Assembly: GCF_000296815.2 (NCBI RefSeq)
Contig: NZ_CAIT01000009.1
Span: 310,001 to 374,000 of the forward strand
From: Fibrisoma limi BUZ 3
GTDB lineage: Bacteria > Bacteroidota > Bacteroidia > Cytophagales > Spirosomataceae
Length of the DNA: 64,000 nt
Direction: 5' to 3'
Of the stretch, positions 1 to 64,000 are shown one piece after another. The translations under genes were made by a program, and so were the position numbers. Position 1 is the first letter of the stretch; the number at the start of each line of letters is the position of its first letter. The notes below the pieces were generated by a model. It ran no database searches and was not told the origin of the DNA. It worked only from the letters and a program-made list of their open reading frames with translations.

Positions 1-151
1 CGGCCAGCCATTGAAATTCGTTTTCTGGAAACGCGCCTTCTACATCACTCTGCGGAGCATAGTCAGCCAGCCGTTGCACCAGTTGATTTATAAGTTGAGG
101 GTTAATTCGTTCTGTCAGGCGTGTAGCGGGTGTCGTTGATGAATCCATCAT
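1..151 (-). CDS. N-terminal fragment of an unidentified protein (possibly acyl-CoA dehydrogenase-like)
   Basis: An open frame runs on the minus strand from an ATG at 151 (a second ATG lies at 148) off the left edge of the window, giving about 50 residues. The visible part is a polar N-terminus followed by a predicted helix (INPQLINQLVQRLADYAP) and a FPENEFQWLA stretch. The latter loosely resembles the region where acyl-CoA dehydrogenases have a FP..-F..L-EAGLL pattern, but too little is present to assign a family. It is divergent from the tryptophan dioxygenase gene, with 150 bases between the two starts. No clear promoter could be fixed in that gap. Confidence 0.45.
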   Translation of the reverse strand, partial: MMDSSTTPATRLTERINPQLINQLVQRLADYAPQSDVEGAFPENEFQWLA

Positions 152-301
152 ACGATTGCAATGCTATGTATAAGCAAAATGTTTACCGCCCCGTCAACAT
201 AACGCCAATTTCCATCGTATAGCCAGCTTTGGACAGAGTGCCCCGGCAGCTTCATCGGATACAACGAAGCTGCGTATCTTTACTACGTTATTCAACAGAC
301 T

Positions 302-1252
302 ATGCACGAATCCCTCGCCAACAAACTACACCAGTTAGAGCAGAAATTTGCCGCCATGGGGCAGGATATGAACGCCTACCTCGAAGGCCTGCTCCAGGCC
401 GATTACCTGACGTACTGGGATTACGTTCATCTTGATACGCTGCTGTCGCTGCAAAACCCCAAAACCGCCTACCCCGACGAGCTGATCTTTGTCACGTATC
501 ATCAAATTACGGAGCTATACTTCAAACTGATTCTGCACGAAATTGCCCAGATTGCTGACGCGCAACCCCTAACGACCAGCTTCTTTACGGCCCGGATGCA
601 GCGTATTAACCGGTACTTTGCCCTGCTCGAAGAGTCGTTCGGAATTATGATTTCGGGAATGGAGCGGGAGCAGTTTTTGAAGTTTCGCATGGCGTTGCTG
701 CCCTCGAGCGGGTTTCAGTCGGTGCAGTTTCGTGAGATTGAAATCGTTTCGACCGACTTTACCAACCTGCTGGCCGAGCCACCAACAAGCGCTACGTCCA
801 TCGCCGGGCAGTATGACGCCATCTACTGGAAACGGGGCGCTACCGAGCTGGCAACCCAGCAGAAAACACTGACGCTCCGCCAGTTCGACCAACAGTACAG
901 CACGCGACTCATCCGGCTGGCCGAAAGTTATCAGGCCAAAAACCTGTATCAGCGCTACCAGGCATTAGAAACAGCCGGACAGATCACTGACGATCTTCGT
1001 ATGGCCCTGCGGGAGTACGACCACCGCGTCAATGTCCGATGGAAGCTGGCTCACCTGCGTTCGGCCGTGCAGTATCTTCATAAAGAACCGGAAGATATTC
1101 GGGCAACCGGGGGCACGAACTGGCAAACCTACCTCCCGCCCGTTCAGCAGCAACGGGTATTTTTTCCATCGCTCTGGTCACAGGACGAACGGCAAGCGTG
1201 GGGGCAATCGATCCGGCAGCCCGACCAGCCTATCAATAACTTAACCCCATAA
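302..1252 (+). CDS. kynA: Tryptophan 2,3-dioxygenase
   Basis: Haem enzyme that opens the indole ring of L-tryptophan to N-formylkynurenine, the first step of the kynurenine pathway; cytosolic. The N-terminal part contains YLTYWDYVHLDTLL followed by ELIFVTYHQITELYFKLILH, the family's substrate-pocket signature. The C-terminal part has VRWKLAHLRSAV, which holds the haem-ligating histidine, and a GGTNW remnant of the usual TGGS loop. At 316 residues it is slightly longer than the classical bacterial enzyme (about 280). The ATG at 302 places the conserved core about 30 residues in, as expected. No other kynurenine gene is adjacent, so it appears to be a single-gene unit. An overlapping open frame at 229-435 is in another phase and is not supported. 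Confidence 0.95.
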   Translation: MHESLANKLHQLEQKFAAMGQDMNAYLEGLLQADYLTYWDYVHLDTLLSLQNPKTAYPDELIFVTYHQITELYFKLILHEIAQIADAQPLTTSFFTARMQRINRYFALLEESFGIMISGMEREQFLKFRMALLPSSGFQSVQFREIEIVSTDFTNLLAEPPTSATSIAGQYDAIYWKRGATELATQQKTLTLRQFDQQYSTRLIRLAESYQAKNLYQRYQALETAGQITDDLRMALREYDHRVNVRWKLAHLRSAVQYLHKEPEDIRATGGTNWQTYLPPVQQQRVFFPSLWSQDERQAWGQSIRQPDQPINNLTP

Positions 1253-1328
1253 TTTAAACTATATCAAGTTTCTATTATAACATACCGATACACACGTCGG
1301 ACATATCGATATACCCTTTTCATTTGCA

Positions 1329-1343
1329 TTAGAATTAGTCTAA
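1329..1343. promoter_or_regulatory. Short dyad upstream of the siderophore receptor, candidate metal-responsive operator
   Basis: TTAGA and TCTAA form a perfect 5-bp inverted repeat separated by 5 bases, ending 6 bases before the ATG of the TonB siderophore receptor. The shape (TTAG...CTAA) recalls operators of DtxR/IdeR-type iron regulators. The site sits directly in front of an iron-uptake unit, so iron control is a reasonable inference, but no regulator is encoded nearby. Confidence 0.4.
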
Positions 1344-1349
1344 ATAAGT

Positions 1350-3725
1350 ATGAGCTATAGATCCTTACTCACTATACTGATCGCGTTATCCTTTTGGGTA
1401 ACCGTAATACCTTCTCTGCTTGCGCAGACGTCTACAACGGGCATCATCATTGGGAAAGTCAATGACCACAATGGCCAGCCGCTGCCCCAGGTCAACGTAC
1501 GGTTGTCCGGGACGCAGTTCGGAACGCTTACCAATGAACAGGGCACGTACCAGCTCAATAACGTACCGGCCGGAACCTACACTTTAATAATCAGCCGGAT
1601 GGGCCATGGTCGGTCCCAGCAATCGATTACGGTCCGGGCCAATGAAACGACGGAGGCTGCGAACCTGATGCTCAACGAGTCTGCTCAGAACCTCGACGAG
1701 GTAACCGTAGAGGGTAAAAACCCCTACAAAGCTGACCTACCGTCCTACAGCCTGCGTGTCAAAACGCCGTTGATTGAACTGCCGCAGAACGTGCAGGTAG
1801 TTAACCGCCAACTTCTGGCCGACCAGCAGATTTTCGATATGCTCGAAGGAGTTTCGCGCAATATCAGTGGCGTTACCAAACAGGAACACTGGGACAACTA
1901 CGCCCGGTTGAACATGCGCGGCTCGCGGATTGCCCCCTTCCGCAACGGCATGAACGTACAGTCAACCTGGGGGCCGCTGGCCGAAGATATGTCGATGGTG
2001 GAGCGGATCGAGTTCGTAAAAGGTCCCGCCGGGTTCATGATGGCAAACGGCGAACCGAGCGGTTTTTATAACGTCGTGACCAAAAAGCCGACCGGTATAA
2101 CTAAAGGCGAAGCTACGATGACGATGGGTAGTTTTGATACGTACCGCGCCACGGTCGATCTGGACGGCAAACTCAAGCAGGATGGCAGCCTGCTGTACCG
2201 GCTGAACCTGATGGGGCAGGCCAAAGGTTCGTTCCGGGAGTTTGAGTACAACAACCGCTACACGATCGCACCGGTGCTGAAATACAAACTCAGCGAACAG
2301 ACCTCGATCACGGCTGAATACACCTACCAGTTCTCGCAGATGTCGGCCATTGGATCAGCTTACCTGTTTGCCAAAAACGGTTTCGAGCGGCTACCGTTCA
2401 ACGCAACGACGGCTTCGGCTAACCTGGACCCAACCAACATCAATGATCACAGCTCGTTCGTGATTCTGGAACACCAGATCAGCCCCAACTGGAAGCTGAC
2501 AGGCCAGCTCGCCTACTTCAACTACAAGCAGATCGGCAGCTCGCTATGGGCCGACTCGGCAAAGGCCAACGGGGATTTATACCGCAATGTCAGCATCTGG
2601 GACGCATCCAACGAAGGTAAATTCGGGCAGCTTTTCATTAACGGCGACGTAACGACCGGACCGGTTACCCACCGCATTCTGGCTGGCCTGGACCTGGGTA
2701 ACAAGAAATACATCGCCGACTGGAACCAGTCGTTTCCGCTCTACGACAGCACGACGGTCTTCAACATCTACCAGCCCAACTACTATTTGCCGGCGAACCT
2801 GCTGCCCCGATTCAACCGCTCAACGAGCCTGCGTTACCGGGCCGGGGTTAACGTACTGAGCCAGTCATACGCGGGAATTTATGTGCAGGACGAGCTACGT
2901 TTCTGGCAGGACCGCATCCGCCTGACGCTGGCCGGCCGACTTACCTCCGCCAAAGACAGCCAGTATGGTAGCGGCACCGATGAGACTGTATTTACCCCAC
3001 GGGTAGGCATCAGCGGCTCGATCAACAAACAAACGTCAGTGTACGCACTGTACGACCAGGCATTCGTACCTCAATCCGGTGTCGATGCGCGGGGCAATGC
3101 GTTCCGACCGATCACGGGCGACAACCTCGAAGCTGGCTTGAAGAGAGAGTGGGCCGGTGGGCGCTGGCAGTCAACACTTTCGGTGTATCAGATTACGAAG
3201 AACAACGTATTAACGGCCGACCCCGGCAATCCGAACTTCTCGGTACAACTCGGGCAGACCCGTACCAGCGGGGTTGAATTTGACCTACAGGGCGAGCTGT
3301 TACCCGGTCTGAGCCTGGTGGCTAACTACGCCTACACCGACTCGAAAATCACGAAAGACACGCGTTCAGAAAACGTTGGTCAGTACGTTCCCGGTTTCGC
3401 CAAGCACGTAACAAACGCCTGGCTGTCGTATCGGCTGCGGAAGGGCGCGTTGCAGGGCGTAGGGGTTTCGCTCGGGTACCAGGGGCAATTGGAGCGGTTC
3501 GGCTGGTTCGTCGACCCAACCTCGAACAAATCAAACCTGCCTGACTACTTCCGCGCCGACGGAGCCGTATCGTGGCAGAACAACCGGGTTAGCCTGGCCC
3601 TGAACGTCAACAACATCCTGAATGCGTACCTGTATTCGGGCGCTCCGTATCCCTACAGTGGCTATTATTACTGGCAGGCCGAAGCTCCGCGTAACTTCCG
3701 CTTAAGTATGGCTTACCGCTTCTAA
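1350..3725 (+). CDS. TonB-dependent siderophore receptor
   Basis: Outer-membrane gated channel that imports ferric siderophores with energy from TonB. A signal peptide (about residues 1-25, ending LLAQ) is followed by a carboxypeptidase-regulatory-like domain (about 30-115; GKVNDHNGQPLPQVNV), which is typical of Bacteroidota receptors. The plug comes next (about 130-250), with IELPQNVQVVNRQLLADQQ and the RIEFVKGPAGFM segment characteristic of the FhuA/FhuE siderophore subfamily. A long beta-barrel ends in an aromatic residue (MAYRF). At 791 residues it is full length. The next gene, a PepSY membrane protein, begins 4 bases after the stop, a common pairing for siderophore uptake and reductive iron release. 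The dyad at 1329-1343 may regulate the unit. The siderophore specificity cannot be read from sequence. Confidence 0.92.
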   Translation: MSYRSLLTILIALSFWVTVIPSLLAQTSTTGIIIGKVNDHNGQPLPQVNVRLSGTQFGTLTNEQGTYQLNNVPAGTYTLIISRMGHGRSQQSITVRANETTEAANLMLNESAQNLDEVTVEGKNPYKADLPSYSLRVKTPLIELPQNVQVVNRQLLADQQIFDMLEGVSRNISGVTKQEHWDNYARLNMRGSRIAPFRNGMNVQSTWGPLAEDMSMVERIEFVKGPAGFMMANGEPSGFYNVVTKKPTGITKGEATMTMGSFDTYRATVDLDGKLKQDGSLLYRLNLMGQAKGSFREFEYNNRYTIAPVLKYKLSEQTSITAEYTYQFSQMSAIGSAYLFAKNGFERLPFNATTASANLDPTNINDHSSFVILEHQISPNWKLTGQLAYFNYKQIGSSLWADSAKANGDLYRNVSIWDASNEGKFGQLFINGDVTTGPVTHRILAGLDLGNKKYIADWNQSFPLYDSTTVFNIYQPNYYLPANLLPRFNRSTSLRYRAGVNVLSQSYAGIYVQDELRFWQDRIRLTLAGRLTSAKDSQYGSGTDETVFTPRVGISGSINKQTSVYALYDQAFVPQSGVDARGNAFRPITGDNLEAGLKREWAGGRWQSTLSVYQITKNNVLTADPGNPNFSVQLGQTRTSGVEFDLQGELLPGLSLVANYAYTDSKITKDTRSENVGQYVPGFAKHVTNAWLSYRLRKGALQGVGVSLGYQGQLERFGWFVDPTSNKSNLPDYFRADGAVSWQNNRVSLALNVNNILNAYLYSGAPYPYSGYYYWQAEAPRNFRLSMAYRF

Positions 3726-3729
3726 CGTT

Positions 3730-4923
3730 ATGACAATCAAGAAGACAATCGGCATGATTCACCTCTGGCTCGGACTCGCGTCCGGGCTGGTGGTGTTTGT
3801 TATCAGCATTACGGGCTGCCTGTACGCGTTCCAGGACGAAATCCAGAACCTGACGCAGTCGTATCGGTTCGTCGAAGCCAGGAACCAGTCGTTTCTGCCG
3901 CCCTCCACGCTCAAGGCCATCGCCATGAAGGAGTTGCCCGAAAAGCATTTGCACGCCGTGATGTATGGTAAAAAAGACCAGGCCGCGCAGGTGATGTTCT
4001 TTCACTTCGAGCCGTCGTATTACTACAGCGTGTATCTGAATCCGTACACAGGCGAGGTGCTGAAGGTGAAAGACATGGACGCCGATTTCTTCCGGATTGT
4101 GCTGATGGGACATTTCTACCTCTGGTTACCGCCGACAATCGGTCAGCCCGTAGTAGCGTCGGCTACGTTGATCTTTGTCGTTATGCTGATTTCGGGTATC
4201 GTGTTGTGGTGGCCTAAAAACAGGAATGCGGCAAAGCAACGGTTTTCCATCAAATGGAAGGCAGCCTGGCGACGGACCAACTACGACCTCCACAACGTAC
4301 TGGGCTTCTACGCGACGTGGGTGTTGCTCATTCTGGCCCTGACGGGCCTGGTCTGGGGCTTTCAGTGGTTTGCCAAGTCGGTACATACGCTGGCCGGTGG
4401 CGAAAAGTCATTGATTTATCAGGACCCAGTATCCGACAAACCGCAGCCCTTAGCAATTCTCCCTGCCCAGGCTCCGGCCATCGACCGGGTGTGGCAAAAA
4501 ATGACCGCCGAACACCCTACGGCGGAGGTGATGGAGGTGCATATTCCCGATACGGATTCATCGGCCATTGCCGCCAGCGCCAACCCCGACGGTCGTACGT
4601 ACTGGCAAACCGATTATCGATTCTTTGACCAATACACGTTGAAAGAGCTCTCTGTTGGGCATGTTTACGGTCGATTTGGCCAGGCCAACCGCGCGGATAA
4701 GCTCATTCGCATGAATTACGACATCCACACGGGTGCTATTCTGGGTTTGCCGGGTAAAATTCTGGCGTTTTTTGCCTCGCTGATTGCGGCCAGTTTGCCT
4801 ATCACCGGCTTCCTGATCTGGTGGGGCCGGCGTAAACACGGCCGCCGGAAGCAAAACAAAACAACCCAACGGGTGCAAAAGCCCACGAAACCTATCCGAA
4901 CGGTTTCTTCTGCTAACATTTGA
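3730..4923 (+). CDS. PepSY-associated TM helix protein, probable inner-membrane iron-siderophore reductase-like protein
   Basis: The inner-membrane protein of 397 residues has four or more transmembrane segments. The first is MIHLWLGLASGLVVFVISITG near the N-terminus, then VVASATLIFVVMLISGIVLWW, a third around LGFYATWVLLILALTGLVWGF, and a last near the C-terminus (ASLIAASLPITGFLIWW). Conserved histidines lie in the helices (HLW, HNVLG). These features match the PepSY_TM family (PiuB/FhuF-neighbourhood proteins), several members of which are thought to reduce ferric siderophores after import. It follows the siderophore receptor by 4 bases and is surely co-transcribed. The C-terminus is lysine/arginine-rich and probably cytoplasmic. 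The biochemical role is inferred from family and context. Confidence 0.88.
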   Translation: MTIKKTIGMIHLWLGLASGLVVFVISITGCLYAFQDEIQNLTQSYRFVEARNQSFLPPSTLKAIAMKELPEKHLHAVMYGKKDQAAQVMFFHFEPSYYYSVYLNPYTGEVLKVKDMDADFFRIVLMGHFYLWLPPTIGQPVVASATLIFVVMLISGIVLWWPKNRNAAKQRFSIKWKAAWRRTNYDLHNVLGFYATWVLLILALTGLVWGFQWFAKSVHTLAGGEKSLIYQDPVSDKPQPLAILPAQAPAIDRVWQKMTAEHPTAEVMEVHIPDTDSSAIAASANPDGRTYWQTDYRFFDQYTLKELSVGHVYGRFGQANRADKLIRMNYDIHTGAILGLPGKILAFFASLIAASLPITGFLIWWGRRKHGRRKQNKTTQRVQKPTKPIRTVSSANI

Positions 4924-4989
4924 TGGCTTCCGTCCTGTTTTTATTGGCTGGAAGCTTTGTACCGTATCGCTTCGTATAAGATTTCGAAA

Positions 4990-5027
4990 ACCCGTAAGCC
5001 AACCCTGCGCAGGGTTGGCTTACGGGT
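4990..5027. terminator. Perfect 19-bp palindrome downstream of the iron-uptake unit
   Basis: The arms 4990-5008 and 5009-5027 are exact reverse complements with no spacer, so the hairpin loop is formed by the central CTGCGCAG. It lies 66 bases after the PepSY gene stop. The downstream T-run is weak (TTTATGGTATTGTT), so it could be a terminator or a mobile palindromic repeat unit. Confidence 0.6.
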
Positions 5028-5172
5028 TTATGGTATTGTTCAATGATGTATGATCGTTATAATGGTCGCGCCATAACGAGTATGTACCGTTTCCTCATCA
5101 ATCAACTCGCTTAACTTTCTTACTAACCATTTCCCGGTTAGATGGACAGTGTAATTATAATTCTTGAGGGAT

Positions 5173-5436
5173 ATGAATATAAGCCATGCCCTTATTCAAG
5201 CTATTTCAATGACTGGGATAACCCAGGACGAACTAGCAAAGCGGGTTAAGGTAAGCCCCAGTATGATCAATCAGCTCTGTCGGGGGAGCCGAGATGCAAC
5301 TGAAGGACTGGTTGGCCAACTGGCTAATGCGCTTCAATGCAATGTGTCCATTACTGTCCAGTTTACCAGGAAGCCTACCCCAAATCAAGCGGATAACAAC
5401 AAAACCAGTCAGGGGATGTCTAAAAATTCGCCTTAA
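5173..5436 (+). CDS. Small XRE-type helix-turn-helix protein
   Basis: A protein of about 87 residues. Its first 60 residues form a Cro/C1-type helix-turn-helix: ITQDELAKRVKVSPSMINQLCRG is helix 2-turn-helix 3, followed by a helix that ends NALQCNVSITVQF. The remainder is a polar tail (KPTPNQADNNKTSQGMSK). It probably binds DNA as a dimer. An in-frame TTG at 5164 would add three residues; the ATG at 5173 is preferred. Neighbours on both sides are unrelated metabolic genes, and there is no obvious toxin partner, so it is listed as a stand-alone regulator of unknown target. Confidence 0.75.
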   Translation: MNISHALIQAISMTGITQDELAKRVKVSPSMINQLCRGSRDATEGLVGQLANALQCNVSITVQFTRKPTPNQADNNKTSQGMSKNSP

Positions 5437-5642
5437 GCTCTAAGGATCAATGCCTATCCTCAATTTTAGGACGTGTCCGATGGTGTTACAGCACAGACAC
5501 GACCACATAGGCAGCCTATTTTATCAGTAAGCTACCAGCTTGCGTCGATAAAACCATGTTGGCCTCCGCTGGTAGTAGTCAGGCCCCTGTCACGCTCGAA
5601 AGAATACAGCCAATAACCTACTGATCAATAAAAACCAACGCT

Positions 5643-6707
5643 ATGGAAACGACAATGAAGGCTGCCGTGAAAACCGCCGACGGTACGTTTGATGTGACCG
5701 AAGTTAACACCCCAACCCTACCAAAGCCCGACTGGGTACGGGCCAGGGTAAGGGTATCGGGTATTTGCGGCACCGATCTGCGTCATTGGAAACACGAAGA
5801 CCCGAACCTGGAAGGTAAAATCATGGGGCACGAACTGGCGGGCGAGATCGTCGAAGTTGGGGATGCCGTTACCAATGTCAAACCGGGCGACCGGGTCGTT
5901 ATCGAAACCCTGCTTGGCGATGAAACGTGCGACTGGTGCCGGGTGCAGCAATACAACCTCTGCCCTCACCTCTACGAAGTGCGGATGAAGACGATCTCCC
6001 AAGCCTTCGCTGCGTACGTGATCGGACCAGCTAAGAAGTTCTACAAACTGCCCGACCACGTGAGTTTTGAAGAAGCCACGCTGCTGGATACCTTTTCGGT
6101 TAGTCTACATGCCATTCATTTGAGCGGGCTGAGCCTAAACGACAAAGTGGCGGTGATCGGGGCCGGGCCAATCGGGCTGGGGCAGTTGCAACTGGCCAAG
6201 CTGTGTGGCGCGGATGTAATCGTGACCGATGTCGTCGATTCGTCGCTGCAACTGGCGAAGGAACTCGGTGCCGACGCCGTTGTCAATACCAAAACGGACG
6301 ACGGCTATCAACGGGTTATGGAGTTTACCGGTAATCGGGGTGCAGATATCGCCTTCGAGTGCGTTGGTGGGCCATCCATGCCGACTACGTTGTCGCAAGC
6401 CACGGAATTCGCACGAATTGGCGGAAAAGTTGTGATCGTGGGCGGTTTTGAAGCCGGCAAAACAGCGATCGAACTGGACTGGCAACGTATCCAGATGTCG
6501 GAAATCAAGCTGATCCCGAGTGCGAGCTATTCGTTCTGGGATATCTATCCCGAAATGCAGATGTGTCTGGATTTGCTGGCCAAAGGAAAACTGAACGCCC
6601 GTAAGCTGATCACCCATAGCTTTCCGCTCGATGAAATCAATAAGGCGTTTGAAACGGCTCAGGATAAGGAGCATACGCATGCCGTTTTCGTAGCGCTTAC
6701 CATTTAA
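5643..6707 (+). CDS. Zinc-dependent alcohol dehydrogenase family protein (medium-chain, sorbitol/threonine dehydrogenase-like)
   Basis: A 354-residue cytosolic NAD(P)-dependent oxidoreductase of the medium-chain dehydrogenase superfamily. The GroES-like domain carries the catalytic zinc site Cys42 (GICGTD) and His63-Glu64 (GHELAGE), with GDRV at 82-85. The structural-zinc lobe has Cys96, Cys99 and Cys107; the usual first cysteine appears to be replaced by Asp93. The Rossmann domain starts near residue 170 with the GAGPIGLGQLQLAKL dinucleotide loop. The nearest matches by motif are L-threonine or polyol dehydrogenases, but the substrate cannot be decided. It appears to be transcribed alone. 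The ATG at 5643 fits; a second Met at residue 5 is an alternative. Confidence 0.88.
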   Translation: METTMKAAVKTADGTFDVTEVNTPTLPKPDWVRARVRVSGICGTDLRHWKHEDPNLEGKIMGHELAGEIVEVGDAVTNVKPGDRVVIETLLGDETCDWCRVQQYNLCPHLYEVRMKTISQAFAAYVIGPAKKFYKLPDHVSFEEATLLDTFSVSLHAIHLSGLSLNDKVAVIGAGPIGLGQLQLAKLCGADVIVTDVVDSSLQLAKELGADAVVNTKTDDGYQRVMEFTGNRGADIAFECVGGPSMPTTLSQATEFARIGGKVVIVGGFEAGKTAIELDWQRIQMSEIKLIPSASYSFWDIYPEMQMCLDLLAKGKLNARKLITHSFPLDEINKAFETAQDKEHTHAVFVALTI

Positions 6708-6762
6708 GGGAATGTTTTGGTGTCGGGTATACGTCACTGACACCAAAACACGCTGTCAGCTC

Positions 6763-7269
6763 CTACTTCCGGCTTTTGTAATACCGAATCATTTCCGGAT
6801 AGCCCATGCCCATCGAGAGTCCCGTTACGGCCTGGGTTATCCGTTTGGTTTTGGTCTCCACCGTTTTGGCGTCTTCGATCCACTTGCTGAAATAGGTCTG
6901 GTGTCCTTTCGACAGGCCGTTGAAAAACGAAAGGGCGGCCGGTTCATCGTCCAGGCACGCCATCAGATCGGCCGACAGTTCAATGGGGGAATCATCCACG
7001 GCCAGTTCGACCCGTACCGACGCGCCTTCTTCCTTGCGAATACCCCGACGCATGACAGCGTTGACCGGCATGATAAACTGCCCGTCGCCCATCGGGATTA
7101 GGGCAATTTGTTTGATGGCAAAATTATCCAGACAGCCCTTTACCCGAAAGGAGGTTTTCTGACCGGGCTTTAGCGTGGCCGTTATGTCAATCGGAATCTC
7201 AAGGTAGGTCCAGCCCGTCTTCTCCCCTTTCTCCTCAAATCGTTGGAGAATCGCCGTAAATGTGTGCAT
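6763..7269 (-). CDS. DUF1905 and YdeI/OmpD-associated domain protein
   Basis: A 168-residue soluble protein. Residues 1-90 match the DUF1905 beta-barrel fold (WTYLEIPIDITATL; IPMGDGQFIMPVNAVMRR). The C-terminal half (from about 105) has the helical YdeI/OmpD-associated pattern DEPAALSFFNGLSKGHQTYFSKWIEDAKTVETK, quoted here in part only as a landmark: ALSFFNGLSKGHQ. YdeI-type proteins have been linked to bacteriocin or polymyxin tolerance in enterobacteria, but the molecular activity is unknown. Its ATG overlaps the stop of the upstream outer-membrane protein gene as TGATG at 7267-7271, suggesting translational coupling. Confidence 0.8.
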   Translation of the reverse strand: MHTFTAILQRFEEKGEKTGWTYLEIPIDITATLKPGQKTSFRVKGCLDNFAIKQIALIPMGDGQFIMPVNAVMRRGIRKEEGASVRVELAVDDSPIELSADLMACLDDEPAALSFFNGLSKGHQTYFSKWIEDAKTVETKTKRITQAVTGLSMGMGYPEMIRYYKSRK

Positions 7270-9785
7270 CAGAACTCTTTTTCACCAAATTCGTTGGTCG
7301 GCAATTTAGCCGGTTTGCTCCGTTGACGCAACGAATAGCTGATGTTCACCAGCAGAATGTCCTTCTCCTGAATGTAATTGGTCGTCGTGAAAAAATTGCG
7401 GCCCGGCATGGAGGTGCCCGGTATGGAGGTGCCCGGCATGGAGGTGCCACGGGTGGTGATGCGTTGTTCGTTCGTGGGTAGCCAGCCGAGTCCGATGTTC
7501 TGCCACTGCATGGTGATAGCCAGCCGATTGGCGCGAAAGCTTTTCCTGACGGAGAGGTTGGGCTGGAAGAAGCGGGAATCTTCACCCTGTGCTGTGATAC
7601 GTTGCGACAGGTAGTTAAGATTTCCCTGAATTACCCACGACGGTGCTGGCTGTACGCTTGTATTTACGTTAACCGAGTACACCCAGGCTGCGTTATTGAA
7701 TACCACCGCGTTCTGAAAGAATCGGGCTGCGTTCAGCTGGCCACTAATGACCGACCGATAGACCGTGCCACCAACGTAGAGCTTCCAGCCTTTGGTCAAC
7801 GCCAGATCCGTTGCTACCTCCAGACCGTATCGCTGCGCCCGGCCGGCATTTGTGTAGATTCGGTTCAGGATGGTATCGGCAAAGACACTGTTCACGCGGT
7901 TGACAATGTTTTGTATGTTCTGGTGATACAGGGTAGCCTGTAGCGTACTCCGGCCAATGGTTCGGCTAACACCCAGTTCGCTGAGGTCAACAAATTCGGG
8001 AAGCAGGGCCGGATCGCCCTGTTCGAGCGTTTCGGAGTGTTCGCGTTCGGGGAGCGGATTGAGCGCCAGGTTACTCGTGCGCTGCACCCGGCGGCTGTAC
8101 CCCAACCGGAGCTGCCAGGCATCGGTGGGTCGGAACACTACGTTAGCCGATGGAAACAAATTACGCAGCGACAGCGGAAAGAGCTGTTCCTGCGGCCGAA
8201 TCTGCACCTGCCGCTCCGCCGACTCAAAACGCAGGCCCGCCGTGTACTCCCAGCGTTTGGTTTTGCGGCCATACTGGCTATACAAACTATGGATCTGGTT
8301 CGACACCCGCACCCGACCCGTAAACGCATCAATAACCCGCAACGGCGCCCCACGCCCGTCCTGTTCCAGGAACCGGTAGTCGCCATCGTCCTCCTGATAG
8401 CGGTATTGATACCCCGCTTCCAGCTTGCCACCTGCCAGCGGCCACGTAGCGTCGACATTCGCCCGGGCGTTACTAATCGGCCGGGCGGTGGTTGTCAGCG
8501 TGTATTGCAGGGTGTCGCGGGTGTCGGTACGGTGAACGTTCAGGTTGCGCGTGAATCCATCCAGATAGTCATATTCGTACAGAGCACCGGCACTCAGCGT
8601 GGCCTTGTTTGTGAACGTATGCGTATAATCCAGATTAGCCGTGAAGAATTGCCCTCGCTTACGCACCAGATTGGTGTTGAAATAGCTGAACTGGCTCAGC
8701 GTCTGTCCCGTTGTGCGGTCGATGGTCCGGTTATTATAAATCAGGTCGGCGATCCGGTCTTCGGTGCGGTAGCCGTAGTACACCCCACCCGACCAGACAT
8801 CTTTCTTATTCGGGGTAAAGCTAACGGCCAATCGGTTTGTGAAGGTATATCGGTCAAAACTCCGCTCACCCACGCTGGGGAACGTCGTAAATCGATTGTT
8901 ACGGGTTGTGTTTACATCGCCCTCCCGCCGACCGGCAATGTCGTTGCGGAGATAGGCCGTGCTGAATGTCCAGTCCCAGCGGGCCGTGCGGTAGCTGAGC
9001 GTTATATCGGTACCGTATCGAACCGGTTTGCGGGCGTTGCCAAACGCACCAAGGCTCGGCAGGCCACCCTGCGCGTTCACCAGCACGGACAGCCCCACAT
9101 CAGCACCGGCTTTGGTAGTGATGGCAATGATTCCCGCTTTGCCATCGGGATCGTACCTGGCCGAGGGCGTCGTGATAACATCGATGGATTCAATGGTGTT
9201 GGCGGGGAGTTGGTTCAGTAACGTACCGAGGTTGGCCTGTACGGGTTTCCCGTTAAGCAGCACCAGAAACCCATTGGCTCCGCGCTGCGTCACTTCCCCT
9301 TCGGCGTTGATACTGATACCCGGCAGGTTCCGCAGCAGATCGGTGGCCGTGCCACCCACGGCCGCCTGGAACTGAGCGGCCCGGTACGTCTGCCGGTCAG
9401 CTTTTACGGCCAGATCGGACCGCTGACCGGTGATCACGACTTCGCTTAATTGATTGCTGGTGCCCTCCAGCCACAGAGTATCGAGCCGGAGGGTCTGCCC
9501 CTGCCGGAGGGTTAGAGGCCCTATGTCCCGCGCTTTGTAGCCAATAAAAAACGTCCTGAGCTGATACTGACCAGGAGGAATCGCGGCAATACGAAACACG
9601 CCGACCGAATCGGTGATGGTTCCAGCAACGGCCACTGAATCAGCGGGGCGGTACAGGGCTACGCTCACGTACTCCACGGGGCGCCTTGTTGTCTTGTCCA
9701 TGACTAATCCAGAAACTCCGGTCTGAGCATGAACCAGATGAAAGCAGATGAACGATAATAGAGTAGTCAATAAATGTTTGTGCAT
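7269..9785 (-). CDS. Outer-membrane beta-barrel family protein (TonB-receptor-like)
   Basis: An 838-residue outer-membrane protein. A signal peptide (about 1-20, ending VHAQ) is followed by a carboxypeptidase-regulatory-like domain (GLVMDKTTRRPVEYVSVALY). A plug-like domain (DLLRNLPGISINAEGEV; GFLVLLNGKPVQ; SIDVITTPSARYDPDG) leads into the C-terminal barrel of the OMP_b-brl_3 type. This class lacks a clear TonB specificity and is common in Bacteroidota; substrates are mostly unknown. Near the C-terminus is a tandem TSMPG repeat made by a 15-bp minisatellite (7402-7446). The last residues (NEFGEKEF) are polar rather than the usual barrel-closing aromatic pattern. It is probably co-translated with the DUF1905 gene downstream. 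Confidence 0.85.
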   Translation of the reverse strand: MHKHLLTTLLSFICFHLVHAQTGVSGLVMDKTTRRPVEYVSVALYRPADSVAVAGTITDSVGVFRIAAIPPGQYQLRTFFIGYKARDIGPLTLRQGQTLRLDTLWLEGTSNQLSEVVITGQRSDLAVKADRQTYRAAQFQAAVGGTATDLLRNLPGISINAEGEVTQRGANGFLVLLNGKPVQANLGTLLNQLPANTIESIDVITTPSARYDPDGKAGIIAITTKAGADVGLSVLVNAQGGLPSLGAFGNARKPVRYGTDITLSYRTARWDWTFSTAYLRNDIAGRREGDVNTTRNNRFTTFPSVGERSFDRYTFTNRLAVSFTPNKKDVWSGGVYYGYRTEDRIADLIYNNRTIDRTTGQTLSQFSYFNTNLVRKRGQFFTANLDYTHTFTNKATLSAGALYEYDYLDGFTRNLNVHRTDTRDTLQYTLTTTARPISNARANVDATWPLAGGKLEAGYQYRYQEDDGDYRFLEQDGRGAPLRVIDAFTGRVRVSNQIHSLYSQYGRKTKRWEYTAGLRFESAERQVQIRPQEQLFPLSLRNLFPSANVVFRPTDAWQLRLGYSRRVQRTSNLALNPLPEREHSETLEQGDPALLPEFVDLSELGVSRTIGRSTLQATLYHQNIQNIVNRVNSVFADTILNRIYTNAGRAQRYGLEVATDLALTKGWKLYVGGTVYRSVISGQLNAARFFQNAVVFNNAAWVYSVNVNTSVQPAPSWVIQGNLNYLSQRITAQGEDSRFFQPNLSVRKSFRANRLAITMQWQNIGLGWLPTNEQRITTRGTSMPGTSIPGTSMPGRNFFTTTNYIQEKDILLVNISYSLRQRSKPAKLPTNEFGEKEF
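7402..7446. repeat. Three tandem 15-bp units inside the outer-membrane protein gene
   Basis: CCCGGCATGGAGGTG occurs three times end to end (7402-7416, 7417-7431, 7432-7446), with a single C-to-T difference in the middle copy. On the coding strand each unit adds five residues (TSMPG, TSIPG, TSMPG), so copy-number change keeps the frame. Confidence 0.9.
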
Positions 9786-9898
9786 TCGCTCGGGCGATCA
9801 GTCGGCAAAAGATAAAGTAATTGGGCTGATAGTTGTTCAGTTTATTATTTATCAATTCGTTAAACATGATTTTTTCGATTCAGTAGTCTCCCGGCAGT

Positions 9899-10933
9899 TC
9901 ACGCTTCTTCTGTGTACCGCGCCAGGGTAGCGCGCAGGGAATCCGTAAGCTCCCGGACCAGACTGTCCGGCTGCAGCACTTTCAGATGCTCGCCGTAACT
10001 GCGCAGATGCATCAGCAGGTCGCGATTAGGAGCGAGTCGGAGCCGGATAATACACTCCGTATCATTATCGCAGATTATTTCCTGCGTTTGATGAATGGGC
10101 TTCGCCTTAACGTACCGCCCGAACAGGGGCGTAAACTGCAGCACAATTTCCTCGACCGGTCCGCTGCTGTCGGTAATCCCGTAGATGTGTTCAAACAGTT
10201 CGCTGACGTTGGTCAGTACGTTCGGCGGTACGTCGCAGGGATCATCCAGAATTTCCAGGTCGCTCATGCGGTCTAGTGCAAAAGTCTTTTCCCGGCCGCT
10301 GGGCGCGTCGTAGCCGATTACGTACCAGCTATCCGAAACTTCACGTAACAGAATCGGGTGCAGAATACGTAGTTTCGGGCGCTCCTCGCCGGGCGTCGAC
10401 GTTTCATGCTTGCGGTACCGGAATGCAACCTGCCGGTTCTGGTTAACCGCCCGGATCAGTGCCGGTACGTAATGCCGGTTCCCCCCCAGAATCCGCTCCT
10501 CTACGTACACCACCCGGCGCATCTGGCCCGCAGCATGGCTATCCCGTTTCACCTCCCGAATGATGTCGAGACTCTGCCGAACGCGCTCCAGGGCATTATC
10601 CAGTTCATTGGCTACCGAAGCCCCCTGGGTAGCAGCCAGCACCTCGCGGGCCTGCTCCATCGCTTCCATGTCGTCGGGGGTGAGCATCAGCTTCAGGAGC
10701 CGGAACTGCGGATTGGTGTAGTAATACCCGTTCCGCTTTTTGCAGTAGGCAATCGGCGCTTCGTGGTCTTCGCGCAGGCGTTGAATATCCTTCTCCAGCG
10801 AGGATACGGACCGGATGCCACACTTGTCCTGCAGGAGTTCAAATAGTCGCTGTTTGGAATACTGGCGCGGGTAACGGCTGATGATCTCGTCGATCAGGCG
10901 GTATCGCTGGAAAGCAGAGCGGGTGATGGGCAT
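9899..10933 (-). CDS. WYL-domain HTH transcriptional regulator
   Basis: A DNA-binding regulator of about 344 residues. The N-terminus is a winged helix (RYRLIDEIISRYPRQYSKQRLFELL, with SSLEKDIQRLRE as the recognition part; quoted as landmarks). The middle to C-terminal part is a WYL domain with the signature SWYVIGYD and the preceding YRKH / ILHPILLREV strands. A WCX-type extension follows. WYL domains bind ligands such as nucleic-acid fragments or nucleotides and often control anti-phage or DNA-damage loci (BrxR, CapW, PafBC). The frame is open to 10978, but the ATG at 10933 gives the usual MPITRSAFQRY start. It is divergent from the PARP cluster, with 159 bases between the starts, so it is the obvious candidate regulator of that cluster. 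Confidence 0.88.
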   Translation of the reverse strand: MPITRSAFQRYRLIDEIISRYPRQYSKQRLFELLQDKCGIRSVSSLEKDIQRLREDHEAPIAYCKKRNGYYYTNPQFRLLKLMLTPDDMEAMEQAREVLAATQGASVANELDNALERVRQSLDIIREVKRDSHAAGQMRRVVYVEERILGGNRHYVPALIRAVNQNRQVAFRYRKHETSTPGEERPKLRILHPILLREVSDSWYVIGYDAPSGREKTFALDRMSDLEILDDPCDVPPNVLTNVSELFEHIYGITDSSGPVEEIVLQFTPLFGRYVKAKPIHQTQEIICDNDTECIIRLRLAPNRDLLMHLRSYGEHLKVLQPDSLVRELTDSLRATLARYTEEA

Positions 10934-10963
10934 GAGATGTGATAAGGTAGGGACGCCGATTCT

Positions 10964-10991
10964 GTAGAGACGCAACATGTTGCGTCTCTAC
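10964..10991. repeat. Perfect 28-bp palindrome in the WYL/PARP intergenic region
   Basis: GTAGAGACGCAACA is followed immediately by its exact reverse complement. It lies between the divergent WYL regulator and the first gene of the PARP cluster. The sequence resembles palindromic intergenic repeats seen in many Bacteroidota and cyanobacteria, so it may be a dispersed repeat unit rather than a dedicated operator. Both readings are possible. Confidence 0.75.
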
Positions 10992-11027
10992 GGCAAACAT
11001 GCCAAAAATTTTTTCACAAAAAAAGAT

Positions 11028-11092
11028 GAACAGAAAAAGATTACGTTCTGGCGGGTAGAACTTTGTTCTGTCACTTTTAAACAACGATACAA
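11028..11092 (+). promoter_or_regulatory. Leader element copy 1 (upstream of the 163-aa protein gene)
   Basis: This stretch has GAAC, an A-rich spacer, then TTACGTTCTG, about 9 bases, AACTTTG, then AACAACGA just before the start codon. The same order of motifs occurs at 13299-13379 and 13737-13796, each immediately before an ATGAACAC start. It probably contains the promoter and a regulator binding site, since the AACTTTG part resembles a degenerate Bacteroidota -7 box. The function is inferred from conservation within the locus. Confidence 0.6.
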
Positions 11093-11584
11093 ATGAACAC
11101 GCTCTTTCGCCCTGCACGCCGGACCGCCTACGCCCAGAGCCAGGCCCAGCCGGCCATCCTGTTCCCGGCTATGACCCCGCAAACCCAGTGGGTTGGCGAA
11201 GCAGCACAACGCCCGCGTCCGGCCCGCCGACCGGCTCTGTCGGCTCAGCAATTGCTGGACGTAGAACTGGGGCTGTTTCTGGTATCTCAATTGCTGCCGA
11301 CGGCTTCGCCTGATGCGCTGCCCTCCCTGCTGAACGAGAGCAATGGCTCATTTCTGGAGCGCCGTACGTGGACACCCCGGCAACACAAATTACTCAACCG
11401 TGGGCGGGCTTTGCTGGCGCATATTCAGCAGCCAAACGTCTGGCACGCCCTGCTCGACGCCTACGCCAACACTCCGGACCGCCTGCAGGCCTACGACATC
11501 AGTACCGATCGTAGCCGGTTCAAAGAGAAGCAGGTAGGATTTTTCCGCAACCGGATTCTAATGCTCAAGCAAACGGTGGGATAA
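11093..11584 (+). CDS. Uncharacterised 163-aa protein, paralogue of the gene at 13797 (family A)
   Basis: I do not recognise a named family. The protein has a basic, Pro/Ala-rich N-terminus of about 50 residues. The helical core is clearly shared with the 151-aa protein at 13797-14252: LDVELGLFLVSQLLPT against LNVELGLYLLSELLPT, a LP.LLN segment, and WTPRQHKLLNRGRALLA against WTPRQHRALSQARVLLA, then VW..LLD.YA. There are no membrane segments or catalytic motifs. The invariant WTPRQH and ELGL cores suggest a structural or protein-binding surface. It heads the PARP cluster: the next ATG (11592) lies 7 bases after its stop. The ATG at 11093 is supported by the shared ATGAACAC start context of both paralogues. 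Confidence 0.7.
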   Translation: MNTLFRPARRTAYAQSQAQPAILFPAMTPQTQWVGEAAQRPRPARRPALSAQQLLDVELGLFLVSQLLPTASPDALPSLLNESNGSFLERRTWTPRQHKLLNRGRALLAHIQQPNVWHALLDAYANTPDRLQAYDISTDRSRFKEKQVGFFRNRILMLKQTVG

Positions 11585-11591
11585 GCTCAAC

Positions 11592-12998
11592 ATGCTATCC
11601 ACTCTCCATTTTTTCACCTGCTTAACCACACTTTATTCCATGATTTCCGGTCTGCTGCAGCGCATCACAACCAAGACAAACCCAGCAATTACCTTACAAC
11701 AAATTCAACCAGCACCAACCCCTGACAACCCTACTACAGGCTCCCACCCAGCCCTTCAGCCCAAAGCCGTACCCGCAAAGGCCTTCCGGATGGCCAAGCT
11801 TATTATGGTCACGGCCGAGAACAACAACAAGTACTATGAGATGCGCGAGAACGATAATGGTACGTTCACTGTGCAGTACGGTCGGGTGGGCGGCACGCAT
11901 AGCACGGCTACTTATCCGCTGGCACAATGGGACAAGAAGTTTCGCGAGAAAGTGGCGAAGGGGTATATAGATCAAACCCACTTGTTTGCCGAAACCCGCG
12001 TAGTAACGGACGCCAGCTCGATTGACAACCCGGCCGTACGCGGTCTGATGAGCCGGCTGCTGGAACTCGCCAACCGGTCTATCTATCAGAACTACGTCGT
12101 TACGGCTCAGGAAGTGACTCGCAAGCAGGTCGATGCGGCCCAGCGCCTGCTCGACGAACTGGCCGACATGATGGGGTCTGGCCTGAACACCGATACGTTC
12201 AACCGCACGCTGCTGGACCTGTTCAAAACCATTCCGCGCAAGATGGGCAAGGTCAGCGAACACCTCCTTACGCAGCCACCCCAGTCGGCCGACGAGCTGC
12301 AATCGCTCCGGGATCGGATGGCCGGTGAGCAGGATACGCTGGACGTCATGCGTGGGCAGGTCGAATTAACGCAGTCGACTACCCAGCCCGACCAGCCACC
12401 GGTTTCGCTCCTGGAAACGATGAACCTGACCATGGAGCCAGTGACGGACAAACGCTTACTGACGCTCATCAAGCGCATGATGGGTCCCGACGCCGACAAG
12501 TTCGATGCGGCCTTCAGCGTGTGTCAGGCCAGTACGCAGGCGGCTTTCGACAAGTACGTGAGCAAGCAGAAAAACCGCAGAACGCAGTTACTCTGGCACG
12601 GGAGCCGCAGCGAAAACTGGCTCTCGATCCTGAAAACAGGTTTAGTGCTACGTCCGGCCAATGCTGTCATTACGGGGAAGATGTTCGGCTACGGAATCTA
12701 CTTCGCCGATCAGTTCAGCAAATCGTTGAACTACACCTCTCTGCACGGGTCTGTATGGGCGAAGGGAACGCACCAGGAAGGCTATCTGGCTATTTATGAG
12801 GTACATGTGGGTGAGCAACTGGTCGTTAACCAACACGAACACTGGCATATGCAACTGGATGCCGACCGATTGCAACAGATTGATTCCAGGTACGATTCGG
12901 TCTACGCCCAACGGGGTGTGAGTCTGCTGAAAAACGAATTCATTGTGTATAACCAGGCGCAGTGTACGATCCGGTACATGGTCCGAATCAAGGTGTAA
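11592..12998 (+). CDS. WGR-domain poly(ADP-ribose) polymerase-like protein
   Basis: An ADP-ribosyltransferase resembling eukaryotic PARPs. The frame opens at 11592, but the recognisable protein begins with the Met at 11790 (MAKLIMVTAENNNKYYEM); the 66 residues before it are a Pro/Thr/Gln-rich extension that may or may not be translated. Counting from 11790: WGR domain about 1-85 (VQYGRVGG), helical PARP regulatory domain about 90-235, catalytic domain about 240-402. The triad is complete: His270 (LLWHGSR), Tyr304 (MFGYGIYFAD) and Glu383 (LLKNEFIVYN), corresponding to H862, Y896 and E988 of human PARP1. A glutamate at the last position is what chain-forming PARPs have. WGR domains sense DNA ends, so activation by DNA damage is a reasonable inference. 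No macrodomain or glycohydrolase is encoded nearby. The next gene starts 1 base after the stop. Confidence 0.93.
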   Translation: MLSTLHFFTCLTTLYSMISGLLQRITTKTNPAITLQQIQPAPTPDNPTTGSHPALQPKAVPAKAFRMAKLIMVTAENNNKYYEMRENDNGTFTVQYGRVGGTHSTATYPLAQWDKKFREKVAKGYIDQTHLFAETRVVTDASSIDNPAVRGLMSRLLELANRSIYQNYVVTAQEVTRKQVDAAQRLLDELADMMGSGLNTDTFNRTLLDLFKTIPRKMGKVSEHLLTQPPQSADELQSLRDRMAGEQDTLDVMRGQVELTQSTTQPDQPPVSLLETMNLTMEPVTDKRLLTLIKRMMGPDADKFDAAFSVCQASTQAAFDKYVSKQKNRRTQLLWHGSRSENWLSILKTGLVLRPANAVITGKMFGYGIYFADQFSKSLNYTSLHGSVWAKGTHQEGYLAIYEVHVGEQLVVNQHEHWHMQLDADRLQQIDSRYDSVYAQRGVSLLKNEFIVYNQAQCTIRYMVRIKV

Positions 12999-12999
12999 G

Positions 13000-13248
13000 A
13001 TGAACGCGAAACAAAAGAAAGCAGGGCTACGCGCCGTACGTATGGCCGCCACAACGCTGATCCTGGCCGAAGGCTGCACCACGACCTTATGCGTTAAAAA
13101 CTTCCTTCGCAACAAGAATTACCTGGCTTATCAGGCCGACGTATCGAAGTGGCTGTACGCCGTAGCCAAACGGGAAGGCTGGGCCGTCAACGACAATGGG
13201 CGCTTCCGGGTCTACTATTTTCCAAGCCTGAAACCCCTGCCGCAGTAA
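13000..13248 (+). CDS. Uncharacterised 82-aa protein directly after the PARP gene (family B)
   Basis: A basic 82-residue protein of unknown family, about 60-65 % identical to the protein at 13458-13706. The shared core is LAATTLILAEG-TTTLCVK-FLR-NYLA, then WLYAVAK-EGWAVNDNG-FR, here LYAVAKREGWAVNDNGRFRV. The arrangement of helix, helix-turn-helix-like segment (TTTLCVKNFLRNKNYLA) and a final beta hairpin around NDNGRFRVYYF is compatible with a small winged-helix fold. That is an inference from the pattern, not a database match. The ATG at 13000 follows the PARP stop by one base, so the two are translationally coupled. An upstream in-frame start at 12943 lies inside the PARP gene and is not needed. 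Confidence 0.72.
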   Translation: MNAKQKKAGLRAVRMAATTLILAEGCTTTLCVKNFLRNKNYLAYQADVSKWLYAVAKREGWAVNDNGRFRVYYFPSLKPLPQ

Positions 13249-13298
13249 GCACCGATCCGATAAAAATCACAAATCGAAAAAATATTTTTCAATCAGGC

Positions 13299-13379
13299 GA
13301 ACAACGTAAAAAATTTACGTTCTGCAAGTGCCAACTTTGATTCACAATCGAACGCAACAAGGGCCTTCAACAAGGACTA
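13299..13379 (+). promoter_or_regulatory. Leader element copy 2 with a strong inverted repeat
   Basis: GAAC then AACGTAAA, three A residues and TTTACGTT form an 8-bp inverted repeat. This is followed by CTG, a spacer and AACTTTG, matching leader copies 1 and 3. It ends at an ATGAACAC start whose frame stops after 12 codons (13380-13418). It may drive the 82-aa gene at 13458. Confidence 0.6.
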
Positions 13380-13418
13380 ATGAACACCCCGCGAGACCCT
13401 GATTCGGTAGTGACGTGA
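13380..13418 (+). pseudogene. Truncated start of a third family A gene
   Basis: After leader copy 2 comes ATGAACAC, the same first codons as the family A genes at 11093 and 13797 (MNT). The frame then reads MNTPRDPDSVVT and stops. No further family A similarity follows before the 82-aa gene at 13458. The simplest reading is a third leader-plus-gene copy that lost most of its coding part; a short regulatory leader peptide is the alternative. Confidence 0.45.
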
Positions 13419-13457
13419 GACAACGAATTTCTGAAAACACTAAACGTAAACTGTGTC

Positions 13458-13706
13458 ATGAAAACGCAACTCAAAAAAGCTGGTCTTGACGAGGTTCGCC
13501 TGGCTGCTACCACCCTGATTCTGGCGGAAGGTTTTACGACGACGCTCTGCGTGAAGGACTTCCTCCGTAAGCGCAACTACCTGGCCCAGCGGGAGCACAT
13601 TGCCGATTGGCTGTACGCCGTCGCGAAGCAGGAGGGTTGGGCGGTCAATGACAACGGCCTGTTCCGCATCTTTCACTTTCCGCGCCTGAAGCCACAGTTG
13701 CAGTAG
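13458..13706 (+). CDS. Uncharacterised 82-aa protein, second copy (family B)
   Basis: Paralogue of 13000-13248 and exactly the same length (82 residues). Conserved landmarks are KKAGL, LAATTLILAEGFTTTLCVK, FLRKRNYLA, WLYAVAKQEGWAVNDNG and the FHFP-LKP tail. The retained length and many synonymous or conservative changes suggest that both copies are under selection. It is predicted soluble, basic and possibly winged-helix; the function is unknown. It has its own upstream leader element (13299-13379) and is followed 30 bases later by leader copy 3. Unlike the first copy it is not coupled to the PARP gene. Confidence 0.72.
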   Translation: MKTQLKKAGLDEVRLAATTLILAEGFTTTLCVKDFLRKRNYLAQREHIADWLYAVAKQEGWAVNDNGLFRIFHFPRLKPQLQ

Positions 13707-13736
13707 CAGGCACCATCAGATCACATTGAAGCAGGA

Positions 13737-13796
13737 GAACAACGTAAACGCTACGTCCTGTGGGTACAACTCTGACTTGAACAACGAACAACACTA
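13737..13796 (+). promoter_or_regulatory. Leader element copy 3 (upstream of the 151-aa protein gene)
   Basis: GAACAACGTAAA, a short spacer and TACGTCCTG form an imperfect inverted repeat (ACGTA/TACGT). Next come GGGTACAACTCTG and ACTTGAACAACGAACAACAC just before ATGAACAC. The order and spacing of motifs match leaders 1 and 2, which places a shared regulatory site upstream of each repeated gene. Confidence 0.6.
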
Positions 13797-14252
13797 ATGA
13801 ACACCGCATTAACTTCCGCCTATCCCACCGTTCGCCCGGCCCTGTCCAGCCTTCTGCGCTGGCAGGAGCCGCTGGCGACTCGCCTGCGCAACCGCCACGC
13901 GCTGCCGGGCCGCGTAGCCAACCGGATGCTCAACGTTGAGCTGGGGCTGTATCTGTTAAGCGAACTGTTGCCGACATCTCCGCAGTACACCCTCCCCGAC
14001 CTGCTCAACGGCCAGGGGGCGGCCTATCGTCAGCGCCCGCCCTGGACACCCCGTCAGCACCGGGCGCTGAGCCAGGCCCGGGTGCTGCTGGCTCCCTACC
14101 GCGACCGCGAGGTCTGGTACAAGGCGCTGGATAAATACGCAACGCTACCGGGCAACGTCCGGCTGTTCACCCGGCTGGGTGGCTGGAACCCCGAAGCGGG
14201 CGGGTACGTCCTGCGCGAACGGCTGGCCATGTTCCGGGGGGCATTGGTGTAA
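13797..14252 (+). CDS. Uncharacterised 151-aa protein, paralogue of the gene at 11093 (family A)
   Basis: The second member of family A in this locus. It shares MLNVELGLYLLSELLPTS, LPDLLNG, PPWTPRQHRALSQARVLLA and VWYKALDKYA with the 163-aa protein, while the N-terminal 45 residues and the C-terminal GGWNPEAGGYVLRERLAMF part differ. It is basic and helical, with no signal peptide, transmembrane segment or known catalytic motif. It closes the PARP cluster and has its own leader element (13737-13796). It could be a partner, regulator or substrate of the PARP, but nothing in the sequence decides this. Confidence 0.7.
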   Translation: MNTALTSAYPTVRPALSSLLRWQEPLATRLRNRHALPGRVANRMLNVELGLYLLSELLPTSPQYTLPDLLNGQGAAYRQRPPWTPRQHRALSQARVLLAPYRDREVWYKALDKYATLPGNVRLFTRLGGWNPEAGGYVLRERLAMFRGALV

Positions 14253-14314
14253 TTCAACCCAGTACGTCAATGAGTAGTCGGGCCCGCTCTGTAGTGTATT
14301 GATCCCCTATTCGC

Positions 14315-14322
14315 TACCTTTG
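14315..14322 (+). promoter_or_regulatory. Candidate Bacteroidota -7 promoter box for the antitoxin gene
   Basis: TACCTTTG matches the TAnnTTTG consensus, 15 bases before the DUF433 start at 14338. An upstream -33 box is not clear. Confidence 0.5.
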
Positions 14323-14337
14323 TAAAAATACGAACGC

Positions 14338-14586
14338 ATGAACTGGCAGGAATACATAGTTGCCGATGACACAGTCCTGTCTGGAAAACCGACTATTAAG
14401 GGGACGAGGTTATCCGTTGAATTTTTGTTAGAGCGACTGGCCGACGGCTGGACTGAGCAAGATTTGCTGGATAATTATCCACGTTTGACAAAAGAAGCGC
14501 TACAGGCCATGTTTGCTTTTGTTCATGCCAATGTGAAAGATAATCTACTGCTGTTTCCAGCTCACAACCTGCGCCGGGCTTCATAA
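14338..14586 (+). CDS. DUF433 family antitoxin-like protein
   Basis: An 82-residue protein with the DUF433 helix-turn-helix-like core: DDTVLSGKPTIKGTRLSVEF, then LLERLADGWTEQDLLDNYP and LTKEALQAMFAFV. DUF433 proteins are usually the antitoxin of a pair with a DUF5615 PIN-like nuclease, and here the remains of such a toxin follow at once. The TAA stop overlaps what would have been the toxin start: changing base 14585 from A to G would recreate the classic ATGA stop/start overlap. The antitoxin itself appears intact and is now an orphan. Confidence 0.82.
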   Translation: MNWQEYIVADDTVLSGKPTIKGTRLSVEFLLERLADGWTEQDLLDNYPRLTKEALQAMFAFVHANVKDNLLLFPAHNLRRAS

Positions 14587-14942
14587 AGTTTCTGGCCGAC
14601 GAAAACTTCCCGATTACTTCCTTTCGCACCTTGTAAACATTTGGCTATGATATTAAACATGTCGCGTTTGATATGCCCAGTGTTGCTGATGTGGATATTA
14701 CTGAGTTTGCGATCACTGAACAACGCGTCATCCTCACCTTTGACGGCGATTATGGAACGCTGATTTTCAAGTTTGGGTACCGGCCACCTGGCGTTGTTTA
14801 CTTTCGGCTGGTCAATATTTCTCCAGACGAACCTGCTCACATGCTGATAAATATGTTGAAAGAAGGGTATCAGATAAACAATATGCATACGGTTGTTGAG
14901 AACGACAGGATACGTCAGCGTCGGATAGCTCAAGAATCGTGA
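14583..14942 (+). pseudogene. Broken DUF5615 PIN-like toxin gene
   Basis: In the frame starting at 14583 the translation reads (I)KFLADENFPITSFRTL, stop (TAA at 14634-14636), then TFGYDIKHVAFDMPSVADVD and on to the natural end at 14942. KFLADENFP is the hallmark N-terminus of DUF5615 nucleases, with the catalytic aspartate. Two lesions are visible: the start is ATA rather than ATG, and codon 17 after the Lys is a stop. The rest of the frame, about 100 codons, is still open, including the TFDGDYG motif, so decay is recent. A downstream ATG at 14673 could only give an 89-aa piece lacking the first acidic motif. Confidence 0.8.
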
Positions 14943-14977
14943 TCACTACTTGCCAGCCATCTTAACTTCCTGTCCCC

Positions 14978-15328
14978 ATGAACATTCTGTCCATTGAGCC
15001 ATTTGTTCCCTCCGGTAGCAATTTTGAGGGCTCTAAGCAATTCTTTCAGGCGCTGGGCTTCCAGATAAATTGGGACACCGGCGACTACGTTGGTTTCGAG
15101 CGCGACGGCTGCAAATTCATTTTACAGAAGTACGACAAGGCTGAATTTGCCGAAAACTTCATGCTCAGCGTCCGGATCACCGATGCCGATGAATTCTGGC
15201 AGGACGTAACGGCCCGGCAACTCCCCGAAACGTTTGGCATTCAAATCAGCAAACCAATCAATCAACCTTACGGACGCGAGGTGAACATCATCGATCTGGC
15301 CGGTGTCTGCTGGCACTTTGTGGAGTAA
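14978..15328 (+). CDS. VOC (glyoxalase/bleomycin-resistance fold) protein
   Basis: A 116-residue protein with the beta-alpha-beta-beta-beta pattern of the vicinal-oxygen-chelate fold. It has FVPSGSNFEGSKQFFQALGF at the N-terminus, DYVGFERDGCKFILQ in the middle, a second half beginning FMLSVRITDADEFWQDV, and the closing NIIDLAGVCWHFVE. Single-domain members form dimers. Some bind bleomycin-like drugs and others are metal enzymes. Metal ligands are not conserved clearly enough here to assign a reaction. It is followed by a hairpin terminator at 15375. Confidence 0.75.
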   Translation: MNILSIEPFVPSGSNFEGSKQFFQALGFQINWDTGDYVGFERDGCKFILQKYDKAEFAENFMLSVRITDADEFWQDVTARQLPETFGIQISKPINQPYGREVNIIDLAGVCWHFVE

Positions 15329-15374
15329 CGTAGCATATCTGTTAAGGCGATCATCACCCTGTTTTATTCGCACT

Positions 15375-15404
15375 AAGCCTGTTTCCAGCACGAGACAGGC
15401 TTTT
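15375..15404 (+). terminator. Hairpin terminator after the VOC protein gene
   Basis: AAGCCTGTTTC and GAGACAGGCTT can pair around a short loop (one G-T pair), followed by TT and a weak T-rich tail. It lies 47 bases after the stop. Confidence 0.6.
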
Positions 15405-15490
15405 GTTGATGAGCCCAGCCGCATTATGTCAAAGCCTGATTAACTTAATGGCCAGTTTATAGGATCAGTCTATCATTTACCCACCCTTTT

Positions 15491-17113
15491 ATGAACAGAC
15501 GGCGCTTTCTTAAGCACAGTTCAGTCGTTTCCGTATCGGCCACGTCCATAGCAATGGCCTCCTGCTCATCGCCAAAAGCCGCCGAGACAACTGATGAAGC
15601 TAAACCTTTTGTTGATGAGTTTGAATTGAATGAGCTGACCGTGCCTGACCTGCAACAAAAGATGCAGTCGGGTGAGCATACGTCCGAATCCCTTACAAAG
15701 CTCTACCTCGACCGGATCGACGCCATCGACAAGAAAGGCCCCGGCCTAAACGCGGTGATTGAAGTCAACCCCGACGCGCTCAAAATAGCCAAAGCGATGG
15801 ACGAAGAGCGTAAAGCGGGTAAAGTGCGTGGCCCGATGCATGGTATTCCGGTGCTGATCAAGGACAACATCGACACTGGCGACCAGATGATGACAACCGC
15901 CGGTTCACTGGCGCTGGAGGGGCACAAAGCCGCTAAGGATGCCTTTGTCGTTGCTCAACTGCGGAAAGCTGGAGCCGTCATACTGGGCAAAACAAACCTC
16001 AGCGAATGGGCCAATTTTCGGTCAACCCGGTCCACCAGTGGCTGGAGCAGCCGGGGCGGCCAAACCCGCAACCCATACGTACTGGACCGGAATCCAAGCG
16101 GATCCAGTTCAGGTTCCGGCTCGGCGGCATCGGCTAATCTATGTGCCGTAGCGGTGGGCACCGAAACCGATGGCTCCATCATTGCTCCCGCATCGCATTG
16201 CGGTTTGGTTGGCCTCAAGCCAACGGTTGGGTTGGTCAGCCGTAGCGGCATTATTCCCATCTCCCACACGCAGGACACCGCTGGACCGATGACGCGCACC
16301 GTAACGGATGCCGCCATTCTGCTTGGTGCGCTCGCAGGTGTCGATCCTGACGATGCCGTTACGCTCGAAAGCCGTGGCAAAAGCACGACCGACTACACGC
16401 AATTTCTGAAAGCCGATGCCTTACGAGGTAAACGTATCGGCATTGAAAAATCATTCCTGAAAGGGCACGAAGGCGTCGTCGGCTTGTACAAAGAGGCTAT
16501 AGAAGTATTGAAAAAACAGGGCGCTACGGTCGTTGAAATCGAGATAATGAAGGAGCTTGGCGAGACCGGCGGAGCCGAGTTTACTGTACTGCTATACGAA
16601 TTCAAAGATGGCGTGAACCGCTATCTGTCAAAAGCCAATGCGCGTGTCAAGTCCCTGGCCGACGTGATTGCGTTCAACAAGCAGAATGAGGCCAAAGCCA
16701 TGCCGTTCTTTAAGCAGGAAATTCTCAAAAGCAGCGAAGCCAAAGGCGATCTGACCAGTAAGGAATACACCGACGCCCTGGCGAAAACCCGGACCTGGCG
16801 CCAACGTATCGACCGGCTCATGGCGGCCAACAAGCTGGACGCGATCGGCGGCACTAGCATTGGCTTTGCCGGCTGCATCGACCTGATCAACGGCGACTAC
16901 GACACGGGTTTCTATTTCTGCCCACCAGCCGCCATGGCCGGTTATCCGCACCTGACCATCCCGATGGGCAACGTTCACGGCCTACCGGTCGGCTTCTCCC
17001 TCATCGCCGGTGCCTACCAAGAAGGCCCGTTGCTGGCAATGGGGTATGGGTATGAGCAAGCGTCTAAAAAGCGGACGCGGCCGGGGTTCATACCGGTTCT
17101 AATTCCTAGTTGA
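15491..17113 (+). CDS. Amidase-signature family enzyme, exported lipoprotein
   Basis: A 540-residue hydrolase of amide bonds. The N-terminus NRRRFLKHSSVVSVSATSIA has a twin-arginine-like motif, and MASC is a lipobox (Cys about 25), so it is probably exported and lipid-anchored. The amidase catalytic triad is visible: Lys in VLIKDNID, cis-Ser in SGSSSGSGSAA and nucleophile Ser in TETDGSIIAPA. The ETDGSI form is typical of peptide-amidase-like members rather than GatA. C-terminal MAGYPHLTIPMG is the usual substrate-pocket segment. It stands alone: the upstream gene is separated by a terminator, and base composition drops sharply just after its stop. Confidence 0.9.
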   Translation: MNRRRFLKHSSVVSVSATSIAMASCSSPKAAETTDEAKPFVDEFELNELTVPDLQQKMQSGEHTSESLTKLYLDRIDAIDKKGPGLNAVIEVNPDALKIAKAMDEERKAGKVRGPMHGIPVLIKDNIDTGDQMMTTAGSLALEGHKAAKDAFVVAQLRKAGAVILGKTNLSEWANFRSTRSTSGWSSRGGQTRNPYVLDRNPSGSSSGSGSAASANLCAVAVGTETDGSIIAPASHCGLVGLKPTVGLVSRSGIIPISHTQDTAGPMTRTVTDAAILLGALAGVDPDDAVTLESRGKSTTDYTQFLKADALRGKRIGIEKSFLKGHEGVVGLYKEAIEVLKKQGATVVEIEIMKELGETGGAEFTVLLYEFKDGVNRYLSKANARVKSLADVIAFNKQNEAKAMPFFKQEILKSSEAKGDLTSKEYTDALAKTRTWRQRIDRLMAANKLDAIGGTSIGFAGCIDLINGDYDTGFYFCPPAAMAGYPHLTIPMGNVHGLPVGFSLIAGAYQEGPLLAMGYGYEQASKKRTRPGFIPVLIPS

Positions 17114-17233
17114 GCCACATGAATTTGTTTATAAGGCTTCTAATTATTACCACTTCCTCAAAGGCTTAATCACGTTAAAGTATATTAGACATGAATATTC
17201 TTTTAGAATTAAGATCATTGACGAAAAGATAAA

Positions 17234-18577
17234 GTGCATTCCATACCACTACTAGAGGAATTTAGAGTCCATCACAACAAGCTCTTACCAGAGCCACGGG
17301 TTTTGATGGCTATTATTAAATTGTACAATGACTTAGGGGGTTTAGAAGGCTCTGCTGAATCATTTACAGAATCTCAGCTACGCTCTGCTTTTCAATGGGC
17401 TGACTCTGAATTAAGTTTGGCTGATGAGCCAAGCACAAAAACTTTCTATGAACGTTATAATTCAATAATATATGAGTTGTTCGATTTTATTTTAAATCGT
17501 GACCCAAGCGACGGAACATACAGCTTATCATCGTACGCTCTTCAGCTATGCCGTCTTCTTAAAGATACATTGTTCCATGAAATCAAGTCTACACGTCTAG
17601 TAACGCTATTTAGACTTATGGATGAACAGCTAGACAATTCGGAACGATTTATAGGGTGGGCGAATGAAGAATTAGATGCAACCATTCACAGCATTAATGG
17701 GCAGATCGAACAAGCAGAAATGAACATTCGTCATGAAGTTCGACAATTACAAGGGTATTCAGGTCAAAGCAACGAAGATTATGAAGCCCATTTGCGAAAT
17801 ACAGAAAACAAACTGCGTGACTTATACAAGCAAACTCAGCAGCTTCTTGATGCATTCACTTCAACAGCAGGAATTGAATACAAACTTAAATTTCTAAAAA
17901 ACACATTCTCTGACGACGAAATTTTGCAGAAGTTAGCCGATAAATCTTTGCTATTTATTCGAGAATCTCACAAAAAATTACGCTCTCAGAGAGCATTGTT
18001 GGATAGGGCGCAACCTAGGGTTCAGGCACTATTTAAAAATCTTGATGCAGCTCGTTTCGACCGACTTTCTGGCCAATTTCTAACATACTTACTTAATCCA
18101 GATCGTAATGTTACACCTGCATCTGGTCATCCTGAACTACCACCTGATGTGCCTGCTAAATGGTTACTTAGCAGTCCGTTAAAGCTGAAATACCTCCCTA
18201 ATAGGACCTCTCGGATCTTCCCACCTGTTCGTATTCCAGCCCCCCAAGTTGCTCCAGATCCCGAAGCAGAGAAAGAATTTCTGCTACAAGCGGAAGTTCA
18301 ATTACGGCTGCAACAACGTACTGATTTTTGGCTGACAGAACTTATTCAACAAGTACAGCAAAATAAATCTGTTGCTTTTGAGCCATTTGCAACTGCAATT
18401 ATTCAGAATGAGGCTCCTGATGAAGTATATAGTATACTGGCTTTTCTATTAGGCCGAGTACTCAACGAAACTGTACCACGCCAAGGCTGGTCAGTACATA
18501 GTCATACTCAAGAGCCTCCCCTTGTCATTAACCACACATCATTTGCATTATGGCCTCTTCACTTCAGCCACCAGTAG
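17234..18577 (+). CDS. jetA: Wadjet-type JetA-like (MukF/kleisin-like) subunit
   Basis: The first gene of a four-gene AT-rich operon whose order and sizes match Wadjet: JetA 447 aa, JetB 221 aa, JetC 1138 aa, JetD 332 aa. The protein begins with winged-helix-like segments (SESFTESQLRSAFQWAD; YNSIIYELFDFIL). A long coiled-coil region follows (about 150-280; HSINGQIEQAEMNIRHEV), then a C-terminal helical part, as in kleisins that bridge SMC heads. The start is GTG at 17234, and no ATG fits better. The last 28 bases overlap jetB. The assignment rests on operon architecture and fold-like features rather than a strong motif, and the Wadjet subtype is not determined. Confidence 0.75.
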   Translation: MHSIPLLEEFRVHHNKLLPEPRVLMAIIKLYNDLGGLEGSAESFTESQLRSAFQWADSELSLADEPSTKTFYERYNSIIYELFDFILNRDPSDGTYSLSSYALQLCRLLKDTLFHEIKSTRLVTLFRLMDEQLDNSERFIGWANEELDATIHSINGQIEQAEMNIRHEVRQLQGYSGQSNEDYEAHLRNTENKLRDLYKQTQQLLDAFTSTAGIEYKLKFLKNTFSDDEILQKLADKSLLFIRESHKKLRSQRALLDRAQPRVQALFKNLDAARFDRLSGQFLTYLLNPDRNVTPASGHPELPPDVPAKWLLSSPLKLKYLPNRTSRIFPPVRIPAPQVAPDPEAEKEFLLQAEVQLRLQQRTDFWLTELIQQVQQNKSVAFEPFATAIIQNEAPDEVYSILAFLLGRVLNETVPRQGWSVHSHTQEPPLVINHTSFALWPLHFSHQ

Positions 18578-19215
18578 ACTTTCATGATTTCTTTACCAAT
18601 TCAGACACCATTGAACACTTTGCTAGATTAGACTATGAACTACGAGCAGGGGTTTATATACAAGAAATTCATCCTGAACAGCGACGTTTATTCTGGTTCT
18701 TAGAAGACCAAATTAAACCTATTGAAGAATTTTATTTGACAGTATATGGCTTGAAACTGCAACACCGACTCGACGGAACACGTCGATTTTATTTCTTACA
18801 GCCCACTGAACAAGCAGCTAACAAAATTCCTCAATTATATCGCCGAGACCTTAAACCCGATTTAATTATTGTGGGTATGCTGTTATGTCAAGTAGTATTT
18901 GTGGATTTGGAAATTCCTAGTACAATAGATGAGCTTATGCAACTATTGGTTTTGGAATACGCACCATACAGAGAAGGATTACTTAGGCACGTATCTAAAC
19001 TGAAAAATTCAAAGTATTTTGCTACAGACCTAGATGATGACAAAGTAAAAAAATGGCTTTCAGATGCAATTGATGAATTCACAAAACTTGGTTGGGTATA
19101 CAAGCCTGGTGACGGCACTTTTCAAATAATGCCTGCCTTAAACCACTTACGCGACCTATACTGGGATGATATCATGAGGATGGAAATAATATATAAGTCT
19201 GATAATTCTAACTAG
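18550..19215 (+). CDS. jetB: Wadjet-type JetB-like (MukE/KITE-like) subunit
   Basis: A 221-residue protein in the position of the KITE (MukE-like) subunit. It shows tandem winged-helix character, with segments such as QAANKIPQLYRRDLKPDLII, MQLLVLEYAPYREGLLRHV and WLSDAIDEFTKLGWVYKPGD followed by a beta wing. In Wadjet, JetB binds JetA and stabilises the SMC motor. It overlaps jetA by 28 bases and ends 4 bases before jetC. AT-rich codon use (many AAA, TTA, ATA) contrasts with the GC-rich flanking genes. Confidence 0.72.
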   Translation: MASSLQPPVDFHDFFTNSDTIEHFARLDYELRAGVYIQEIHPEQRRLFWFLEDQIKPIEEFYLTVYGLKLQHRLDGTRRFYFLQPTEQAANKIPQLYRRDLKPDLIIVGMLLCQVVFVDLEIPSTIDELMQLLVLEYAPYREGLLRHVSKLKNSKYFATDLDDDKVKKWLSDAIDEFTKLGWVYKPGDGTFQIMPALNHLRDLYWDDIMRMEIIYKSDNSN

Positions 19216-19219
19216 AACA

Positions 19220-22200
19220 ATGCGCTATCCATTCCTATACAGTATATCTACTGTCAACCTTATCTATCACGGAAATTGTGACTATAAGCTTAATCCATTC
19301 TGTACTGGTTTTGCGGGTGAAAGTGGTGTAGGTAAAAGTATTATTGCAGACTTACTTCAACTTATTTTTATAGCCAACGAAGGAATATATCAATCAGCTA
19401 CGCATGGAAAAGGAAATCGTCCATTACATAAGTTAGTGCAAAAGCGAGTATCGACTGCCACTGAAGACGGAGCTAGTCGCGGATACGTTTTTGCTAATGT
19501 TCAAACAGGGGCAACTGATTTCCTTGTCATTGGTTGCGCTATAGAAAGTGTCACGCAGCAATGTATTCCATTTGTCATTCAACAAGGTGAAGACTTCCGT
19601 GCTCAGTTGCGTTCTATTTCTCGCCCTTTAAGTCATACTGCATTTATCGACAATGGTAATATAATCGCAGTAACTGAGTTGCGTGATCACATGTATAGAA
19701 ATCAGCAAGTAGTTGCCAGAATATTTACTAAGGGGCCTTCTGACTATTACAAGATTTTGTGGGATAACGATTTAGTGCCAATAGACATTCGCAAACCAAC
19801 TATACTCAAAGACTATGCTAAAATTCTTCGTTCATTTTCACGCAGTGGAGAACTAGACAAGAATCCAGAAAATCTAGAAAGTTTTTTATTTGGAAGCGAA
19901 CGAAAAGAAAGCATTTGGAAAAAATATGAACAGTTATTAGCTAGTGTAGGACGAGACAAAAGGGATTATGAGCGAAACAGTCACCGTATTCATCGTATTG
20001 AGCGTAGAATGAGCGGATTTCGCCAACTTGATAATTTGCTAAAGGAAGTTCATTTATGGCGGAGAGATTATCAAGAAAATGAACTCTATATTGCTCAAAA
20101 AAATCGTAAAGCAGCACAGGTTGAAATAGAACGATTCCTATTACAAACCCAATCTACTCAGCTATCAACCTTTCGTCTAGGCGAAGCTCAAGCACATCGC
20201 AATTTAAATGGTGCTTGGGCAAAATTAATTAGTTACCGATCTCATCAGCGACGTTTACAGGAGCTACCAGACCTGATAGATAAGGCGAATGAGGATTTGC
20301 AGACAGCCGAAACACTCAAGAAAGCAGCAGAGGAGACTGCACGCTTTTCTAGAGAGAACTTAGTTAAAGCAAACAAAGTAGAAACTTGGTTATCCTTTGT
20401 AGGACCTGATTACAAAGATTTATATACCGCCTTAGAAACTAAACAGACAGAAGAACGCCATGCCAAACTTCGTAATGATCTTTGGGCATATCTTAATCAG
20501 CAAAAGCAAACCGATATTTTACGCTTTCTGGGCTGGGATAAGGGATTTTCAGCTTTACAAATACAGCAAGAGTGTAATGAGTGGGAACAAACAGCTATTG
20601 ATGCGCGTAGGTTAGCCTCCTATACGGACTTGGCTAATCCCAAGTCACTAACTAGTTGGGCCTTAAAAAGAAGTGATCCTCTTACTCTCGATCAGGAAAG
20701 CGTGTTAGCCCATTTTGGCCAGTTTGATAAATGGAAAAATAAAGAAGAACGTCAAGCTCGCTTTTTAGAGACTGCTGATTTACTGATCCACGATAAGATG
20801 GTAATTGAAAACGGCGTTTCAACTGCTGGTTTTTGGTTATGCTTGGCTGGGACAAAAGAGTGGATTGTACGCCTGTCACCAGAGCAAAGGCTCTTTGAAC
20901 ACCACGATAAAGAGCAGGTCCGTAAGCTTTTAGAGACGTGGAATCAAAAGAATGAAAAGCAGGCCGAAATCTTAGAAGATAAAAGTCAGAAAGCAAAAGC
21001 TTTACTAGAAGTCCTAGAGGGTTGTTCCTACTGGGAAGAAGCACTTCCTCTGCTAAATAACACCAAGACAAATAAGATAATAATACCTATTGATTTTCCC
21101 ACAAGCTCATCAGACATTGGTATTGCTGTTGATCTACACCGCAAGCGTAGTTATTTAATCGCAGAGCAGGAATCAAAAATTACTAATGAGAATCAAGCTA
21201 ACATTAACTATGGACATACTTTTGAAACGCAATTAACATTAAGAAGTGAACAAGGCGCTTTACAGAAACAAATAGATGAAGTAGACAGAGGGCAGCTAGC
21301 CTCTGACTTGTGGAAATATCGTATACAACTACGGAGTATTCAACAGGAAGCAAATAATTGGTTGAGTGAAAATTCTGCTAACATACCTATAGAACTTATT
21401 AGAAAACATCATGCAGAAACTGGCGCAGTTGACAGCCTATCGAATGATGAGTTAACCAAACAGCTAATTCAAGCAGAAATTAACCTCGAAAATGGGCAAA
21501 AACAATTAATTGAAACTGAAAATAAGCTTGCTGAATTGCAGCGAATAGAACAAGAGGTACAACTTAATTTTGAAAAACTACCACTAGTCGAAGCCGATAA
21601 GCTGGATATTATTCCGACTTATTCAGATGTTCAAGAAAAAGAAAATGATTATGAACTACTGTTTCGTGAGCTTGTAAAAGAGTTTTTAAGTAGTGATGAA
21701 ATAAGTAAGTACCGTCCGGCCGAAGACTTGCTACATTTTATGCAAGAAGTACTGCCAGATGAAGTTCGTGGTGCAATGATACGCTCGACTGATGAAGGGC
21801 AAGAGCGTTTGCAAAGTGCTTGGAATAGCATTAATGAGTCAATGCGAGAAATTGCACGCCTTAAATTGGTAGAATTAGGTCAATTAATTGGCGATGTTCG
21901 CGAAGCATACGATGATTTTGCAAAAGATATAGGAGACCTGCAAAAATATTTCCGACGAGAAAAAACAGAAATAACCGGTGGGTTCCGCCCGTATGTAGCT
22001 ATTCGTTCGGTCACAGCTTATCCGGTAGAATGGCTAGATGAATTTCAGCGTACCGCTGCTGATCCCGAAACAGTCCGTCAACTAGCCAATTTAGATTCGC
22101 TTGAGAGCATACTTTATCGTGCTTATGATCAAAAAGGTGGTACAGATCCAAAGCGCAATATACCAAAGTTACTAGACCCACTGAGTTACGTAAAGTTAGA

Positions 22201-22636
22201 ATTTGAGATGAAAAACGAGGAGGGCTATGTCAATGACGGCAGTAGTGGTCAGACATTTATGGCAGCGGCCTTACTGAACATAGCTCGTCTGTCAGTGATC
22301 GGACGTACTGGGGGACCTAATACGGCTTTGCGTGGGCTGCGATTTATGGCTATTGATGAAGTTGACAGTTTAGGAAGCAATTACCAAACTTTATTAGAAT
22401 TGGCCCACAAAGAGAACTTTCAGGTAATTTCATTATCAGTACGCCCTTTGGTTTATGAAGCAGGTTCTCAGCAACGCTTATACTTCCTTCATCTTGGCCG
22501 AAATAAAACACTACGGCAAAACCTACCGCCAGTTATGTTGAGTAAAGGGGAGCTTACTCCTGTTTCAACTGAGCGTTTTACTCCTCCAAGCAATCCAACC
22601 TTATTCGATCCACTCCCTCCTGATGTTACAGCCTAA
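19220..22636 (+). CDS. jetC: Wadjet-type JetC-like SMC ATPase
   Basis: A 1138-residue SMC/Rad50/MukB-like motor. Walker A is GESGVGKS at residues 33-40. The middle (about 230-900) is dominated by charged coiled-coil stretches, interrupted by a globular hinge-like section. The C-terminal head has a signature-like DGSSGQTFMAAALLNIA and Walker B LRFMAIDEVDS, with Asp1046-Glu1047 as the catalytic pair. In Wadjet, JetC with JetA and JetB extrudes plasmid DNA and presents it to the JetD nuclease. The length fits a JetC. The gene follows jetB by 4 bases and overlaps jetD by 14 bases. No frameshift or stop interrupts it, so the motor looks functional. Confidence 0.85.
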   Translation: MRYPFLYSISTVNLIYHGNCDYKLNPFCTGFAGESGVGKSIIADLLQLIFIANEGIYQSATHGKGNRPLHKLVQKRVSTATEDGASRGYVFANVQTGATDFLVIGCAIESVTQQCIPFVIQQGEDFRAQLRSISRPLSHTAFIDNGNIIAVTELRDHMYRNQQVVARIFTKGPSDYYKILWDNDLVPIDIRKPTILKDYAKILRSFSRSGELDKNPENLESFLFGSERKESIWKKYEQLLASVGRDKRDYERNSHRIHRIERRMSGFRQLDNLLKEVHLWRRDYQENELYIAQKNRKAAQVEIERFLLQTQSTQLSTFRLGEAQAHRNLNGAWAKLISYRSHQRRLQELPDLIDKANEDLQTAETLKKAAEETARFSRENLVKANKVETWLSFVGPDYKDLYTALETKQTEERHAKLRNDLWAYLNQQKQTDILRFLGWDKGFSALQIQQECNEWEQTAIDARRLASYTDLANPKSLTSWALKRSDPLTLDQESVLAHFGQFDKWKNKEERQARFLETADLLIHDKMVIENGVSTAGFWLCLAGTKEWIVRLSPEQRLFEHHDKEQVRKLLETWNQKNEKQAEILEDKSQKAKALLEVLEGCSYWEEALPLLNNTKTNKIIIPIDFPTSSSDIGIAVDLHRKRSYLIAEQESKITNENQANINYGHTFETQLTLRSEQGALQKQIDEVDRGQLASDLWKYRIQLRSIQQEANNWLSENSANIPIELIRKHHAETGAVDSLSNDELTKQLIQAEINLENGQKQLIETENKLAELQRIEQEVQLNFEKLPLVEADKLDIIPTYSDVQEKENDYELLFRELVKEFLSSDEISKYRPAEDLLHFMQEVLPDEVRGAMIRSTDEGQERLQSAWNSINESMREIARLKLVELGQLIGDVREAYDDFAKDIGDLQKYFRREKTEITGGFRPYVAIRSVTAYPVEWLDEFQRTAADPETVRQLANLDSLESILYRAYDQKGGTDPKRNIPKLLDPLSYVKLEFEMKNEEGYVNDGSSGQTFMAAALLNIARLSVIGRTGGPNTALRGLRFMAIDEVDSLGSNYQTLLELAHKENFQVISLSVRPLVYEAGSQQRLYFLHLGRNKTLRQNLPPVMLSKGELTPVSTERFTPPSNPTLFDPLPPDVTA

Positions 22637-23621
22637 TCCTATTCTCCTCGGTCCTGAATATACTTGGCGTTTATTAAGAGCCTTAGCTGAAATACGTTGT
22701 AAAGGACAAACACGTAGCAAGACTCTATTAGGCAATCCACCCTTTACGAATCCGGTTTACATAAGTTACAAAAATCAGCTACTGATTGCTCCGAAACACT
22801 TGCATCCCCATATCACAGTCGCTTGTCCAAATTTTAATGCATTTTACGATCGTGAAATTGCCCCTGTTTATACGGAAACTGAAAAATTTCTAGGAGACAA
22901 TGGTTTAGACTCACATCACGCCCACTTTACTCTCAAGGATGTAGTAGGCTTACAAAAAGTAGCTAATGAATGTGTGGTAATCATCAAAGATGAGTATTCA
23001 CGCGAGATCGTAGGAACCTTATATTTTGACAGTGCCAAAGCATTGAAGGAAAAAGAAGGGCTTAATTCTGCCGTTTTAAAACTGCTTGACTTAGAGCAGT
23101 ATCCGCAGTTGAGTCATTTGATACAAGAGTCAATCTGGGTTAGCGGACACCCCAAAGCTCGTTTAGTGTTACTCTGTGAGAATCAACACTATTTGCTTCA
23201 ATGGAAAAAGGCATTCGCTCAGCAAGTTGAGTTACGCCATGCTGGTGGACGTAATGTGACGAAATTAGCTCATGCACCTGATCCCGGAGCAACATTCTGT
23301 TATTTTGGAGACTGGGATTACGCTGGCCTTAGCACGTACCGGGACGTATACGCTATACATTTGCTTAACCATAACCGCCGGACACGTTTACTTACCCCGC
23401 CACAAAATGCTCCTCGGAAACAAGTAGGTATAGCAGGTCATGGTAGTCGTTGGCCCTCTGATTTATGGAAGAAACTGTCTCATCCAGAAATTCCATTAGA
23501 AGAACTTTTTAACGATGAGCAACGAAAATTGATTGATGAACTCAATCAAAATGATAAATGGATAGAGGAAGAGAGCGTTTTGTTTAATGATTTATTAGCA
23601 TATAATGGGTTATTAAACTGA
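22623..23621 (+). CDS. jetD: Wadjet-type JetD-like TOPRIM nuclease subunit
   Basis: A 332-residue protein with a TOPRIM-type metal site. Glu186 lies in LVLLCENQHYLLQW and Asp230/Asp232 in YFGDWDYAGLSTYRD, the E and DxD pattern of JetD and topoisomerase VI-like nucleases. An N-terminal winged-helix and arm region (about 1-170) precedes it. In known Wadjet systems JetD cleaves small circular DNA delivered by the JetABC motor. This protein is shorter than many JetD proteins (about 390 aa), so the N-terminal arm may be reduced. It overlaps jetC by 14 bases and closes the operon, ending 22 bases from the convergent symporter gene. Confidence 0.82.
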   Translation: MLQPNPILLGPEYTWRLLRALAEIRCKGQTRSKTLLGNPPFTNPVYISYKNQLLIAPKHLHPHITVACPNFNAFYDREIAPVYTETEKFLGDNGLDSHHAHFTLKDVVGLQKVANECVVIIKDEYSREIVGTLYFDSAKALKEKEGLNSAVLKLLDLEQYPQLSHLIQESIWVSGHPKARLVLLCENQHYLLQWKKAFAQQVELRHAGGRNVTKLAHAPDPGATFCYFGDWDYAGLSTYRDVYAIHLLNHNRRTRLLTPPQNAPRKQVGIAGHGSRWPSDLWKKLSHPEIPLEELFNDEQRKLIDELNQNDKWIEEESVLFNDLLAYNGLLN

Positions 23622-23643
23622 CTTTTCTTATGGATACAACTCT

Positions 23644-25473
23644 CTACGCAAAATAATACAACACCCCTACACTCACCGCCGTCAGCAACCCAGCCCAAAT
23701 AAGGTCATTACTCAAACTAAAGCCAGCACGAGATACAACCTCGCTCTTTCGCTCTTTTACTCTTTCGCTCTTTGGTCCTAAGAACAACCCAAACGTAGCC
23801 AGAGCCGCCCAAACGGCAACGCTTTTCGGGGAGAGACCGCCCAGAAAAATCAACCCAACGAACACGGCTTGCACCAGCAGGAACAAACCGACCGCCCGGG
23901 CTAACTGGCCGGCGTCGATGTCGACACGTAGGCGCTCGAAGCCTTCGGGGCGGAGGTTGGGGAAAGCGGTTCGGCTCAGGACGATGAGTGTTGTTAACGT
24001 CAGCAGGAACGTCAGGAAGACGCGGTGCATGAAGTTCAGCTTTTCGCCAAAAACGGCCGCAACGGATGGGTTTGTCCCGAGAAAGTTGTTGTACATAAAT
24101 TCAGCCAGCAGGCCGTAGAAGGGGGCTGCGGCCATGGCAATCACGGCCGCCCGCGCCGAAGCGCCCCGCCAGAGAATCCCGACAAAAAACGCAACCATGA
24201 TACCGGGAGTGAAGTACGACAACTGCGCCGACACTTTTAGCATGAAGTTGTTGGTTCGGTCGGGCGTATACGTCCACAGCGCCAGGCCGATACTGGCCAC
24301 CACCATCACCAGAATCATCAGCCGCCCGAAGCGCACAATCTGCTTATCCGTTGCTTTCGGATTGACGTACTTCTGATACACATCGACCGTCAGCAAGGTC
24401 GTGGCCGAGTTCATCATCGAATCCACGGACGAGAACGTAGCGGCCGTCAGGCCCGCCAAGATCATCCCGACCAGGCCCGTACCGGGCGGAATCACCGTTT
24501 CAACCAGCTTCAGAAAGGCGTTGTCGGAATTGAAATCCATACCGTTGAAACGAGAGCGAAACAGGTAATACGCGGCCACACCGGCCGAGATGCTAAAAAA
24601 CGGAATTGTCAGTTTGAGAAAGCCGCTGGCAATAACGCCTTTTCGGGCATCGCTGTCGGAGTTGGCGGCCAGGACGCGTTGCACCAGAAACTGGTTCGTC
24701 GAGAAGTTGAAACAATGCTGAAGCAATAAGCCGGTAAAAATGCCTGTCCACGGCAGATTCGGGTGGTTGCTGGGCAGGTACAGGTGCATCTTCTGTGCCT
24801 CGCGGGGTTGAGCCGCGTCGAGATTAAGCAGTCCCGTAAAGCCACCAATTTCGGGCTGGCTCAGCGTGAAGTAAGCCACGGCCGTACCAGCCGCCAGCAT
24901 CATCAGCGTCTGGATGGTGTCGGTCACGACGATACTTTCCATACCGCCCCAGATGGTATATGAACACGTAATCAGGCCAATCAGGATCAGCCCCGTTGTG
25001 TATGACATCTCGAAGCTTGTTCCCCCAAACAGCCACTGCAAGGTCAGGCTCCCGACGTAGAACGAGCCAACCAGTTGCACCAGAATGATCAGGATGAGTA
25101 GAATGGTATAGAGCAGCCGCGCCTTGTCATTGTAGCGCACTTCGAGGTACTGCGAGAGGGTAAATACGTCCAGTCGCCGGTAGGACGTCAGGAAGACGAA
25201 GCACAGCAGCAGGATAGCCGGAAAGACGATTTCGTAATGTGCCTGTACGAAGCCGATGGAGTAGCCAATGCCCAGCATCCCGATCAGATGAAACGAACTA
25301 ATATTCGTCCCAAACACCGACCCCGCCACCGCCCACCATTTGATGTTACGCCCGGCCAGGAAGTAGTCTTCAGCGGTTTTCTTCCGGAGCGCGATGATGA
25401 TCCCGGCCGTTGGCATAATGGCCAGCATCCCGATCAGGACGATGATATCGATGGTTTGGAGTTGGGATAGCAT
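23644..25473 (-). CDS. Sodium:solute symporter (SSS family)
   Basis: An inner-membrane transporter of about 609 residues with some 13-14 hydrophobic segments. It couples sodium entry to uptake of a sugar or similar solute. Family landmarks are AEDYFLAGRNIKWWAVAGS near the N-terminus, SSFHLIGMLGIGYSIG, the WGGMESIVVTDTIQ segment, and GLVGMILAGLTAATFSSVDS with the sodium-site serines. The ATG at 25473 gives the normal N-terminus (MLSQLQTIDIIVLIG); a longer open frame to 25515 runs into a palindromic repeat and is unlikely. The C-terminal cytoplasmic loop contains a short duplicated SER..KERKSE stretch. The substrate is unknown. Confidence 0.9.
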   Translation of the reverse strand: MLSQLQTIDIIVLIGMLAIMPTAGIIIALRKKTAEDYFLAGRNIKWWAVAGSVFGTNISSFHLIGMLGIGYSIGFVQAHYEIVFPAILLLCFVFLTSYRRLDVFTLSQYLEVRYNDKARLLYTILLILIILVQLVGSFYVGSLTLQWLFGGTSFEMSYTTGLILIGLITCSYTIWGGMESIVVTDTIQTLMMLAAGTAVAYFTLSQPEIGGFTGLLNLDAAQPREAQKMHLYLPSNHPNLPWTGIFTGLLLQHCFNFSTNQFLVQRVLAANSDSDARKGVIASGFLKLTIPFFSISAGVAAYYLFRSRFNGMDFNSDNAFLKLVETVIPPGTGLVGMILAGLTAATFSSVDSMMNSATTLLTVDVYQKYVNPKATDKQIVRFGRLMILVMVVASIGLALWTYTPDRTNNFMLKVSAQLSYFTPGIMVAFFVGILWRGASARAAVIAMAAAPFYGLLAEFMYNNFLGTNPSVAAVFGEKLNFMHRVFLTFLLTLTTLIVLSRTAFPNLRPEGFERLRVDIDAGQLARAVGLFLLVQAVFVGLIFLGGLSPKSVAVWAALATFGLFLGPKSERVKERKSEVVSRAGFSLSNDLIWAGLLTAVSVGVLYYFA

Positions 25474-25474
25474 G

Positions 25475-25566
25475 TTTTTAACCGCAAAGACGCCAAGATA
25501 CCGCAAAGGGCGCAAAGGATTTCTTAGCGTTCTTTGCGCTAACCTCTGCGTCTTTGCGGTTAAAAA
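25475..25566. repeat. Long inverted-repeat intergenic element
   Basis: TTTTTAACCGCAAAGACGC (25475-25493) and its exact complement (25548-25566) flank further paired GCAAAG/CTTTGC units. It fills the gap between the symporter start and the end of the monooxygenase gene. It resembles the widespread AACCGCAAAGACGC repeats of Bacteroidota and could act as a processing hairpin or terminator for the upstream transcript. Confidence 0.8.
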
Positions 25567-26739
25567 TTATTGATAAGCCAGTTGCCCGTATGTCAACGGC
25601 GTGGCGGGGGTTGTCACGGGTCTCCTCCCCTGCACATCGCCCAGCCGGACGTTCGGCAAATGAGGTAAGACCAGCCGACCGAAGTATTCACATTCCTCGA
25701 TCAATGGATACCCCGACAAAACGAACGACCGGAAGCCCATATCCATGTAGCGGTTCAGCTTCGCGACGATCTGTTCAGGCGTCCCGACCAGCGCGGCTCC
25801 GGCTCCCGACCGTGCCCGACCGATTCCGGTCCACAACAGCGGTTCGACAAAACCTTCCTCATCGGCATTCTGACGCAACGCATCCTGACGTAGCACTCCT
25901 AACGACTTAGAATCCTGTGTCCGGTGTTTAAGCGCTTCGGCCTGCTGGGCGTCAAACTTCGACATCAGGTGCCGGGTGAACGCCCGGGCTTCCTCCTCCG
26001 TTTCCCGTACCACAACGTGAATCCGCAGTCCGAAGTCAATGGTCCGGCCATACTTTTCGGCGCGGGCCGATACGTCCTGCATGGTCGTGTACAGGCTTTC
26101 TTCGTTCTCCGGCCACATCAGGAACACATCGCAGTATCTGGCGCATACCTCCCTCGCTCCATCCGCAATCCCCCCGAAATACAGCAACGGACCACCGTTT
26201 TGCTGATACGGCTTCACCGGATCACTGGCTAAGCTTAGTTTGCCGTAGATGGGCCCTTCGTGCTCCACGCGGTCTTTCGTCCATCCCTGTTGCAGGATTT
26301 CGATGGTTTCTGAACACCGTTGGTACCGTACGGCTCCGTCTTCTTTCAGACCCGGCAGGTCGGAGTTGATGATGTTGATGGTTAATCGCCCTTCCAGCAG
26401 GTGATCGAGCGTACTGATGGCCCGCGCCAGCATCGGCGGGTGAACTTCGCCGGTACGGATAGCAACCAGCAGACTAATATCACTGGTCAGTTTCGCAACG
26501 GCCGATGCAAACGCGATCGGGTCCTGCCCAACAACGTAGGAGGTCGGCAGCAGTATATTTTTAAACCCGTACTTTTCGGCCGTCAGCAGAATATCGCGAC
26601 AGTGTTCAAAACTGCTCCGCCGTTCCGGGTCAAGCTGTCCTAAAAATTCGGTGTCCCCTCCGCACAGGTCATCAAACCAGGCGATCTCAGCCACGCGCTC
26701 GGTGGTACGGACAGGAATTGGTGTTATTGTGTCAAGCAT
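25567..26739 (-). CDS. LLM-class flavin-dependent monooxygenase (alkanesulfonate monooxygenase-like)
   Basis: A TIM-barrel FMNH2-dependent oxygenase of about 390 residues that resembles SsuD. Such enzymes release sulfite from alkanesulfonates, but related ones act on other substrates. Landmarks are the early AEIAWFDDL, KYGFKNILLPTSYVVGQDPI, VAIRTGEVHPPMLARAISTL, LEGRLTINIINSDLPG and the C-terminal VGTPEQIVAKLNRYMDMGF. The ATG at 26739 gives the usual start and overlaps the stop of the upstream alpha-glucosidase by 8 bases, so the two are probably co-transcribed although metabolically unrelated. No ssuE or sulfonate transporter is adjacent, so the substrate is open. Confidence 0.88.
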   Translation of the reverse strand: MLDTITPIPVRTTERVAEIAWFDDLCGGDTEFLGQLDPERRSSFEHCRDILLTAEKYGFKNILLPTSYVVGQDPIAFASAVAKLTSDISLLVAIRTGEVHPPMLARAISTLDHLLEGRLTINIINSDLPGLKEDGAVRYQRCSETIEILQQGWTKDRVEHEGPIYGKLSLASDPVKPYQQNGGPLLYFGGIADGAREVCARYCDVFLMWPENEESLYTTMQDVSARAEKYGRTIDFGLRIHVVVRETEEEARAFTRHLMSKFDAQQAEALKHRTQDSKSLGVLRQDALRQNADEEGFVEPLLWTGIGRARSGAGAALVGTPEQIVAKLNRYMDMGFRSFVLSGYPLIEECEYFGRLVLPHLPNVRLGDVQGRRPVTTPATPLTYGQLAYQ

Positions 26740-28504
26740 AAGGTGCAAGGATACGCGCTTCAAAGGGCCGTAGTGCAAAAGACGAAGTGGTATAGTTTGA
26801 TAGAACTACTTCGCCTGTTTCAACCTCCGGTACGTACACGTCCTGGTCTGAAAAGTTTGCCAAAATTACCAAACGTTCGTCGTTGGCGATCCGTTCGTAT
26901 GCCCAAACGGCAGGATGTTCGGGCAACAGGTCGCGGTACATACCCTCCCAGATAGCCGGGGTCTGTTTACGCCAGCGAATCAGTTTTTTGTAATAACTCA
27001 GCACCGAGTCCGCTCGTACCTGCTGATCCGCTACGTTAATCTGCGGGTAGTTTGGATTGATTTTAAGCCAGGGAGAAACCTCGGTCAGACGTGACTCGGT
27101 CTGACGTGACCCGGTCAGACGTTCCGTCAGACCTACTGGCCCCTCACTGGTCTGACGGAACGTCTGACCACCCACCGTGGGTTCACCATGAATCTGCCCA
27201 TCCCTCTGACCGCCATCCGGCATAAAGCCGGCATTCGGGCCATCATGCCATTGCATCGGCGTTCGGGCGTGGTCGCGGGCGATGCGGTTAGCGGTCTGCA
27301 AAAAGACCTCCGCCGACTGCCCACCGTCGACAACCAGCGCTTGCCAGGCGTTTTTCACCTGGATATCGTCATACTCGTCGATGCTGTTGAACGGGCAGTT
27401 GGTCATACCGATTTCGTCGCCCTGGTAGATACTAGGCGTACCGCGCTGGGTCAGCAGCACCGTTGCCAGCATTGTCGTTGATTCGTAGAGATAACGCTCA
27501 GCATCGCCGAAACGCGACAAAACGCGCGGATTATCGTGGTTGCCGAAGTAGATGTTCTGCCAGCCCGTATCGCCCATCGTTTCGTCCCATTTGTGAAAAA
27601 TGGCTTTCAATTCTGGCAACGTAAACTCGGGAGCCGGATCGATAAAACGGTGTTCCTCACGCGGTACGGCATGATCAAAATGATAGATCATGTTCAGCTC
27701 CCGGCGGTCTTTGCCCACGTACAGATTCGCCTGCTCCGCCGAAACACCAAAGCCTTCTCCTACCGTCATACACTCGTAGTGGCTCAGCACCTCGCGGTTC
27801 ATTTCCTGCAGGAACTCGTGAATACGTGGACCATTTGCGTAGATGGTCAGATCACCGTAGCGGCCTTCGGGGTAGTCGGGAAACGTCGTGTCTTTCGACA
27901 GAAACGGGATCACGTCCATCCGAAAGCCATCTACGCCTTTGTCTAACCAGAAACGCATCATCTGGTAGATTTCCTGCCGAAGCTTCGGGTTTTCCCAGTT
28001 TAGATCGGGTTGTTTTTCGGCAAAGAGGTGAAGGTAGTATTCGCCCGTTTGCTCGTCAACTTTCCAGGCCGGACCGGAGAAGAACGACAGCCAGTTATTA
28101 GGCTCTTTGCCGTCTTTTGGCGCCCGCCAGATGTAGTAATCCCGATAGGGGTTATCCTTGCTCTTCCGCGACTCCTGAAACCAGCGATGCTCATCTGAAC
28201 TATGATTCACGACCAGATCAAGGATGAGCTTCATACCCCGCTTGTGTACCCCAGCCAGCAGCTCATCAAAATCGTCCATCGTGCCAAACGTCGGTTGGAT
28301 AGCCCGGTAGTCGGAAATATCGTAGCCATTGTCGGCGTTGGGCGACTGGAAGATGGGGCTCAGCCAAAGCACATCAACCCCCAGATCGTGGAGGTAATCT
28401 AGCTTCTGTATGATTCCCGGCAAATCGCCCACACCATCGCCATCCGAGTCGTTGAAGCTGCGGGGATAAATCTGGTAAATGATAGCTTTCTTAAAATCAG
28501 GCAT
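26732..28504 (-). CDS. GH13 alpha-glucosidase with an in-frame repeat insertion
   Basis: A 590-residue cytosolic alpha-amylase-family glucosidase (oligo-1,6-glucosidase-like) that releases glucose from short alpha-glucans. N-terminal IYQIYPRSFNDSDGDGVGDL is typical. Catalytic residues are seen: nucleophile Asp in DGFRMDVIPF, acid/base Glu in MTVGEGFG, and the transition-state Asp in YFGNHDNPR. DLVVNHSSDEH is also conserved. Between HDGPNAGFM and SPWLKINPNY, where relatives have only a short loop, about 45 extra residues are encoded by a palindromic repeat (27081-27169 and flanks). The frame is kept, so the protein is probably made with a surface loop. Confidence 0.92.
   Translation of the reverse strand: MPDFKKAIIYQIYPRSFNDSDGDGVGDLPGIIQKLDYLHDLGVDVLWLSPIFQSPNADNGYDISDYRAIQPTFGTMDDFDELLAGVHKRGMKLILDLVVNHSSDEHRWFQESRKSKDNPYRDYYIWRAPKDGKEPNNWLSFFSGPAWKVDEQTGEYYLHLFAEKQPDLNWENPKLRQEIYQMMRFWLDKGVDGFRMDVIPFLSKDTTFPDYPEGRYGDLTIYANGPRIHEFLQEMNREVLSHYECMTVGEGFGVSAEQANLYVGKDRRELNMIYHFDHAVPREEHRFIDPAPEFTLPELKAIFHKWDETMGDTGWQNIYFGNHDNPRVLSRFGDAERYLYESTTMLATVLLTQRGTPSIYQGDEIGMTNCPFNSIDEYDDIQVKNAWQALVVDGGQSAEVFLQTANRIARDHARTPMQWHDGPNAGFMPDGGQRDGQIHGEPTVGGQTFRQTSEGPVGLTERLTGSRQTESRLTEVSPWLKINPNYPQINVADQQVRADSVLSYYKKLIRWRKQTPAIWEGMYRDLLPEHPAVWAYERIANDERLVILANFSDQDVYVPEVETGEVVLSNYTTSSFALRPFEARILAPYA
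27081..27169. repeat. Palindromic repeat inserted in the alpha-glucosidase gene
   Basis: A perfect 21-bp inverted repeat (27113-27133 and 27149-27169; arm GGTCAGACGTTCCGTCAGAC plus C) with a 15-base loop is preceded by two more GGTCAGACG/GGTCTGACG units (27083 and 27098). The whole block is multiple-unit and in frame inside a GH13 gene. Confidence 0.88.
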
Positions 28505-28586
28505 ACGACTACCAGATTACCTCGACCTGGTCTTTGTACCATCTAAATTTCTGATCGGCCGACATCACCGGCGTTTAAAAGTCTAC

Positions 28587-31457
28587 CTACCGCATCAGCT
28601 CGTCAAACGTGATCGACACGTAGTACAGGGCACCGATCCGGGCCAGACCGTACCCTTGCGCGTAGTACTGGTTCAGAACATTCGTGCCGCCTACCTTCAC
28701 GGTCGATTTAATTTCCGGCACCTTGTACGACACCTGCGCATCGAGACTACTCCAGGCCGGCAGCCACACATCGCCCTGCGTGGTGCCCTGCTCAACCCAC
28801 GTCCGGTCAGTCCAGCGGTACGTGATCGTAGCCCCCAGTCGGTCGGTCAGTCGCGGATTGCTCAGGCTGATGTTGTACCGGTTCTCCGGCGAAATGAAGA
28901 AATTCCGGCCCAGTTGCGCTACCTCCGGATTGCTCATTTTCCGTTTCACTACCGGATTACCCGCGCGGTCGTTGCGGACATTGCCACGGGCATCGCGCAA
29001 CGTAATCAGGCCGATCTGATACGCGTAGTTTCCACTCAGCGTGTAGCCGTTTTTCAGGCCATACTCAATCCCGATACCGGCCCCCCGCACGAAGATTTCG
29101 TTCGTATTGTTAAAGTTAACCTGCAACGTCCGGTAGTTCGACGGTGTCAGCAGCGCATTGACACCCGCTCCCGGTGTCAGTAATTGAAACACACTCTGGG
29201 CCGCAATGAAATCGGAGTAGCGGCTACCAAAATAATAAGCGTCGAGGTAGAGCCGACTGCCGACAACAGTCTTGTAGCCCACTTCCCAGGTTTTGATTTT
29301 CTCTGTGGTATACTGGGCCGGGTCGATGACAAATGGCTGGGGAGCCGCGGCCGTATTCGGGTTTGCCTGGAAAGGCGTAGTTTCATTAACCAGATAGCCC
29401 GGATTTGCGATCAGTCCGGCCCCGGTGTAGGCCAGCACTGTCCCCCCTACTTCGCCCCCCTGACCCGTGCCCGGTATGGCGAACAACTGCCCCGGCGACG
29501 GATTGCGGAACGCCGACTGCCAGGAGCCGCGCAGGTTGTGGACACCGTAGCTGATCACACCCGACGCCCGGGGGGTGAAGCCTCCCTTCAAATACTGGTT
29601 TTTGTCGTATCGCAGCGCAACCGTAGGCTTAAACGTCAGCCCGGCTACGACCGGAAACGTTTTCGACAGTTGTGCATATCCCCCGTATTCGTCAATGGTG
29701 TATTCCGAGCCATCGGGTTTGCGTGGGAACGCGGTGCCGCCCGACTCCAGGACGTAGCGCCGATAACTTCCGCCCACCAGCAGATCAGCCACCCGTAGCA
29801 GCTTCGAGAAGTTATACATGCCCTCATAGTGCCAGAGTTGCGAATTATCGCGGAAGCGCGTACCACGAACGTTGGTCAACCCCGGTACAAAATCCGTGTT
29901 GTACGTACCGCTGACGGCATCACGAATCCGGTTGAACTCCGGCGACCCAGGCTCAAAACGACCCCGGTTGGCGGTCTGACGGGCCTGCTCTACGGTCGTT
30001 TTGTTCTCGATGTAAGCCTGACCGAACTCAGAAGCCCACTGGTTGATCGGCTTCCAGGCGTTGTTGATGGCAACGGCCGTCTGGCCGATGTTCCAGCCTT
30101 CGGCCTTCTGCTGCGTTGTGTAGGCACGGACGAAGAAGTTCTCGCCCCGGACTTCGGCCTTGAACTGGTGCCGGTTGTAATTGGGAAAGTACTCCCGGAA
30201 ACCGGCGGTCCGGATGAAGTTACCATTACCATAGTACCAGCCCAGCGAAGCTTCAATGGTGTTGGTCAGTTTGTAATGCAATGCTACGTTGGCCCGGTTA
30301 CTGAACACTTTCCCCTCGTTGCCCAGTACGTCGATTTCACGGTAACCGGTGCGCGTCACGAGCTGATTCTGAAGCTCCGGCCGAGAGTAGTTGGCCGGAA
30401 AGCGGAACGAACCGCCCGGTACGTTGATATCGTCGCCATAAATATTGACCCCGTCATACTGAAAATTTGTACTTGGGTCGTTGTTTGGCACGTAGCCGAT
30501 ACCGGTAGCAACCCCGCCCCGCGACGCATCGGTGGTAAAGAAGCCCGGGCGGGCGTTGGTCGAACGGTCGCTGTAATCATCAGCGATGAAGTCCGTACCG
30601 GTCAATCGCTGGAAGTTCACCTTGTAGGCAAAACGCGTACCGATCTGTTTAGCATACCGAACGGCTACGTCCAGGTACGGTTTCGGACCAAAATCGTCCT
30701 TGCCGAAGTTGTTGGCACCGAGTTTAAGCTGGGCGCTCAGCCCCTGGTACGTAAACGGATTCTTGCTGGTCGTGAGCATCAGTCCCTGTAGTGCATCCGG
30801 TCCGTACAACGCCGACGATGCCCCCGGAATCAGTTCGATGCTCTCTACATCGAGGTCCGAGATACCGGCTACCGTTCCGAAACCAAAACCCAGGCCCGGC
30901 GACCGGTTGTCCATGTAGTCGGTGAGCTGCACGAACCGGTTGTTGTTGTTGGCCCCGAAGCCCCGCACGTTTACCGACCGGAAGGTCAGGCTCTGGGTCA
31001 GCAGGTCGACACCCTTCACATTCTGCAACGCATCGAATGGCGTAGCGGCCGGTGAACTGGCAAACTGCCGGGGTCCCAGCTTCTCGACCGTAACGGCGGC
31101 CTTGGCGATACTTTCCTCCACGCGGCTGGCCGAAACGATCACTTCATCAGCTAAAATGGCTTGTTCCGTCAGTTCCACCGTTACGTTGCGAAAATTGTTA
31201 CCGCGCACCGGTACGCTTTGGGTAGCGTAGCCCACAAACGACACCTGCAACGTCAGCGGAAGGTCCCGGCTGGTTTTCAGTTCAAAGCGGCCTTTCTCAT
31301 TCGTGATGGTTCCGGTGGTGGTTCCACTCACCGTAACGGTTACACCAGCCAGCGGCTGTTTCCTGGCGTCGGTGACCGTACCGGCTATGTTGGTCTGGGC
31401 AGTAACAAAACCCGTGCCCCACAAGATAAAGAACAGAATTATGGAGACTTGTCTCAT
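28587..31457 (-). CDS. TonB-dependent receptor
   Basis: An outer-membrane transporter of about 956 residues. A signal peptide (about 1-20, ending FVTAQ) leads into a carboxypeptidase-regulatory-like domain (GTVTDARKQPLAGVTVTVSG), then a plug with VEKLGPRQFASSPAATPFDAL, FRSVNVRGFG and DVESIELIPGASSALYGPDA. A long barrel ends YYVSITFDELMR. An internal ATG at 31457 gives the proper signal-peptide start; a TTG at 31472 is the only upstream alternative. There is no SusD-like gene beside it, so a polysaccharide role is not supported. It precedes the alpha-glucosidase by 82 bases on the same strand, which hints at an alpha-glucan or maltose link, but that is inference. Confidence 0.88.
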   Translation of the reverse strand: MRQVSIILFFILWGTGFVTAQTNIAGTVTDARKQPLAGVTVTVSGTTTGTITNEKGRFELKTSRDLPLTLQVSFVGYATQSVPVRGNNFRNVTVELTEQAILADEVIVSASRVEESIAKAAVTVEKLGPRQFASSPAATPFDALQNVKGVDLLTQSLTFRSVNVRGFGANNNNRFVQLTDYMDNRSPGLGFGFGTVAGISDLDVESIELIPGASSALYGPDALQGLMLTTSKNPFTYQGLSAQLKLGANNFGKDDFGPKPYLDVAVRYAKQIGTRFAYKVNFQRLTGTDFIADDYSDRSTNARPGFFTTDASRGGVATGIGYVPNNDPSTNFQYDGVNIYGDDINVPGGSFRFPANYSRPELQNQLVTRTGYREIDVLGNEGKVFSNRANVALHYKLTNTIEASLGWYYGNGNFIRTAGFREYFPNYNRHQFKAEVRGENFFVRAYTTQQKAEGWNIGQTAVAINNAWKPINQWASEFGQAYIENKTTVEQARQTANRGRFEPGSPEFNRIRDAVSGTYNTDFVPGLTNVRGTRFRDNSQLWHYEGMYNFSKLLRVADLLVGGSYRRYVLESGGTAFPRKPDGSEYTIDEYGGYAQLSKTFPVVAGLTFKPTVALRYDKNQYLKGGFTPRASGVISYGVHNLRGSWQSAFRNPSPGQLFAIPGTGQGGEVGGTVLAYTGAGLIANPGYLVNETTPFQANPNTAAAPQPFVIDPAQYTTEKIKTWEVGYKTVVGSRLYLDAYYFGSRYSDFIAAQSVFQLLTPGAGVNALLTPSNYRTLQVNFNNTNEIFVRGAGIGIEYGLKNGYTLSGNYAYQIGLITLRDARGNVRNDRAGNPVVKRKMSNPEVAQLGRNFFISPENRYNISLSNPRLTDRLGATITYRWTDRTWVEQGTTQGDVWLPAWSSLDAQVSYKVPEIKSTVKVGGTNVLNQYYAQGYGLARIGALYYVSITFDELMR

Positions 31458-31561
31458 AGACAGGCTATTCAAAAAAAATAATAGTTAGTAAGCGATGAGT
31501 GCAAAGATTATGAACTTTAGCATCAGAAAAAATTCTCGCCAATGATAAAGTTTTCATAGAA

Positions 31562-31593
31562 ATATGCGCAGAACCGAATGGATCTGCGCATAT
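31562..31593 (-). terminator. Hairpin downstream of the second TonB receptor gene
   Basis: ATATGCGCAGA and TCTGCGCATAT form a perfect 11-bp stem with a 10-base loop, 64 bases beyond the stop at 31657. On the minus strand it is followed by TTTCTATG, a weak T-rich tail. Confidence 0.55.
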
Positions 31594-31656
31594 GTTGTTC
31601 ATCAAAACACAGGTTCGTGCAACGCCATGATGCCTTGCCCAGACTCAGTCGCGTCG

Positions 31657-34236
31657 TTAGAACGCATACCGTAACGTAACGCCATACGTACGCGGGTCGC
31701 CTACAATACCGGCATAATGCCCCGCACTGCCCGGTGCCGCCAGCAATTGCTCGTAATAATCGGTGTTGAGCAGGTTTCTACCCCATAGGAAAACGGTAAT
31801 GCCCGTTGAGGCTCTGAATCCAACCCGGCCGTTTATCAAGGAATATCCCTCAATATTCAGGTATTGCGAAGGCGATGGACTCGACGAAAACGAAGAACGG
31901 TAGAAAGCGTCTATCCCGATGAAGTAATTTCCCTTCAAACTGATGAGCTTTCCTTTGGCGGTTGCTTCGCCCCCAACAGAACCAGACCATTTGGAAATAC
32001 CCGGCAGAGCGCCCCCCGAAATGTCCTTGAAGGCCTGCTCACCGCCTGTTTCTTCGAGGGGTACCGGCGCATTCCTGAAGGTTACGTACTTCCCGTCTGT
32101 GTAGGCAACGGCTGCGTTCAGGGTTAAGAAATTAGCTACGCGGATGTTTCCGTCAACTTCAACTCCCATGACCCGAACCTTCTCGGCATTGGCCAGATAG
32201 CCGCGGTTTACCCCCGGCTCCGGCGTCTGAACCTGCGTCTGATAATCTTTGATCTCCGTATTGTGGAACACGACGTTCAGAACCGAGATGGGAGAAGGCT
32301 TGGTTTTTACCCCAAATTCGTAGTGCGTGACGAATTCAGGTTTCACCCGGGCCAGCTCCAGTAATACCCGGCCATTGGCCGTTGGCAGGCCGCCAATATT
32401 AACCCCAACGGGTTTGTAGCTTATCGAATAGGTACCGAAGGCGTTAAACGCACCGCTTGCTCTGTATTGCAGGGTAAGCTGGCCGGAAAAATTGTCCTCC
32501 GATACGTTCGTGTCGAATGCCTGGTTCGTGTAAACGCCATTTTTTAACGCCAGCAAAGCCGGGTCGGTCGTTTGCAGCCCGCCGTACGTTTCCCGTCTGT
32601 AATTAGCTATCTTTTTGTCGTAGTTATAGCGGATACCCGGCAAAACGTGGATTCGCTCCGTTACGGCCCAGTCCAACTGCCCAAAAGCCGCTAAACTCGT
32701 GCTCCTGATCCGGTTGGTAGTCCGGATACCGAAATTATCGAACAGGCCCGGCGTTTTCCAGAGGGGACTGGTCGAGTTCTGGGCAAACCGCCATTGCGCC
32801 GAACCGGCTTCTTCCGTCTGTACGGGATCAGATTGTAAATCCTGCCAGAGTCCGAATACGCCTACAACACCACTCAACCGGGACGAAAGTTTGCCGGAAT
32901 ACCGTACTTCCTGCGACCATTGGTCATGGACCGAGTTGCCGGCCGATACGGTAAAGACGGGCAATCCGATATAGTCGCGGTCGTTTAACGGAGTCCATTT
33001 CCAGTACCGCCATGCCGTTGTGGACGTTAACGTGCCACCACCCAGTTTAACGTCGGCATTCAGCGATACCCCACCGAGTTGATTATCGGCTTTTGAGGGC
33101 GTATCGAGGTCAACGATGCGTTCAAAAGCGCTTGCATACGGAAGTTTGTAGTTCAGATCGGCAATGATGGCGTTGAATTGCCGATACGCAGCCCGTTTGG
33201 TCGGAACAACCCCGGCTACCGGCCAGCCATAGCCAGTCGGTTTTTGATCAGATACATCGCCGATCAGGGTAATTTTCACATTATCCGTTGGCGTGTACAA
33301 AAGTTGTCCCCGCACGCCAATGTTGTTGATGTCGTTGATCGGCAGTTGGGTATGTACGTTGAAGAACGTACCATTACGCTGCGTACCGGTGAAGGATACC
33401 CGCGCAGCCAGCTTCCGGCTCAACGGCCCCGTGAGCGATCCTTTGGCCTGAATGAACCCATAATTACCGTAACTCAGTTCGAACGTTCCACTCGGCGTAA
33501 AACCAGCGGGGCGCGTCGTAATGTTAAAGGCACCGGCCGTTGTGTTTTTACCAAACAGCGTTCCCTGCGGCCCGCGCAACACTTCCACCTGTTCAATGTC
33601 GACAAAATCGAGGGCTGTAGCCGCCGGACGGGCGTAATAAACGCCATCTACATAAAAGCCAACGCCCGGATCGATGCCATCGTTGGTTAATCCATACGTA
33701 GAGCCTAAGCCGCGAATGTTAAGCGTCGTGTTTCTGGCGTTGGAGGCATACAACTGAACGGTAGGCACCAGTTCTTTCAGCCGGTTTACGTTGAAAGCAC
33801 CGGCATCTTCGGCCCGGTTACCGCTCACAATCGAGATTGGAATGGGAACATCCTGCGCCGACTCCTGACGACGACGGGACGTAATCGTTACATCAGCAAG
33901 CTGATTGGCAGCTTCTTCGAGCAGAATGTCAACGTTATTATCGCTTACAACAACATCTTTGGTCTGATAACCAACGAAGGAAACGGTGACGGTGAAAGGG
34001 AGTTTCTGACCAGTAACCAGGTTAAACTGGCCGTTTTGATCGGTTGTACTGCCATTCGTTGTGCCTTTAATGGTTACGGTGGCCCCAATCAATGCTTCTT
34101 TGGTGCGGGCATCAACGATCTTTCCGGATACGGTCGCATTGATGACTGGTGCGTTCTGGGCCAATGTAGATAGAGGTGCAAGAACGACTCCTAGTAAGAA
34201 AATGGACGCTAAAAAGTACTTCATTCTCGGCTGCAT
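31657..34236 (-). CDS. TonB-dependent receptor (FecA-like plug)
   Basis: An outer-membrane receptor of about 859 residues. The frame opens at 34299, but ATGs at 34236 and 34224 place the signal peptide (MKYFLASIFLLGVVLAPLST) correctly. A carboxypeptidase-regulatory-like domain follows (GKIVDARTKEALIGATVTIK), then the plug: DVPIPISIVSGNRAEDAGA, LNIRGLGS, VGFYVDGVYYARP and VEVLRGPQGTLFGKNTTAGA. This plug type is common in receptors for ferric chelates, vitamins or plant compounds in sphingomonads. The barrel ends in an aromatic (RYAF). It is divergent from the DUF2490 gene across about 260 bases. The ligand is unknown. Confidence 0.88.
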   Translation of the reverse strand: MQPRMKYFLASIFLLGVVLAPLSTLAQNAPVINATVSGKIVDARTKEALIGATVTIKGTTNGSTTDQNGQFNLVTGQKLPFTVTVSFVGYQTKDVVVSDNNVDILLEEAANQLADVTITSRRRQESAQDVPIPISIVSGNRAEDAGAFNVNRLKELVPTVQLYASNARNTTLNIRGLGSTYGLTNDGIDPGVGFYVDGVYYARPAATALDFVDIEQVEVLRGPQGTLFGKNTTAGAFNITTRPAGFTPSGTFELSYGNYGFIQAKGSLTGPLSRKLAARVSFTGTQRNGTFFNVHTQLPINDINNIGVRGQLLYTPTDNVKITLIGDVSDQKPTGYGWPVAGVVPTKRAAYRQFNAIIADLNYKLPYASAFERIVDLDTPSKADNQLGGVSLNADVKLGGGTLTSTTAWRYWKWTPLNDRDYIGLPVFTVSAGNSVHDQWSQEVRYSGKLSSRLSGVVGVFGLWQDLQSDPVQTEEAGSAQWRFAQNSTSPLWKTPGLFDNFGIRTTNRIRSTSLAAFGQLDWAVTERIHVLPGIRYNYDKKIANYRRETYGGLQTTDPALLALKNGVYTNQAFDTNVSEDNFSGQLTLQYRASGAFNAFGTYSISYKPVGVNIGGLPTANGRVLLELARVKPEFVTHYEFGVKTKPSPISVLNVVFHNTEIKDYQTQVQTPEPGVNRGYLANAEKVRVMGVEVDGNIRVANFLTLNAAVAYTDGKYVTFRNAPVPLEETGGEQAFKDISGGALPGISKWSGSVGGEATAKGKLISLKGNYFIGIDAFYRSSFSSSPSPSQYLNIEGYSLINGRVGFRASTGITVFLWGRNLLNTDYYEQLLAAPGSAGHYAGIVGDPRTYGVTLRYAF

Positions 34237-34494
34237 TTTTTGTGTAGTTCTGAGCAGATTATTACTTCCGCCTGAGCGTGCTCTGTGGTTATAGTTCAAT
34301 TGTCCCTATACTCCCGGTTTTAGATAGACTATTAGTACTTATAATCTATTGATTTTATAGGGTTTGCAAATAAACTTATATATTGCAGCCACTTCCAAAT
34401 GAAAGGCATAGAAAATCAACTCACAGTATGCGAATTCTTATTTTCGAAACAGCCTTTCGCGGAAATATTTAATTAATCGCTCTGCTAATCGTAT

Positions 34495-35253
34495 ATGCAA
34501 CGTTCACTACTACTCCTCCTAATTCTCGTTCTCCCTTGCACAACCTACGCTCAGGTTCCGGATCGGAACGCCAAAATTGTGTTCCCGCAAGAGCAGGTTT
34601 GGATAGGTTATTTTAATCAGACGCGACTAACCAGGCACGTTGGCCTCTGGCTTGACGTTCACCATCGGCGTATCGATTTCCTGGACCGCCCGAATCAAAA
34701 CTTGATCAGAGGTGCTTTGACCTATTATGTGGCTGACAACGTTCGGCTCATGGCTGGTTACGCGTTTGTCGGCTCCTATCTGTCGCCGAGTGGCGTGGTT
34801 CGTCCGGAACATCGGCCGTGGCAGCAAGTTTGGTGGTCGGGTCGAAGCGGTCGCTTTAACCTGACGCAATGGGTCCGGACCGAACAGCGGTTTAATCGCA
34901 GTATTCAGGGTGATCAACTGGCCGATGGGTACGGGTTCAACTGGCGATTCCGGTATAATTTTCTACTACAGATACCCGTCAAAGGGGAGACCATCCAACC
35001 GGGTGTGCCGAATTTTGTGCTCCAGGACGAAGTGTTCGTAAACGCCGGTAAGCAGATTACCTACAACTATTTTGATCAGAACCGCTTCTTTGTGGGTTTA
35101 TCGTACCCGTTTACCAAACACCTGCTGCTACAGGCCGGCTACATGAACCTTTTCCAGCAGCAGGCGGCTGGAAATACCTTCACTAACAATCACACCCTGC
35201 GATTATTCCTGTTCCACAACCTTGATTTCAGGCCGCAACAACCAGCCCCCTAG
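34495..35253 (+). CDS. DUF2490 family outer-membrane protein
   Basis: A 252-residue protein with a signal peptide (about 1-19, ending CTTYAQ) and a predicted beta-barrel of about 12 strands alternating aromatic and polar residues. DUF2490 landmarks are VWIGYFNQTRLTRHVGLWLD, RPWQQVWW, RTEQRFNRSI, WRFRYNFLLQIP and the closing LRLFLFHNLDF. Function of the family is not established; members sit in the outer membrane of Bacteroidota. A bidirectional terminator follows at 35255. Confidence 0.85.
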   Translation: MQRSLLLLLILVLPCTTYAQVPDRNAKIVFPQEQVWIGYFNQTRLTRHVGLWLDVHHRRIDFLDRPNQNLIRGALTYYVADNVRLMAGYAFVGSYLSPSGVVRPEHRPWQQVWWSGRSGRFNLTQWVRTEQRFNRSIQGDQLADGYGFNWRFRYNFLLQIPVKGETIQPGVPNFVLQDEVFVNAGKQITYNYFDQNRFFVGLSYPFTKHLLLQAGYMNLFQQQAAGNTFTNNHTLRLFLFHNLDFRPQQPAP

Positions 35254-35254
35254 A

Positions 35255-35297
35255 CATAAAAAAGCCGCTTGATGTAAAATCAAGCGGCTTTTTTATG
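35255..35297. terminator. Bidirectional terminator between convergent genes
   Basis: CATAAAAAAGCCGCTTGAT and ATCAAGCGGCTTTTTTATG pair perfectly, giving a GC-rich stem with an A-run on one side and a T-run on the other. It lies between the convergent DUF2490 gene and the hypothetical gene at 35314. Confidence 0.92.
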
Positions 35298-35313
35298 TAA
35301 AACGAAAAGCAGG

Positions 35314-36006
35314 CTATGCTGCGCGATTGCTCTGCGGTCGACGCAGGTTCACGTTGCGTAGCGGTGTACGAGCCTCTTCGACGGTTTGCTCCGACACGGC
35401 CCCAATGTGATTGGCCCGCTTCAACACGTAGTCGAACGGCAGATTGAAATAGTTCGAAACCTCGCTCCGGAAACTGTCGGGAAACTTCGACAGCCGTAGT
35501 CCGAAAAACTTGCGAACCTCAGCTTCGGGCAGTAGAGCCGCCAGCGCCACGCGTTCGGCTTCGGCCAGCAATTCGGTCCGCGACGGATATTGATGATCGA
35601 GACCAATTGATGCCGTCAGTACGTTCAGGAACAGATTTTTGTACATTCCTGACAATTCAGCCGGCAGAATGACCCAGCCCTGATTCCGGAAGATCCCGGA
35701 AAAACCGGTCAGGCCCTGTTCGCCCCGAATGTCGCCGGCAATCATTTCGGCCGGGAACCGGAGTTGATCGGCGCCACTGTCGCGGTCGGCTTTCTGGAGC
35801 CGATAGACAACGGCCTCAACGGGGCTTTTCTGAAACAATAAGTTGGCGGGTATAACCTGAGTGCTTTCCCACTGGTCGGTCATCCGCAGAAAGAGGCTTT
35901 CATTGACGGCCAGGTTGTCAGGGCCACCGAGGCTGACAAGCATCCGGCGAAAAGCCGCCAGAAAATCTATTTGAAGCTGGTTTGGATTGTTTTTGAGTCG
36001 TGCCAT
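35314..36006 (-). CDS. Hypothetical 230-aa cytosolic protein
   Basis: I do not recognise a named family. The protein is soluble, mainly helical, with no signal peptide. The central part (AELSGMYKNLFLNVLTASIG) and the stretch TELLAEAERVALAALLPEAE, then FRSEVSNYFNLPFDYVLKRA, faintly recall the C-terminal half of ImmA/IrrE proteins (E..AFA..LLLP, then VS..A...R), but the HExxH zinc motif is absent, so this is only a suggestion. The C-terminus is basic. It is a single-gene unit, facing the terminator at 35255. Confidence 0.6.
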   Translation of the reverse strand: MARLKNNPNQLQIDFLAAFRRMLVSLGGPDNLAVNESLFLRMTDQWESTQVIPANLLFQKSPVEAVVYRLQKADRDSGADQLRFPAEMIAGDIRGEQGLTGFSGIFRNQGWVILPAELSGMYKNLFLNVLTASIGLDHQYPSRTELLAEAERVALAALLPEAEVRKFFGLRLSKFPDSFRSEVSNYFNLPFDYVLKRANHIGAVSEQTVEEARTPLRNVNLRRPQSNRAA

Positions 36007-36179
36007 TACGCGTTCCGCCAGGCGTTGTCCCGGCGTCCATTAGTACGGTTGTCCGATTGAGACAGGACGGTAAATATACGTAATGGAACGCAGATGACAA
36101 AGTGTTCAGCAAAAGAAAGTTAGGCTGCTGTTTTCCCCTCATGCGGTGGCTTCGGTCGCTGGATTGGGTACTGAATTTA

Positions 36180-37271
36180 TCACAACCCTACGGTTAAACG
36201 CAGGCCAGGGTATACGTTTTTGAATAAGCCGGTAAAATAAAATTCGGGCTGGACTTTGAACAGCCCATAATGATACACCGTGCTGCTTACGCGAAACGTG
36301 TTTGGGTCAAAGTAATTTCCCCTGCGATGAACCGGCACACCGACATACAGGCCAAGGAGTGTACGACTGGAAGCCGACGTAAGCCCATTCTTATTGAAGC
36401 GATAAAAGGTAAAGCCAACATTCAGAAAGTCATTTCTGAAGGTGCGGAAGCGTCCATCACCTGCCTCCCGAAAGAAAAAAGAAGACGTATAGCCAATTGT
36501 ATACCCAACGTTGTAGTGACGACCCGGAACAAACTGAGCGTCCAGGTTAAATGAAGGAACCCACTGACTACGAATCAGGCCTACGCTTATCCCGGGCGAA
36601 AATCGAATAAATGGACTTCGTGCCAATCCGGGATTGACAAACCGGGGCGCTTTACCCGCTTCCTCAATGAGATCAAACGACATTTTGGAACTTGTCAGAT
36701 CATGGCCTTTATACTGTTCTACCGATTCAAATGCCTGATTCAATCTGGCGTTCAATCCACCATTTTTCAAGAGCTGTTCAATGCCATCCAGGTTATTCAC
36801 AAATAGCTGAATCGAAACGTCGTAATAGGGTCGCTGATTACCGGTCTGTCCCCAGACGATCAACAACGTATCCTGAGCGGTCTTTACCTGAACCGGCTCC
36901 TCATCGTCGCGGAACCGAAACGACAGGGTCCGTTGCGGGGTTGTTCGTAAGTCAAGCGCCCGATCAGTTGGCGACAGTCGGAAAAAGGCATGCGTTGCCA
37001 CGGTTGGGGGCTGGGCACTATCCCGAACGACCCGGTAATCGGCAACGAACAGGCGCAGTACCGAATCTACGTTCCGGCGAGCCTGAATTTCGGCGTAGCG
37101 GGTAAACCCAACGAGGAGCGTATTTCGTTGGCCCAGATCAATCTCAATATGACTCATCCAATCGTTTGTACGGTTGGAGCCAGACGCCGTTAATCGTCCC
37201 TGAACCTGTTGGGCAACAATAGTCCCATCCATGCTCAGCATGAGCGCGGTAACCAAGAAAAGAATTCGCAT
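36180..37271 (-). CDS. Hypothetical exported protein in the sigma-factor operon
   Basis: A 363-residue protein with a signal peptide (about 1-20, MRILFLVTALMLSMDGTIVA). The C-terminal half is rich in aromatic beta-strands (FIRFSPGISVGLIRSQWVP; VGYTIGYTSSFFF; LLGLYVGVPVHRRGNYF; FKNVYPGLRLTVGL), which suggests an outer-membrane barrel. The N-terminal half is a soluble beta-rich domain. Its start is 2 bases from the stop of the upstream membrane protein, in an operon with an ECF sigma factor. It may be the envelope sensor or target of that system. No family name can be given. Confidence 0.65.
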   Translation of the reverse strand: MRILFLVTALMLSMDGTIVAQQVQGRLTASGSNRTNDWMSHIEIDLGQRNTLLVGFTRYAEIQARRNVDSVLRLFVADYRVVRDSAQPPTVATHAFFRLSPTDRALDLRTTPQRTLSFRFRDDEEPVQVKTAQDTLLIVWGQTGNQRPYYDVSIQLFVNNLDGIEQLLKNGGLNARLNQAFESVEQYKGHDLTSSKMSFDLIEEAGKAPRFVNPGLARSPFIRFSPGISVGLIRSQWVPSFNLDAQFVPGRHYNVGYTIGYTSSFFFREAGDGRFRTFRNDFLNVGFTFYRFNKNGLTSASSRTLLGLYVGVPVHRRGNYFDPNTFRVSSTVYHYGLFKVQPEFYFTGLFKNVYPGLRLTVGL

Positions 37272-37273
37272 AC

Positions 37274-37969
37274 TTACTGGTTTGGTTTATTCGTTAAGCG
37301 GAGAATAATTGGCTTTGCTATTTCACCTTCGTCAGGCTGCAACTCCCCTTCATCACCCAGACGCACGACGTTTCCGGTCTGGTAGAGCTTCGGGCGTTTC
37401 TCATCCTCCGCCTGTAGTTCGTTCGCGTGTACTACCCGGAATTGGCGTTTAGGAACCGTAGCCAACGCTTTTGTGACTTCCGGCGTCGAAGGTATTGTTT
37501 CAGCAACAATGCGTAGGGTTTCAGCGGGCATCGCTGTAATGGCCTCAGTCAATTTTGTTTGCTCGACCAGGTTCCTTTCAGGTACGTTTACTCGTCGGAC
37601 AGGCCGCTCTCGAACTACTTGTGCCGACTGATCACGAACAGCGGTTCGTTGCCGCAGATCCAACGGTCCGACCGGCCTGTTGGCTGGTATCGATGCGGCT
37701 GGCGGCCGATTTATAACCGACGCACCCTTTTCAGCAGGCGTCAGCTCTACATAAAGCCAACTTATCAGCAGGACTGATGCGCAGGCTGCGGCCAGCCACC
37801 AGACAGTGCCACTACGGCGTTGCGGAGCTGCCCCCTGCAATCTGGGATGCATCTGCCTCCATACCTGATCAGCGTTGAATGCAGAGCCGGGTGGCGGTGT
37901 ATCAGGCAGATCGTTGATCGCCTGCCGCACCAAGTGGTCAAGAGGTTCGTCGGGTCGCTTCATAGCCAT
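37274..37969 (-). CDS. Putative anti-sigma-like single-pass membrane protein
   Basis: A 231-residue protein with a cytosolic N-terminus of about 65 residues (DHLVRQAINDLPDTPPPGSAF resembles the start of Bacteroidota anti-sigma-type proteins), one transmembrane helix (VWWLAAACASVLLISWLYVE) and a periplasmic Pro/Glu-rich region. The gene start overlaps the end of the ECF sigma factor gene by 32 bases and is followed by the exported protein gene, so the three form one operon. The anti-sigma role is inferred from position and topology. There is no zinc-binding HxxxCxxC motif. Confidence 0.65.
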   Translation of the reverse strand: MAMKRPDEPLDHLVRQAINDLPDTPPPGSAFNADQVWRQMHPRLQGAAPQRRSGTVWWLAAACASVLLISWLYVELTPAEKGASVINRPPAASIPANRPVGPLDLRQRTAVRDQSAQVVRERPVRRVNVPERNLVEQTKLTEAITAMPAETLRIVAETIPSTPEVTKALATVPKRQFRVVHANELQAEDEKRPKLYQTGNVVRLGDEGELQPDEGEIAKPIILRLTNKPNQ

Positions 37970-38492
37970 AACTGGTTAACCATTCCTGCAACAGAGCGCG
38001 GGCCTTGCTCAGTTGTGACTTCGATGTATTCTCGCTGATAGCAAGCCGCTCGGCAATTTCCCGATGGGTATATCCTTCGATTACGTACAGATTAAAGATG
38101 GTTCGGTAACCCGTTGGTAGCTCCCGAATAAGTGCATAAATCCGTTCGGCATCTAACCCCATATCGGGCAAAGGATTCGAATCCGGCTGAATACCGGCCA
38201 TTTCCTCTGGCTGAAAAAGTGGCAGGCTCCGGTTTGCCCGCAGGTGCTGTAAGGCTTCGTTCACAATAATACGTCGAAGCCAGGCCTCCAGCCCCTTATC
38301 GTCACGGTAAGTAAAATCGCTGATCCCCTGAAAAGCCTTCATAAATCCATTCATCAACACTTCTTCAGCGTCTGACTCGTTACGGACGTAGCGCAAACTC
38401 ACCCGAAAGAGCCGATTAGCATACTGATCAAACAACCGTTTCTGCGCAAAGGCATTGCCTCGTTTGCATTGTTCGATGAGTTGCTGATCCAT
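37938..38492 (-). CDS. ECF-type RNA polymerase sigma factor
   Basis: A sigma-70 family factor of about 184 residues. Region 2 is visible as KRLFDQYANRLFRVSLRYVR, DAEEVLMNGFMKAF and LEAWLRRIIVNEALQHLR. Region 4 is ELPTGYRTIFNLYVIEGYTH followed by REIAERLAISENTSKSQLSK, the helix-turn-helix that reads the -35 element. The ATG at 38492 gives the normal MDQQLIEQCKRGN start; the open frame to 38588 runs through a terminator and is not used. It directs transcription of an envelope-related regulon by family analogy. It overlaps the putative anti-sigma gene by 32 bases. Confidence 0.92.
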   Translation of the reverse strand: MDQQLIEQCKRGNAFAQKRLFDQYANRLFRVSLRYVRNESDAEEVLMNGFMKAFQGISDFTYRDDKGLEAWLRRIIVNEALQHLRANRSLPLFQPEEMAGIQPDSNPLPDMGLDAERIYALIRELPTGYRTIFNLYVIEGYTHREIAERLAISENTSKSQLSKARALLQEWLTSYGYEATRRTS

Positions 38493-38562
38493 TTTTTTGG
38501 CTGATGCGGGTTTACATCTGCATAAATGCGGGTTTTCCTGAACGGGTTGCCTGAAGGTATAA

Positions 38563-38604
38563 AAAAAGTGCCGGTGGCATGTCGACATACCACCGGCACT
38601 TTTT
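38563..38604. terminator. Hairpin terminator between the head-GIN gene and the sigma-factor gene
   Basis: AAAAAGTGCCGGTGG pairs exactly with CCACCGGCACTTTTT around a 12-base loop. Both strands end in a T-run. It should end the head-GIN transcript, which runs leftward into it. Confidence 0.9.
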
Positions 38605-38622
38605 GTAAAGTGTCTCTATACC

Positions 38623-39333
38623 CTACTCCTGCTCAACTGAGCTGGCTCCCGATACCTTCGAGTTCAGCCGGGGGGTGCCGCGATACCGGACTTTGCTGGC
38701 TCCGCTGGCCGAGACGTTCAGGGCGTCCTTCACCCGGATCTGCACGTTGCTGGCACCCGATACCTCCAGATCAGCCGTTTCGGTTAGCAGATCATACGCG
38801 TTGAGCTTACTGGCCCCCGATACGTCGCCCGTCAGGCCGCTGCTGCTGCCGTTCAGCGTAAGCGTCGATGCGCCCGAGATAGCTGTAGTCAGGCGGGTCG
38901 TCGACACGGCTACGTCGGATTTTGATGCCCCAGACAGGGTAACGTCCATACTGTTCACATTGGGAAAGCCGCTGATCGTTGACCGCGATGCCCCCGAGAA
39001 GTTAATTCCCCGCAGCGTCGGCATCGTTATCGTGATGTACATATCGTGATGCCGGTTACGCCGGTAATTGTCGTATTGCGCCGTCAGCGTTCCGTTTCGT
39101 ACGGCTACGACCAGATCATTGACATCGCTTCGGTTTCCGCGCGCTTCAACGGCAAAGGTAGTACCCGGGCGTACGGTTATGCGGAAGGCGCTGCCCATGT
39201 CGAGCCGGTCGAAACCAGATACCGAATACGTTTGGGTGGTCTCTTCATAAGGACCTGAGTCCTGGCAGGACACAAAAACCAGAGCAAAAAGGGCCATCAG
39301 GGCCAGTTGAAAAAAAAGAGGTTGTCGTTTCAT
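38623..39333 (-). CDS. Head-GIN domain (DUF2807) lipoprotein
   Basis: A protein of about 236 residues with a lipoprotein signal (ALMALFALVFVSCQ; lipobox Cys near 22). It has the GIN-type beta-solenoid: each turn brings back a SGAS-like tetrapeptide (NFSGASRS, TLSGASKSD, AISGASTL, DVSGASKL, EVSGASNV, SASGASKV, KVSGASSV), seven or more times. Such proteins line the periplasm or cell surface of Bacteroidota and are sometimes annotated as adhesin heads, but no binding partner is known. The ATG at 39333 sets the signal peptide correctly. Confidence 0.88.
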   Translation of the reverse strand: MKRQPLFFQLALMALFALVFVSCQDSGPYEETTQTYSVSGFDRLDMGSAFRITVRPGTTFAVEARGNRSDVNDLVVAVRNGTLTAQYDNYRRNRHHDMYITITMPTLRGINFSGASRSTISGFPNVNSMDVTLSGASKSDVAVSTTRLTTAISGASTLTLNGSSSGLTGDVSGASKLNAYDLLTETADLEVSGASNVQIRVKDALNVSASGASKVRYRGTPRLNSKVSGASSVEQE

Positions 39334-39573
39334 ACGAATAAAGTATTTGTTGTGTGACACCCCAAAGGTCATATACCCCTACTCCTTCCTACAAGTCGCC
39401 TTTACTGAACCAGCGAATATGCGTACTGAAAACGACGAATTGGAGGATAAACAGTATAGACTCTATCCTCTGTAAGACAGGACGTAACGGGCCAGTATCC
39501 ACCCATACAGCACAACCGATAAACACGTTCTTCGGACGGTTGAAGGTATTTTTTCATTTCTAGTCGCATAAAA

Positions 39574-39603
39574 AAGCGCAGCGAGTTTACACCCGCTGCG
39601 CTT
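39574..39603 (-). terminator. Terminator after glmS
   Basis: On the minus strand AAGCGCAGCG and CGCTGCGCTT pair around a 10-base loop and are followed by TTTTTTATG. It lies 23 bases beyond the glmS stop. Confidence 0.88.
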
Positions 39604-39625
39604 CGATTGGCATTTTTGTATGGTC

Positions 39626-41464
39626 TTACTCCACGGTCACTGACTTGGCCAGGTTACGGGGCTGGTCAACGTTCCGGCCGCGCATCACGGCGATGTCGTA
39701 GGCCAGCAGTTGCAGCGGCACCACCGACACCAGCGGCATCAGGATTTCATGGACTTTCGGAATCTCAATGGTGAAATCAACCATGTCCGGTAGCTGCGTA
39801 TCGCCTTCGGTCGTGATGGCAATGACGCGCCCCTTGCGCGCTTTTACCTCCTGAATGTTTGACACGACTTTCTCGTAAGAGCTATCCTTGGTAGCAATCA
39901 CGACAACCGGCATATCTTCGTCGATCAGCGCAATCGGGCCATGCTTCATCTCGGCGGCCGGGTATCCCTCAGCGTGGATGTAGCTGATTTCCTTCAATTT
40001 CAGGGCACCTTCCAGCGCCACGGGGAAGTTCAGCCCACGGCCGAGGTAAATGAAGTTACGGGCGTAGGTGAAGATATAGGCAATCTCCTTGATCTTCTCA
40101 GCGGCCTGCAACACCTTCTCTACTTTCGCCGGGATGCTCTCCAGCTCTGCCAGCAACTGCCGTAACAGACTATCGGCAATCACACCTTTACGTTGAGCCG
40201 CGGCCAGGGCCATCAGTGTCAGCACCGTGACCTGGGCCGTGAACGCCTTCGTACTGGCCACTCCGATCTCAGGCCCCGCATGGGTATAAGCCCCCGCGTG
40301 CGTTGCCCGGGCAATCGACGAGCCAACTACGTTGCACACACCGAAAATGGTAGCCCCTTTCGACTTGGCCAGTTCGATGGCCGCCAGCGTATCGGCCGTT
40401 TCACCCGACTGCGAGATGGCAATGACGATATCCCCTTCGCTGATGATCGGATTCCGGTACCGGAACTCCGATGCGTATTCAACTTCAACCGGAATCCGGG
40501 CCAGCTCTTCAAAAATGTATTCAGCTACCAGCCCGGCGTGCCAGGACGTACCACAGCCAACGATAACAATTCGCTTCGAGGCTGCCAGTTTGTCCAGGTA
40601 ATCGCGCAGTCCGCCAAGTTGAAGATGCCCTTCGTCGGCATTCACACGCCCCCGCATACTATCGGCAATGGAACGCGGCTGCTCAAAAATCTCCTTCAGC
40701 ATGAAGTGATCGAAACCGCCTTTCTCGATCGCTTCCAGTTCCAGTTCTACCTTGTGGACATACGGCGTCGTGGTTGTATTATCGAGGGTAACGATCCGCA
40801 GTGCACCGTCTTTGATGACCGCGATTTCGTAATCGTTCAGGTACACTACGTCTTTCGTATACTCAATAATGGGCGTTGCATCGGATGCGCAGAAGAACTC
40901 GCCCTCACCAATGCCGATCACCAGCGGGCTGCCTTTACGGGCCGCGATCAACTGGGTAGGATCATCTTCGGTCATGATCACGATGGCATATGCCCCAACT
41001 ACCTCCTGCAACGCCAGCCGAACGGCCTCTTCGAGCGTTCCGCCCTGATTTTCCCAGATATCCTCGATAAACTGCCCCAACACCTCCGTATCGGTTTCGC
41101 TGGCGAACGTATGCCCTTTCCGCAGCAGGTTCTCTTTAATGGCCGCGTAGTTCTCGATGATGCCGTTATGGATGATGGCCAGCTTTCGGTGGAACGAGTA
41201 GTGTGGGTGCGCATTCACATCGTTCGGTTCGCCGTGGGTAGCCCAGCGGGTATGCCCCATCCCGATTTTTGCATGCAGGGTCCGGCCGCTGAGTTCGTGT
41301 TCCAGCGCCGACACCTTTCCCTTCTTTTTATACACCTTGAGACCATCGCCGTTCAGCAGCGCTACGCCCGCGCTGTCGTAGCCGCGGTACTCAAGCCGCT
41401 TCAGCCCTTTTATGACGAGCGGACACGCTTCCCGGTGCCCGACGTATGCTACAATGCCGCACAT
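39626..41464 (-). CDS. glmS: Glutamine--fructose-6-phosphate aminotransferase (isomerizing)
   Basis: A cytosolic 612-residue enzyme that makes glucosamine-6-phosphate from fructose-6-phosphate and glutamine, the entry step to peptidoglycan and LPS amino sugars. MCGIVAYVG supplies the N-terminal Cys nucleophile of the class II glutaminase domain (about 1-240; GMGHTRWATHGEPN). Two SIS isomerase domains follow (ISQSGETADTLAAIELAK; GRGLNFPVALEGALKLKEIS), and the C-terminal tail NLAKSVTVE is the conserved closing loop. The length is normal for the family. No glmS ribozyme-like structure is apparent upstream, as expected outside Firmicutes. Confidence 0.97.
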   Translation of the reverse strand: MCGIVAYVGHREACPLVIKGLKRLEYRGYDSAGVALLNGDGLKVYKKKGKVSALEHELSGRTLHAKIGMGHTRWATHGEPNDVNAHPHYSFHRKLAIIHNGIIENYAAIKENLLRKGHTFASETDTEVLGQFIEDIWENQGGTLEEAVRLALQEVVGAYAIVIMTEDDPTQLIAARKGSPLVIGIGEGEFFCASDATPIIEYTKDVVYLNDYEIAVIKDGALRIVTLDNTTTTPYVHKVELELEAIEKGGFDHFMLKEIFEQPRSIADSMRGRVNADEGHLQLGGLRDYLDKLAASKRIVIVGCGTSWHAGLVAEYIFEELARIPVEVEYASEFRYRNPIISEGDIVIAISQSGETADTLAAIELAKSKGATIFGVCNVVGSSIARATHAGAYTHAGPEIGVASTKAFTAQVTVLTLMALAAAQRKGVIADSLLRQLLAELESIPAKVEKVLQAAEKIKEIAYIFTYARNFIYLGRGLNFPVALEGALKLKEISYIHAEGYPAAEMKHGPIALIDEDMPVVVIATKDSSYEKVVSNIQEVKARKGRVIAITTEGDTQLPDMVDFTIEIPKVHEILMPLVSVVPLQLLAYDIAVMRGRNVDQPRNLAKSVTVE

Positions 41465-41643
41465 AGTTGGTTTTCTGGTTTCGGTTGATCCTGCAATTGG
41501 CTATATAGTCAGGGGCAAGATACGGCGAAATGCCGACATGTCAGGACCACCTGTAACTGATCTTATTAAGTTGTAAAATAGCAAAACCCACCGGCACTAC
41601 CTACCCGTGTTCTGGCAGGTGATACCGATGGGTCCGATGTTAA

Positions 41644-43089
41644 TTAACGAGAAACCGTGTAGAACACGATCAGCTTTGCGCTGGCATCGCCGTCCAGCAC
41701 AGCCTGCGTTACCTGATCATTGACGTAGTAATACTGTGCAAAGGACAACCCACCCTGACTGTTCACCGGCGACAGCGAACTCAAACCCGGTGTAATGATC
41801 GCCAGACCATTGTTGGGCGTCAGTCCCGCGATGATTGATTGAAAATAGCCGCTCAACTGAACCGTATACGACTTCGTCCGGCTATCATACTGAGCCACCT
41901 GCGGAGCTGTCCACGAGCTTTCGATCCGGTCGAACAGCACCTGCGGAGCCTGAACCAATTGCAGGAACTGATTCGGCGTCGTGCGTATCAGGCGGTTCTG
42001 TGCGTTCACTTCACCCAGCGCCAGGAAAGGAGGCAAATAATACAGTCCGCTCGGCGGAGCCTTGGGCGTAATGATCAGATCGGCCCGGTTAATGGCAATC
42101 CGGCCCTGCTGCTTCAGGTTATCCAGCCCCGGAAACTGTAGCTTGGTCGTTACGCCGGTCGCCGTTTGGATGAACGTCCGGCCTCCCACGGCCGACGGCC
42201 GGAGTGCCTGCTGCGGCCCCAGATTGGCTAATGGTGTTCCCGTCCGGTCGGCTTTAATCTGGTTGAATCGGGCTCCACTCAGCAGGAAATCCTGGGTCGA
42301 GCTGGTCGTTGCGCCGGTTTTGTGGTAGAACAGCCGGACGAACGCTATGCTGTTGGCGTCGATTGCTTCAAAACCCAACAGAGCCGCGTTCGTAGCCGAC
42401 TGCGACGTAATGGCCAGTCCCCTGAACTGCTCCTGGAAGGCAGCATTCGTTTTCGCGGCATCCTTGTTCGCAATCGACAGCAGATCCCGCCCAAATGCAT
42501 CCGACACGGTAAAGCTTACCTGACGAGTCGTATTGGGCTGGGGCGTAATGGTGCGCCGGGCAATCGGCTCGCTCTCGTACGGTATGCTGGTGTTGATGTC
42601 GTAATTGATCGTTGTACTAAGCGGCTGCGTCAATCGATGAACACGAAGTTCCTGCGACTGAAGCGTATCGCCGTACACATACGACACTGTCACATACAAC
42701 CGTGTTGAGTCATAGACCAACTGCTCGGCCGGGATCGCCGTGCTTCCGTCTTTCGGCTCGAACGTAATACCACCGAGTGACAGTTGAGAGTACGCAGTTG
42801 CCTGAATCTTCCCAAACGTTGGGTCCGAATAGCGCCCTACCAGAAAATTCTTACTCAGGTACGACCGGGTCGAATCCAGCAGGATGGTCGACCGCTGTAC
42901 GCTGATCGTATCCGTATAAAAGACGTCCACCGGCGTGGTGGGCGGAAGACCAATTTCTTTCGGCTCTTCGCAGGCAATTACCCCCGCTATCGCACCGGTC
43001 AGCATGATCAATCGTACGAGGGTTGGCCTCGTAGGACCAAATTTAGCCAGCCAGTTGCGTGTACAGGTTGTAATAGCGGTCCGCGACAT
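41644..43089 (-). CDS. DUF4270 domain lipoprotein
   Basis: A Bacteroidota-specific exported protein of about 481 residues. The lipobox GVIACEEPKEIGLPP is near residue 40 from the chosen start. DUF4270 landmarks are SYLSKNFLVGRYSDPTFGKI followed by ATAYSQLSL, and the late repeated beta-strands up to YYVNDQVTQAVLDGDASAKL. The frame opens at 43131, inside the glycogen synthase-like gene. The ATG at 43089 keeps a basic n-region before the hydrophobic signal, and the ATG at 43005 is the shortest alternative. In relatives the gene also follows a glycogen synthase-like gene. Function is unknown; it is possibly surface-exposed. Confidence 0.85.
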   Translation of the reverse strand: MSRTAITTCTRNWLAKFGPTRPTLVRLIMLTGAIAGVIACEEPKEIGLPPTTPVDVFYTDTISVQRSTILLDSTRSYLSKNFLVGRYSDPTFGKIQATAYSQLSLGGITFEPKDGSTAIPAEQLVYDSTRLYVTVSYVYGDTLQSQELRVHRLTQPLSTTINYDINTSIPYESEPIARRTITPQPNTTRQVSFTVSDAFGRDLLSIANKDAAKTNAAFQEQFRGLAITSQSATNAALLGFEAIDANSIAFVRLFYHKTGATTSSTQDFLLSGARFNQIKADRTGTPLANLGPQQALRPSAVGGRTFIQTATGVTTKLQFPGLDNLKQQGRIAINRADLIITPKAPPSGLYYLPPFLALGEVNAQNRLIRTTPNQFLQLVQAPQVLFDRIESSWTAPQVAQYDSRTKSYTVQLSGYFQSIIAGLTPNNGLAIITPGLSSLSPVNSQGGLSFAQYYYVNDQVTQAVLDGDASAKLIVFYTVSR

Positions 43090-43849
43090 CCTCATCTTCG
43101 GTAATTTCAAATTTATGTTCTGGTAGTTCATTCAAAATGGCGTTCAGGCTTTCGCTCGACTCTTCGTCGGCCCGTACCACCGCATCTGCGTAGGTAGAGC
43201 CAATCCGGATAAAGCCCTGAAAATCCGCTGACTTCAACGCTTCCAGCATGGAATCGTCGATGTCCATCATGCGGGCCTTCTCAATGATGTCGCCATTGAA
43301 GCGGTGCTCAAACGCATTGTTGTAGACCGTAAAGACCGACTTGGTGTCCTTGAACATGGGATCATTCTTGTAGGTCGTTTTGAGATACAACGGAATCAGG
43401 GCCGTCATCCAGTCGTTGCAGTGCACGATATCTGGTGCCCAGCCGAGCTTCTTCACTGTTTCCAGCACTCCCTTGCAGAAGAAGATCGCCCGCTCGTCGT
43501 TGTCCGCGTAGAAGCGGTTCTCTTTGTCATGGAAAACGTACTTCCGCTGGAAATAGTCTTCGTTATCAATAAAATAAACCTGCAATTTAGCCGTTGGAAT
43601 GGAAGCAACCTTGATTATCAACGGCTTTTCCTCGTCGCCCACCGCGATATTGATACCCGACAGCCGTACCACCTCATGCAGCCGGTTTTTGCGCTCGTTG
43701 ATCAACCCAAAACGCGGCACGAGAATACGAATTTCCATGCCCCGCTCCTGCATGGCCTGTGGCAATTTGCGGACAAAATCAGCAACATCAGATGTTTTCA
43801 GGAAAGGGTTGATTTCGCTGGCAACGTAGAGGATACGTAATTTGCTCAT
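43043..43849 (-). CDS. Glycogen/starch synthase-like protein (GT5 N-terminal domain only)
   Basis: A 268-residue protein matching the N-terminal Rossmann domain of GT5 glycogen synthases: RILYVASEINPFLKTSDVAD, VPRFGLINERKNRL and DIVHCNDWMTALIPLYLKTT. The nucleotide-sugar-binding C-terminal domain of full-length GlgA (about 480 aa) is missing. The KTGGL loop appears here as KTSDVAD, so the sugar-donor glycine motif is altered. This short form is widespread in Bacteroidota, so it is a family trait rather than a truncation in this strain. Enzymatic activity as glycogen synthase is therefore doubtful. Its 3' end overlaps the upstream open frame of the DUF4270 gene. Confidence 0.88.
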   Translation of the reverse strand: MSKLRILYVASEINPFLKTSDVADFVRKLPQAMQERGMEIRILVPRFGLINERKNRLHEVVRLSGINIAVGDEEKPLIIKVASIPTAKLQVYFIDNEDYFQRKYVFHDKENRFYADNDERAIFFCKGVLETVKKLGWAPDIVHCNDWMTALIPLYLKTTYKNDPMFKDTKSVFTVYNNAFEHRFNGDIIEKARMMDIDDSMLEALKSADFQGFIRIGSTYADAVVRADEESSESLNAILNELPEHKFEITEDEDVADRYYNLYTQLAG

Positions 43850-43894
43850 ATAGTACGGACGGGATATGATGATCGAGTTTACCTAAAAAACTTG

Positions 43895-43925
43895 CAAAAT
43901 TATACAATTTTTTCCCGTATTTCAA
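43895..43925 (-). promoter_or_regulatory. Bacteroidota-type promoter for the glycogen synthase-like gene
   Basis: On the minus strand TAATTTTG (complement of 43895-43902) matches the -7 consensus TAnnTTTG, with TTG (43923-43925) about 20 bases upstream as the -33 element. The start codon is 45 bases downstream. Confidence 0.6.
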
Positions 43926-44058
43926 TAAGCTTTGCGCAAAAAAAGCGAAGGGTCAGGAACATAAAGTAAGCCATTCGGGTAACTTATTTTGGACAAAACC
44001 CTGGTTATTTCCGGTTATCTGCCAACCCTGCGTTCCTGTTTTCACTCGTTCTGCGCTC

Positions 44059-44898
44059 ATGCATTATTTCGATACCATCGCTGCCCTCCGAAGCTTCTTG
44101 CACGCCAACCGTACCACCCAGCAAGTCGGTCTTGTGCCTACCATGGGGGCTCTGCACAGCGGGCATCTGACGCTGATTGACGCGGCCCAACAACAAGCCG
44201 ATCTGGTTGTTGCGAGCATCTTTGTCAACCCGGTCCAGTTCAATAACCCCGACGACCTCGCCCGCTATCCCCGTACGTTTGAGGCCGACCTTCAGCTACT
44301 CGAAGCAGCGGGCTGCGACGTAGTGTTTGCCCCATCGGCTGATGAAATGTATACGGAGCCACCCCTCCTCCGGCTAAACTTTGGGGAGCTTGAAACGGTC
44401 ATGGAGGGGGCCTTCCGGCCGGGACACTTCAACGGTGTCGGTATTGTGGTGGCCAAGCTGTTCAACATCGTGCAGCCCGACTGCGCCTTCTTCGGGCAGA
44501 AGGACCTGCAGCAGGTGGCTGTCGTCCGGCGATTGATCCGCGACCTGAACTTTCCCATCGAACTGATCCGTTGCCCAACGGTTCGCGAAGCCGACGGCCT
44601 GGCGATGTCGTCGCGCAACCGCAACCTTACTCCCGAAGAACGCGAACTGGCCCCGGCACTGTATCAGGCCCTGACACTCGCCCACGATCTGCTCGCCGAA
44701 GGTCAAAGTCCCGCGCACGCCAAAGCCGCCGTTACGGGGTATTTCGCCACCCGGCCCGGTTTCCGACTGGAGTACATTGAGGTAGCCAATGCCGATACGT
44801 TACAACCGGTAGCTGAAGTGCTGGCACCGGGGCAAACAGCGGTTTGCATCGCGGCCCATTTAGGCAAAGTGCGGTTGATTGATAATGTGGTGTTTTGA
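44059..44898 (+). CDS. panC: Pantothenate synthetase
   Basis: A cytosolic 279-residue enzyme that condenses pantoate with beta-alanine using ATP, the last step of pantothenate (vitamin B5) synthesis. The nucleotide-binding MGALHSGHLTLI is the HxGH motif of the family. VNPVQFNNPDDLARYPRT, GAFRPGHFNGVGIVV, FFGQKDLQQVAVVRR and the KMSKS-like AMSSRNRNL are also intact. The ATG at 44059 gives the normal start. It is divergent from the glycogen synthase-like gene, an arrangement often seen in Cytophagales. panB and panD are not in the window. Confidence 0.96.
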   Translation: MHYFDTIAALRSFLHANRTTQQVGLVPTMGALHSGHLTLIDAAQQQADLVVASIFVNPVQFNNPDDLARYPRTFEADLQLLEAAGCDVVFAPSADEMYTEPPLLRLNFGELETVMEGAFRPGHFNGVGIVVAKLFNIVQPDCAFFGQKDLQQVAVVRRLIRDLNFPIELIRCPTVREADGLAMSSRNRNLTPEERELAPALYQALTLAHDLLAEGQSPAHAKAAVTGYFATRPGFRLEYIEVANADTLQPVAEVLAPGQTAVCIAAHLGKVRLIDNVVF

Positions 44899-45029
44899 GT
44901 AACTAATTTAGTTATAACACATTGTTCAGAAGGCGGCTGCAAAGCGGTGGAAAAGGGCGTTATTATTCCCTTCCAAGTCAAACCATATGGGTTACTGTAT
45001 TTTATGGTGAAGTCCTTAATAAAAGAAGC

Positions 45030-45152
45030 TTGAGAACCACTGCCAGGCGATTCCCCTGCATTTCTTTCTACAACTTCTGCAAGGTGCATAAGACGCTTCG
45101 GGTTACACCGGCAATGGAAGCGGTGTTGGCAAAGAAACCAATGATAATTTAG
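45030..45152 (+). pseudogene. C-terminal remnant of an IS1-like transposase
   Basis: Within a 372-base gap after panC the frame reads FYNFCKVHKTLRVTPAMEA and soon stops. This pattern closely matches the C-terminus of IS1-like DDE transposases as I know them (YNFCKVHKTLRVTPAM). No upstream catalytic part or terminal inverted repeats are visible, so only a fossil is left. Confidence 0.6.
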
Positions 45153-45201
45153 TAGATCGTTGAACTGACGGAAGTTTACTGAAAACACCTGAAACGTTAA
45201 A

Positions 45202-45233
45202 AAACCTTAATCAGCACTAACTGATTAAGGTTT
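45202..45233 (+). terminator. Hairpin in the gap after panC
   Basis: AAACCTTAATCAG pairs exactly with CTGATTAAGGTTT around a 6-base loop, followed by TATCTATATC. It probably ends transcription from panC. Apart from the transposase remnant, the rest of 44899-45270 shows nothing recognisable. Confidence 0.75.
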
Positions 45234-45270
45234 ATCTATATCTTCACAAGTGCACAAAACTGCCTTCGTC

Positions 45271-45462
45271 ATGAAAAAGACACAAGCTATCAAGAAAATA
45301 GCCCTAATCCTGCCAGTGATTATGGGTATTTTATTTTTCTGGGTGGTCATTCTCTCATATGTCGAGCGGGGCGAAGTCGAATTAAATCTAATAGGAATAG
45401 GTGGTGTCCTTCTGGTTTTGGGCAATATCCAATACATGCTTTCAGCTTCCCAACGAATTTGA
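45271..45462 (+). CDS. Small two-helix membrane protein
   Basis: A 63-residue protein of unknown family. A basic start (MKKTQAIKKIA) precedes a first transmembrane helix (LILPVIMGILFFWVVIL), a short loop SYVERGEVELN and a second helix (LIGIGGVLLVLGNIQYML). The chosen ATG at 45271 is better than the upstream in-frame start at 45250. No partner is obvious. The small size makes the call less certain, but the two clean hydrophobic helices and basic n-region argue for a real gene. Confidence 0.6.
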   Translation: MKKTQAIKKIALILPVIMGILFFWVVILSYVERGEVELNLIGIGGVLLVLGNIQYMLSASQRI

Positions 45463-45555
45463 GTCATGCCGAAAATTTTTCAAACTGAGACACTACCCGA
45501 TTACGGCTCCGCAAAATAGAAACTGAGTGGTTTGTAACGGATATTTCATGATCAT

Positions 45556-46965
45556 TTACCGGCGAGACTCCGGCAGAAAGGTCACCGAAATTACGTCTTT
45601 AGTTGTGGCAAACCGACGGGCTGTATTCTGTAGATTTTCGGCCGTAGCGGCTTTCGCACCTGCGTTGGACTGAATCGGCCAGTCACCGGCGTAAATTGAA
45701 CTCCACAGAAGCAGATTCCAGACATAACCGCTTCGGCGGGCATACGCTTCATTCTGCGCAGCCCTAGCCTTAAAAGGTTCTACTTCGGCATCCGTAATCG
45801 GCTCCTGAAGCAACCGCTTCAACTCCGCGTTGACAACTGCATTGACGGCGTCTACCTGATCCGGCTGACAAGTTACCTGGACCAGCAAACCGACCCGGCG
45901 ATTCCGCTGACTGACTCCATTTATAAGACCGCCGGACTCTTTCGCGACCAGAACCTGGCCACTTAGTCCGTCTTGCTTCAGACGTTCACTCAGGCGTTTC
46001 CGAAAGATGCGGGCAAAAACTTCTATCAGCTTGGTTTCACCCGGTGCCACCGTCTTGTACGTAGTCAGATGTACCTCACTCACTACAGCAGAAGTTGCTT
46101 TGGGTAGATAATACACTTTCTGCAAGCGCGAAACCGGAAAACTACAATCATCACGTAGTTGCAACCGAGTCTTTTTAGCCGTCGAAGGCCAATTGCCAGG
46201 GTACTGTTGTAGCAGCCCAATGACGGATTCCAACTCAAAATTGCCGGTGATGGTACACCTGATCTGATTGGCATTTCCGAAGGCCTCCCTGAATAGGGCC
46301 TGAGCCCGGACCGGACTGATGTCGGCAAGATCATCGACGGTTAATTGGTCTCCCGGGCAATTCAGCACTTGGCGTAATGTATCCGATACGATTTCTTCCA
46401 GGCTTGGCTCCCTCGCCGGGCGAATCGTTGCCGGGCGACGATACCCTGCTATTAACTTCCTTAGAGCCGCCCGATAAGCGGATGTGTCTGCTGAAGGTTG
46501 GGTAACAAAGGCATGCAAAACCTGAAAAGCTGCTTCCAACTGGCTTTTTCCGGTTTGTAAGTCAAATCCAGTGGAAAACCGGTTTCCCGTCGGTGAAACG
46601 TAAATCCGGCGATTTTTCAGGTAGGTTTCCAGTTGTCCGGGATCCAGATTAGCGACACCCGACATTCGGACCAGATAGCTTGCAATACGCAGCGTTGTTA
46701 CATCCCGGCCAGAATAAGCAGTTGGCCGGTGCAGACGCTCCAGTTTAATGTACACATTGGAATCAGCGGGATTAGTTGAGTTGCCCGTTACGGGGCGTAG
46801 GGCTACCTGAAGGCCATTTGCCAATGTCACATACGTAATGTCAAACTCGGCCTGGAACTGCCGCTTCGCTATGCCCACGGGGGTTAATTTGGGTAAACGT
46901 AGCGTGTCTGAATCAGGTTGAGCAAACGCTAAAGCAGGCAAGAACCAGAAAAGAAGTAGTCTCAT
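45556..46965 (-). CDS. M16-family peptidase-like protein lacking the zinc motif, exported
   Basis: A 469-residue protein with a signal peptide (MRLLLFWFLPALAFAQ). It aligns in outline with M16 (insulinase/PqqL) peptidases: VTLANGLQVALRPV at the start, a region near ISPVRAQALFREAFGNANQI and TITGNFELESVIGLLQQYPG, and a C-terminal RLKQDGLSGQVLVAKESG domain. The HxxEH zinc-binding motif of active M16 domains is missing. It therefore resembles the inactive half of two-domain M16 enzymes encoded alone, and may work as a partner or chaperone. No second M16 gene is adjacent. Confidence 0.72.
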   Translation of the reverse strand: MRLLLFWFLPALAFAQPDSDTLRLPKLTPVGIAKRQFQAEFDITYVTLANGLQVALRPVTGNSTNPADSNVYIKLERLHRPTAYSGRDVTTLRIASYLVRMSGVANLDPGQLETYLKNRRIYVSPTGNRFSTGFDLQTGKSQLEAAFQVLHAFVTQPSADTSAYRAALRKLIAGYRRPATIRPAREPSLEEIVSDTLRQVLNCPGDQLTVDDLADISPVRAQALFREAFGNANQIRCTITGNFELESVIGLLQQYPGNWPSTAKKTRLQLRDDCSFPVSRLQKVYYLPKATSAVVSEVHLTTYKTVAPGETKLIEVFARIFRKRLSERLKQDGLSGQVLVAKESGGLINGVSQRNRRVGLLVQVTCQPDQVDAVNAVVNAELKRLLQEPITDAEVEPFKARAAQNEAYARRSGYVWNLLLWSSIYAGDWPIQSNAGAKAATAENLQNTARRFATTKDVISVTFLPESRR

Positions 46966-47015
46966 ATGATGGCAACGTCTTTAAAAGGCCATTGCGTATG
47001 ATGCTAAACCGATAG

Positions 47016-47690
47016 TTACTCCACAATTCGGAACACCATTTTGGCCTTTTCCCGCGAGAGGGCATTGAAATGCCACCATTCAAACTCAATGGGGCTAAAG
47101 CCACCGGCCCGCATGGCCTCGCGCAGAATGCGTCGGTTTTCGACTTGCTGCTTCGTTAGTTTGCCCGCTTTCAGCAGTTCTTCCTCCTTCGATGGGTAAG
47201 CCAACTCACCGAAGAAATCGTATTTCGTGCCCATGTCCAGGGCTTTTCCATCCTTCGTCGCCACGGTCAGGTCAACGGCACAGCCGTAGTTATGGATAGA
47301 CCCTTTCCGTGGATCGGCCACGTACTTCTGGCGCTCCCGCTCGGGCAGGTCGGGTAATGCGTTCCAGAGTTTCCACTGGGCTGCGCGGGGTCGGGCCGCG
47401 TCATACACCAGCAGTCGCAGATCGGGATGCTGCTCCTGAAGGTACCGGCTCGCCTTCGCCAGCTTCTGGGCCGCCATTGGCTGCATATACGCTCGGGTCA
47501 GTTCTCCGTACACGTCCTTACCCACAAAATTATCGGTCGTCGAATATTTAAGTTCGACCAGAATACTCGGGTCCACGTTCTGAACATCCACGAGCTTTTG
47601 GTTAATCATCGCCTGTTCGAGCGATTGAGCTGACAGGGTGAATGAGTGAACAAGTGAATACGTAAGCAGGGCGATTAAGCTAATTTTCAT
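47016..47690 (-). CDS. M15-family D-Ala-D-Ala dipeptidase (VanX/DdpX-like), exported
   Basis: A zinc peptidase of about 224 residues that cleaves D-Ala-D-Ala or related wall dipeptides. The signal peptide is at the N-terminus (MKISLIALLTYSLVHSFTLSAQ). Zinc ligands are visible: His and Asp in GSIHNYGCAVDLTV, then EFEWWHFN, with the catalytic Glu and the third His. YDAARPRAAQWKLWNALPD is the conserved substrate segment with an Arg. The length is normal for VanX-like enzymes. The ATG at 47690 is preferred over the open frame to 47714. It probably serves wall recycling; no van ligase genes are nearby. Confidence 0.9.
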   Translation of the reverse strand: MKISLIALLTYSLVHSFTLSAQSLEQAMINQKLVDVQNVDPSILVELKYSTTDNFVGKDVYGELTRAYMQPMAAQKLAKASRYLQEQHPDLRLLVYDAARPRAAQWKLWNALPDLPERERQKYVADPRKGSIHNYGCAVDLTVATKDGKALDMGTKYDFFGELAYPSKEEELLKAGKLTKQQVENRRILREAMRAGGFSPIEFEWWHFNALSREKAKMVFRIVE

Positions 47691-47821
47691 AGAGTTGTCA
47701 CGCATCAATTCCAAAGAGGACGTTTACGATCGATGACGGTCGTTGCAAATAAATAAAAAACGGCCTACTTTGCCCGTTATTCCATATTCTTACATCTGCG
47801 GAATCCGCGCAATCTGCGGCC

Positions 47822-49057
47822 ATGGCCTTAAACTACATCTGGGTTGCTTTCTTTCTTGTTGCCTTCGTTGTTGCGCTCATCAAACTCATCGTCTTCGGCG
47901 ACACCGAAATCTTCAAAACCATTGTTGAGGGGCTGTTCGATTCGGCAAAAGTGGCCGTCGTCGACATTGCGCTGCCACTGGCGGGTGTCATGACGTTCTT
48001 TCTGGGCCTGCTCAACATTGGCGAGAAAGCCGGAGCCATCAACTTCATTGCCCGGATCATTGGTCCGTTCTTCAATAAGCTGTTTCCGGAAGTACCGAAA
48101 GATCACCCGGCCAACGGCCAGATGATTATGAACTTCTCGGCCAATATGCTCGGCCTCGACAATGCCGCTACGCCCTTCGGCCTGCGGGCAATGGAAAGTC
48201 TGCAAAGCCTGAACCCCAATAAAGAGTCGGCCTCAAACGCGCAGATCATGTTTCTGGTCCTGCACACCTCCGGCTTGCAGATCATTCCGCTCAGCATTAT
48301 GGCGCAGCGGGCGATTCTGGGGGCTCAGAACCCGGCCGACGTCTTTATCCCCTGCGTCATCGGTACGTACGTAACAACCGTGGTTTCGATGATTGCCGTG
48401 GGCATCCGGCAACGTATTAACCTGTTGAACGGAACGGTAATCGGCTGGCTGGGCAGCATCACCGCCCTGATTGCCCTGGCGCTCTGGGCACTAAGCGGCC
48501 GACCAAAGGAAGAAGTCGAAGCCATCTCGAAGGTGGTCGGTAACGTACTGTTGTTCTCGATTATCGTGGCATTCGTCACCGGGGCGCTCATCCGGAAAGT
48601 GGATATTTTCAGTACGTTCATCGAAGGTGCGAAGGGTGGATTTGACACGTCCGTGCGCATCATTCCTTACCTGGTCGGGATGCTGGTGGCCATCAGCGCC
48701 TTCCGGAATGCCGGAGCGATGGACTACCTTGTCGACGGCATGAAGTACCTGATCGGTCTGACGGGCGTAAACACTGATTTCACGGATGCCCTGCCGGTTG
48801 CCCTGATGAAACCCCTGAGTGGTTCGGGCGCCCGGGCGCTCATGATCGACGCCATGAAACAGTTCGGTCCCGACTCGTTCGTTGGGCGGCTCGTCTGCAT
48901 TTTCCAGGGGTCGGCCGATACGACGTTCTACATCGTGGCGCTGTATTTTGGCTCGGTCGGCATCAAAAACACCCGTTACGCCATTCCGTATGGCCTGTTT
49001 GCCGACCTGATTGGTGTGCTGGCGGGCATTGCTCTGGGCTATCTGTTCTTTCACTAA
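47822..49057 (+). CDS. Nucleoside-recognition (SpmA-SpmB fusion) membrane protein
   Basis: A 411-residue inner-membrane protein formed by an SpmA-like half and an SpmB-like half joined. The gate-type nucleoside-recognition motif appears near GVMTFFLGLLNIGEKAGAIN and again near RIIPYLVGMLVAISAFRNAG. SANMLGLDNAATPFGLRAME is typical of the SpmA part and LMKPLSGSGARALMIDAM of the SpmB part. In spore formers SpmA/B affect spore dehydration; in non-sporing Bacteroidota the role is unknown, possibly transport of a small solute. A TACTTTG box near 47766 may be part of its promoter. Confidence 0.88.
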   Translation: MALNYIWVAFFLVAFVVALIKLIVFGDTEIFKTIVEGLFDSAKVAVVDIALPLAGVMTFFLGLLNIGEKAGAINFIARIIGPFFNKLFPEVPKDHPANGQMIMNFSANMLGLDNAATPFGLRAMESLQSLNPNKESASNAQIMFLVLHTSGLQIIPLSIMAQRAILGAQNPADVFIPCVIGTYVTTVVSMIAVGIRQRINLLNGTVIGWLGSITALIALALWALSGRPKEEVEAISKVVGNVLLFSIIVAFVTGALIRKVDIFSTFIEGAKGGFDTSVRIIPYLVGMLVAISAFRNAGAMDYLVDGMKYLIGLTGVNTDFTDALPVALMKPLSGSGARALMIDAMKQFGPDSFVGRLVCIFQGSADTTFYIVALYFGSVGIKNTRYAIPYGLFADLIGVLAGIALGYLFFH

Positions 49058-49131
49058 CTCCACGGGTCGTTTTCCAAACAATCCGGTTGGACGAATTATT
49101 GTATCCAGACAACTAAAGACACACCCCAACT

Positions 49132-49311
49132 ATGAACATTAACCAGGTTCGCGAACAACTCCACCGCCTGATCGACGAAGTGGATGATTTATACGTACTC
49201 AACGGACTGTACCGGAATCTGCTGGCCGATAAACGCCAGCGCGATGAGTACGAGAAAGAACAGCAGGCCAAGGCTAACACCGAGAAAGGCCGGTCGGCCC
49301 GGCGATCGTAA
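49132..49311 (+). CDS. Small conserved-looking 59-aa protein
   Basis: A short frame that reads MNINQVREQLHRLIDEVDDL, followed by a helical part and a basic tail ending KGRSARRS. It resembles short antitoxin-like or structural proteins that begin with NI.QVRE.LH.LID in Bacteroidota, but no toxin lies beside it. Highly charged and helical throughout, with no membrane segment. The ATG at 49132 is 75 bases after the preceding stop. The gene ends 9 bases before the DUF1345 gene's stop on the other strand. Function unknown. Confidence 0.65.
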   Translation: MNINQVREQLHRLIDEVDDLYVLNGLYRNLLADKRQRDEYEKEQQAKANTEKGRSARRS

Positions 49312-49319
49312 CGTTCTGC

Positions 49320-49979
49320 TTAAAGTACCCCGGCCAGTGCGTTGATACTAAGGGCTATGATCACGGTGTTGAAAATAAAGGACAGCACACCGTGCAGCAG
49401 AGCCGTACGGCGCATCTGGCGGGAGGAAATCTGTACGTCTGACACCTGACTGGTCATGCCAATGACGAAGGCGAAATACGCGAAATCCAGATAGTCGGGT
49501 TCCGGCTCCTGCGGAAAGTCCAGACCACCCAGCGGTTTGGCCAGATGAGGACTATCGCCGTAATACAGGTGGGCGTACCGCAGAGCGAATACGGTATGCA
49601 CCAGACTCCACGAACAGATTACGGCCAGCAACGCCAGCAAAATGTGCTCTCCCCGATGCCGATCGTTCATTGCGTTCAGTAACGCAACCACCGCTGATAA
49701 GCTCGCTATGGCGGCAAAAACAACAAAAAGGAAAATGAAGGTGCGACTGGAATCCTGAATCCGGGATAATTTCGGTAATTCGCGGGGGTGCGCATCCAGG
49801 ATGGATGTCCACATCAGGCTAAGTATCGTCATGGCAAACGATACCCAGGCGATGGTGATGCGATCGGGCCAGTTCAACCGGCCGGGCAGCAACGCCAGCA
49901 CCAGCAGCATAACACCCAGCGCAATCAGCAACCGATGGTGAGCATCTAAACGACTAATCCGATGAATGTAAGCAGTCAT
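49320..49979 (-). CDS. DUF1345 membrane protein
   Basis: A protein of about 219 residues with five or so membrane helices: LLIALGVMLLVLALLPG, ITIAWVSFAMTILSLMWTSI, FIFLFVVFAAIASLSAVVAL, HILLALLAVICSWSLVHTVF and a C-terminal LSFIFNTVIIALSINAL. DUF1345 landmarks are HTVFALRYAHLYY and PDYLDFAYFAFVIGMTSQVSD. Function is unestablished. Its start (49979 or 49991) overlaps the start of the divergent APC permease gene by 18-30 bases, so the promoters of each lie inside the other's coding region or one start is further in. Confidence 0.85.
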   Translation of the reverse strand: MTAYIHRISRLDAHHRLLIALGVMLLVLALLPGRLNWPDRITIAWVSFAMTILSLMWTSILDAHPRELPKLSRIQDSSRTFIFLFVVFAAIASLSAVVALLNAMNDRHRGEHILLALLAVICSWSLVHTVFALRYAHLYYGDSPHLAKPLGGLDFPQEPEPDYLDFAYFAFVIGMTSQVSDVQISSRQMRRTALLHGVLSFIFNTVIIALSINALAGVL

Positions 49980-51335
49980 GAACGTGGGCAATCAACCGAG
50001 CAGAAAAGTAAGGAAGCCGCTGCTACGATCCAACCAAAACTTTCGGCCTTCGACCTGACCATGATTGTCGTTAGTCTGGTCATCGGGATTGGTATTTTCA
50101 GAACCCCTACTCTGGTGGCTCAGTCGGCGCAAACACCCACCGTCTTTTTCGCAGCCTGGATTGCAGGTGGCCTGGTCAGTCTGTGCGGGGCCCTGACGTA
50201 TGCCGAAATCGGTTCGCGTTACCCCGTAGCGGGTGGATTTTATAAGCTCATCTCCGAGGCCTTCCATCCGGTGTTTGCGTTCATGCTGAACTGGGTCATC
50301 GTGCTGACCTACGGAGCCGGTAACATTGGTGTCGCCCTGATCGGTGCTGAATACATCAACCCCCTGCTACCCGACCCGCTTCGCGGCACTGACGGGATTC
50401 GCGGCACGGCCATTGCCACCGTCCTGCTTTTCTACGTCATTAATCTGCTGGGCATTCGGTCGGGGGCCCGCACTCAGAACCTGCTGAGTGGTCTCAAGGT
50501 GGTACTGATGCTGATTCTGTGCGCCGGTGTGTTCGTTACGCCGAGTCTGGCTTCTGCCGGTTCATCCGCTGCACCGTCTTCCCAATCAAGCCTTGGAGCC
50601 GCCTTTTTTGTGAGTCTTATCGCCGTCTTTTACACCTACGGTGGCTATCAACAGGTGCTGAATTTTGGGGCTGACATCAAACAACCGACCCGGAATGCGC
50701 CCCGGGGCGTTATCGGCGGCATGTTGCTGATCATGGCCCTGTACCTGAGTCTAAACTACGCATATTATCGGCAATTGGGCTTTGAAGGACTGGCCGGATC
50801 GAAGCTGATCGCGGCTGATCTGGCCCGGGCCTTGTTCGGCGACTGGGGTTTCGTGCTGTTTTCCATCGCCATTTTCATCTCCGTGCTGGGTTACCTGAAT
50901 GCGAGCCTGTTATCTCTGCCCCGCGTCTACTATGCCATGGCCGACGACGGCGTTCTGCCACCCATCTTCAAACGCGTCAACACCCGTACCCAGACGCAGG
51001 AATTCGCCCTGACGTTCCTAGTGGTTATCATGTTATTATCGCTGTTTTTCCTCGGTACGTTCGAGAAAATTGTCAGCTACGTTATGTCGGTCGACAGCAT
51101 TGCGCTGGCTAGTGCAGCCGCTACGTTGTTTGTCTTTCGCCGTCGGGTAAAAGGCAATGATACATTCACCGGATACCGGGTCTGGGCGTATCCATGGCTA
51201 CCGTTGCTCTTCATCGGCTTCCTCGTCATTGTCTCCATCAACGTAGTGCTGAATGACCCCGGTCCGGCGGCCATTGGCTGGGGTCTGTTTCTGAGTGGCT
51301 GGCCGCTGTATTATCTTTTAAAACGACTGGTTTAA
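49962..51335 (+). CDS. APC-family amino acid permease
   Basis: A 457-residue inner-membrane transporter of the amino acid-polyamine-organocation superfamily with about 12 transmembrane segments. SAFDLTMIVVSLVIGIGIF is the first helix with the GIGIF substrate motif. AEIGSRYPVAGGFYKLISEA, VFYTYGGYQQVLNFGADI and GYLNASLLSLPRVYYAMADD are also conserved. The ATG at 49962 gives a polar cytosolic N-terminus of about 30 residues. It ends 33 bases before the PLP trans-sulfuration gene, so the two may form an operon for sulfur amino acid use, though this is inference. Confidence 0.9.
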   Translation: MNVSSHERGQSTEQKSKEAAATIQPKLSAFDLTMIVVSLVIGIGIFRTPTLVAQSAQTPTVFFAAWIAGGLVSLCGALTYAEIGSRYPVAGGFYKLISEAFHPVFAFMLNWVIVLTYGAGNIGVALIGAEYINPLLPDPLRGTDGIRGTAIATVLLFYVINLLGIRSGARTQNLLSGLKVVLMLILCAGVFVTPSLASAGSSAAPSSQSSLGAAFFVSLIAVFYTYGGYQQVLNFGADIKQPTRNAPRGVIGGMLLIMALYLSLNYAYYRQLGFEGLAGSKLIAADLARALFGDWGFVLFSIAIFISVLGYLNASLLSLPRVYYAMADDGVLPPIFKRVNTRTQTQEFALTFLVVIMLLSLFFLGTFEKIVSYVMSVDSIALASAAATLFVFRRRVKGNDTFTGYRVWAYPWLPLLFIGFLVIVSINVVLNDPGPAAIGWGLFLSGWPLYYLLKRLV

Positions 51336-51368
51336 CCGGAGCGCTCTGGTTACCCGCAACCCACAACA

Positions 51369-52565
51369 ATGGACGTATCCTACATTCTGAACGAACTGGG
51401 CGAAGACCGTCATCAGTATTTCAACGCCATCGCCCCTCCCATCATCCAGACCAGCAACTTCACCTTTCCGAACGTGGCAACCATGCGGGCTGATCTCCAG
51501 CATGAGCACGACCGGCATTTTTACACCCGCGGCAACAACCCCACGGTCAAGATATTACGGCAGAAACTGGCCGCCCTGGAAGGCGCCGAAGATGCGCTGG
51601 TGCTGGCCAGCGGTAGTGCCGCCATCGGGTCGGCGGTGCTGGCCAACGTAGCACAGGGCGACCACATCGTATCCGTTGCCAAACCCTATAGCTGGACGGA
51701 ACGGCTCATGCGCGATTATCTGCCCCGTTTTGGCGTCACGACTACGTTCGTTGACGGCACCGACCCGGCAAACTTTGAGCGGGCCATCCAGCCCAACACC
51801 AAGATTATCTACCTTGAGTCGCCCAACTCCTTTACGTTCGAGTTGCAGGACATTGCGGCCGTAGCACAGATCGCCCGGTCGCGGGGCATCGTAACGATGA
51901 TCGACAACAGTTACTGCACGCCCTTACACCAGCGCCCGATTGAACTGGGCATCGACATCACCCTCCACTCGGCGTCGAAGTACATTGGTGGGCACTCTGA
52001 CCTGGTGGCCGGTGTAATCTGCGGGTCGGAAGCCATGATCCGGAAGATTTTTTACGGTGAGTACATGACGTTCGGCGGTATCATCTCCCCACAGAATGCC
52101 TGGCTGATGATCCGCGGGCTACGTACCCTGCCGCTCCGACTCGAACAAAGCAGCCAGAGCGCCCGGCAGATCGTTGCCTTGCTGGAAAGCCATCCAGCGG
52201 TCAGTCGGGTGTATTATCCCTTCTCCGAAACACATCCTCAATATGAACTGGCACGTCGGCAAATGACTGGCTGCGGGGGGTTATTAACCTTCTCGCTCAA
52301 CACCAACCGGATCGAAGATGTCGATACGTTTGCGGATTCACTCAGGCGTTTCATCCTGGGGGTTTCGTGGGGCGGCCATGAGTCTTTGGTCTTTCCGGCC
52401 AGCATCGGGTTCGCCATACCCGATGAAAACTCTCATGAACCAACTCCTCCAACACAGTCCGGCTTCAATTTAGTCCGGTTGTACATTGGCCTTGAAGAAC
52501 CACATGTGTTGCTGGACGATTTGAAACAGGCTCTCGACGGTGTTTTGCAACAGTCAATTGCTTAA
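51369..52565 (+). CDS. Trans-sulfuration family PLP enzyme (cystathionine gamma-synthase / methionine gamma-lyase-like)
   Basis: A 398-residue PLP-dependent enzyme of the Cys/Met metabolism family. Lys204 in LHSASKYIGGHSDLVAG binds PLP. YTRGNNPTVKILRQKLAALE with the Arg of YxR and TMIDNSYCTPLHQRP are conserved, as is the later RSL-like area near VSWGGHESLVFPAS. The usual YGGT segment appears as PYSWT, which makes it unusual and leaves gamma-synthase, beta-lyase or gamma-lyase activity open. It lies 33 bases after an APC permease and is followed by a terminator at 52573. Confidence 0.9.
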   Translation: MDVSYILNELGEDRHQYFNAIAPPIIQTSNFTFPNVATMRADLQHEHDRHFYTRGNNPTVKILRQKLAALEGAEDALVLASGSAAIGSAVLANVAQGDHIVSVAKPYSWTERLMRDYLPRFGVTTTFVDGTDPANFERAIQPNTKIIYLESPNSFTFELQDIAAVAQIARSRGIVTMIDNSYCTPLHQRPIELGIDITLHSASKYIGGHSDLVAGVICGSEAMIRKIFYGEYMTFGGIISPQNAWLMIRGLRTLPLRLEQSSQSARQIVALLESHPAVSRVYYPFSETHPQYELARRQMTGCGGLLTFSLNTNRIEDVDTFADSLRRFILGVSWGGHESLVFPASIGFAIPDENSHEPTPPTQSGFNLVRLYIGLEEPHVLLDDLKQALDGVLQQSIA

Positions 52566-52572
52566 TAGACAG

Positions 52573-52623
52573 GGGGTGGCTGGCTGCCCGGACAGTTTAG
52601 TGGCTGCCTGGCCACCCCTTTTT
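52573..52623 (+). terminator. Terminator after the trans-sulfuration enzyme gene
   Basis: GGGGTGGC pairs with GCCACCCC across a loop that holds a second small TGGCTGCC/GGCTGCC repeat, and the stem is followed by TTTTT. The remaining gap up to 53078 (52624-53078) contains an AT-rich block and a promoter, with no gene seen. Confidence 0.75.
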
Positions 52624-52842
52624 AACAACGCTCTATTAATTGTACGTTTCTAAGTTCAGAACCCCAAACAGCAGCATTTATACCTAGTTAGCTACGGCCG
52701 TTTAATCAACGATTTACCGGCAAAATAAACGCCGGTTCATTCTCATCAATCTATATAAACATTATAGGAATTAAAATTAAATATTGACTTATAATCATTG
52801 AGCAAAATATTTCTTAATAATATCAATTTAATCAAAATAAAA

Positions 52843-52872
52843 TTTGCCTTCTTGATTTTGCCTCTATCTTTG
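52843..52872 (+). promoter_or_regulatory. Bacteroidota promoter for the SGNH protein gene
   Basis: TTTG at 52843-52846 and TATCTTTG at 52865-52872 match the -33 and -7 elements (TTTG and TAnnTTTG) with the usual spacing. It sits at the end of a strongly AT-rich stretch and implies a leader of about 200 bases before the start at 53079. Confidence 0.7.
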
Positions 52873-53078
52873 TCAGCGAATTACTTTTCAGTGCTCATAA
52901 AGTTGGTTCCGCGGGCTTGGTTTTGTGTTTATTCTGTACAGTAATTCCTAGTATCTCCCACACTCGATTCAGTCGATGTCGCCTGAATCTGCTATGACAA
53001 CATACTGCCTGATTTAAGCGAATTGTGCGAATGGTCCGCGTGGGTTTACCATGTTTTTTCAACTTTACCATCTGATCT

Positions 53079-56060
53079 ATGAGAAAACTTCTCATCTGGA
53101 CCCTGCTACTGTGGGGAATCAGTACCGGCTTTGCCCTGGCTCAGCTTACCCTCTCCTCTCCTCAATCACGCATTGTTTACCAACGAAACCAGGCCAACCA
53201 GGGCACGGTCTGGGTAGCCGGTCAGGCACCCGCCGGAACCTCGCGCGTTGAAGCCCGGCTCGTTCCCATCAGCGCCGGTCAGGGCAGCCCCACCGACTGG
53301 ACCGCTATCAATATCATTTCCCCCAATAAATCGTTTAGCGGCACCATTCCGGGGCGGGGTGGGTGGTACCAGCTTGAAGTTCGGGCCTTAGCCGACAACA
53401 ACGTACTAGCCAGCGCCGGCGTCAGCCGGGTTGGCATTGGCGAAGTCTTCATCGTGTCGGGGCAATCCAATGCATTCGGCAACGACAACGCCACCGGGGC
53501 CTTCGATGACCGCGTTTCCTGCCTTGATTTCAAAGACGATAACCTTAATGAACAACTACTACCTGTAACGTTCAGCCACGCCGACGGTGGCCGCAGCATC
53601 GGCCCGTCGAACCCTATGCACATCTGGGGCATGCTGGGCGATAAACTCGCCAGCCGACTGAACGTACCGATTCTGTTCCTCGGCGCGGCTCAGCCCGGTA
53701 CGTCCAGCGAGCAATGGCGCCGGTCGGCCGAAAATGCTCCTGAATACGCTCAGAACCTGTTTCCATATCGCCGGCTGGGCGCGGCTTTGCTTCACTATGC
53801 CAGCCGGACGGGCCTGCGGTCGGTATTATGGCATCAGGGCGAAGGCGACGTAGGCAACGACCCGCAGCGGTACTTCGACAACGTTCTGTTCCTCATCAAC
53901 AAAAGCCGCCAGCAAACCAGCTACGGTTCACTGGCCTGGGTCGTGTCGCGGGCAACCTACGTGCAGGGCCGCACCGACGGCAACATCATCAATGCCCAGA
54001 ATCGGTTGTCCAACGAGGTACCCAATGTGTTTCCCGGCCCCAGTACCGACCAGCTTACGGGCGCTGATAACCGGCCTGACGACGTGCATTTCATGGGGGC
54101 CGGTCTACCCCGCCTGACCGACCTGTGGGACCAGAGTCTCAACGATAATTTTTTCAGCCGTTCGCAGCCGCTCAGCCCATCGGGCGACCGGCCCGCTATT
54201 ACGACCGGCTTTGTGCTGCCCGCCAGCGTCAATGCCGGCCAGGTTATTTACGTACCTTACGTAAAAAACGGGCCGTTTGAAGAAGGTAATCAGTTCAAGG
54301 TACAAGTGCTCAACAGCGACGGTGGAGTGGTAAGCGAAATCGGCACCGGAACGGGTAATCCGCTACAGGTAACGCTGCCGGGTTCACTGGCTCCCGGTAA
54401 CTACCGCGTTCGCGTTACGTCGACCCAGCCGGCGTTTACGGGTACTCCCAGCGACGTATTTCAGGTTGGCAACGGTCCGGTACAAACGCCCGCTAACCCA
54501 ACGCAGCCTACCCAGCCCAGCGAGAACGGCGGAACCCCTAACGAAGCCATTCGGATGATTGGGTACAAATACGACGCTGTTTCGCACGGTTTTCAGTTGC
54601 TGGTCAATGCGACCGGCCCGGTCGAGGTTCGTCTGCAACGCATCGATGGTGGGCCGTTTGGCGGTGAAACCAACTGGGATGCTCCAACAACCAGTTCAGA
54701 CTTTGCCGGCTTTACGCATTACCGTTTTTACCCACCCATCGCGGCTGGTGTAGGCGGTGTCGAGCCGGGCCGTTACCGGTTGTCGGTACGTCGGCAAGGC
54801 GATTCTGGCGAGGGCGTCTGGAGTGACGTCACGCTGCTGAACGGTAAGTTTACTACGTATACGGCGGGTGATAACGTCCAGCCTACCCCTGCACCGGTAC
54901 CCACACCGCCCGCGCCCACACCGGCTCCGGTACAGCCAACACCCCCGCAGCCCACTACCCCGCCCGTGGTTACCAACCCCACGCCCACCGACGGCCGGAT
55001 TCGCCGAATCGGCTACAAATACGACGCTATTTCGCACGGATTCCAGCTTCTGGCCGACGCATCCGGCGCGGTCGAGATGCGGCTCGAACGACTGGATGGC
55101 TCGTTCAGCGAAACGAATTGGGGCCCCGCTACGGCCAGTACGGAGTACAGCGGCTATACTTATTACCGTTTCTACATGCCTCCTGTGATTGGCTTTGGGG
55201 GCGTTGAGGCTGGTCGTTACCGGCTATCGGTACGTTCGCAGGGGGATAGCGGCAATGGCGTATCGGCCGAAGTAACGCTGCAGGATGGTGTGCACGAAGC
55301 CGCGGTGGTTAGTGGTAATCAACCGCCGACTACGCCTGTTCAGCCACCGACCCAGCAGCCGGCCCCACCGGTTCAGCCGCCGGTCAGTTCAAACCCAACA
55401 CCCGACGGAACAATCCGAACAATCGGCTACAAATACGATATGCCAACGCATGGCTTTCAGTTGCTGGCTGAAGCGTCTGCTCCGGTTGAGATGCGGCTCG
55501 AGCGGCTGGACGGTCCGTTCGGTGAAACGAATTGGGGGCCTGCTACCAACGGCAACGACTACATCGGCTACAACCAGTATCGGTACTACGCTCCGCTGGC
55601 CGTTTATCCAAGCGGCATCGGCGTGGGCGGAGTTGAACCCGGTCGGTATCGGCTATCGGTGCGTCGGCAGGGCGATACGGGCGACGGCATCACGACCGAA
55701 GTAACCTTACAGAACGGTGTCTTTGCGGTCTACTCGCCCTCGGCCCGCACGGCTGCCGTTGAACTGGCCAGACAGCCCGTATCAACCGAAGGAAGCTGGC
55801 GGGTATGGCCCAATCCGTTTGTCGATGAGGTGACCATCAGCGTACCAGCGAACCTGACCACTAGCCGACTGCGCGTCGTTCTGACCCAGTTGAACGGCTT
55901 ACGGACTGAGATTACAGGCAACGATCTACGTCTGGAGGCCGGACAGTTACGAGTCAAAATCGGTGCATCGGCCGAAGCATTTTACATTCTTCAGATCCTG
56001 GACGGCGTTCGGCCGGTTCATTCGCAGAAGCTGATCCGGCAACCGCAGCTCCTTCCATAA
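53079..56060 (+). CDS. Secreted SGNH-hydrolase protein with three repeat domains and a T9SS tail
   Basis: A 993-residue exported protein. A signal peptide (about 1-21, ending ALAQ) leads to an Ig-like domain and then an SGNH/GDSL esterase of the sialate O-acetylesterase type. Block I is VFIVSGQSNAFGND (Ser nucleophile), and LWHQGEGDVGND is a further conserved block of the DUF303 type. After residue 480 follow three copies of an 80-100-residue repeat (GYKYD..SHGFQLL; NWGPAT; GRYRLSVR.QGDSG) joined by Pro/Thr-rich linkers. The C-terminus WRVWPNPFVDEVTISVP is a type A T9SS sorting domain. It is likely to be released or anchored at the surface and to act on an acetylated glycan; the substrate is not known. 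Confidence 0.88.
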   Translation: MRKLLIWTLLLWGISTGFALAQLTLSSPQSRIVYQRNQANQGTVWVAGQAPAGTSRVEARLVPISAGQGSPTDWTAINIISPNKSFSGTIPGRGGWYQLEVRALADNNVLASAGVSRVGIGEVFIVSGQSNAFGNDNATGAFDDRVSCLDFKDDNLNEQLLPVTFSHADGGRSIGPSNPMHIWGMLGDKLASRLNVPILFLGAAQPGTSSEQWRRSAENAPEYAQNLFPYRRLGAALLHYASRTGLRSVLWHQGEGDVGNDPQRYFDNVLFLINKSRQQTSYGSLAWVVSRATYVQGRTDGNIINAQNRLSNEVPNVFPGPSTDQLTGADNRPDDVHFMGAGLPRLTDLWDQSLNDNFFSRSQPLSPSGDRPAITTGFVLPASVNAGQVIYVPYVKNGPFEEGNQFKVQVLNSDGGVVSEIGTGTGNPLQVTLPGSLAPGNYRVRVTSTQPAFTGTPSDVFQVGNGPVQTPANPTQPTQPSENGGTPNEAIRMIGYKYDAVSHGFQLLVNATGPVEVRLQRIDGGPFGGETNWDAPTTSSDFAGFTHYRFYPPIAAGVGGVEPGRYRLSVRRQGDSGEGVWSDVTLLNGKFTTYTAGDNVQPTPAPVPTPPAPTPAPVQPTPPQPTTPPVVTNPTPTDGRIRRIGYKYDAISHGFQLLADASGAVEMRLERLDGSFSETNWGPATASTEYSGYTYYRFYMPPVIGFGGVEAGRYRLSVRSQGDSGNGVSAEVTLQDGVHEAAVVSGNQPPTTPVQPPTQQPAPPVQPPVSSNPTPDGTIRTIGYKYDMPTHGFQLLAEASAPVEMRLERLDGPFGETNWGPATNGNDYIGYNQYRYYAPLAVYPSGIGVGGVEPGRYRLSVRRQGDTGDGITTEVTLQNGVFAVYSPSARTAAVELARQPVSTEGSWRVWPNPFVDEVTISVPANLTTSRLRVVLTQLNGLRTEITGNDLRLEAGQLRVKIGASAEAFYILQILDGVRPVHSQKLIRQPQLLP
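54549..55713 (+). repeat. Three tandem domain repeats in the SGNH protein gene
   Basis: Repeats begin near 54549, 54999 and 55412, each encoding I..IGYKYD..(S/T)HGFQLL and ending in a TL.(D/N)G strand. Copies 2 and 3 are closest. They are separated by proline-rich linkers. Confidence 0.88.
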
Positions 56061-56078
56061 CGTATTTTTATACCCCAC

Positions 56079-56112
56079 AAAAACAGCAGGCCACATATGA
56101 CCTGCTGTTTTT
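56079..56112. terminator. Terminator after the SGNH protein gene
   Basis: AAAAACAGCAGG pairs exactly with CCTGCTGTTTTT around a 10-base loop, 18 bases after the stop at 56060. Confidence 0.88.
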
Positions 56113-56149
56113 CTGTATAAACGGTCGTCGTCAGCAGGCTGGACTTTTG

Positions 56150-56157
56150 TACTTTTG
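56150..56157 (+). promoter_or_regulatory. Candidate -7 box for the GH3/beta-lactamase gene
   Basis: TACTTTTG fits TAnnTTTG and lies 26 bases before the ATG at 56183. It also argues that the upstream TTG at 56147 is not a start, since it would fall inside the promoter. Confidence 0.5.
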
Positions 56158-56182
56158 TCATTCACTACAAATTGCTCTGAAT

Positions 56183-59100
56183 ATGGCCTGGTGCCGATCG
56201 ATATTGTTTGCTTTTTTCGGCCTACTTTTCTCCACCGTAAGTTATTCACAGACTCCATCTTCTACGGCCATCGATCCGGATGCCGGTGAGCTTTCTCCTA
56301 CACCTCCTACGTTTCTGCAGTTGTCGGATCAGGCCAGCCGCTGGGCCGATTCGGTGTTTGCCGGCCTGACACCCGACGAGCGCATTGCCCAGTTGATCAT
56401 GGTCGCGGCTTATTCGAACCGTAATCAGGCATATGAGGACTCGCTGGTGACTCTGGTCCGGACATACAGACTCGGCGGAGTTGTTTTCTTTCAGGGCGGG
56501 CCTATCCGACAGGCTAAGCTGACCAACCGGCTACAGGCCCTCTCGCAGGTGCCCTTACTAGTGGCTATGGACGCGGAATGGGGCCTTGCTATGCGGCTCG
56601 ACAGTACCGTGCGCTACCCTTACCAGATGACGCTGGGAGCCATACAGGGCCACGACGAACTGATTTACAGGATGGGGGCTAACCTGGCGCGGCAGTTTCA
56701 TCGGTTGGGTGTGCATGTCAACTTTGCTCCTTCGGTCGATGTTAATAATAACCCTAATAATCCAGTCATCAACTTCCGGTCGTTCGGTGAAGATAAGTTT
56801 ACCGTAACGCGCAAGGCCCTGGCCTACCTCCGGGGCATGGAAGACAACGGCCTGCTGACCAGCATTAAGCACTTTCCGGGTCATGGCGACACCGGCACCG
56901 ACTCACACTACGACCTGCCCGTAATTACCAAAAGCCGGAAAGAGCTCGATAGCCTTGAACTTTATCCTTTTCGGCAGCTCATTAATTCTGGCGCTTCGGG
57001 CGTGATGGTTGCGCACCTCAGCATTCCGGCTCTCGATAGCACCCGAAACCGCCCATCGACCCTTTCGCCTGCCATCGTATCCAATCTTCTCCGCGACCAG
57101 CTCGGCTTTCGGGGGCTGATTTTCTCGGACGCGATGAACATGAAGGGCGTGACGAAGTATTTCCCGTCGGGTCAGGCAGATCGGCTCGGCCTGGAAGCGG
57201 GTATGGACGTACTGGAATTTACGGAGGACGTACCGAAAGCCATTGCGCAGATCAAACAGGCCGTCAGCGAAGGCCGGCTTTCCCAGGCCTCGCTGGATGC
57301 CCGCTGCCTGAAAGTCCTGCGGGCCAAAGCCTGGGCCGGGCTGAACAAGTACAAGCCCATTGTGCTCGACAATCTGGTGCGCGATCTGAACCGGGTGCAG
57401 GACGACCTGCTTAACCGGCAGCTCACCGAAGCCAGCCTGACGGTGGTCAGAAACGACATGAATCTTCTGCCCCTGCAACAACTGGATACCCTCCGCATTG
57501 CCTCGGTGGCGGTTGAATCAGACGTACCAACGGCGTTTCAACGCATGCTGGGTAACTATACCCAGGTTGACCACTTTTTCCTGACCTCAAAAATGGATGC
57601 GGCATCCATCGCCAAAGTTCGGGATACGTTGCAGACGTACAACCTGATTCTGGTTGACGTACACCTGAACAATATCCGTCCGGCGGCCCGCTACGGGATG
57701 CAGCCCAAAACGGCCGGTTTCGTCAACGACCTGACGGCTACCGGCAAGGCCGTTGTGACGGTGTTTGGCAATGTGTACACGCTGAGCAAACTGCCCGGTC
57801 TGGAAAAAGCGCGGGCTATTGTGATGCCGTATCAGCTCACCAATTACACGGAAGAGCTATCGGCCCAGTTGATTTTCGGCGCTATTGGAGCCGACGGTAA
57901 ACTCCCCGTTACGGTCGATTCGACGTACCGTTCGGGCGATGGCGTCACCATCCGATCGCTGGGTCGCCTGAAGTACACCATTCCTGAAGAAGTTGGTATC
58001 GATAGCCGATTCCTGACCCGTCAGGTTGATTCGCTGGTTTCGGTGGCTATCAGCCAGAAGGCCATTCCCGGCTGCGTCGTGCAGATGGCAAAAGACGGCA
58101 AGGTCATTTTCCGGAAGGCATACGGCTCACAGGTGTATGATGCGTCGCTGGGCGTTGCGCCCCGCTCAACCCGGCTCGACGATCTGTACGACATGGCCTC
58201 TGTTACCAAGATCAGCACCTCAACTCCCGCGCTGATGCGCCTGGTCGACGAAAAGAAATTCAATGTAGACGGCAAAATGGCTGATTACCTGCCTTCCTAC
58301 AAAAATTCGAACAAGGCGAACCTGACGTGGCGGAACGTACTGACGCACCAGGCCGGGCTGAAAGCCTGGATTCCGTTCTGGCGCGACACCAAAAACCCCG
58401 ACGGTACGTACAAACCCCGCACGTTCGAGAAAGAATATTCCCGTCGTTTCCCGATCGAAGTAACCGATAGTCTGTTTGAGTACCGGGGCTATCCAAAAGA
58501 GATTTTCGATCAGATTCGGGAATCGCCCCTGACCCCGCCGAAAGTCCCCGGCGTACCGGAATACGTATACAGCGACCTCTCCTTCTACCTCTATCCGCAG
58601 ATTGTGAAGCGGCTGACCGGAGTTGAGTTTGAGGAGTATCTGAAAAAGACATTCTACCGGCCACTTGGTGCTACCACACTCACCTACAACCCGCGCCGGT
58701 TTTATGCACTCGACCGGATTGTACCGACGGAATACGATTCACTGTTCCGCGAAACACTCATCTGGGGCCGGGTTCATGACGAAGGAGCCGCCATGCTGGG
58801 CGGTTTATCGGGCCATGCGGGCCTGTTCGGAACGGCCAATGACCTGATGAAACTGGTAGAGATGTACCGGCAGAACGGCAGCTACGGCGGGCAGCTATTT
58901 ATTTCGCCCCAAACCCTGAGAGAGTTTACGAGCTACCAGTTTCCGAGGTTCGGCAACCGACGTGGTTTAGGTTTCGAAAAGCCGTCGTTTAAGTTCACCG
59001 GCAACGCTCCCCGCTCGGCGAGCCCGGCCAGTTTTGGCCACTCCGGGTTCACGGGTACGTTCACCTGGGTAGATCCGGCCTACAACCTGACGTACGTCTT

Positions 59101-59221
59101 CTTATCGAATCGGGTATATCCTACCCGGAACAATAATAGGATTAGCGAGTTGAATACCCGAACGAACGTCGCCGAGGCCCTTTACCAGGCCATTCAGCGC
59201 GGTATGCCTACAGCACCTTAG
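56183..59221 (+). CDS. Exported GH3 beta-N-acetylhexosaminidase fused to a serine beta-lactamase-like domain
   Basis: A protein of about 1012 residues. The signal peptide (FAFFGLLFSTVSYSQ) is near the N-terminus. The GH3 domain (about 50-400) has SIKHFPGHGDTGTDSHYDLP, the NagZ-type acid/base dyad loop, and LIFSDAMNMKGV with the Asp nucleophile. A GH3 C-terminal domain follows. From about residue 615 comes a class C beta-lactamase/D-Ala peptidase-like domain: Ser and Lys in DMASVTKISTSTP, Tyr in EYVYSDLSFYLYP, and the HSG-like GHSGFTGTF. The fusion, known in Bacteroidota, pairs muramyl glycan cleavage with peptide or ester hydrolysis. It probably remodels or recycles cell wall in the periplasm. 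The DinB gene starts 22 bases later. Confidence 0.93.
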   Translation: MAWCRSILFAFFGLLFSTVSYSQTPSSTAIDPDAGELSPTPPTFLQLSDQASRWADSVFAGLTPDERIAQLIMVAAYSNRNQAYEDSLVTLVRTYRLGGVVFFQGGPIRQAKLTNRLQALSQVPLLVAMDAEWGLAMRLDSTVRYPYQMTLGAIQGHDELIYRMGANLARQFHRLGVHVNFAPSVDVNNNPNNPVINFRSFGEDKFTVTRKALAYLRGMEDNGLLTSIKHFPGHGDTGTDSHYDLPVITKSRKELDSLELYPFRQLINSGASGVMVAHLSIPALDSTRNRPSTLSPAIVSNLLRDQLGFRGLIFSDAMNMKGVTKYFPSGQADRLGLEAGMDVLEFTEDVPKAIAQIKQAVSEGRLSQASLDARCLKVLRAKAWAGLNKYKPIVLDNLVRDLNRVQDDLLNRQLTEASLTVVRNDMNLLPLQQLDTLRIASVAVESDVPTAFQRMLGNYTQVDHFFLTSKMDAASIAKVRDTLQTYNLILVDVHLNNIRPAARYGMQPKTAGFVNDLTATGKAVVTVFGNVYTLSKLPGLEKARAIVMPYQLTNYTEELSAQLIFGAIGADGKLPVTVDSTYRSGDGVTIRSLGRLKYTIPEEVGIDSRFLTRQVDSLVSVAISQKAIPGCVVQMAKDGKVIFRKAYGSQVYDASLGVAPRSTRLDDLYDMASVTKISTSTPALMRLVDEKKFNVDGKMADYLPSYKNSNKANLTWRNVLTHQAGLKAWIPFWRDTKNPDGTYKPRTFEKEYSRRFPIEVTDSLFEYRGYPKEIFDQIRESPLTPPKVPGVPEYVYSDLSFYLYPQIVKRLTGVEFEEYLKKTFYRPLGATTLTYNPRRFYALDRIVPTEYDSLFRETLIWGRVHDEGAAMLGGLSGHAGLFGTANDLMKLVEMYRQNGSYGGQLFISPQTLREFTSYQFPRFGNRRGLGFEKPSFKFTGNAPRSASPASFGHSGFTGTFTWVDPAYNLTYVFLSNRVYPTRNNNRISELNTRTNVAEALYQAIQRGMPTAP

Positions 59222-59242
59222 AGCGCTTGTCCGTCCGCTGTT

Positions 59243-59695
59243 ATGAAGAACTACCTTATTCACTTGCTTAACTACGAAGCCTGGGCCAACAAGCGTGTTA
59301 TCCAGGCGCTCGAAACCCTGGATACCCCTCCCAACCGGGCCGTGCAGGTTATGGGACACATCCTGTCCGCACAACAAATCTGGATTGGCCGTGTGACGAA
59401 TGAACCAACGTTTGTCGCCATCTGGGAAGATATTCCTATTGCCTGGATGGCAGAAACGGCCGACCGGCAGCATCGCAAACTTGTTACTTACGTCACCAAT
59501 CTGGCAGAACCGGAACTGCTGGCTCCCATTGATTACGTAACCTCAAAAGACCAGCCGTTCCAGAATACCGTGTTGGATATTCTGACGCACATGTCGCATC
59601 ACTCAGCTTACCACCGTGGCCAGGTCGTACAATTGATCCGGCCAATACTTTCGGACGCCCCCATTACGGATTTCATTGTCTGGGTACGGGAATAA
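59243..59695 (+). CDS. DinB-family four-helix protein
   Basis: A 150-residue protein of the DinB/YfiT four-helix bundle family, probably metal-binding. YLIHLLNYEAWANKRVIQAL is helix 1. The His triad is seen in VMGHILSAQQIWIGR and in DILTHMSHHSAYHRGQVVQL. Members include thiol transferases and many of unknown role. It follows the GH3/beta-lactamase gene by 22 bases and shares a convergent terminator with the PhyH gene. Confidence 0.88.
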   Translation: MKNYLIHLLNYEAWANKRVIQALETLDTPPNRAVQVMGHILSAQQIWIGRVTNEPTFVAIWEDIPIAWMAETADRQHRKLVTYVTNLAEPELLAPIDYVTSKDQPFQNTVLDILTHMSHHSAYHRGQVVQLIRPILSDAPITDFIVWVRE

Positions 59696-59732
59696 AAAAA
59701 CGGGATCAACTGAGTAGCTGATCCCGTTTTTT
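59695..59732. terminator. Bidirectional terminator between the DinB and PhyH genes
   Basis: AAAAAACGGGATCA pairs with TGATCCCGTTTTTT around a 10-base loop. The genes converge here, so it can serve both. Confidence 0.92.
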
Positions 59733-59744
59733 CATACTAACGGA

Positions 59745-60761
59745 CTATTTGAAGATATCCTCCTGATCAGGCATTAACGGGTTAGCAAATACATCGGCTC
59801 CGTTTATCGTCCGACGTACCGGTTCGCTCGTCGGGGCTTGCCGATGGTGCTGATACGCCTTCAACGACGAGTAGTGGCACACGTACGACTTACGCGTCAG
59901 GGCTGGATTGCGGATGGCGTCGCCCCCGTGGGCCAGCGACGCATGCCAGAGCAGCACGTCCCCTTTTTTAATCAGCAGCGTTTCTCGCTTCAGACCGGCC
60001 TCCTGACAAACTTTTTCGAGATACTGCGCGAAATCAGTCGGATTATATTTAGACTCTCCACTGTAAAACATTCCCGTAGTGCCGAAGTCAAACTTCCGAA
60101 GCCGGTGCGAACCAGGGAAGTAGAACAACGGCCCTGAGTCAATGTGTACGTCTTCCAGCGCAATCCAGGCGGCTGCCAGGTGGCTGGGGTTCTCCGACAC
60201 TACGTAGGCAAAATCCTGGTGCGTTGCCTGCTGGCTGCCGTATTTAAACAGCAGGCTCTGCATCGCCACGACCCGATCGCCAAACACCGCTTCCAGAAAC
60301 GTCACGATGCTGTTGTGCAGCATGATCTTCTTACCCATCACCGAGTTATCGTGGAAGTCCATGATCTTGATGTAGGGGCCATCGAGTACCTCCACCGGTA
60401 CGTCTTTTGCTTCCATAACCGGCTGAGCCGCGTACTCGGGCCGGTCGATCCGGATGTTAGTCCGATACCGTTCGTGGTGTTCGATCAATTCTTCCACCTC
60501 ACGCCAAAGCTGGTCGACCCACTCCTGCTGGATGGCTTTTTCCAGAATAACGTAGCCGTTCTGCTGCCAGAAACGCAGCTTCTCGGCCAGATCGTACGGA
60601 AAATTCTGACCACGCTGATACTGCTTCACGAATGAATCGATGTTGGCATTTTTCTTATCGATCCAGGGCAGGGTTGCGTACTCAAATTCGGTGAGGGGCG
60701 GCTTGGGCTGGGGAGTCAGCGCCTGCTTCACCATTGATTTCAAGCGGCTGGTTAAACTCAT
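59745..60761 (-). CDS. Phytanoyl-CoA dioxygenase (PhyH) family protein
   Basis: A 338-residue Fe(II)/2-oxoglutarate-dependent oxygenase. The iron site is visible as HQDFAYV (HxD) and the distal His in LLWHASLAHGGDAIRN. GPLFYFPGSHRLRKFDF is the usual strand before it. N-terminal KLRFWQQNGYVILEKAI is the family start. It hydroxylates an unknown small molecule or lipid. The gene is single. The ATG at 60761 gives a basic N-terminus (MSLTSRLKSMVKQAL). Confidence 0.9.
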   Translation of the reverse strand: MSLTSRLKSMVKQALTPQPKPPLTEFEYATLPWIDKKNANIDSFVKQYQRGQNFPYDLAEKLRFWQQNGYVILEKAIQQEWVDQLWREVEELIEHHERYRTNIRIDRPEYAAQPVMEAKDVPVEVLDGPYIKIMDFHDNSVMGKKIMLHNSIVTFLEAVFGDRVVAMQSLLFKYGSQQATHQDFAYVVSENPSHLAAAWIALEDVHIDSGPLFYFPGSHRLRKFDFGTTGMFYSGESKYNPTDFAQYLEKVCQEAGLKRETLLIKKGDVLLWHASLAHGGDAIRNPALTRKSYVCHYSSLKAYQHHRQAPTSEPVRRTINGADVFANPLMPDQEDIFK

Positions 60762-60908
60762 ACTGATTGACGGGTTGCAACATGAAATGGTATTGACTTC
60801 GCTAACATACAGTATTATCGGAACTTACTGTACTTATGAAAACGTATGCATACAGTTTTTTACTTATCCGGAGGTTTGGCAGGTAGACATATGTAAGCTA
60901 TAAAACAA

Positions 60909-60942
60909 AACCGGGCAACAGCCTGATAACTATTGCCCGGTT
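60909..60942 (-). terminator. Terminator after the first tandem secreted paralogue
   Basis: On the minus strand AACCGGGCAA and TTGCCCGGTT pair around a 14-base loop, followed by TTGTTTTATAG. It lies 37 bases past the stop at 60979. Nothing else is seen in 60762-60978. Confidence 0.8.
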
Positions 60943-60978
60943 TATGAAGCAGGTGATGTTCTCGTGTTCAGCCGTCTA

Positions 60979-62616
60979 TTAATTACCGGGATTGTTTACC
61001 CCCAGATAGTTTAGCTCAATAACTTCGCCCGGCGGGAGGAACGTATATGCGTTTCCATGGGTAATCTCAAACTGCTGGACGATGTCCTTCCACATGGGAT
61101 GCCCCGCAAAACTTACCTTATAAGTGTGCATCTTCCCGTCATTGATGACCGGAATAACTACAAACTGATTAGGGTCGCGAACGCCCTTAGGGAAACGCAG
61201 GTTATTCTGATTGGGGTAACTGGGGTCCATGCCATCAGGGGCCTGCCCGTTGAGCAGCCACGTCAGATGCAACTGCGTCTGTGGACCCGAGTAGGCCATG
61301 CGGATGTAGACACTGTTGAACTCCGAGGCCAGAAAGCTGTGGTAGCCCGACATGAGCTTGGTGCCCCAGGCGTTGGTCACCCCGTTCTCGGTCTTGCCCG
61401 TAAACGTTACCTTCCAGTTGTCAGTCACAAAGGGCTCCTGCTGGTCATAGCCCCCATCCCAGATGAACCAGCCGTTGCGGCCATCGGCCTTGCGGAAGTG
61501 GAAGTCGGGGGTGTTCTGGCGGGGCTGGGCGTAGACAAACTCACGGACCTGCTGTTCGGTGCCCACCACGTAGGTGTACTCCTTGAGCCATACGTTCTCA
61601 CTGTCAAGGTGAACCATCGGGTGGTTGGAGATGTACGTCATGGTGTTCCCCCCTTCCCAGTCGTCGCGCAGCCAGGGCACCGCTACGTTATAACTCCCGC
61701 GGTAGAAGCCCGGGCAGTACAGGCCAATTAGGCGGTTGGCGCCAATTTCAACGCCCTGCCAGGGTTCAGTCTGTCCGAAAGGCGTCCCCTGGTGCAGGAG
61801 GTAATCATCGCCATTACGTCGTTCAATACCGTTGGTCGCGGCCGTGGGCGCACCCGTAAACGGCTGAGAACCATTATAAAAACGAACCGTTTTAGCGCCG
61901 TTAATCATCATCATGGGCCACTCCTGCTGGCTGGCATTGTGGAACAGGTTGTCGCCCCGGCGGTGAGTCAGCCGAACTTTCACGTGGACCTTGTTGCCTT
62001 TTAGCTTCACCCATTGCTCATAAAAGAAGGGCAGCAGGCGCGCATCCATGTGCGGCCACGACAAACACTGAGCTTTGGTGTAAATCCAGCCGTTTACGAT
62101 ACCCTGATACAGAATAGGCGCCGGATTGCCGCCGTCGTCGCCGGCCTGCAGGGGGTTGTAGCCGATGCCTTTCCAGCGGGGCGAATCGTCGGAGAACGGA
62201 ATATCCTCGTGCCCGCTGTACGAGCTCATACCCGATTCGCGACCCTGGTCAAAAAAGTTGATCAGATACTGATTCGTTACCTTATCGAAGATTTGCAGCG
62301 AGGCACCGTACTCTTTTCGCACCTCGATGCGTAGTACGTCCGACTCCTGCGTAAACATTTTGCCAATCTCCTTGTTATGGATGCGGTTTGTGTTGTATCC
62401 ATTCCATTCGGTTTGTTCATTAGGAACCGGGTAAGTAAACGGCTCATCATCTAATTGAATTGGAGGTGGTTTTTGTACCGGTGGTTTTGGCACGTAGGGG
62501 CCTCGCTTCACGATATAGGCAACACACCGAGACTGGCAGGGCAGCGTAATTTGCCCCCAAACACCCGTGCAGGAGCACATGATCAGCAAAACACAGAGCA
62601 AGCGCGGATAGGCCAT
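60979..62616 (-). CDS. Uncharacterised secreted protein, tandem paralogue 1
   Basis: A 545-residue protein of unknown family. A signal peptide (about 1-21; LLCVLLIMCSCTGVWGQ) precedes a Pro-rich linker (YVPKPPVQKPPPIQLDDEP) and a large beta-rich domain rich in Trp, Tyr and Gly. It contains landmarks such as GGNPAPILYQGIVNGWIYTK, VGTEQQVREFVYAQPRQN and GYHSFLASEFNSVYIRMAYS. The fold looks like a carbohydrate-active or lectin-type protein, but no catalytic motif can be named. It lies 212 bases downstream of a close paralogue on the same strand. About 385 bases in the middle are almost identical between the two genes. Confidence 0.75.
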   Translation of the reverse strand: MAYPRLLCVLLIMCSCTGVWGQITLPCQSRCVAYIVKRGPYVPKPPVQKPPPIQLDDEPFTYPVPNEQTEWNGYNTNRIHNKEIGKMFTQESDVLRIEVRKEYGASLQIFDKVTNQYLINFFDQGRESGMSSYSGHEDIPFSDDSPRWKGIGYNPLQAGDDGGNPAPILYQGIVNGWIYTKAQCLSWPHMDARLLPFFYEQWVKLKGNKVHVKVRLTHRRGDNLFHNASQQEWPMMMINGAKTVRFYNGSQPFTGAPTAATNGIERRNGDDYLLHQGTPFGQTEPWQGVEIGANRLIGLYCPGFYRGSYNVAVPWLRDDWEGGNTMTYISNHPMVHLDSENVWLKEYTYVVGTEQQVREFVYAQPRQNTPDFHFRKADGRNGWFIWDGGYDQQEPFVTDNWKVTFTGKTENGVTNAWGTKLMSGYHSFLASEFNSVYIRMAYSGPQTQLHLTWLLNGQAPDGMDPSYPNQNNLRFPKGVRDPNQFVVIPVINDGKMHTYKVSFAGHPMWKDIVQQFEITHGNAYTFLPPGEVIELNYLGVNNPGN

Positions 62617-62828
62617 AGCAATGTAGTGACACAGTCGTGACCGAAATGGTCATGGACATTGAATCTTTACTTCGACTGCAAACTAAAAGCGTGCCAATTA
62701 TTCTATTGTGCGGCACTATCCGGTCTAACTTATTTATTTCATTGAATAAAAAGGGTTTAAACCGACTTTTTTGTAAACAAAACAAGTCTTTTATATACAC
62801 TCCCGACCAATTGTTACTACATGTGAAA

Positions 62829-64000
62829 TTACTCACCCGGTTTGTTTACACCGAGGTAGTTTAGCTCAATAACCTCACCCGGTGGCACAAAATGCGAGTC
62901 CCCGCTATGGGTGATCTCAAACTGCTGGACGATGTCCTTCCACATGGGATGCCCCGCAAAACTTACCTTGTAGGTGTGCATCTTCCCGTCGTTAATCACA
63001 TTGAAGGGAATAAACTGGTTGCGGTTTCGAATCCCGTTCGGAAACCGAACCTTGTTCTGGTTAGGATATCTGGGGTCCATGCCATCAGGGGCCTGCCCGT
63101 TGAGCAGCCACGTCAGATGCAACTGCGTCTGTGGACCCGAGTAGGCCATGCGGATGTAGACACTGTTGAACTCCGAGGCCAGAAAGCTGTGGTAGCCCGA
63201 CATGAGCTTGGTGCCCCAGGCGTTGGTCACCCCGTTCTCGGTCTTGCCCGTAAACGTCACCTTCCAGTTGTCGGCCACAAAGGGCTCCTGCTGGTCATAG
63301 CCCCCATCCCAGATGAACCAGCCGTTGCGGCCATCGGCCTTGCGGAAGTGGAAGTCGGGGGTGTTCTGGCGGGGCTGGGCGTAGACAAACTCACGGACCT
63401 GCTGTTCGGTGCCCACCACGTAGGTGTACTCCTTGAGCCATACGTTCTCACTGTCGAGGTGGTAGAAAGGCCGATTCGATACGTAGGTAGACGTGTTCCC
63501 CCCTTCCCAACTGTCATTCGCCGGAATCGACATCACGTTGTAATTAGCCCGAAAGTAGCCAGGTGTGTAGAGGCCGATCATACGCGGTGCCCCATCCGGG
63601 TTCTTACCGATTTCAACGCCCTGCCAGGGTTCGGTTTGCCCGTATATCGTTCCCTGGTGCAGAATGTAGTTACCCGGCGACACTGTTTGTTCAATAGCAT
63701 CCGTTACGGTCGTCGGAGCGTTGGTAAACGGGGCCGGACCATTGTAAAAATAGACTTTTCGGGCACCGTTTACGAACATCATGGGCCACTCCTGCTCGCC
63801 GGGTCCGTGAAACTTATTGTCGGCCCGGCGGTGAGTCAGCCGAACTTTCACATGGACCTTGTTGCCGTCGACACGTACCCATTGTTCGTAAAAGAAGGGC
63901 AGTAGTTTAGCGGTGGTATGCGGCCACGACAGGCACTGGGCTTTGGTATAAATCCAGCCATCGACAAACCCATGATACAGCACAGGCGCCGGATTACCGC
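62829..64000 (-). CDS. Uncharacterised secreted protein, tandem paralogue 2 (partial)
   Basis: The 3' part (about 390 codons) of a second copy of the gene at 60979; the 5' end lies beyond the right edge of the window. The frame continues upstream of the Met at 63983 (GNPAPVLYHGFVDGWIYTK), so 63983 is not the start. Conserved landmarks are the same as in copy 1: EPWQGVEIG, WLKEYTYVVGTEQQVREFV and WFIWDGGYDQQEPF. Differences cluster at the ends and in the loop DGAPRMIGLYTPGYFRANYN. The role is unknown. The 212-base gap between copies contains the upstream region of copy 1 and no other gene. Confidence 0.75.
   Translation of the reverse strand, partial: GNPAPVLYHGFVDGWIYTKAQCLSWPHTTAKLLPFFYEQWVRVDGNKVHVKVRLTHRRADNKFHGPGEQEWPMMFVNGARKVYFYNGPAPFTNAPTTVTDAIEQTVSPGNYILHQGTIYGQTEPWQGVEIGKNPDGAPRMIGLYTPGYFRANYNVMSIPANDSWEGGNTSTYVSNRPFYHLDSENVWLKEYTYVVGTEQQVREFVYAQPRQNTPDFHFRKADGRNGWFIWDGGYDQQEPFVADNWKVTFTGKTENGVTNAWGTKLMSGYHSFLASEFNSVYIRMAYSGPQTQLHLTWLLNGQAPDGMDPRYPNQNKVRFPNGIRNRNQFIPFNVINDGKMHTYKVSFAGHPMWKDIVQQFEITHSGDSHFVPPGEVIELNYLGVNKPGE

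Follow-up and report, generated by a model that had tools for sequence, protein, structure and literature searches.

The window, i.e., the whole 64,000-nucleotide stretch of Fibrisoma limi BUZ 3 that was analyzed, contains a cluster of six genes between positions 9899 and 14252, all of which were confirmed. The cluster comprises the following features:

9899-10933, minus strand: WYL-WCX protein, likely transcription regulator (ORF readable from 10978)
11024-11060, plus strand: candidate operator-promoter 1, between the WYL and A1 genes (model R1, 36.1 bits, E = 3e-10)
11093-11584, plus strand: A1, stand-alone pPIWI_RE_Z protein of 163 aa (PF18155, E = 1.5e-16)
11592-12998, plus strand: PARP assigned to the WGR-HD-ART type, H-Y-E triad intact (Pfam PARP E = 3.8e-29, WGR E = 1.9e-5)
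13000-13248, plus strand: B1, 82 aa, predicted winged helix (from the model of its paralogue B2), directly 3′ of the PARP gene
13299-13334, plus strand: candidate operator-promoter 2, upstream of B2-A2 (model R1, 31.7 bits, E = 7.5e-9)
13458-13706, plus strand: B2, second predicted winged-helix protein, 82 aa (AlphaFold2, pLDDT 88)
13740-13776, plus strand: degenerate third operator-like sequence upstream of A2, seen by eye (ACG-N9-CGT, not N11)
13797-14252, plus strand: A2, stand-alone pPIWI_RE_Z protein of 151 aa (PF18155, E = 2.1e-16)

The WYL reading frame spans 9899-10978 on the minus strand, and the alignment points to the ATG at 10933 as its probable start. Similarly, alignment with F. 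montanum places the probable start of the PARP (ORF 11592-12998) at 11640. A1-PARP-B1 would form one operon served by operator-promoter 1, and B2-A2 another served by operator-promoter 2. Compared with F. montanum, all six genes are under purifying selection, with dN/dS between 0.041 and 0.119 (0.055 for A1, 0.041 for B2). The condensin-like genes at 17.2-23.6 kb of the window had no counterpart in 20 loci of relatives. An intervening ORF at one of the loci (L038) was dropped, as it looks like an antisense reading.

The WYL protein matches the Pfam WYL (E = 3.4e-13) and WCX (E = 5.5e-12) models. It probably carries an N-terminal HTH, for which no Pfam match was obtained. The gene is divergent from A1, and a YdeI/OmdA gene frequently comes after it. 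Orthologues share 75-93% identity in 15 other relatives (75-100% over all 16 genomes) and score at least 569 bits, the next-best WYL proteins reaching at most 188 bits. The closest solved chains by sequence include 8tp8, named as DriD in the available excerpt of PMC11804915, and the detectable match with DriD is confined to the WYL/WCX part. The six ssDNA-binding positions of PafB, located by counting without gaps from the WYL tyrosine, are occupied in 18 WYL orthologues by R, Y, S/A, K/R, A, and R. Two basic positions are thus lost, and at one of them, where the orthologues have A, DriD has an arginine.

The original prediction could name no family for the small paralogues. This does not stand for family A, since A1 and A2 match PF18155 (pPIWI_RE_Z) at 61.2 and 60.8 bits, for a cut-off of 25, and A1 also matches the PADLOC pPIWI_RE_Z model (E = 9.3e-17). 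A1 and A2 share 38% identity over 114 alignment columns, and the AlphaFold2 model of A2 is all-alpha (pLDDT 81). Family A is a pPIWI_RE_Z-type helical protein. In the fold search, neither PDB nor viral structures matched at E ≤ 0.001, and the family A profile had no match among PDB sequences. One copy lies inside a prophage (L039), alongside terminase and PRTRC-type genes, and another in a phage-like array (L043). At these two loci the operator model found nothing, and the two copies had no match in PHROGs. The idea that family A is a common phage or plasmid gene was rejected, as no relative was found in the viral_contigs, plasmids, and phages collections.

For family B (68% identity between B1 and B2), no Pfam or NCBIfam match was found above cut-off. 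Nevertheless, the AlphaFold2 model of B2 predicts a winged helix. Foldseek matched this model to wHTH proteins at E-values above 0.001, and the family B profile gave only matches at E ≥ 0.35 against PDB sequences. B is the gene directly after the PARP gene in all 13 PARP genomes, including four without the WYL orthologue or family A. Four genomes (G003, G009, G038, G053) have B but gave no PARP match. In three distant genomes (G064, G080, G095), B forms the start of a longer protein of 290-301 aa, which in G064 carries a WGR domain (Pfam).

Judged from its sequence, the PARP is of the WGR-HD-ART type by fold, triad, and domains. Its alignment to PARP1, the human DNA-repair enzyme, takes in both the helical and the catalytic domain, covering the helical region from query residue 174 on; Pfam PARP_reg was not matched. 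The H, Y, and E of its triad align to the catalytic residues of PARP1, which confirms the intact triad described earlier, and the protein may have DNA-stimulated ADP-ribosylation activity. As stated in the original prediction, no macrodomain or ADP-ribosyl hydrolase lies nearby: none was detected among the ten cluster and neighbor proteins scanned. Across the whole genome, Macro and DraG-like domains were matched once each, on a contig other than that of the cluster, and there was no match to a PF10021-type PARG. The proposal that the small proteins provide reversal or immunity was not borne out, given the pPIWI_RE_Z-type helical nature of A, the predicted winged helix of B, and the long form of B. 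A WGR-PARP relative was found in 9 of the 16 genomes with the WYL orthologue (one of them degenerate); among the relatives inspected, the gene was degenerate in G005, L125, and L129. As the other 7 of these 16 genomes, all with family A, gave no PARP match, the PARP does not belong to the core.

The presumed regulatory signal is a palindrome, AACGTAA-N5-TTACGTT, located at a fixed distance upstream of a -7 element. The C/G of each half-site is invariant. The palindrome precedes the family A genes and also relocated PARP and B genes. In 63 of the 68 candidate sites, exactly 16 nt separate [ACT]TTG from ..TTACG, and operator-promoters 1 and 2 both show TTTG at the fixed spacing. Model R1 was built from 23 sites, these two included; it does not find the degenerate sequence at 13740-13776 up to E = 5. 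Matches at E ≤ 1e-3 occurred in all 16 WYL genomes and in none of the 83 others (best other, 0.00162); seven weak matches (E between 0.001 and 0.01) occurred in six WYL-less genomes. Dyad-symmetric covariation within the operator was not significant. The training sites were drawn from 14 of the 16 WYL genomes, and the locus sites of the other two (G038, G055) are similar to sites of sister genomes that were used in training. Thus, the unlinked sites provide the independent test of the model.

Sixteen unlinked operator sites were found at E ≤ 0.01 in WYL genomes, weaker matches being excluded from the target count. They lie upstream of PARP-B on a separate contig (G055), of B (G003, G038, G053), of one VOC family (six genomes), of DUF1801 (two genomes), of RibD_C (one genome, 187 nt away), and of a 225-aa ORF; for two sites, no target gene is evident. 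Of the seven WYL genomes with the VOC orthologue, six have the operator at this gene, the exception being G053, compared with 0 of 4 WYL-less genomes. At this threshold, there was no unlinked site in the two Fibrisoma genomes. Three candidate targets were excluded for matches weaker than E 0.01, inside ORFs at L116 and L117, and with a TetR-like gene 200 nt off at L118.

The WYL orthologue and family A (PF18155) have an identical distribution, both occurring in the same 16 of the 99 relatives, and 16 of the 17 genomes sampled across its seven genera carry the locus. The original prediction had considered that small families found mostly without a PARP would argue for a chance assembly. This was partly observed for family A, 7 of 16 genomes having no PARP match. 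Nevertheless, a chance assembly is excluded, because A and WYL co-occur in 16/16 genomes and relocated PARP and B genes share the operator. The compact locus of six genes is real, and the WYL gene as its likely regulator is supported; its product would bind the palindrome.

We hypothesize, with a probability slightly better than even (about 55%), that the divergent WYL protein, most likely a DriD-like and probably DNA-damage-induced activator, controls a regulon with the cluster as its hub. By analogy with DriD, the WYL protein would activate rather than repress, and ssDNA would be its signal. DNA damage would generate single-stranded DNA, which would be bound by the WYL domain; the WYL homodimer would then dock on the palindrome, centered near the -33 region, and bring RNA polymerase to promoters whose own elements are weak. 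The pPIWI_RE_Z proteins would be the constant core of the output. In many species, the regulon would also yield a DNA-end-sensing WGR-PARP and its constant winged-helix partner B, and some genomes would add further small genes, a member of the glyoxalase/bleomycin-resistance superfamily (VOC) being the most frequent. Once bound to DNA breaks, PARP-B would ADP-ribosylate proteins or DNA close by. A DNA-damage-tied ADP-ribosylation module, as originally proposed, remains the best reading. More tentatively, Bacteroidota could have here a DNA-damage response independent of SOS, with a break-activated PARP induced by a WYL protein that, like DriD, is activated by ssDNA. B would be a dedicated partner of the PARP, perhaps its main acceptor or a cofactor of the HPF1 kind. 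The pPIWI_RE_Z proteins, being free, would form the core effector or scaffold.

The phage-responsive module also proposed at first appears less likely than a damage response, and we consider it rather unlikely. Here, a BrxR/CapW-like WYL repressor would silence an anti-phage module until infection relieves it, and the PARP would modify host or phage targets, stopping the infection. WYL regulators do occur in defense islands and repress them (PMC9122601, available excerpt), pPIWI_RE_Z comes from a family proposed for conflicts with invading DNA (PMC3702460, available excerpt), and binding of WYL over the -33 region could repress too; the family A copies at L039 (prophage) and L043 (phage-like) point the same way. 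BrxR and CapW, as described in the excerpts available, are likewise WYL regulators adjoining their targets, with an inverted-repeat operator of 5-bp spacer. However, R-BOX1 of BrxR is downstream of the promoter, whereas the palindrome here is fixed upstream of the -7 element (63/68 sites). Also, the locus is not patchy across the seven genera sampled, and the remaining operator-bearing genes are VOC, DUF1801, and RibD_C enzymes. BrxR and CapW sit in defense islands, whereas no complete PADLOC defense system was recognized among the cluster proteins scanned (B1 left out), which matched only WYL, Cas3c (on the WYL protein), pPIWI_RE_Z, and PprDinG.

It is improbable that the regulon answers metabolite or chemical stress, with PARP-B an incidental recruit. 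The VOC protein, the commonest unlinked target, would fit this view, as would DUF1801, RibD_C, the YdeI/OmdA gene often found on the 3′ side of WYL, and the two basic ssDNA-pocket positions that are not conserved. On the other hand, PARP and B have the operator even when located away from WYL, the operator shares its geometry with the DriD site, and the genotoxic-stress-responsive WYL protein SiwR likewise controls small putative enzymes (PMC10693628, available excerpt). A toxin-antitoxin-like pair in which B neutralizes the PARP, WYL control being secondary, is about equally improbable: B follows the PARP gene in 13/13 genomes, even in the four without WYL or A, but four other genomes have B and no PARP match, and the long B protein, with its WGR domain in G064, is more in line with a DNA-binding partner than with an antitoxin.

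The proposed regulon has elements in common with several known systems. The pPIWI-RE three-gene island consists of PIWI-RE, a DinG helicase, and a REase, and family A matches its domain Z. According to the available part of PMC3702460, this domain is N-terminal to the DinG helicase in the island, whereas the 151- and 163-aa proteins here are free and beside WYL, and neither helicase, PIWI-RE, nor REase was found among the neighboring window proteins scanned. The locus shows in which gene neighborhood free pPIWI_RE_Z proteins can occur when PIWI-RE genes are not nearby. WGR-PARPs of Herpetosiphon, C. difficile CD160, and Cytophagales clade 1.1 have the same WGR and PARP catalytic domains with H-Y-E. 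Fibrisoma limi and Spirosoma linguale were already recorded with a PARP in the available excerpts of two accounts (PMC4245714, PMC5966428), which make no mention of a constant partner B or a WYL regulon; the first describes the function of bacterial PARPs as unknown. Likewise, the available parts of the literature on WYL with PARP, Spirosoma with WYL or PARP, WGR-PARP, and pPIWI-RE hold no account of this regulon. Here, the operator links a bacterial PARP to a WYL regulator, and gene order links it to B as a constant partner.

Among WYL activators, SiwR and PafBC of mycobacteria bind ssDNA and control genotoxic-stress genes; in the excerpts available, PafBC is a heterodimer, and their promoters have a -26 motif, whereas the palindrome here lies over the upstream element. 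DriD of Caulobacter crescentus, an SOS-independent, ssDNA-activated DNA-damage activator, is likewise a WYL-WCX protein with a target operon divergent from its gene (PMC12340889, available excerpt). Its site, ATACGAC-N7-GTCGTAT, covers the -35 element at a fixed distance from -10 (same excerpt), and both operators are palindromes of about 20 bp with ACG-N11-CGT over the upstream promoter element, at a fixed distance to the downstream one. DriD differs in phylum, in promoter class, and in its targets, which are didA, bapE, recJ, and dnaG, compared with A, PARP-B, and VOC genes here. If our reading is true, DriD-type promoter geometry would extend to Bacteroidota, and, on the more tentative reading, a bacterial PARP would be under direct DNA-damage control.

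All six genes that the original prediction described at the WYL-PARP locus are present in the 7.63 Mb genome, whose contig C6 carries the window at 310001-374000. Comparison with the F. montanum relative indicated purifying selection on each of them.

Genes of the cluster: window coordinates, strand, product and dN/dS against the F. montanum relative
9899-10933 (-), WYL regulator, 0.049
11093-11584 (+), family A protein A1, 0.055
11592-12998 (+), PARP, 0.119
13000-13248 (+), family B protein B1, 0.060
13458-13706 (+), family B protein B2, 0.041
13797-14252 (+), family A protein A2, 0.116

The small paralogues had been said to belong to no nameable family. This holds for B, with no family above cut-off in Pfam or NCBIfam, but not for A, of which both copies match Pfam PF18155 (pPIWI_RE_Z) at 61.2 and 60.8 bits for a cut-off of 25, in agreement with PADLOC. 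The predicted structure of A2 was all-helical (pLDDT 81), and a fold search returned no solved fold at E<=0.001. The B2 model (pLDDT 88) showed the order helix-helix-helix-strand-strand; MecI, BlaI and TubR, which bind DNA, are among its best Foldseek neighbours, at E 0.025 or weaker and none at E<=0.001, and we read B from this model as a putative winged helix.

A search for PF18155 was positive in 16 of 99 relatives; a sample of 395 genomes from the whole phylum gave three with it, each of them one of the 16. A WYL orthologue (75-100% identity, at least 569 bits) occurred in exactly the same 16 relatives, the next-best WYL proteins reaching at most 188 bits, with identities up to 33% where full-length and 37% in partial matches. 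These represent 16 of the 17 genomes sampled across seven genera, the exception being G047, and 14 of them hold at least two A copies. Seventeen named loci of Spirosoma, Larkinella and Fibrisoma share a common plan, with WYL and A2 in 17/17 and A1 in 16/17. Four of these were counted as the same as the loci of G001, G017, G039 and G057, which on this count brings the genomes with the WYL-A pair to 29.

A palindrome with the consensus AACGTAA-AAAGA-TTACGTT lies upstream of A genes in all seven genera. The operator model, made from the sequence of 23 sites, gave matches at E<=1e-3 in all 16 WYL genomes and in none of the 83 others (best 0.00162); between 0.001 and 0.01, seven weak matches appeared in six of the 83 (G021, G025, G028, G060, G062, G091). 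Training sites came from 14 of the 16 genomes and the locus sites of the remaining two resemble those of sister genomes, therefore the sites away from the cluster constitute the real test of the model. Sixteen such sites were detected in WYL genomes at E<=0.01. Six precede members of one VOC (glyoxalase/bleomycin-resistance-superfamily) family, and two precede DUF1801 genes. Of three sites ahead of B genes, two are on the WYL contig, about 8-14 kb off, and the third is on a different contig; a further site stands in front of a PARP-B pair, also away from the WYL contig. A RibD_C gene has a site 187 nt upstream, a weak one precedes an ORF of 225 aa some 2 kb from WYL, and two are without evident gene. 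Pfam assigned one target each from the VOC and DUF1801 groups as well as the RibD_C protein; the others were assigned by likeness. The VOC orthologue occurs in 11 genomes (E<=1e-25), and the operator precedes it in six of seven with WYL (absent in G053) and in none of four without (Fisher p ~0.015). Binding of the operator by the WYL protein of the locus is suggested by co-occurrence and position.

An operator with its promoter element but no clear target gene is kept in two genomes of one genus (L102:3955-3987, G003; L106:4038-4069, G038). By eye, B2 is preceded by a copy of the operator, leader and first codons of A2 (window 13297-13400 vs 13738-13815), the pattern that tandem duplication of a B-A unit with loss of the first A copy would leave. 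Two family-A copies without operator were also seen, one in a prophage that has terminase and PRTRC-type genes (L039:8525-8905), the other in a phage-like array (L043:7760-8146), where a pol-beta-thumb protein and a gene like those of DNA methyltransferases lie beside it.

PARPs of Fibrisoma limi and Spirosoma linguale were listed in 2014 (PMC4245714), and Cytophagales PARPs are described as forming a clade (PMC5966428). A PARP relative was found in 13 of 99 genomes, nine of the 16 with WYL-A (degenerate in G005) and four without WYL orthologue or A, and in all 13 a B gene follows next downstream on the same strand. B forms the start of a 290-301-aa protein in G064, G080 and G095; the second part matches WGR by Pfam in G064 (E 3.3e-7), with no such match in the other two, and the G080 and G064 proteins are homologous over nearly their whole length (29% identity, E 4e-46). 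PARP-B therefore appears to be a two-gene unit, found outside the WYL-A locus too. In the four genomes that have PARP but no WYL orthologue, the PARP-B stretch gave no operator site up to E 1. Four genomes (G003, G009, G038, G053) have B but no PARP match, and three (G017, G026, G057) showed neither gene; no PARP was seen in the examined stretch of six further named loci (L123, L124, L128, L130, L132, L135). The G005 PARP has lost its helical domain and triad tyrosine, and that of S. spitsbergense and S. luteum is reduced to an altered ART piece. These three relics lie at L034:8463-9293 (no helical domain, no triad tyrosine) and at L125:6778-7389 and L129:6778-7389 (altered ART only), with dN/dS 0.274 between the last two.

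As the original prediction stated, no macrodomain or ADP-ribose hydrolase was found in the cluster; a single Macro match and a single DraG-like match occur elsewhere in the window genome, and no PF10021 PARG match was obtained in the 16 WYL genomes. G064, a distant genome of the order, has a DraG-like ADP-ribosylglycohydrolase at a distance of 1.1 kb and one gene from PARP; besides PARP, B-WGR and this hydrolase, the stretch (L144:499-9926) encodes a protein of 929 aa and another that may be a SWIM-finger protein, although its match is below cut-off.

Other neighbours were observed. A DUF433 gene and then a DUF5615 gene lie at window 14338-14942 (+); an in-frame stop, read by eye, severs the front part of DUF5615, thus we read them as a decayed toxin-antitoxin-like pair. 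In many relatives WYL is followed by a co-oriented YdeI/OmdA-type gene (window copy 6763-7269 (-)), with a TonB-receptor gene between in the window and in F. montanum. A short palindromic repeat of the GAGACGCAA...TTGCGTCTC type was seen by eye in several genomes, next to either WYL or A (window 10964-10991, L032, L041, L047, L048). Four low-GC genes at 17234-23621 (+) (GC 0.38-0.46 vs ~0.54) encode proteins of 447 aa, 221 aa (MksE-like, Pfam E 1e-15), 1138 aa and 332 aa (weak JetD match, E 0.013); the block resembles a condensin system of the MksBEF/Wadjet type, apparently gained by horizontal transfer.

Activation of DNA-damage genes by WYL regulators is already known. For the link seen here, one operator tying WYL, free pPIWI_RE_Z proteins and PARP-B together, we found no published account in a library with few subscription journals. 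pPIWI_RE_Z was originally described, in the account of three-gene PIWI-RE islands (PMC3702460), as joined N-terminally to a DinG helicase; in the window Z is unfused and present as two copies that have diverged.

Candidate sites having no more than two mismatches numbered 68, among them training sites and sites picked because the model found them; in 63 of the 68, exactly 16 nt separate [ACT]TTG from ..TTACG. Among 63 sites selected for this spacing and for core likeness, the C and G of the half-sites, seven bases away from the centre, never vary. Conservation is also strong at the A three positions ahead of TTTG, but not at the initial T of the -7 element. With this fixed spacing and the Bacteroidota -7 element TAnnTTTG, the palindrome centre would lie near the -33 element. 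The solved chains nearest to the WYL protein are WYL proteins, including PafBC and 8tp8, identified as DriD in PMC11804915. At six positions tied to ssDNA binding in PafB, counting gives R, Y, S/A, K/R, A and R for the WYL protein, which is compatible with ssDNA binding by the WYL domain, not proof of it. DriD, an ssDNA-activated WYL activator, is described as binding ATACGAC-N7-GTCGTAT over -35, at a fixed distance from -10, at weak-element promoters and divergent from its own gene (PMC12340889), and R-BOX1 of the WYL repressor BrxR is placed downstream of its promoter (PMC9122601). In view of this DriD-like geometry and the downstream R-BOX1, we favour activation as the probable mode of WYL action; the reported DriD site and the operator here both read ACG-N11-CGT.
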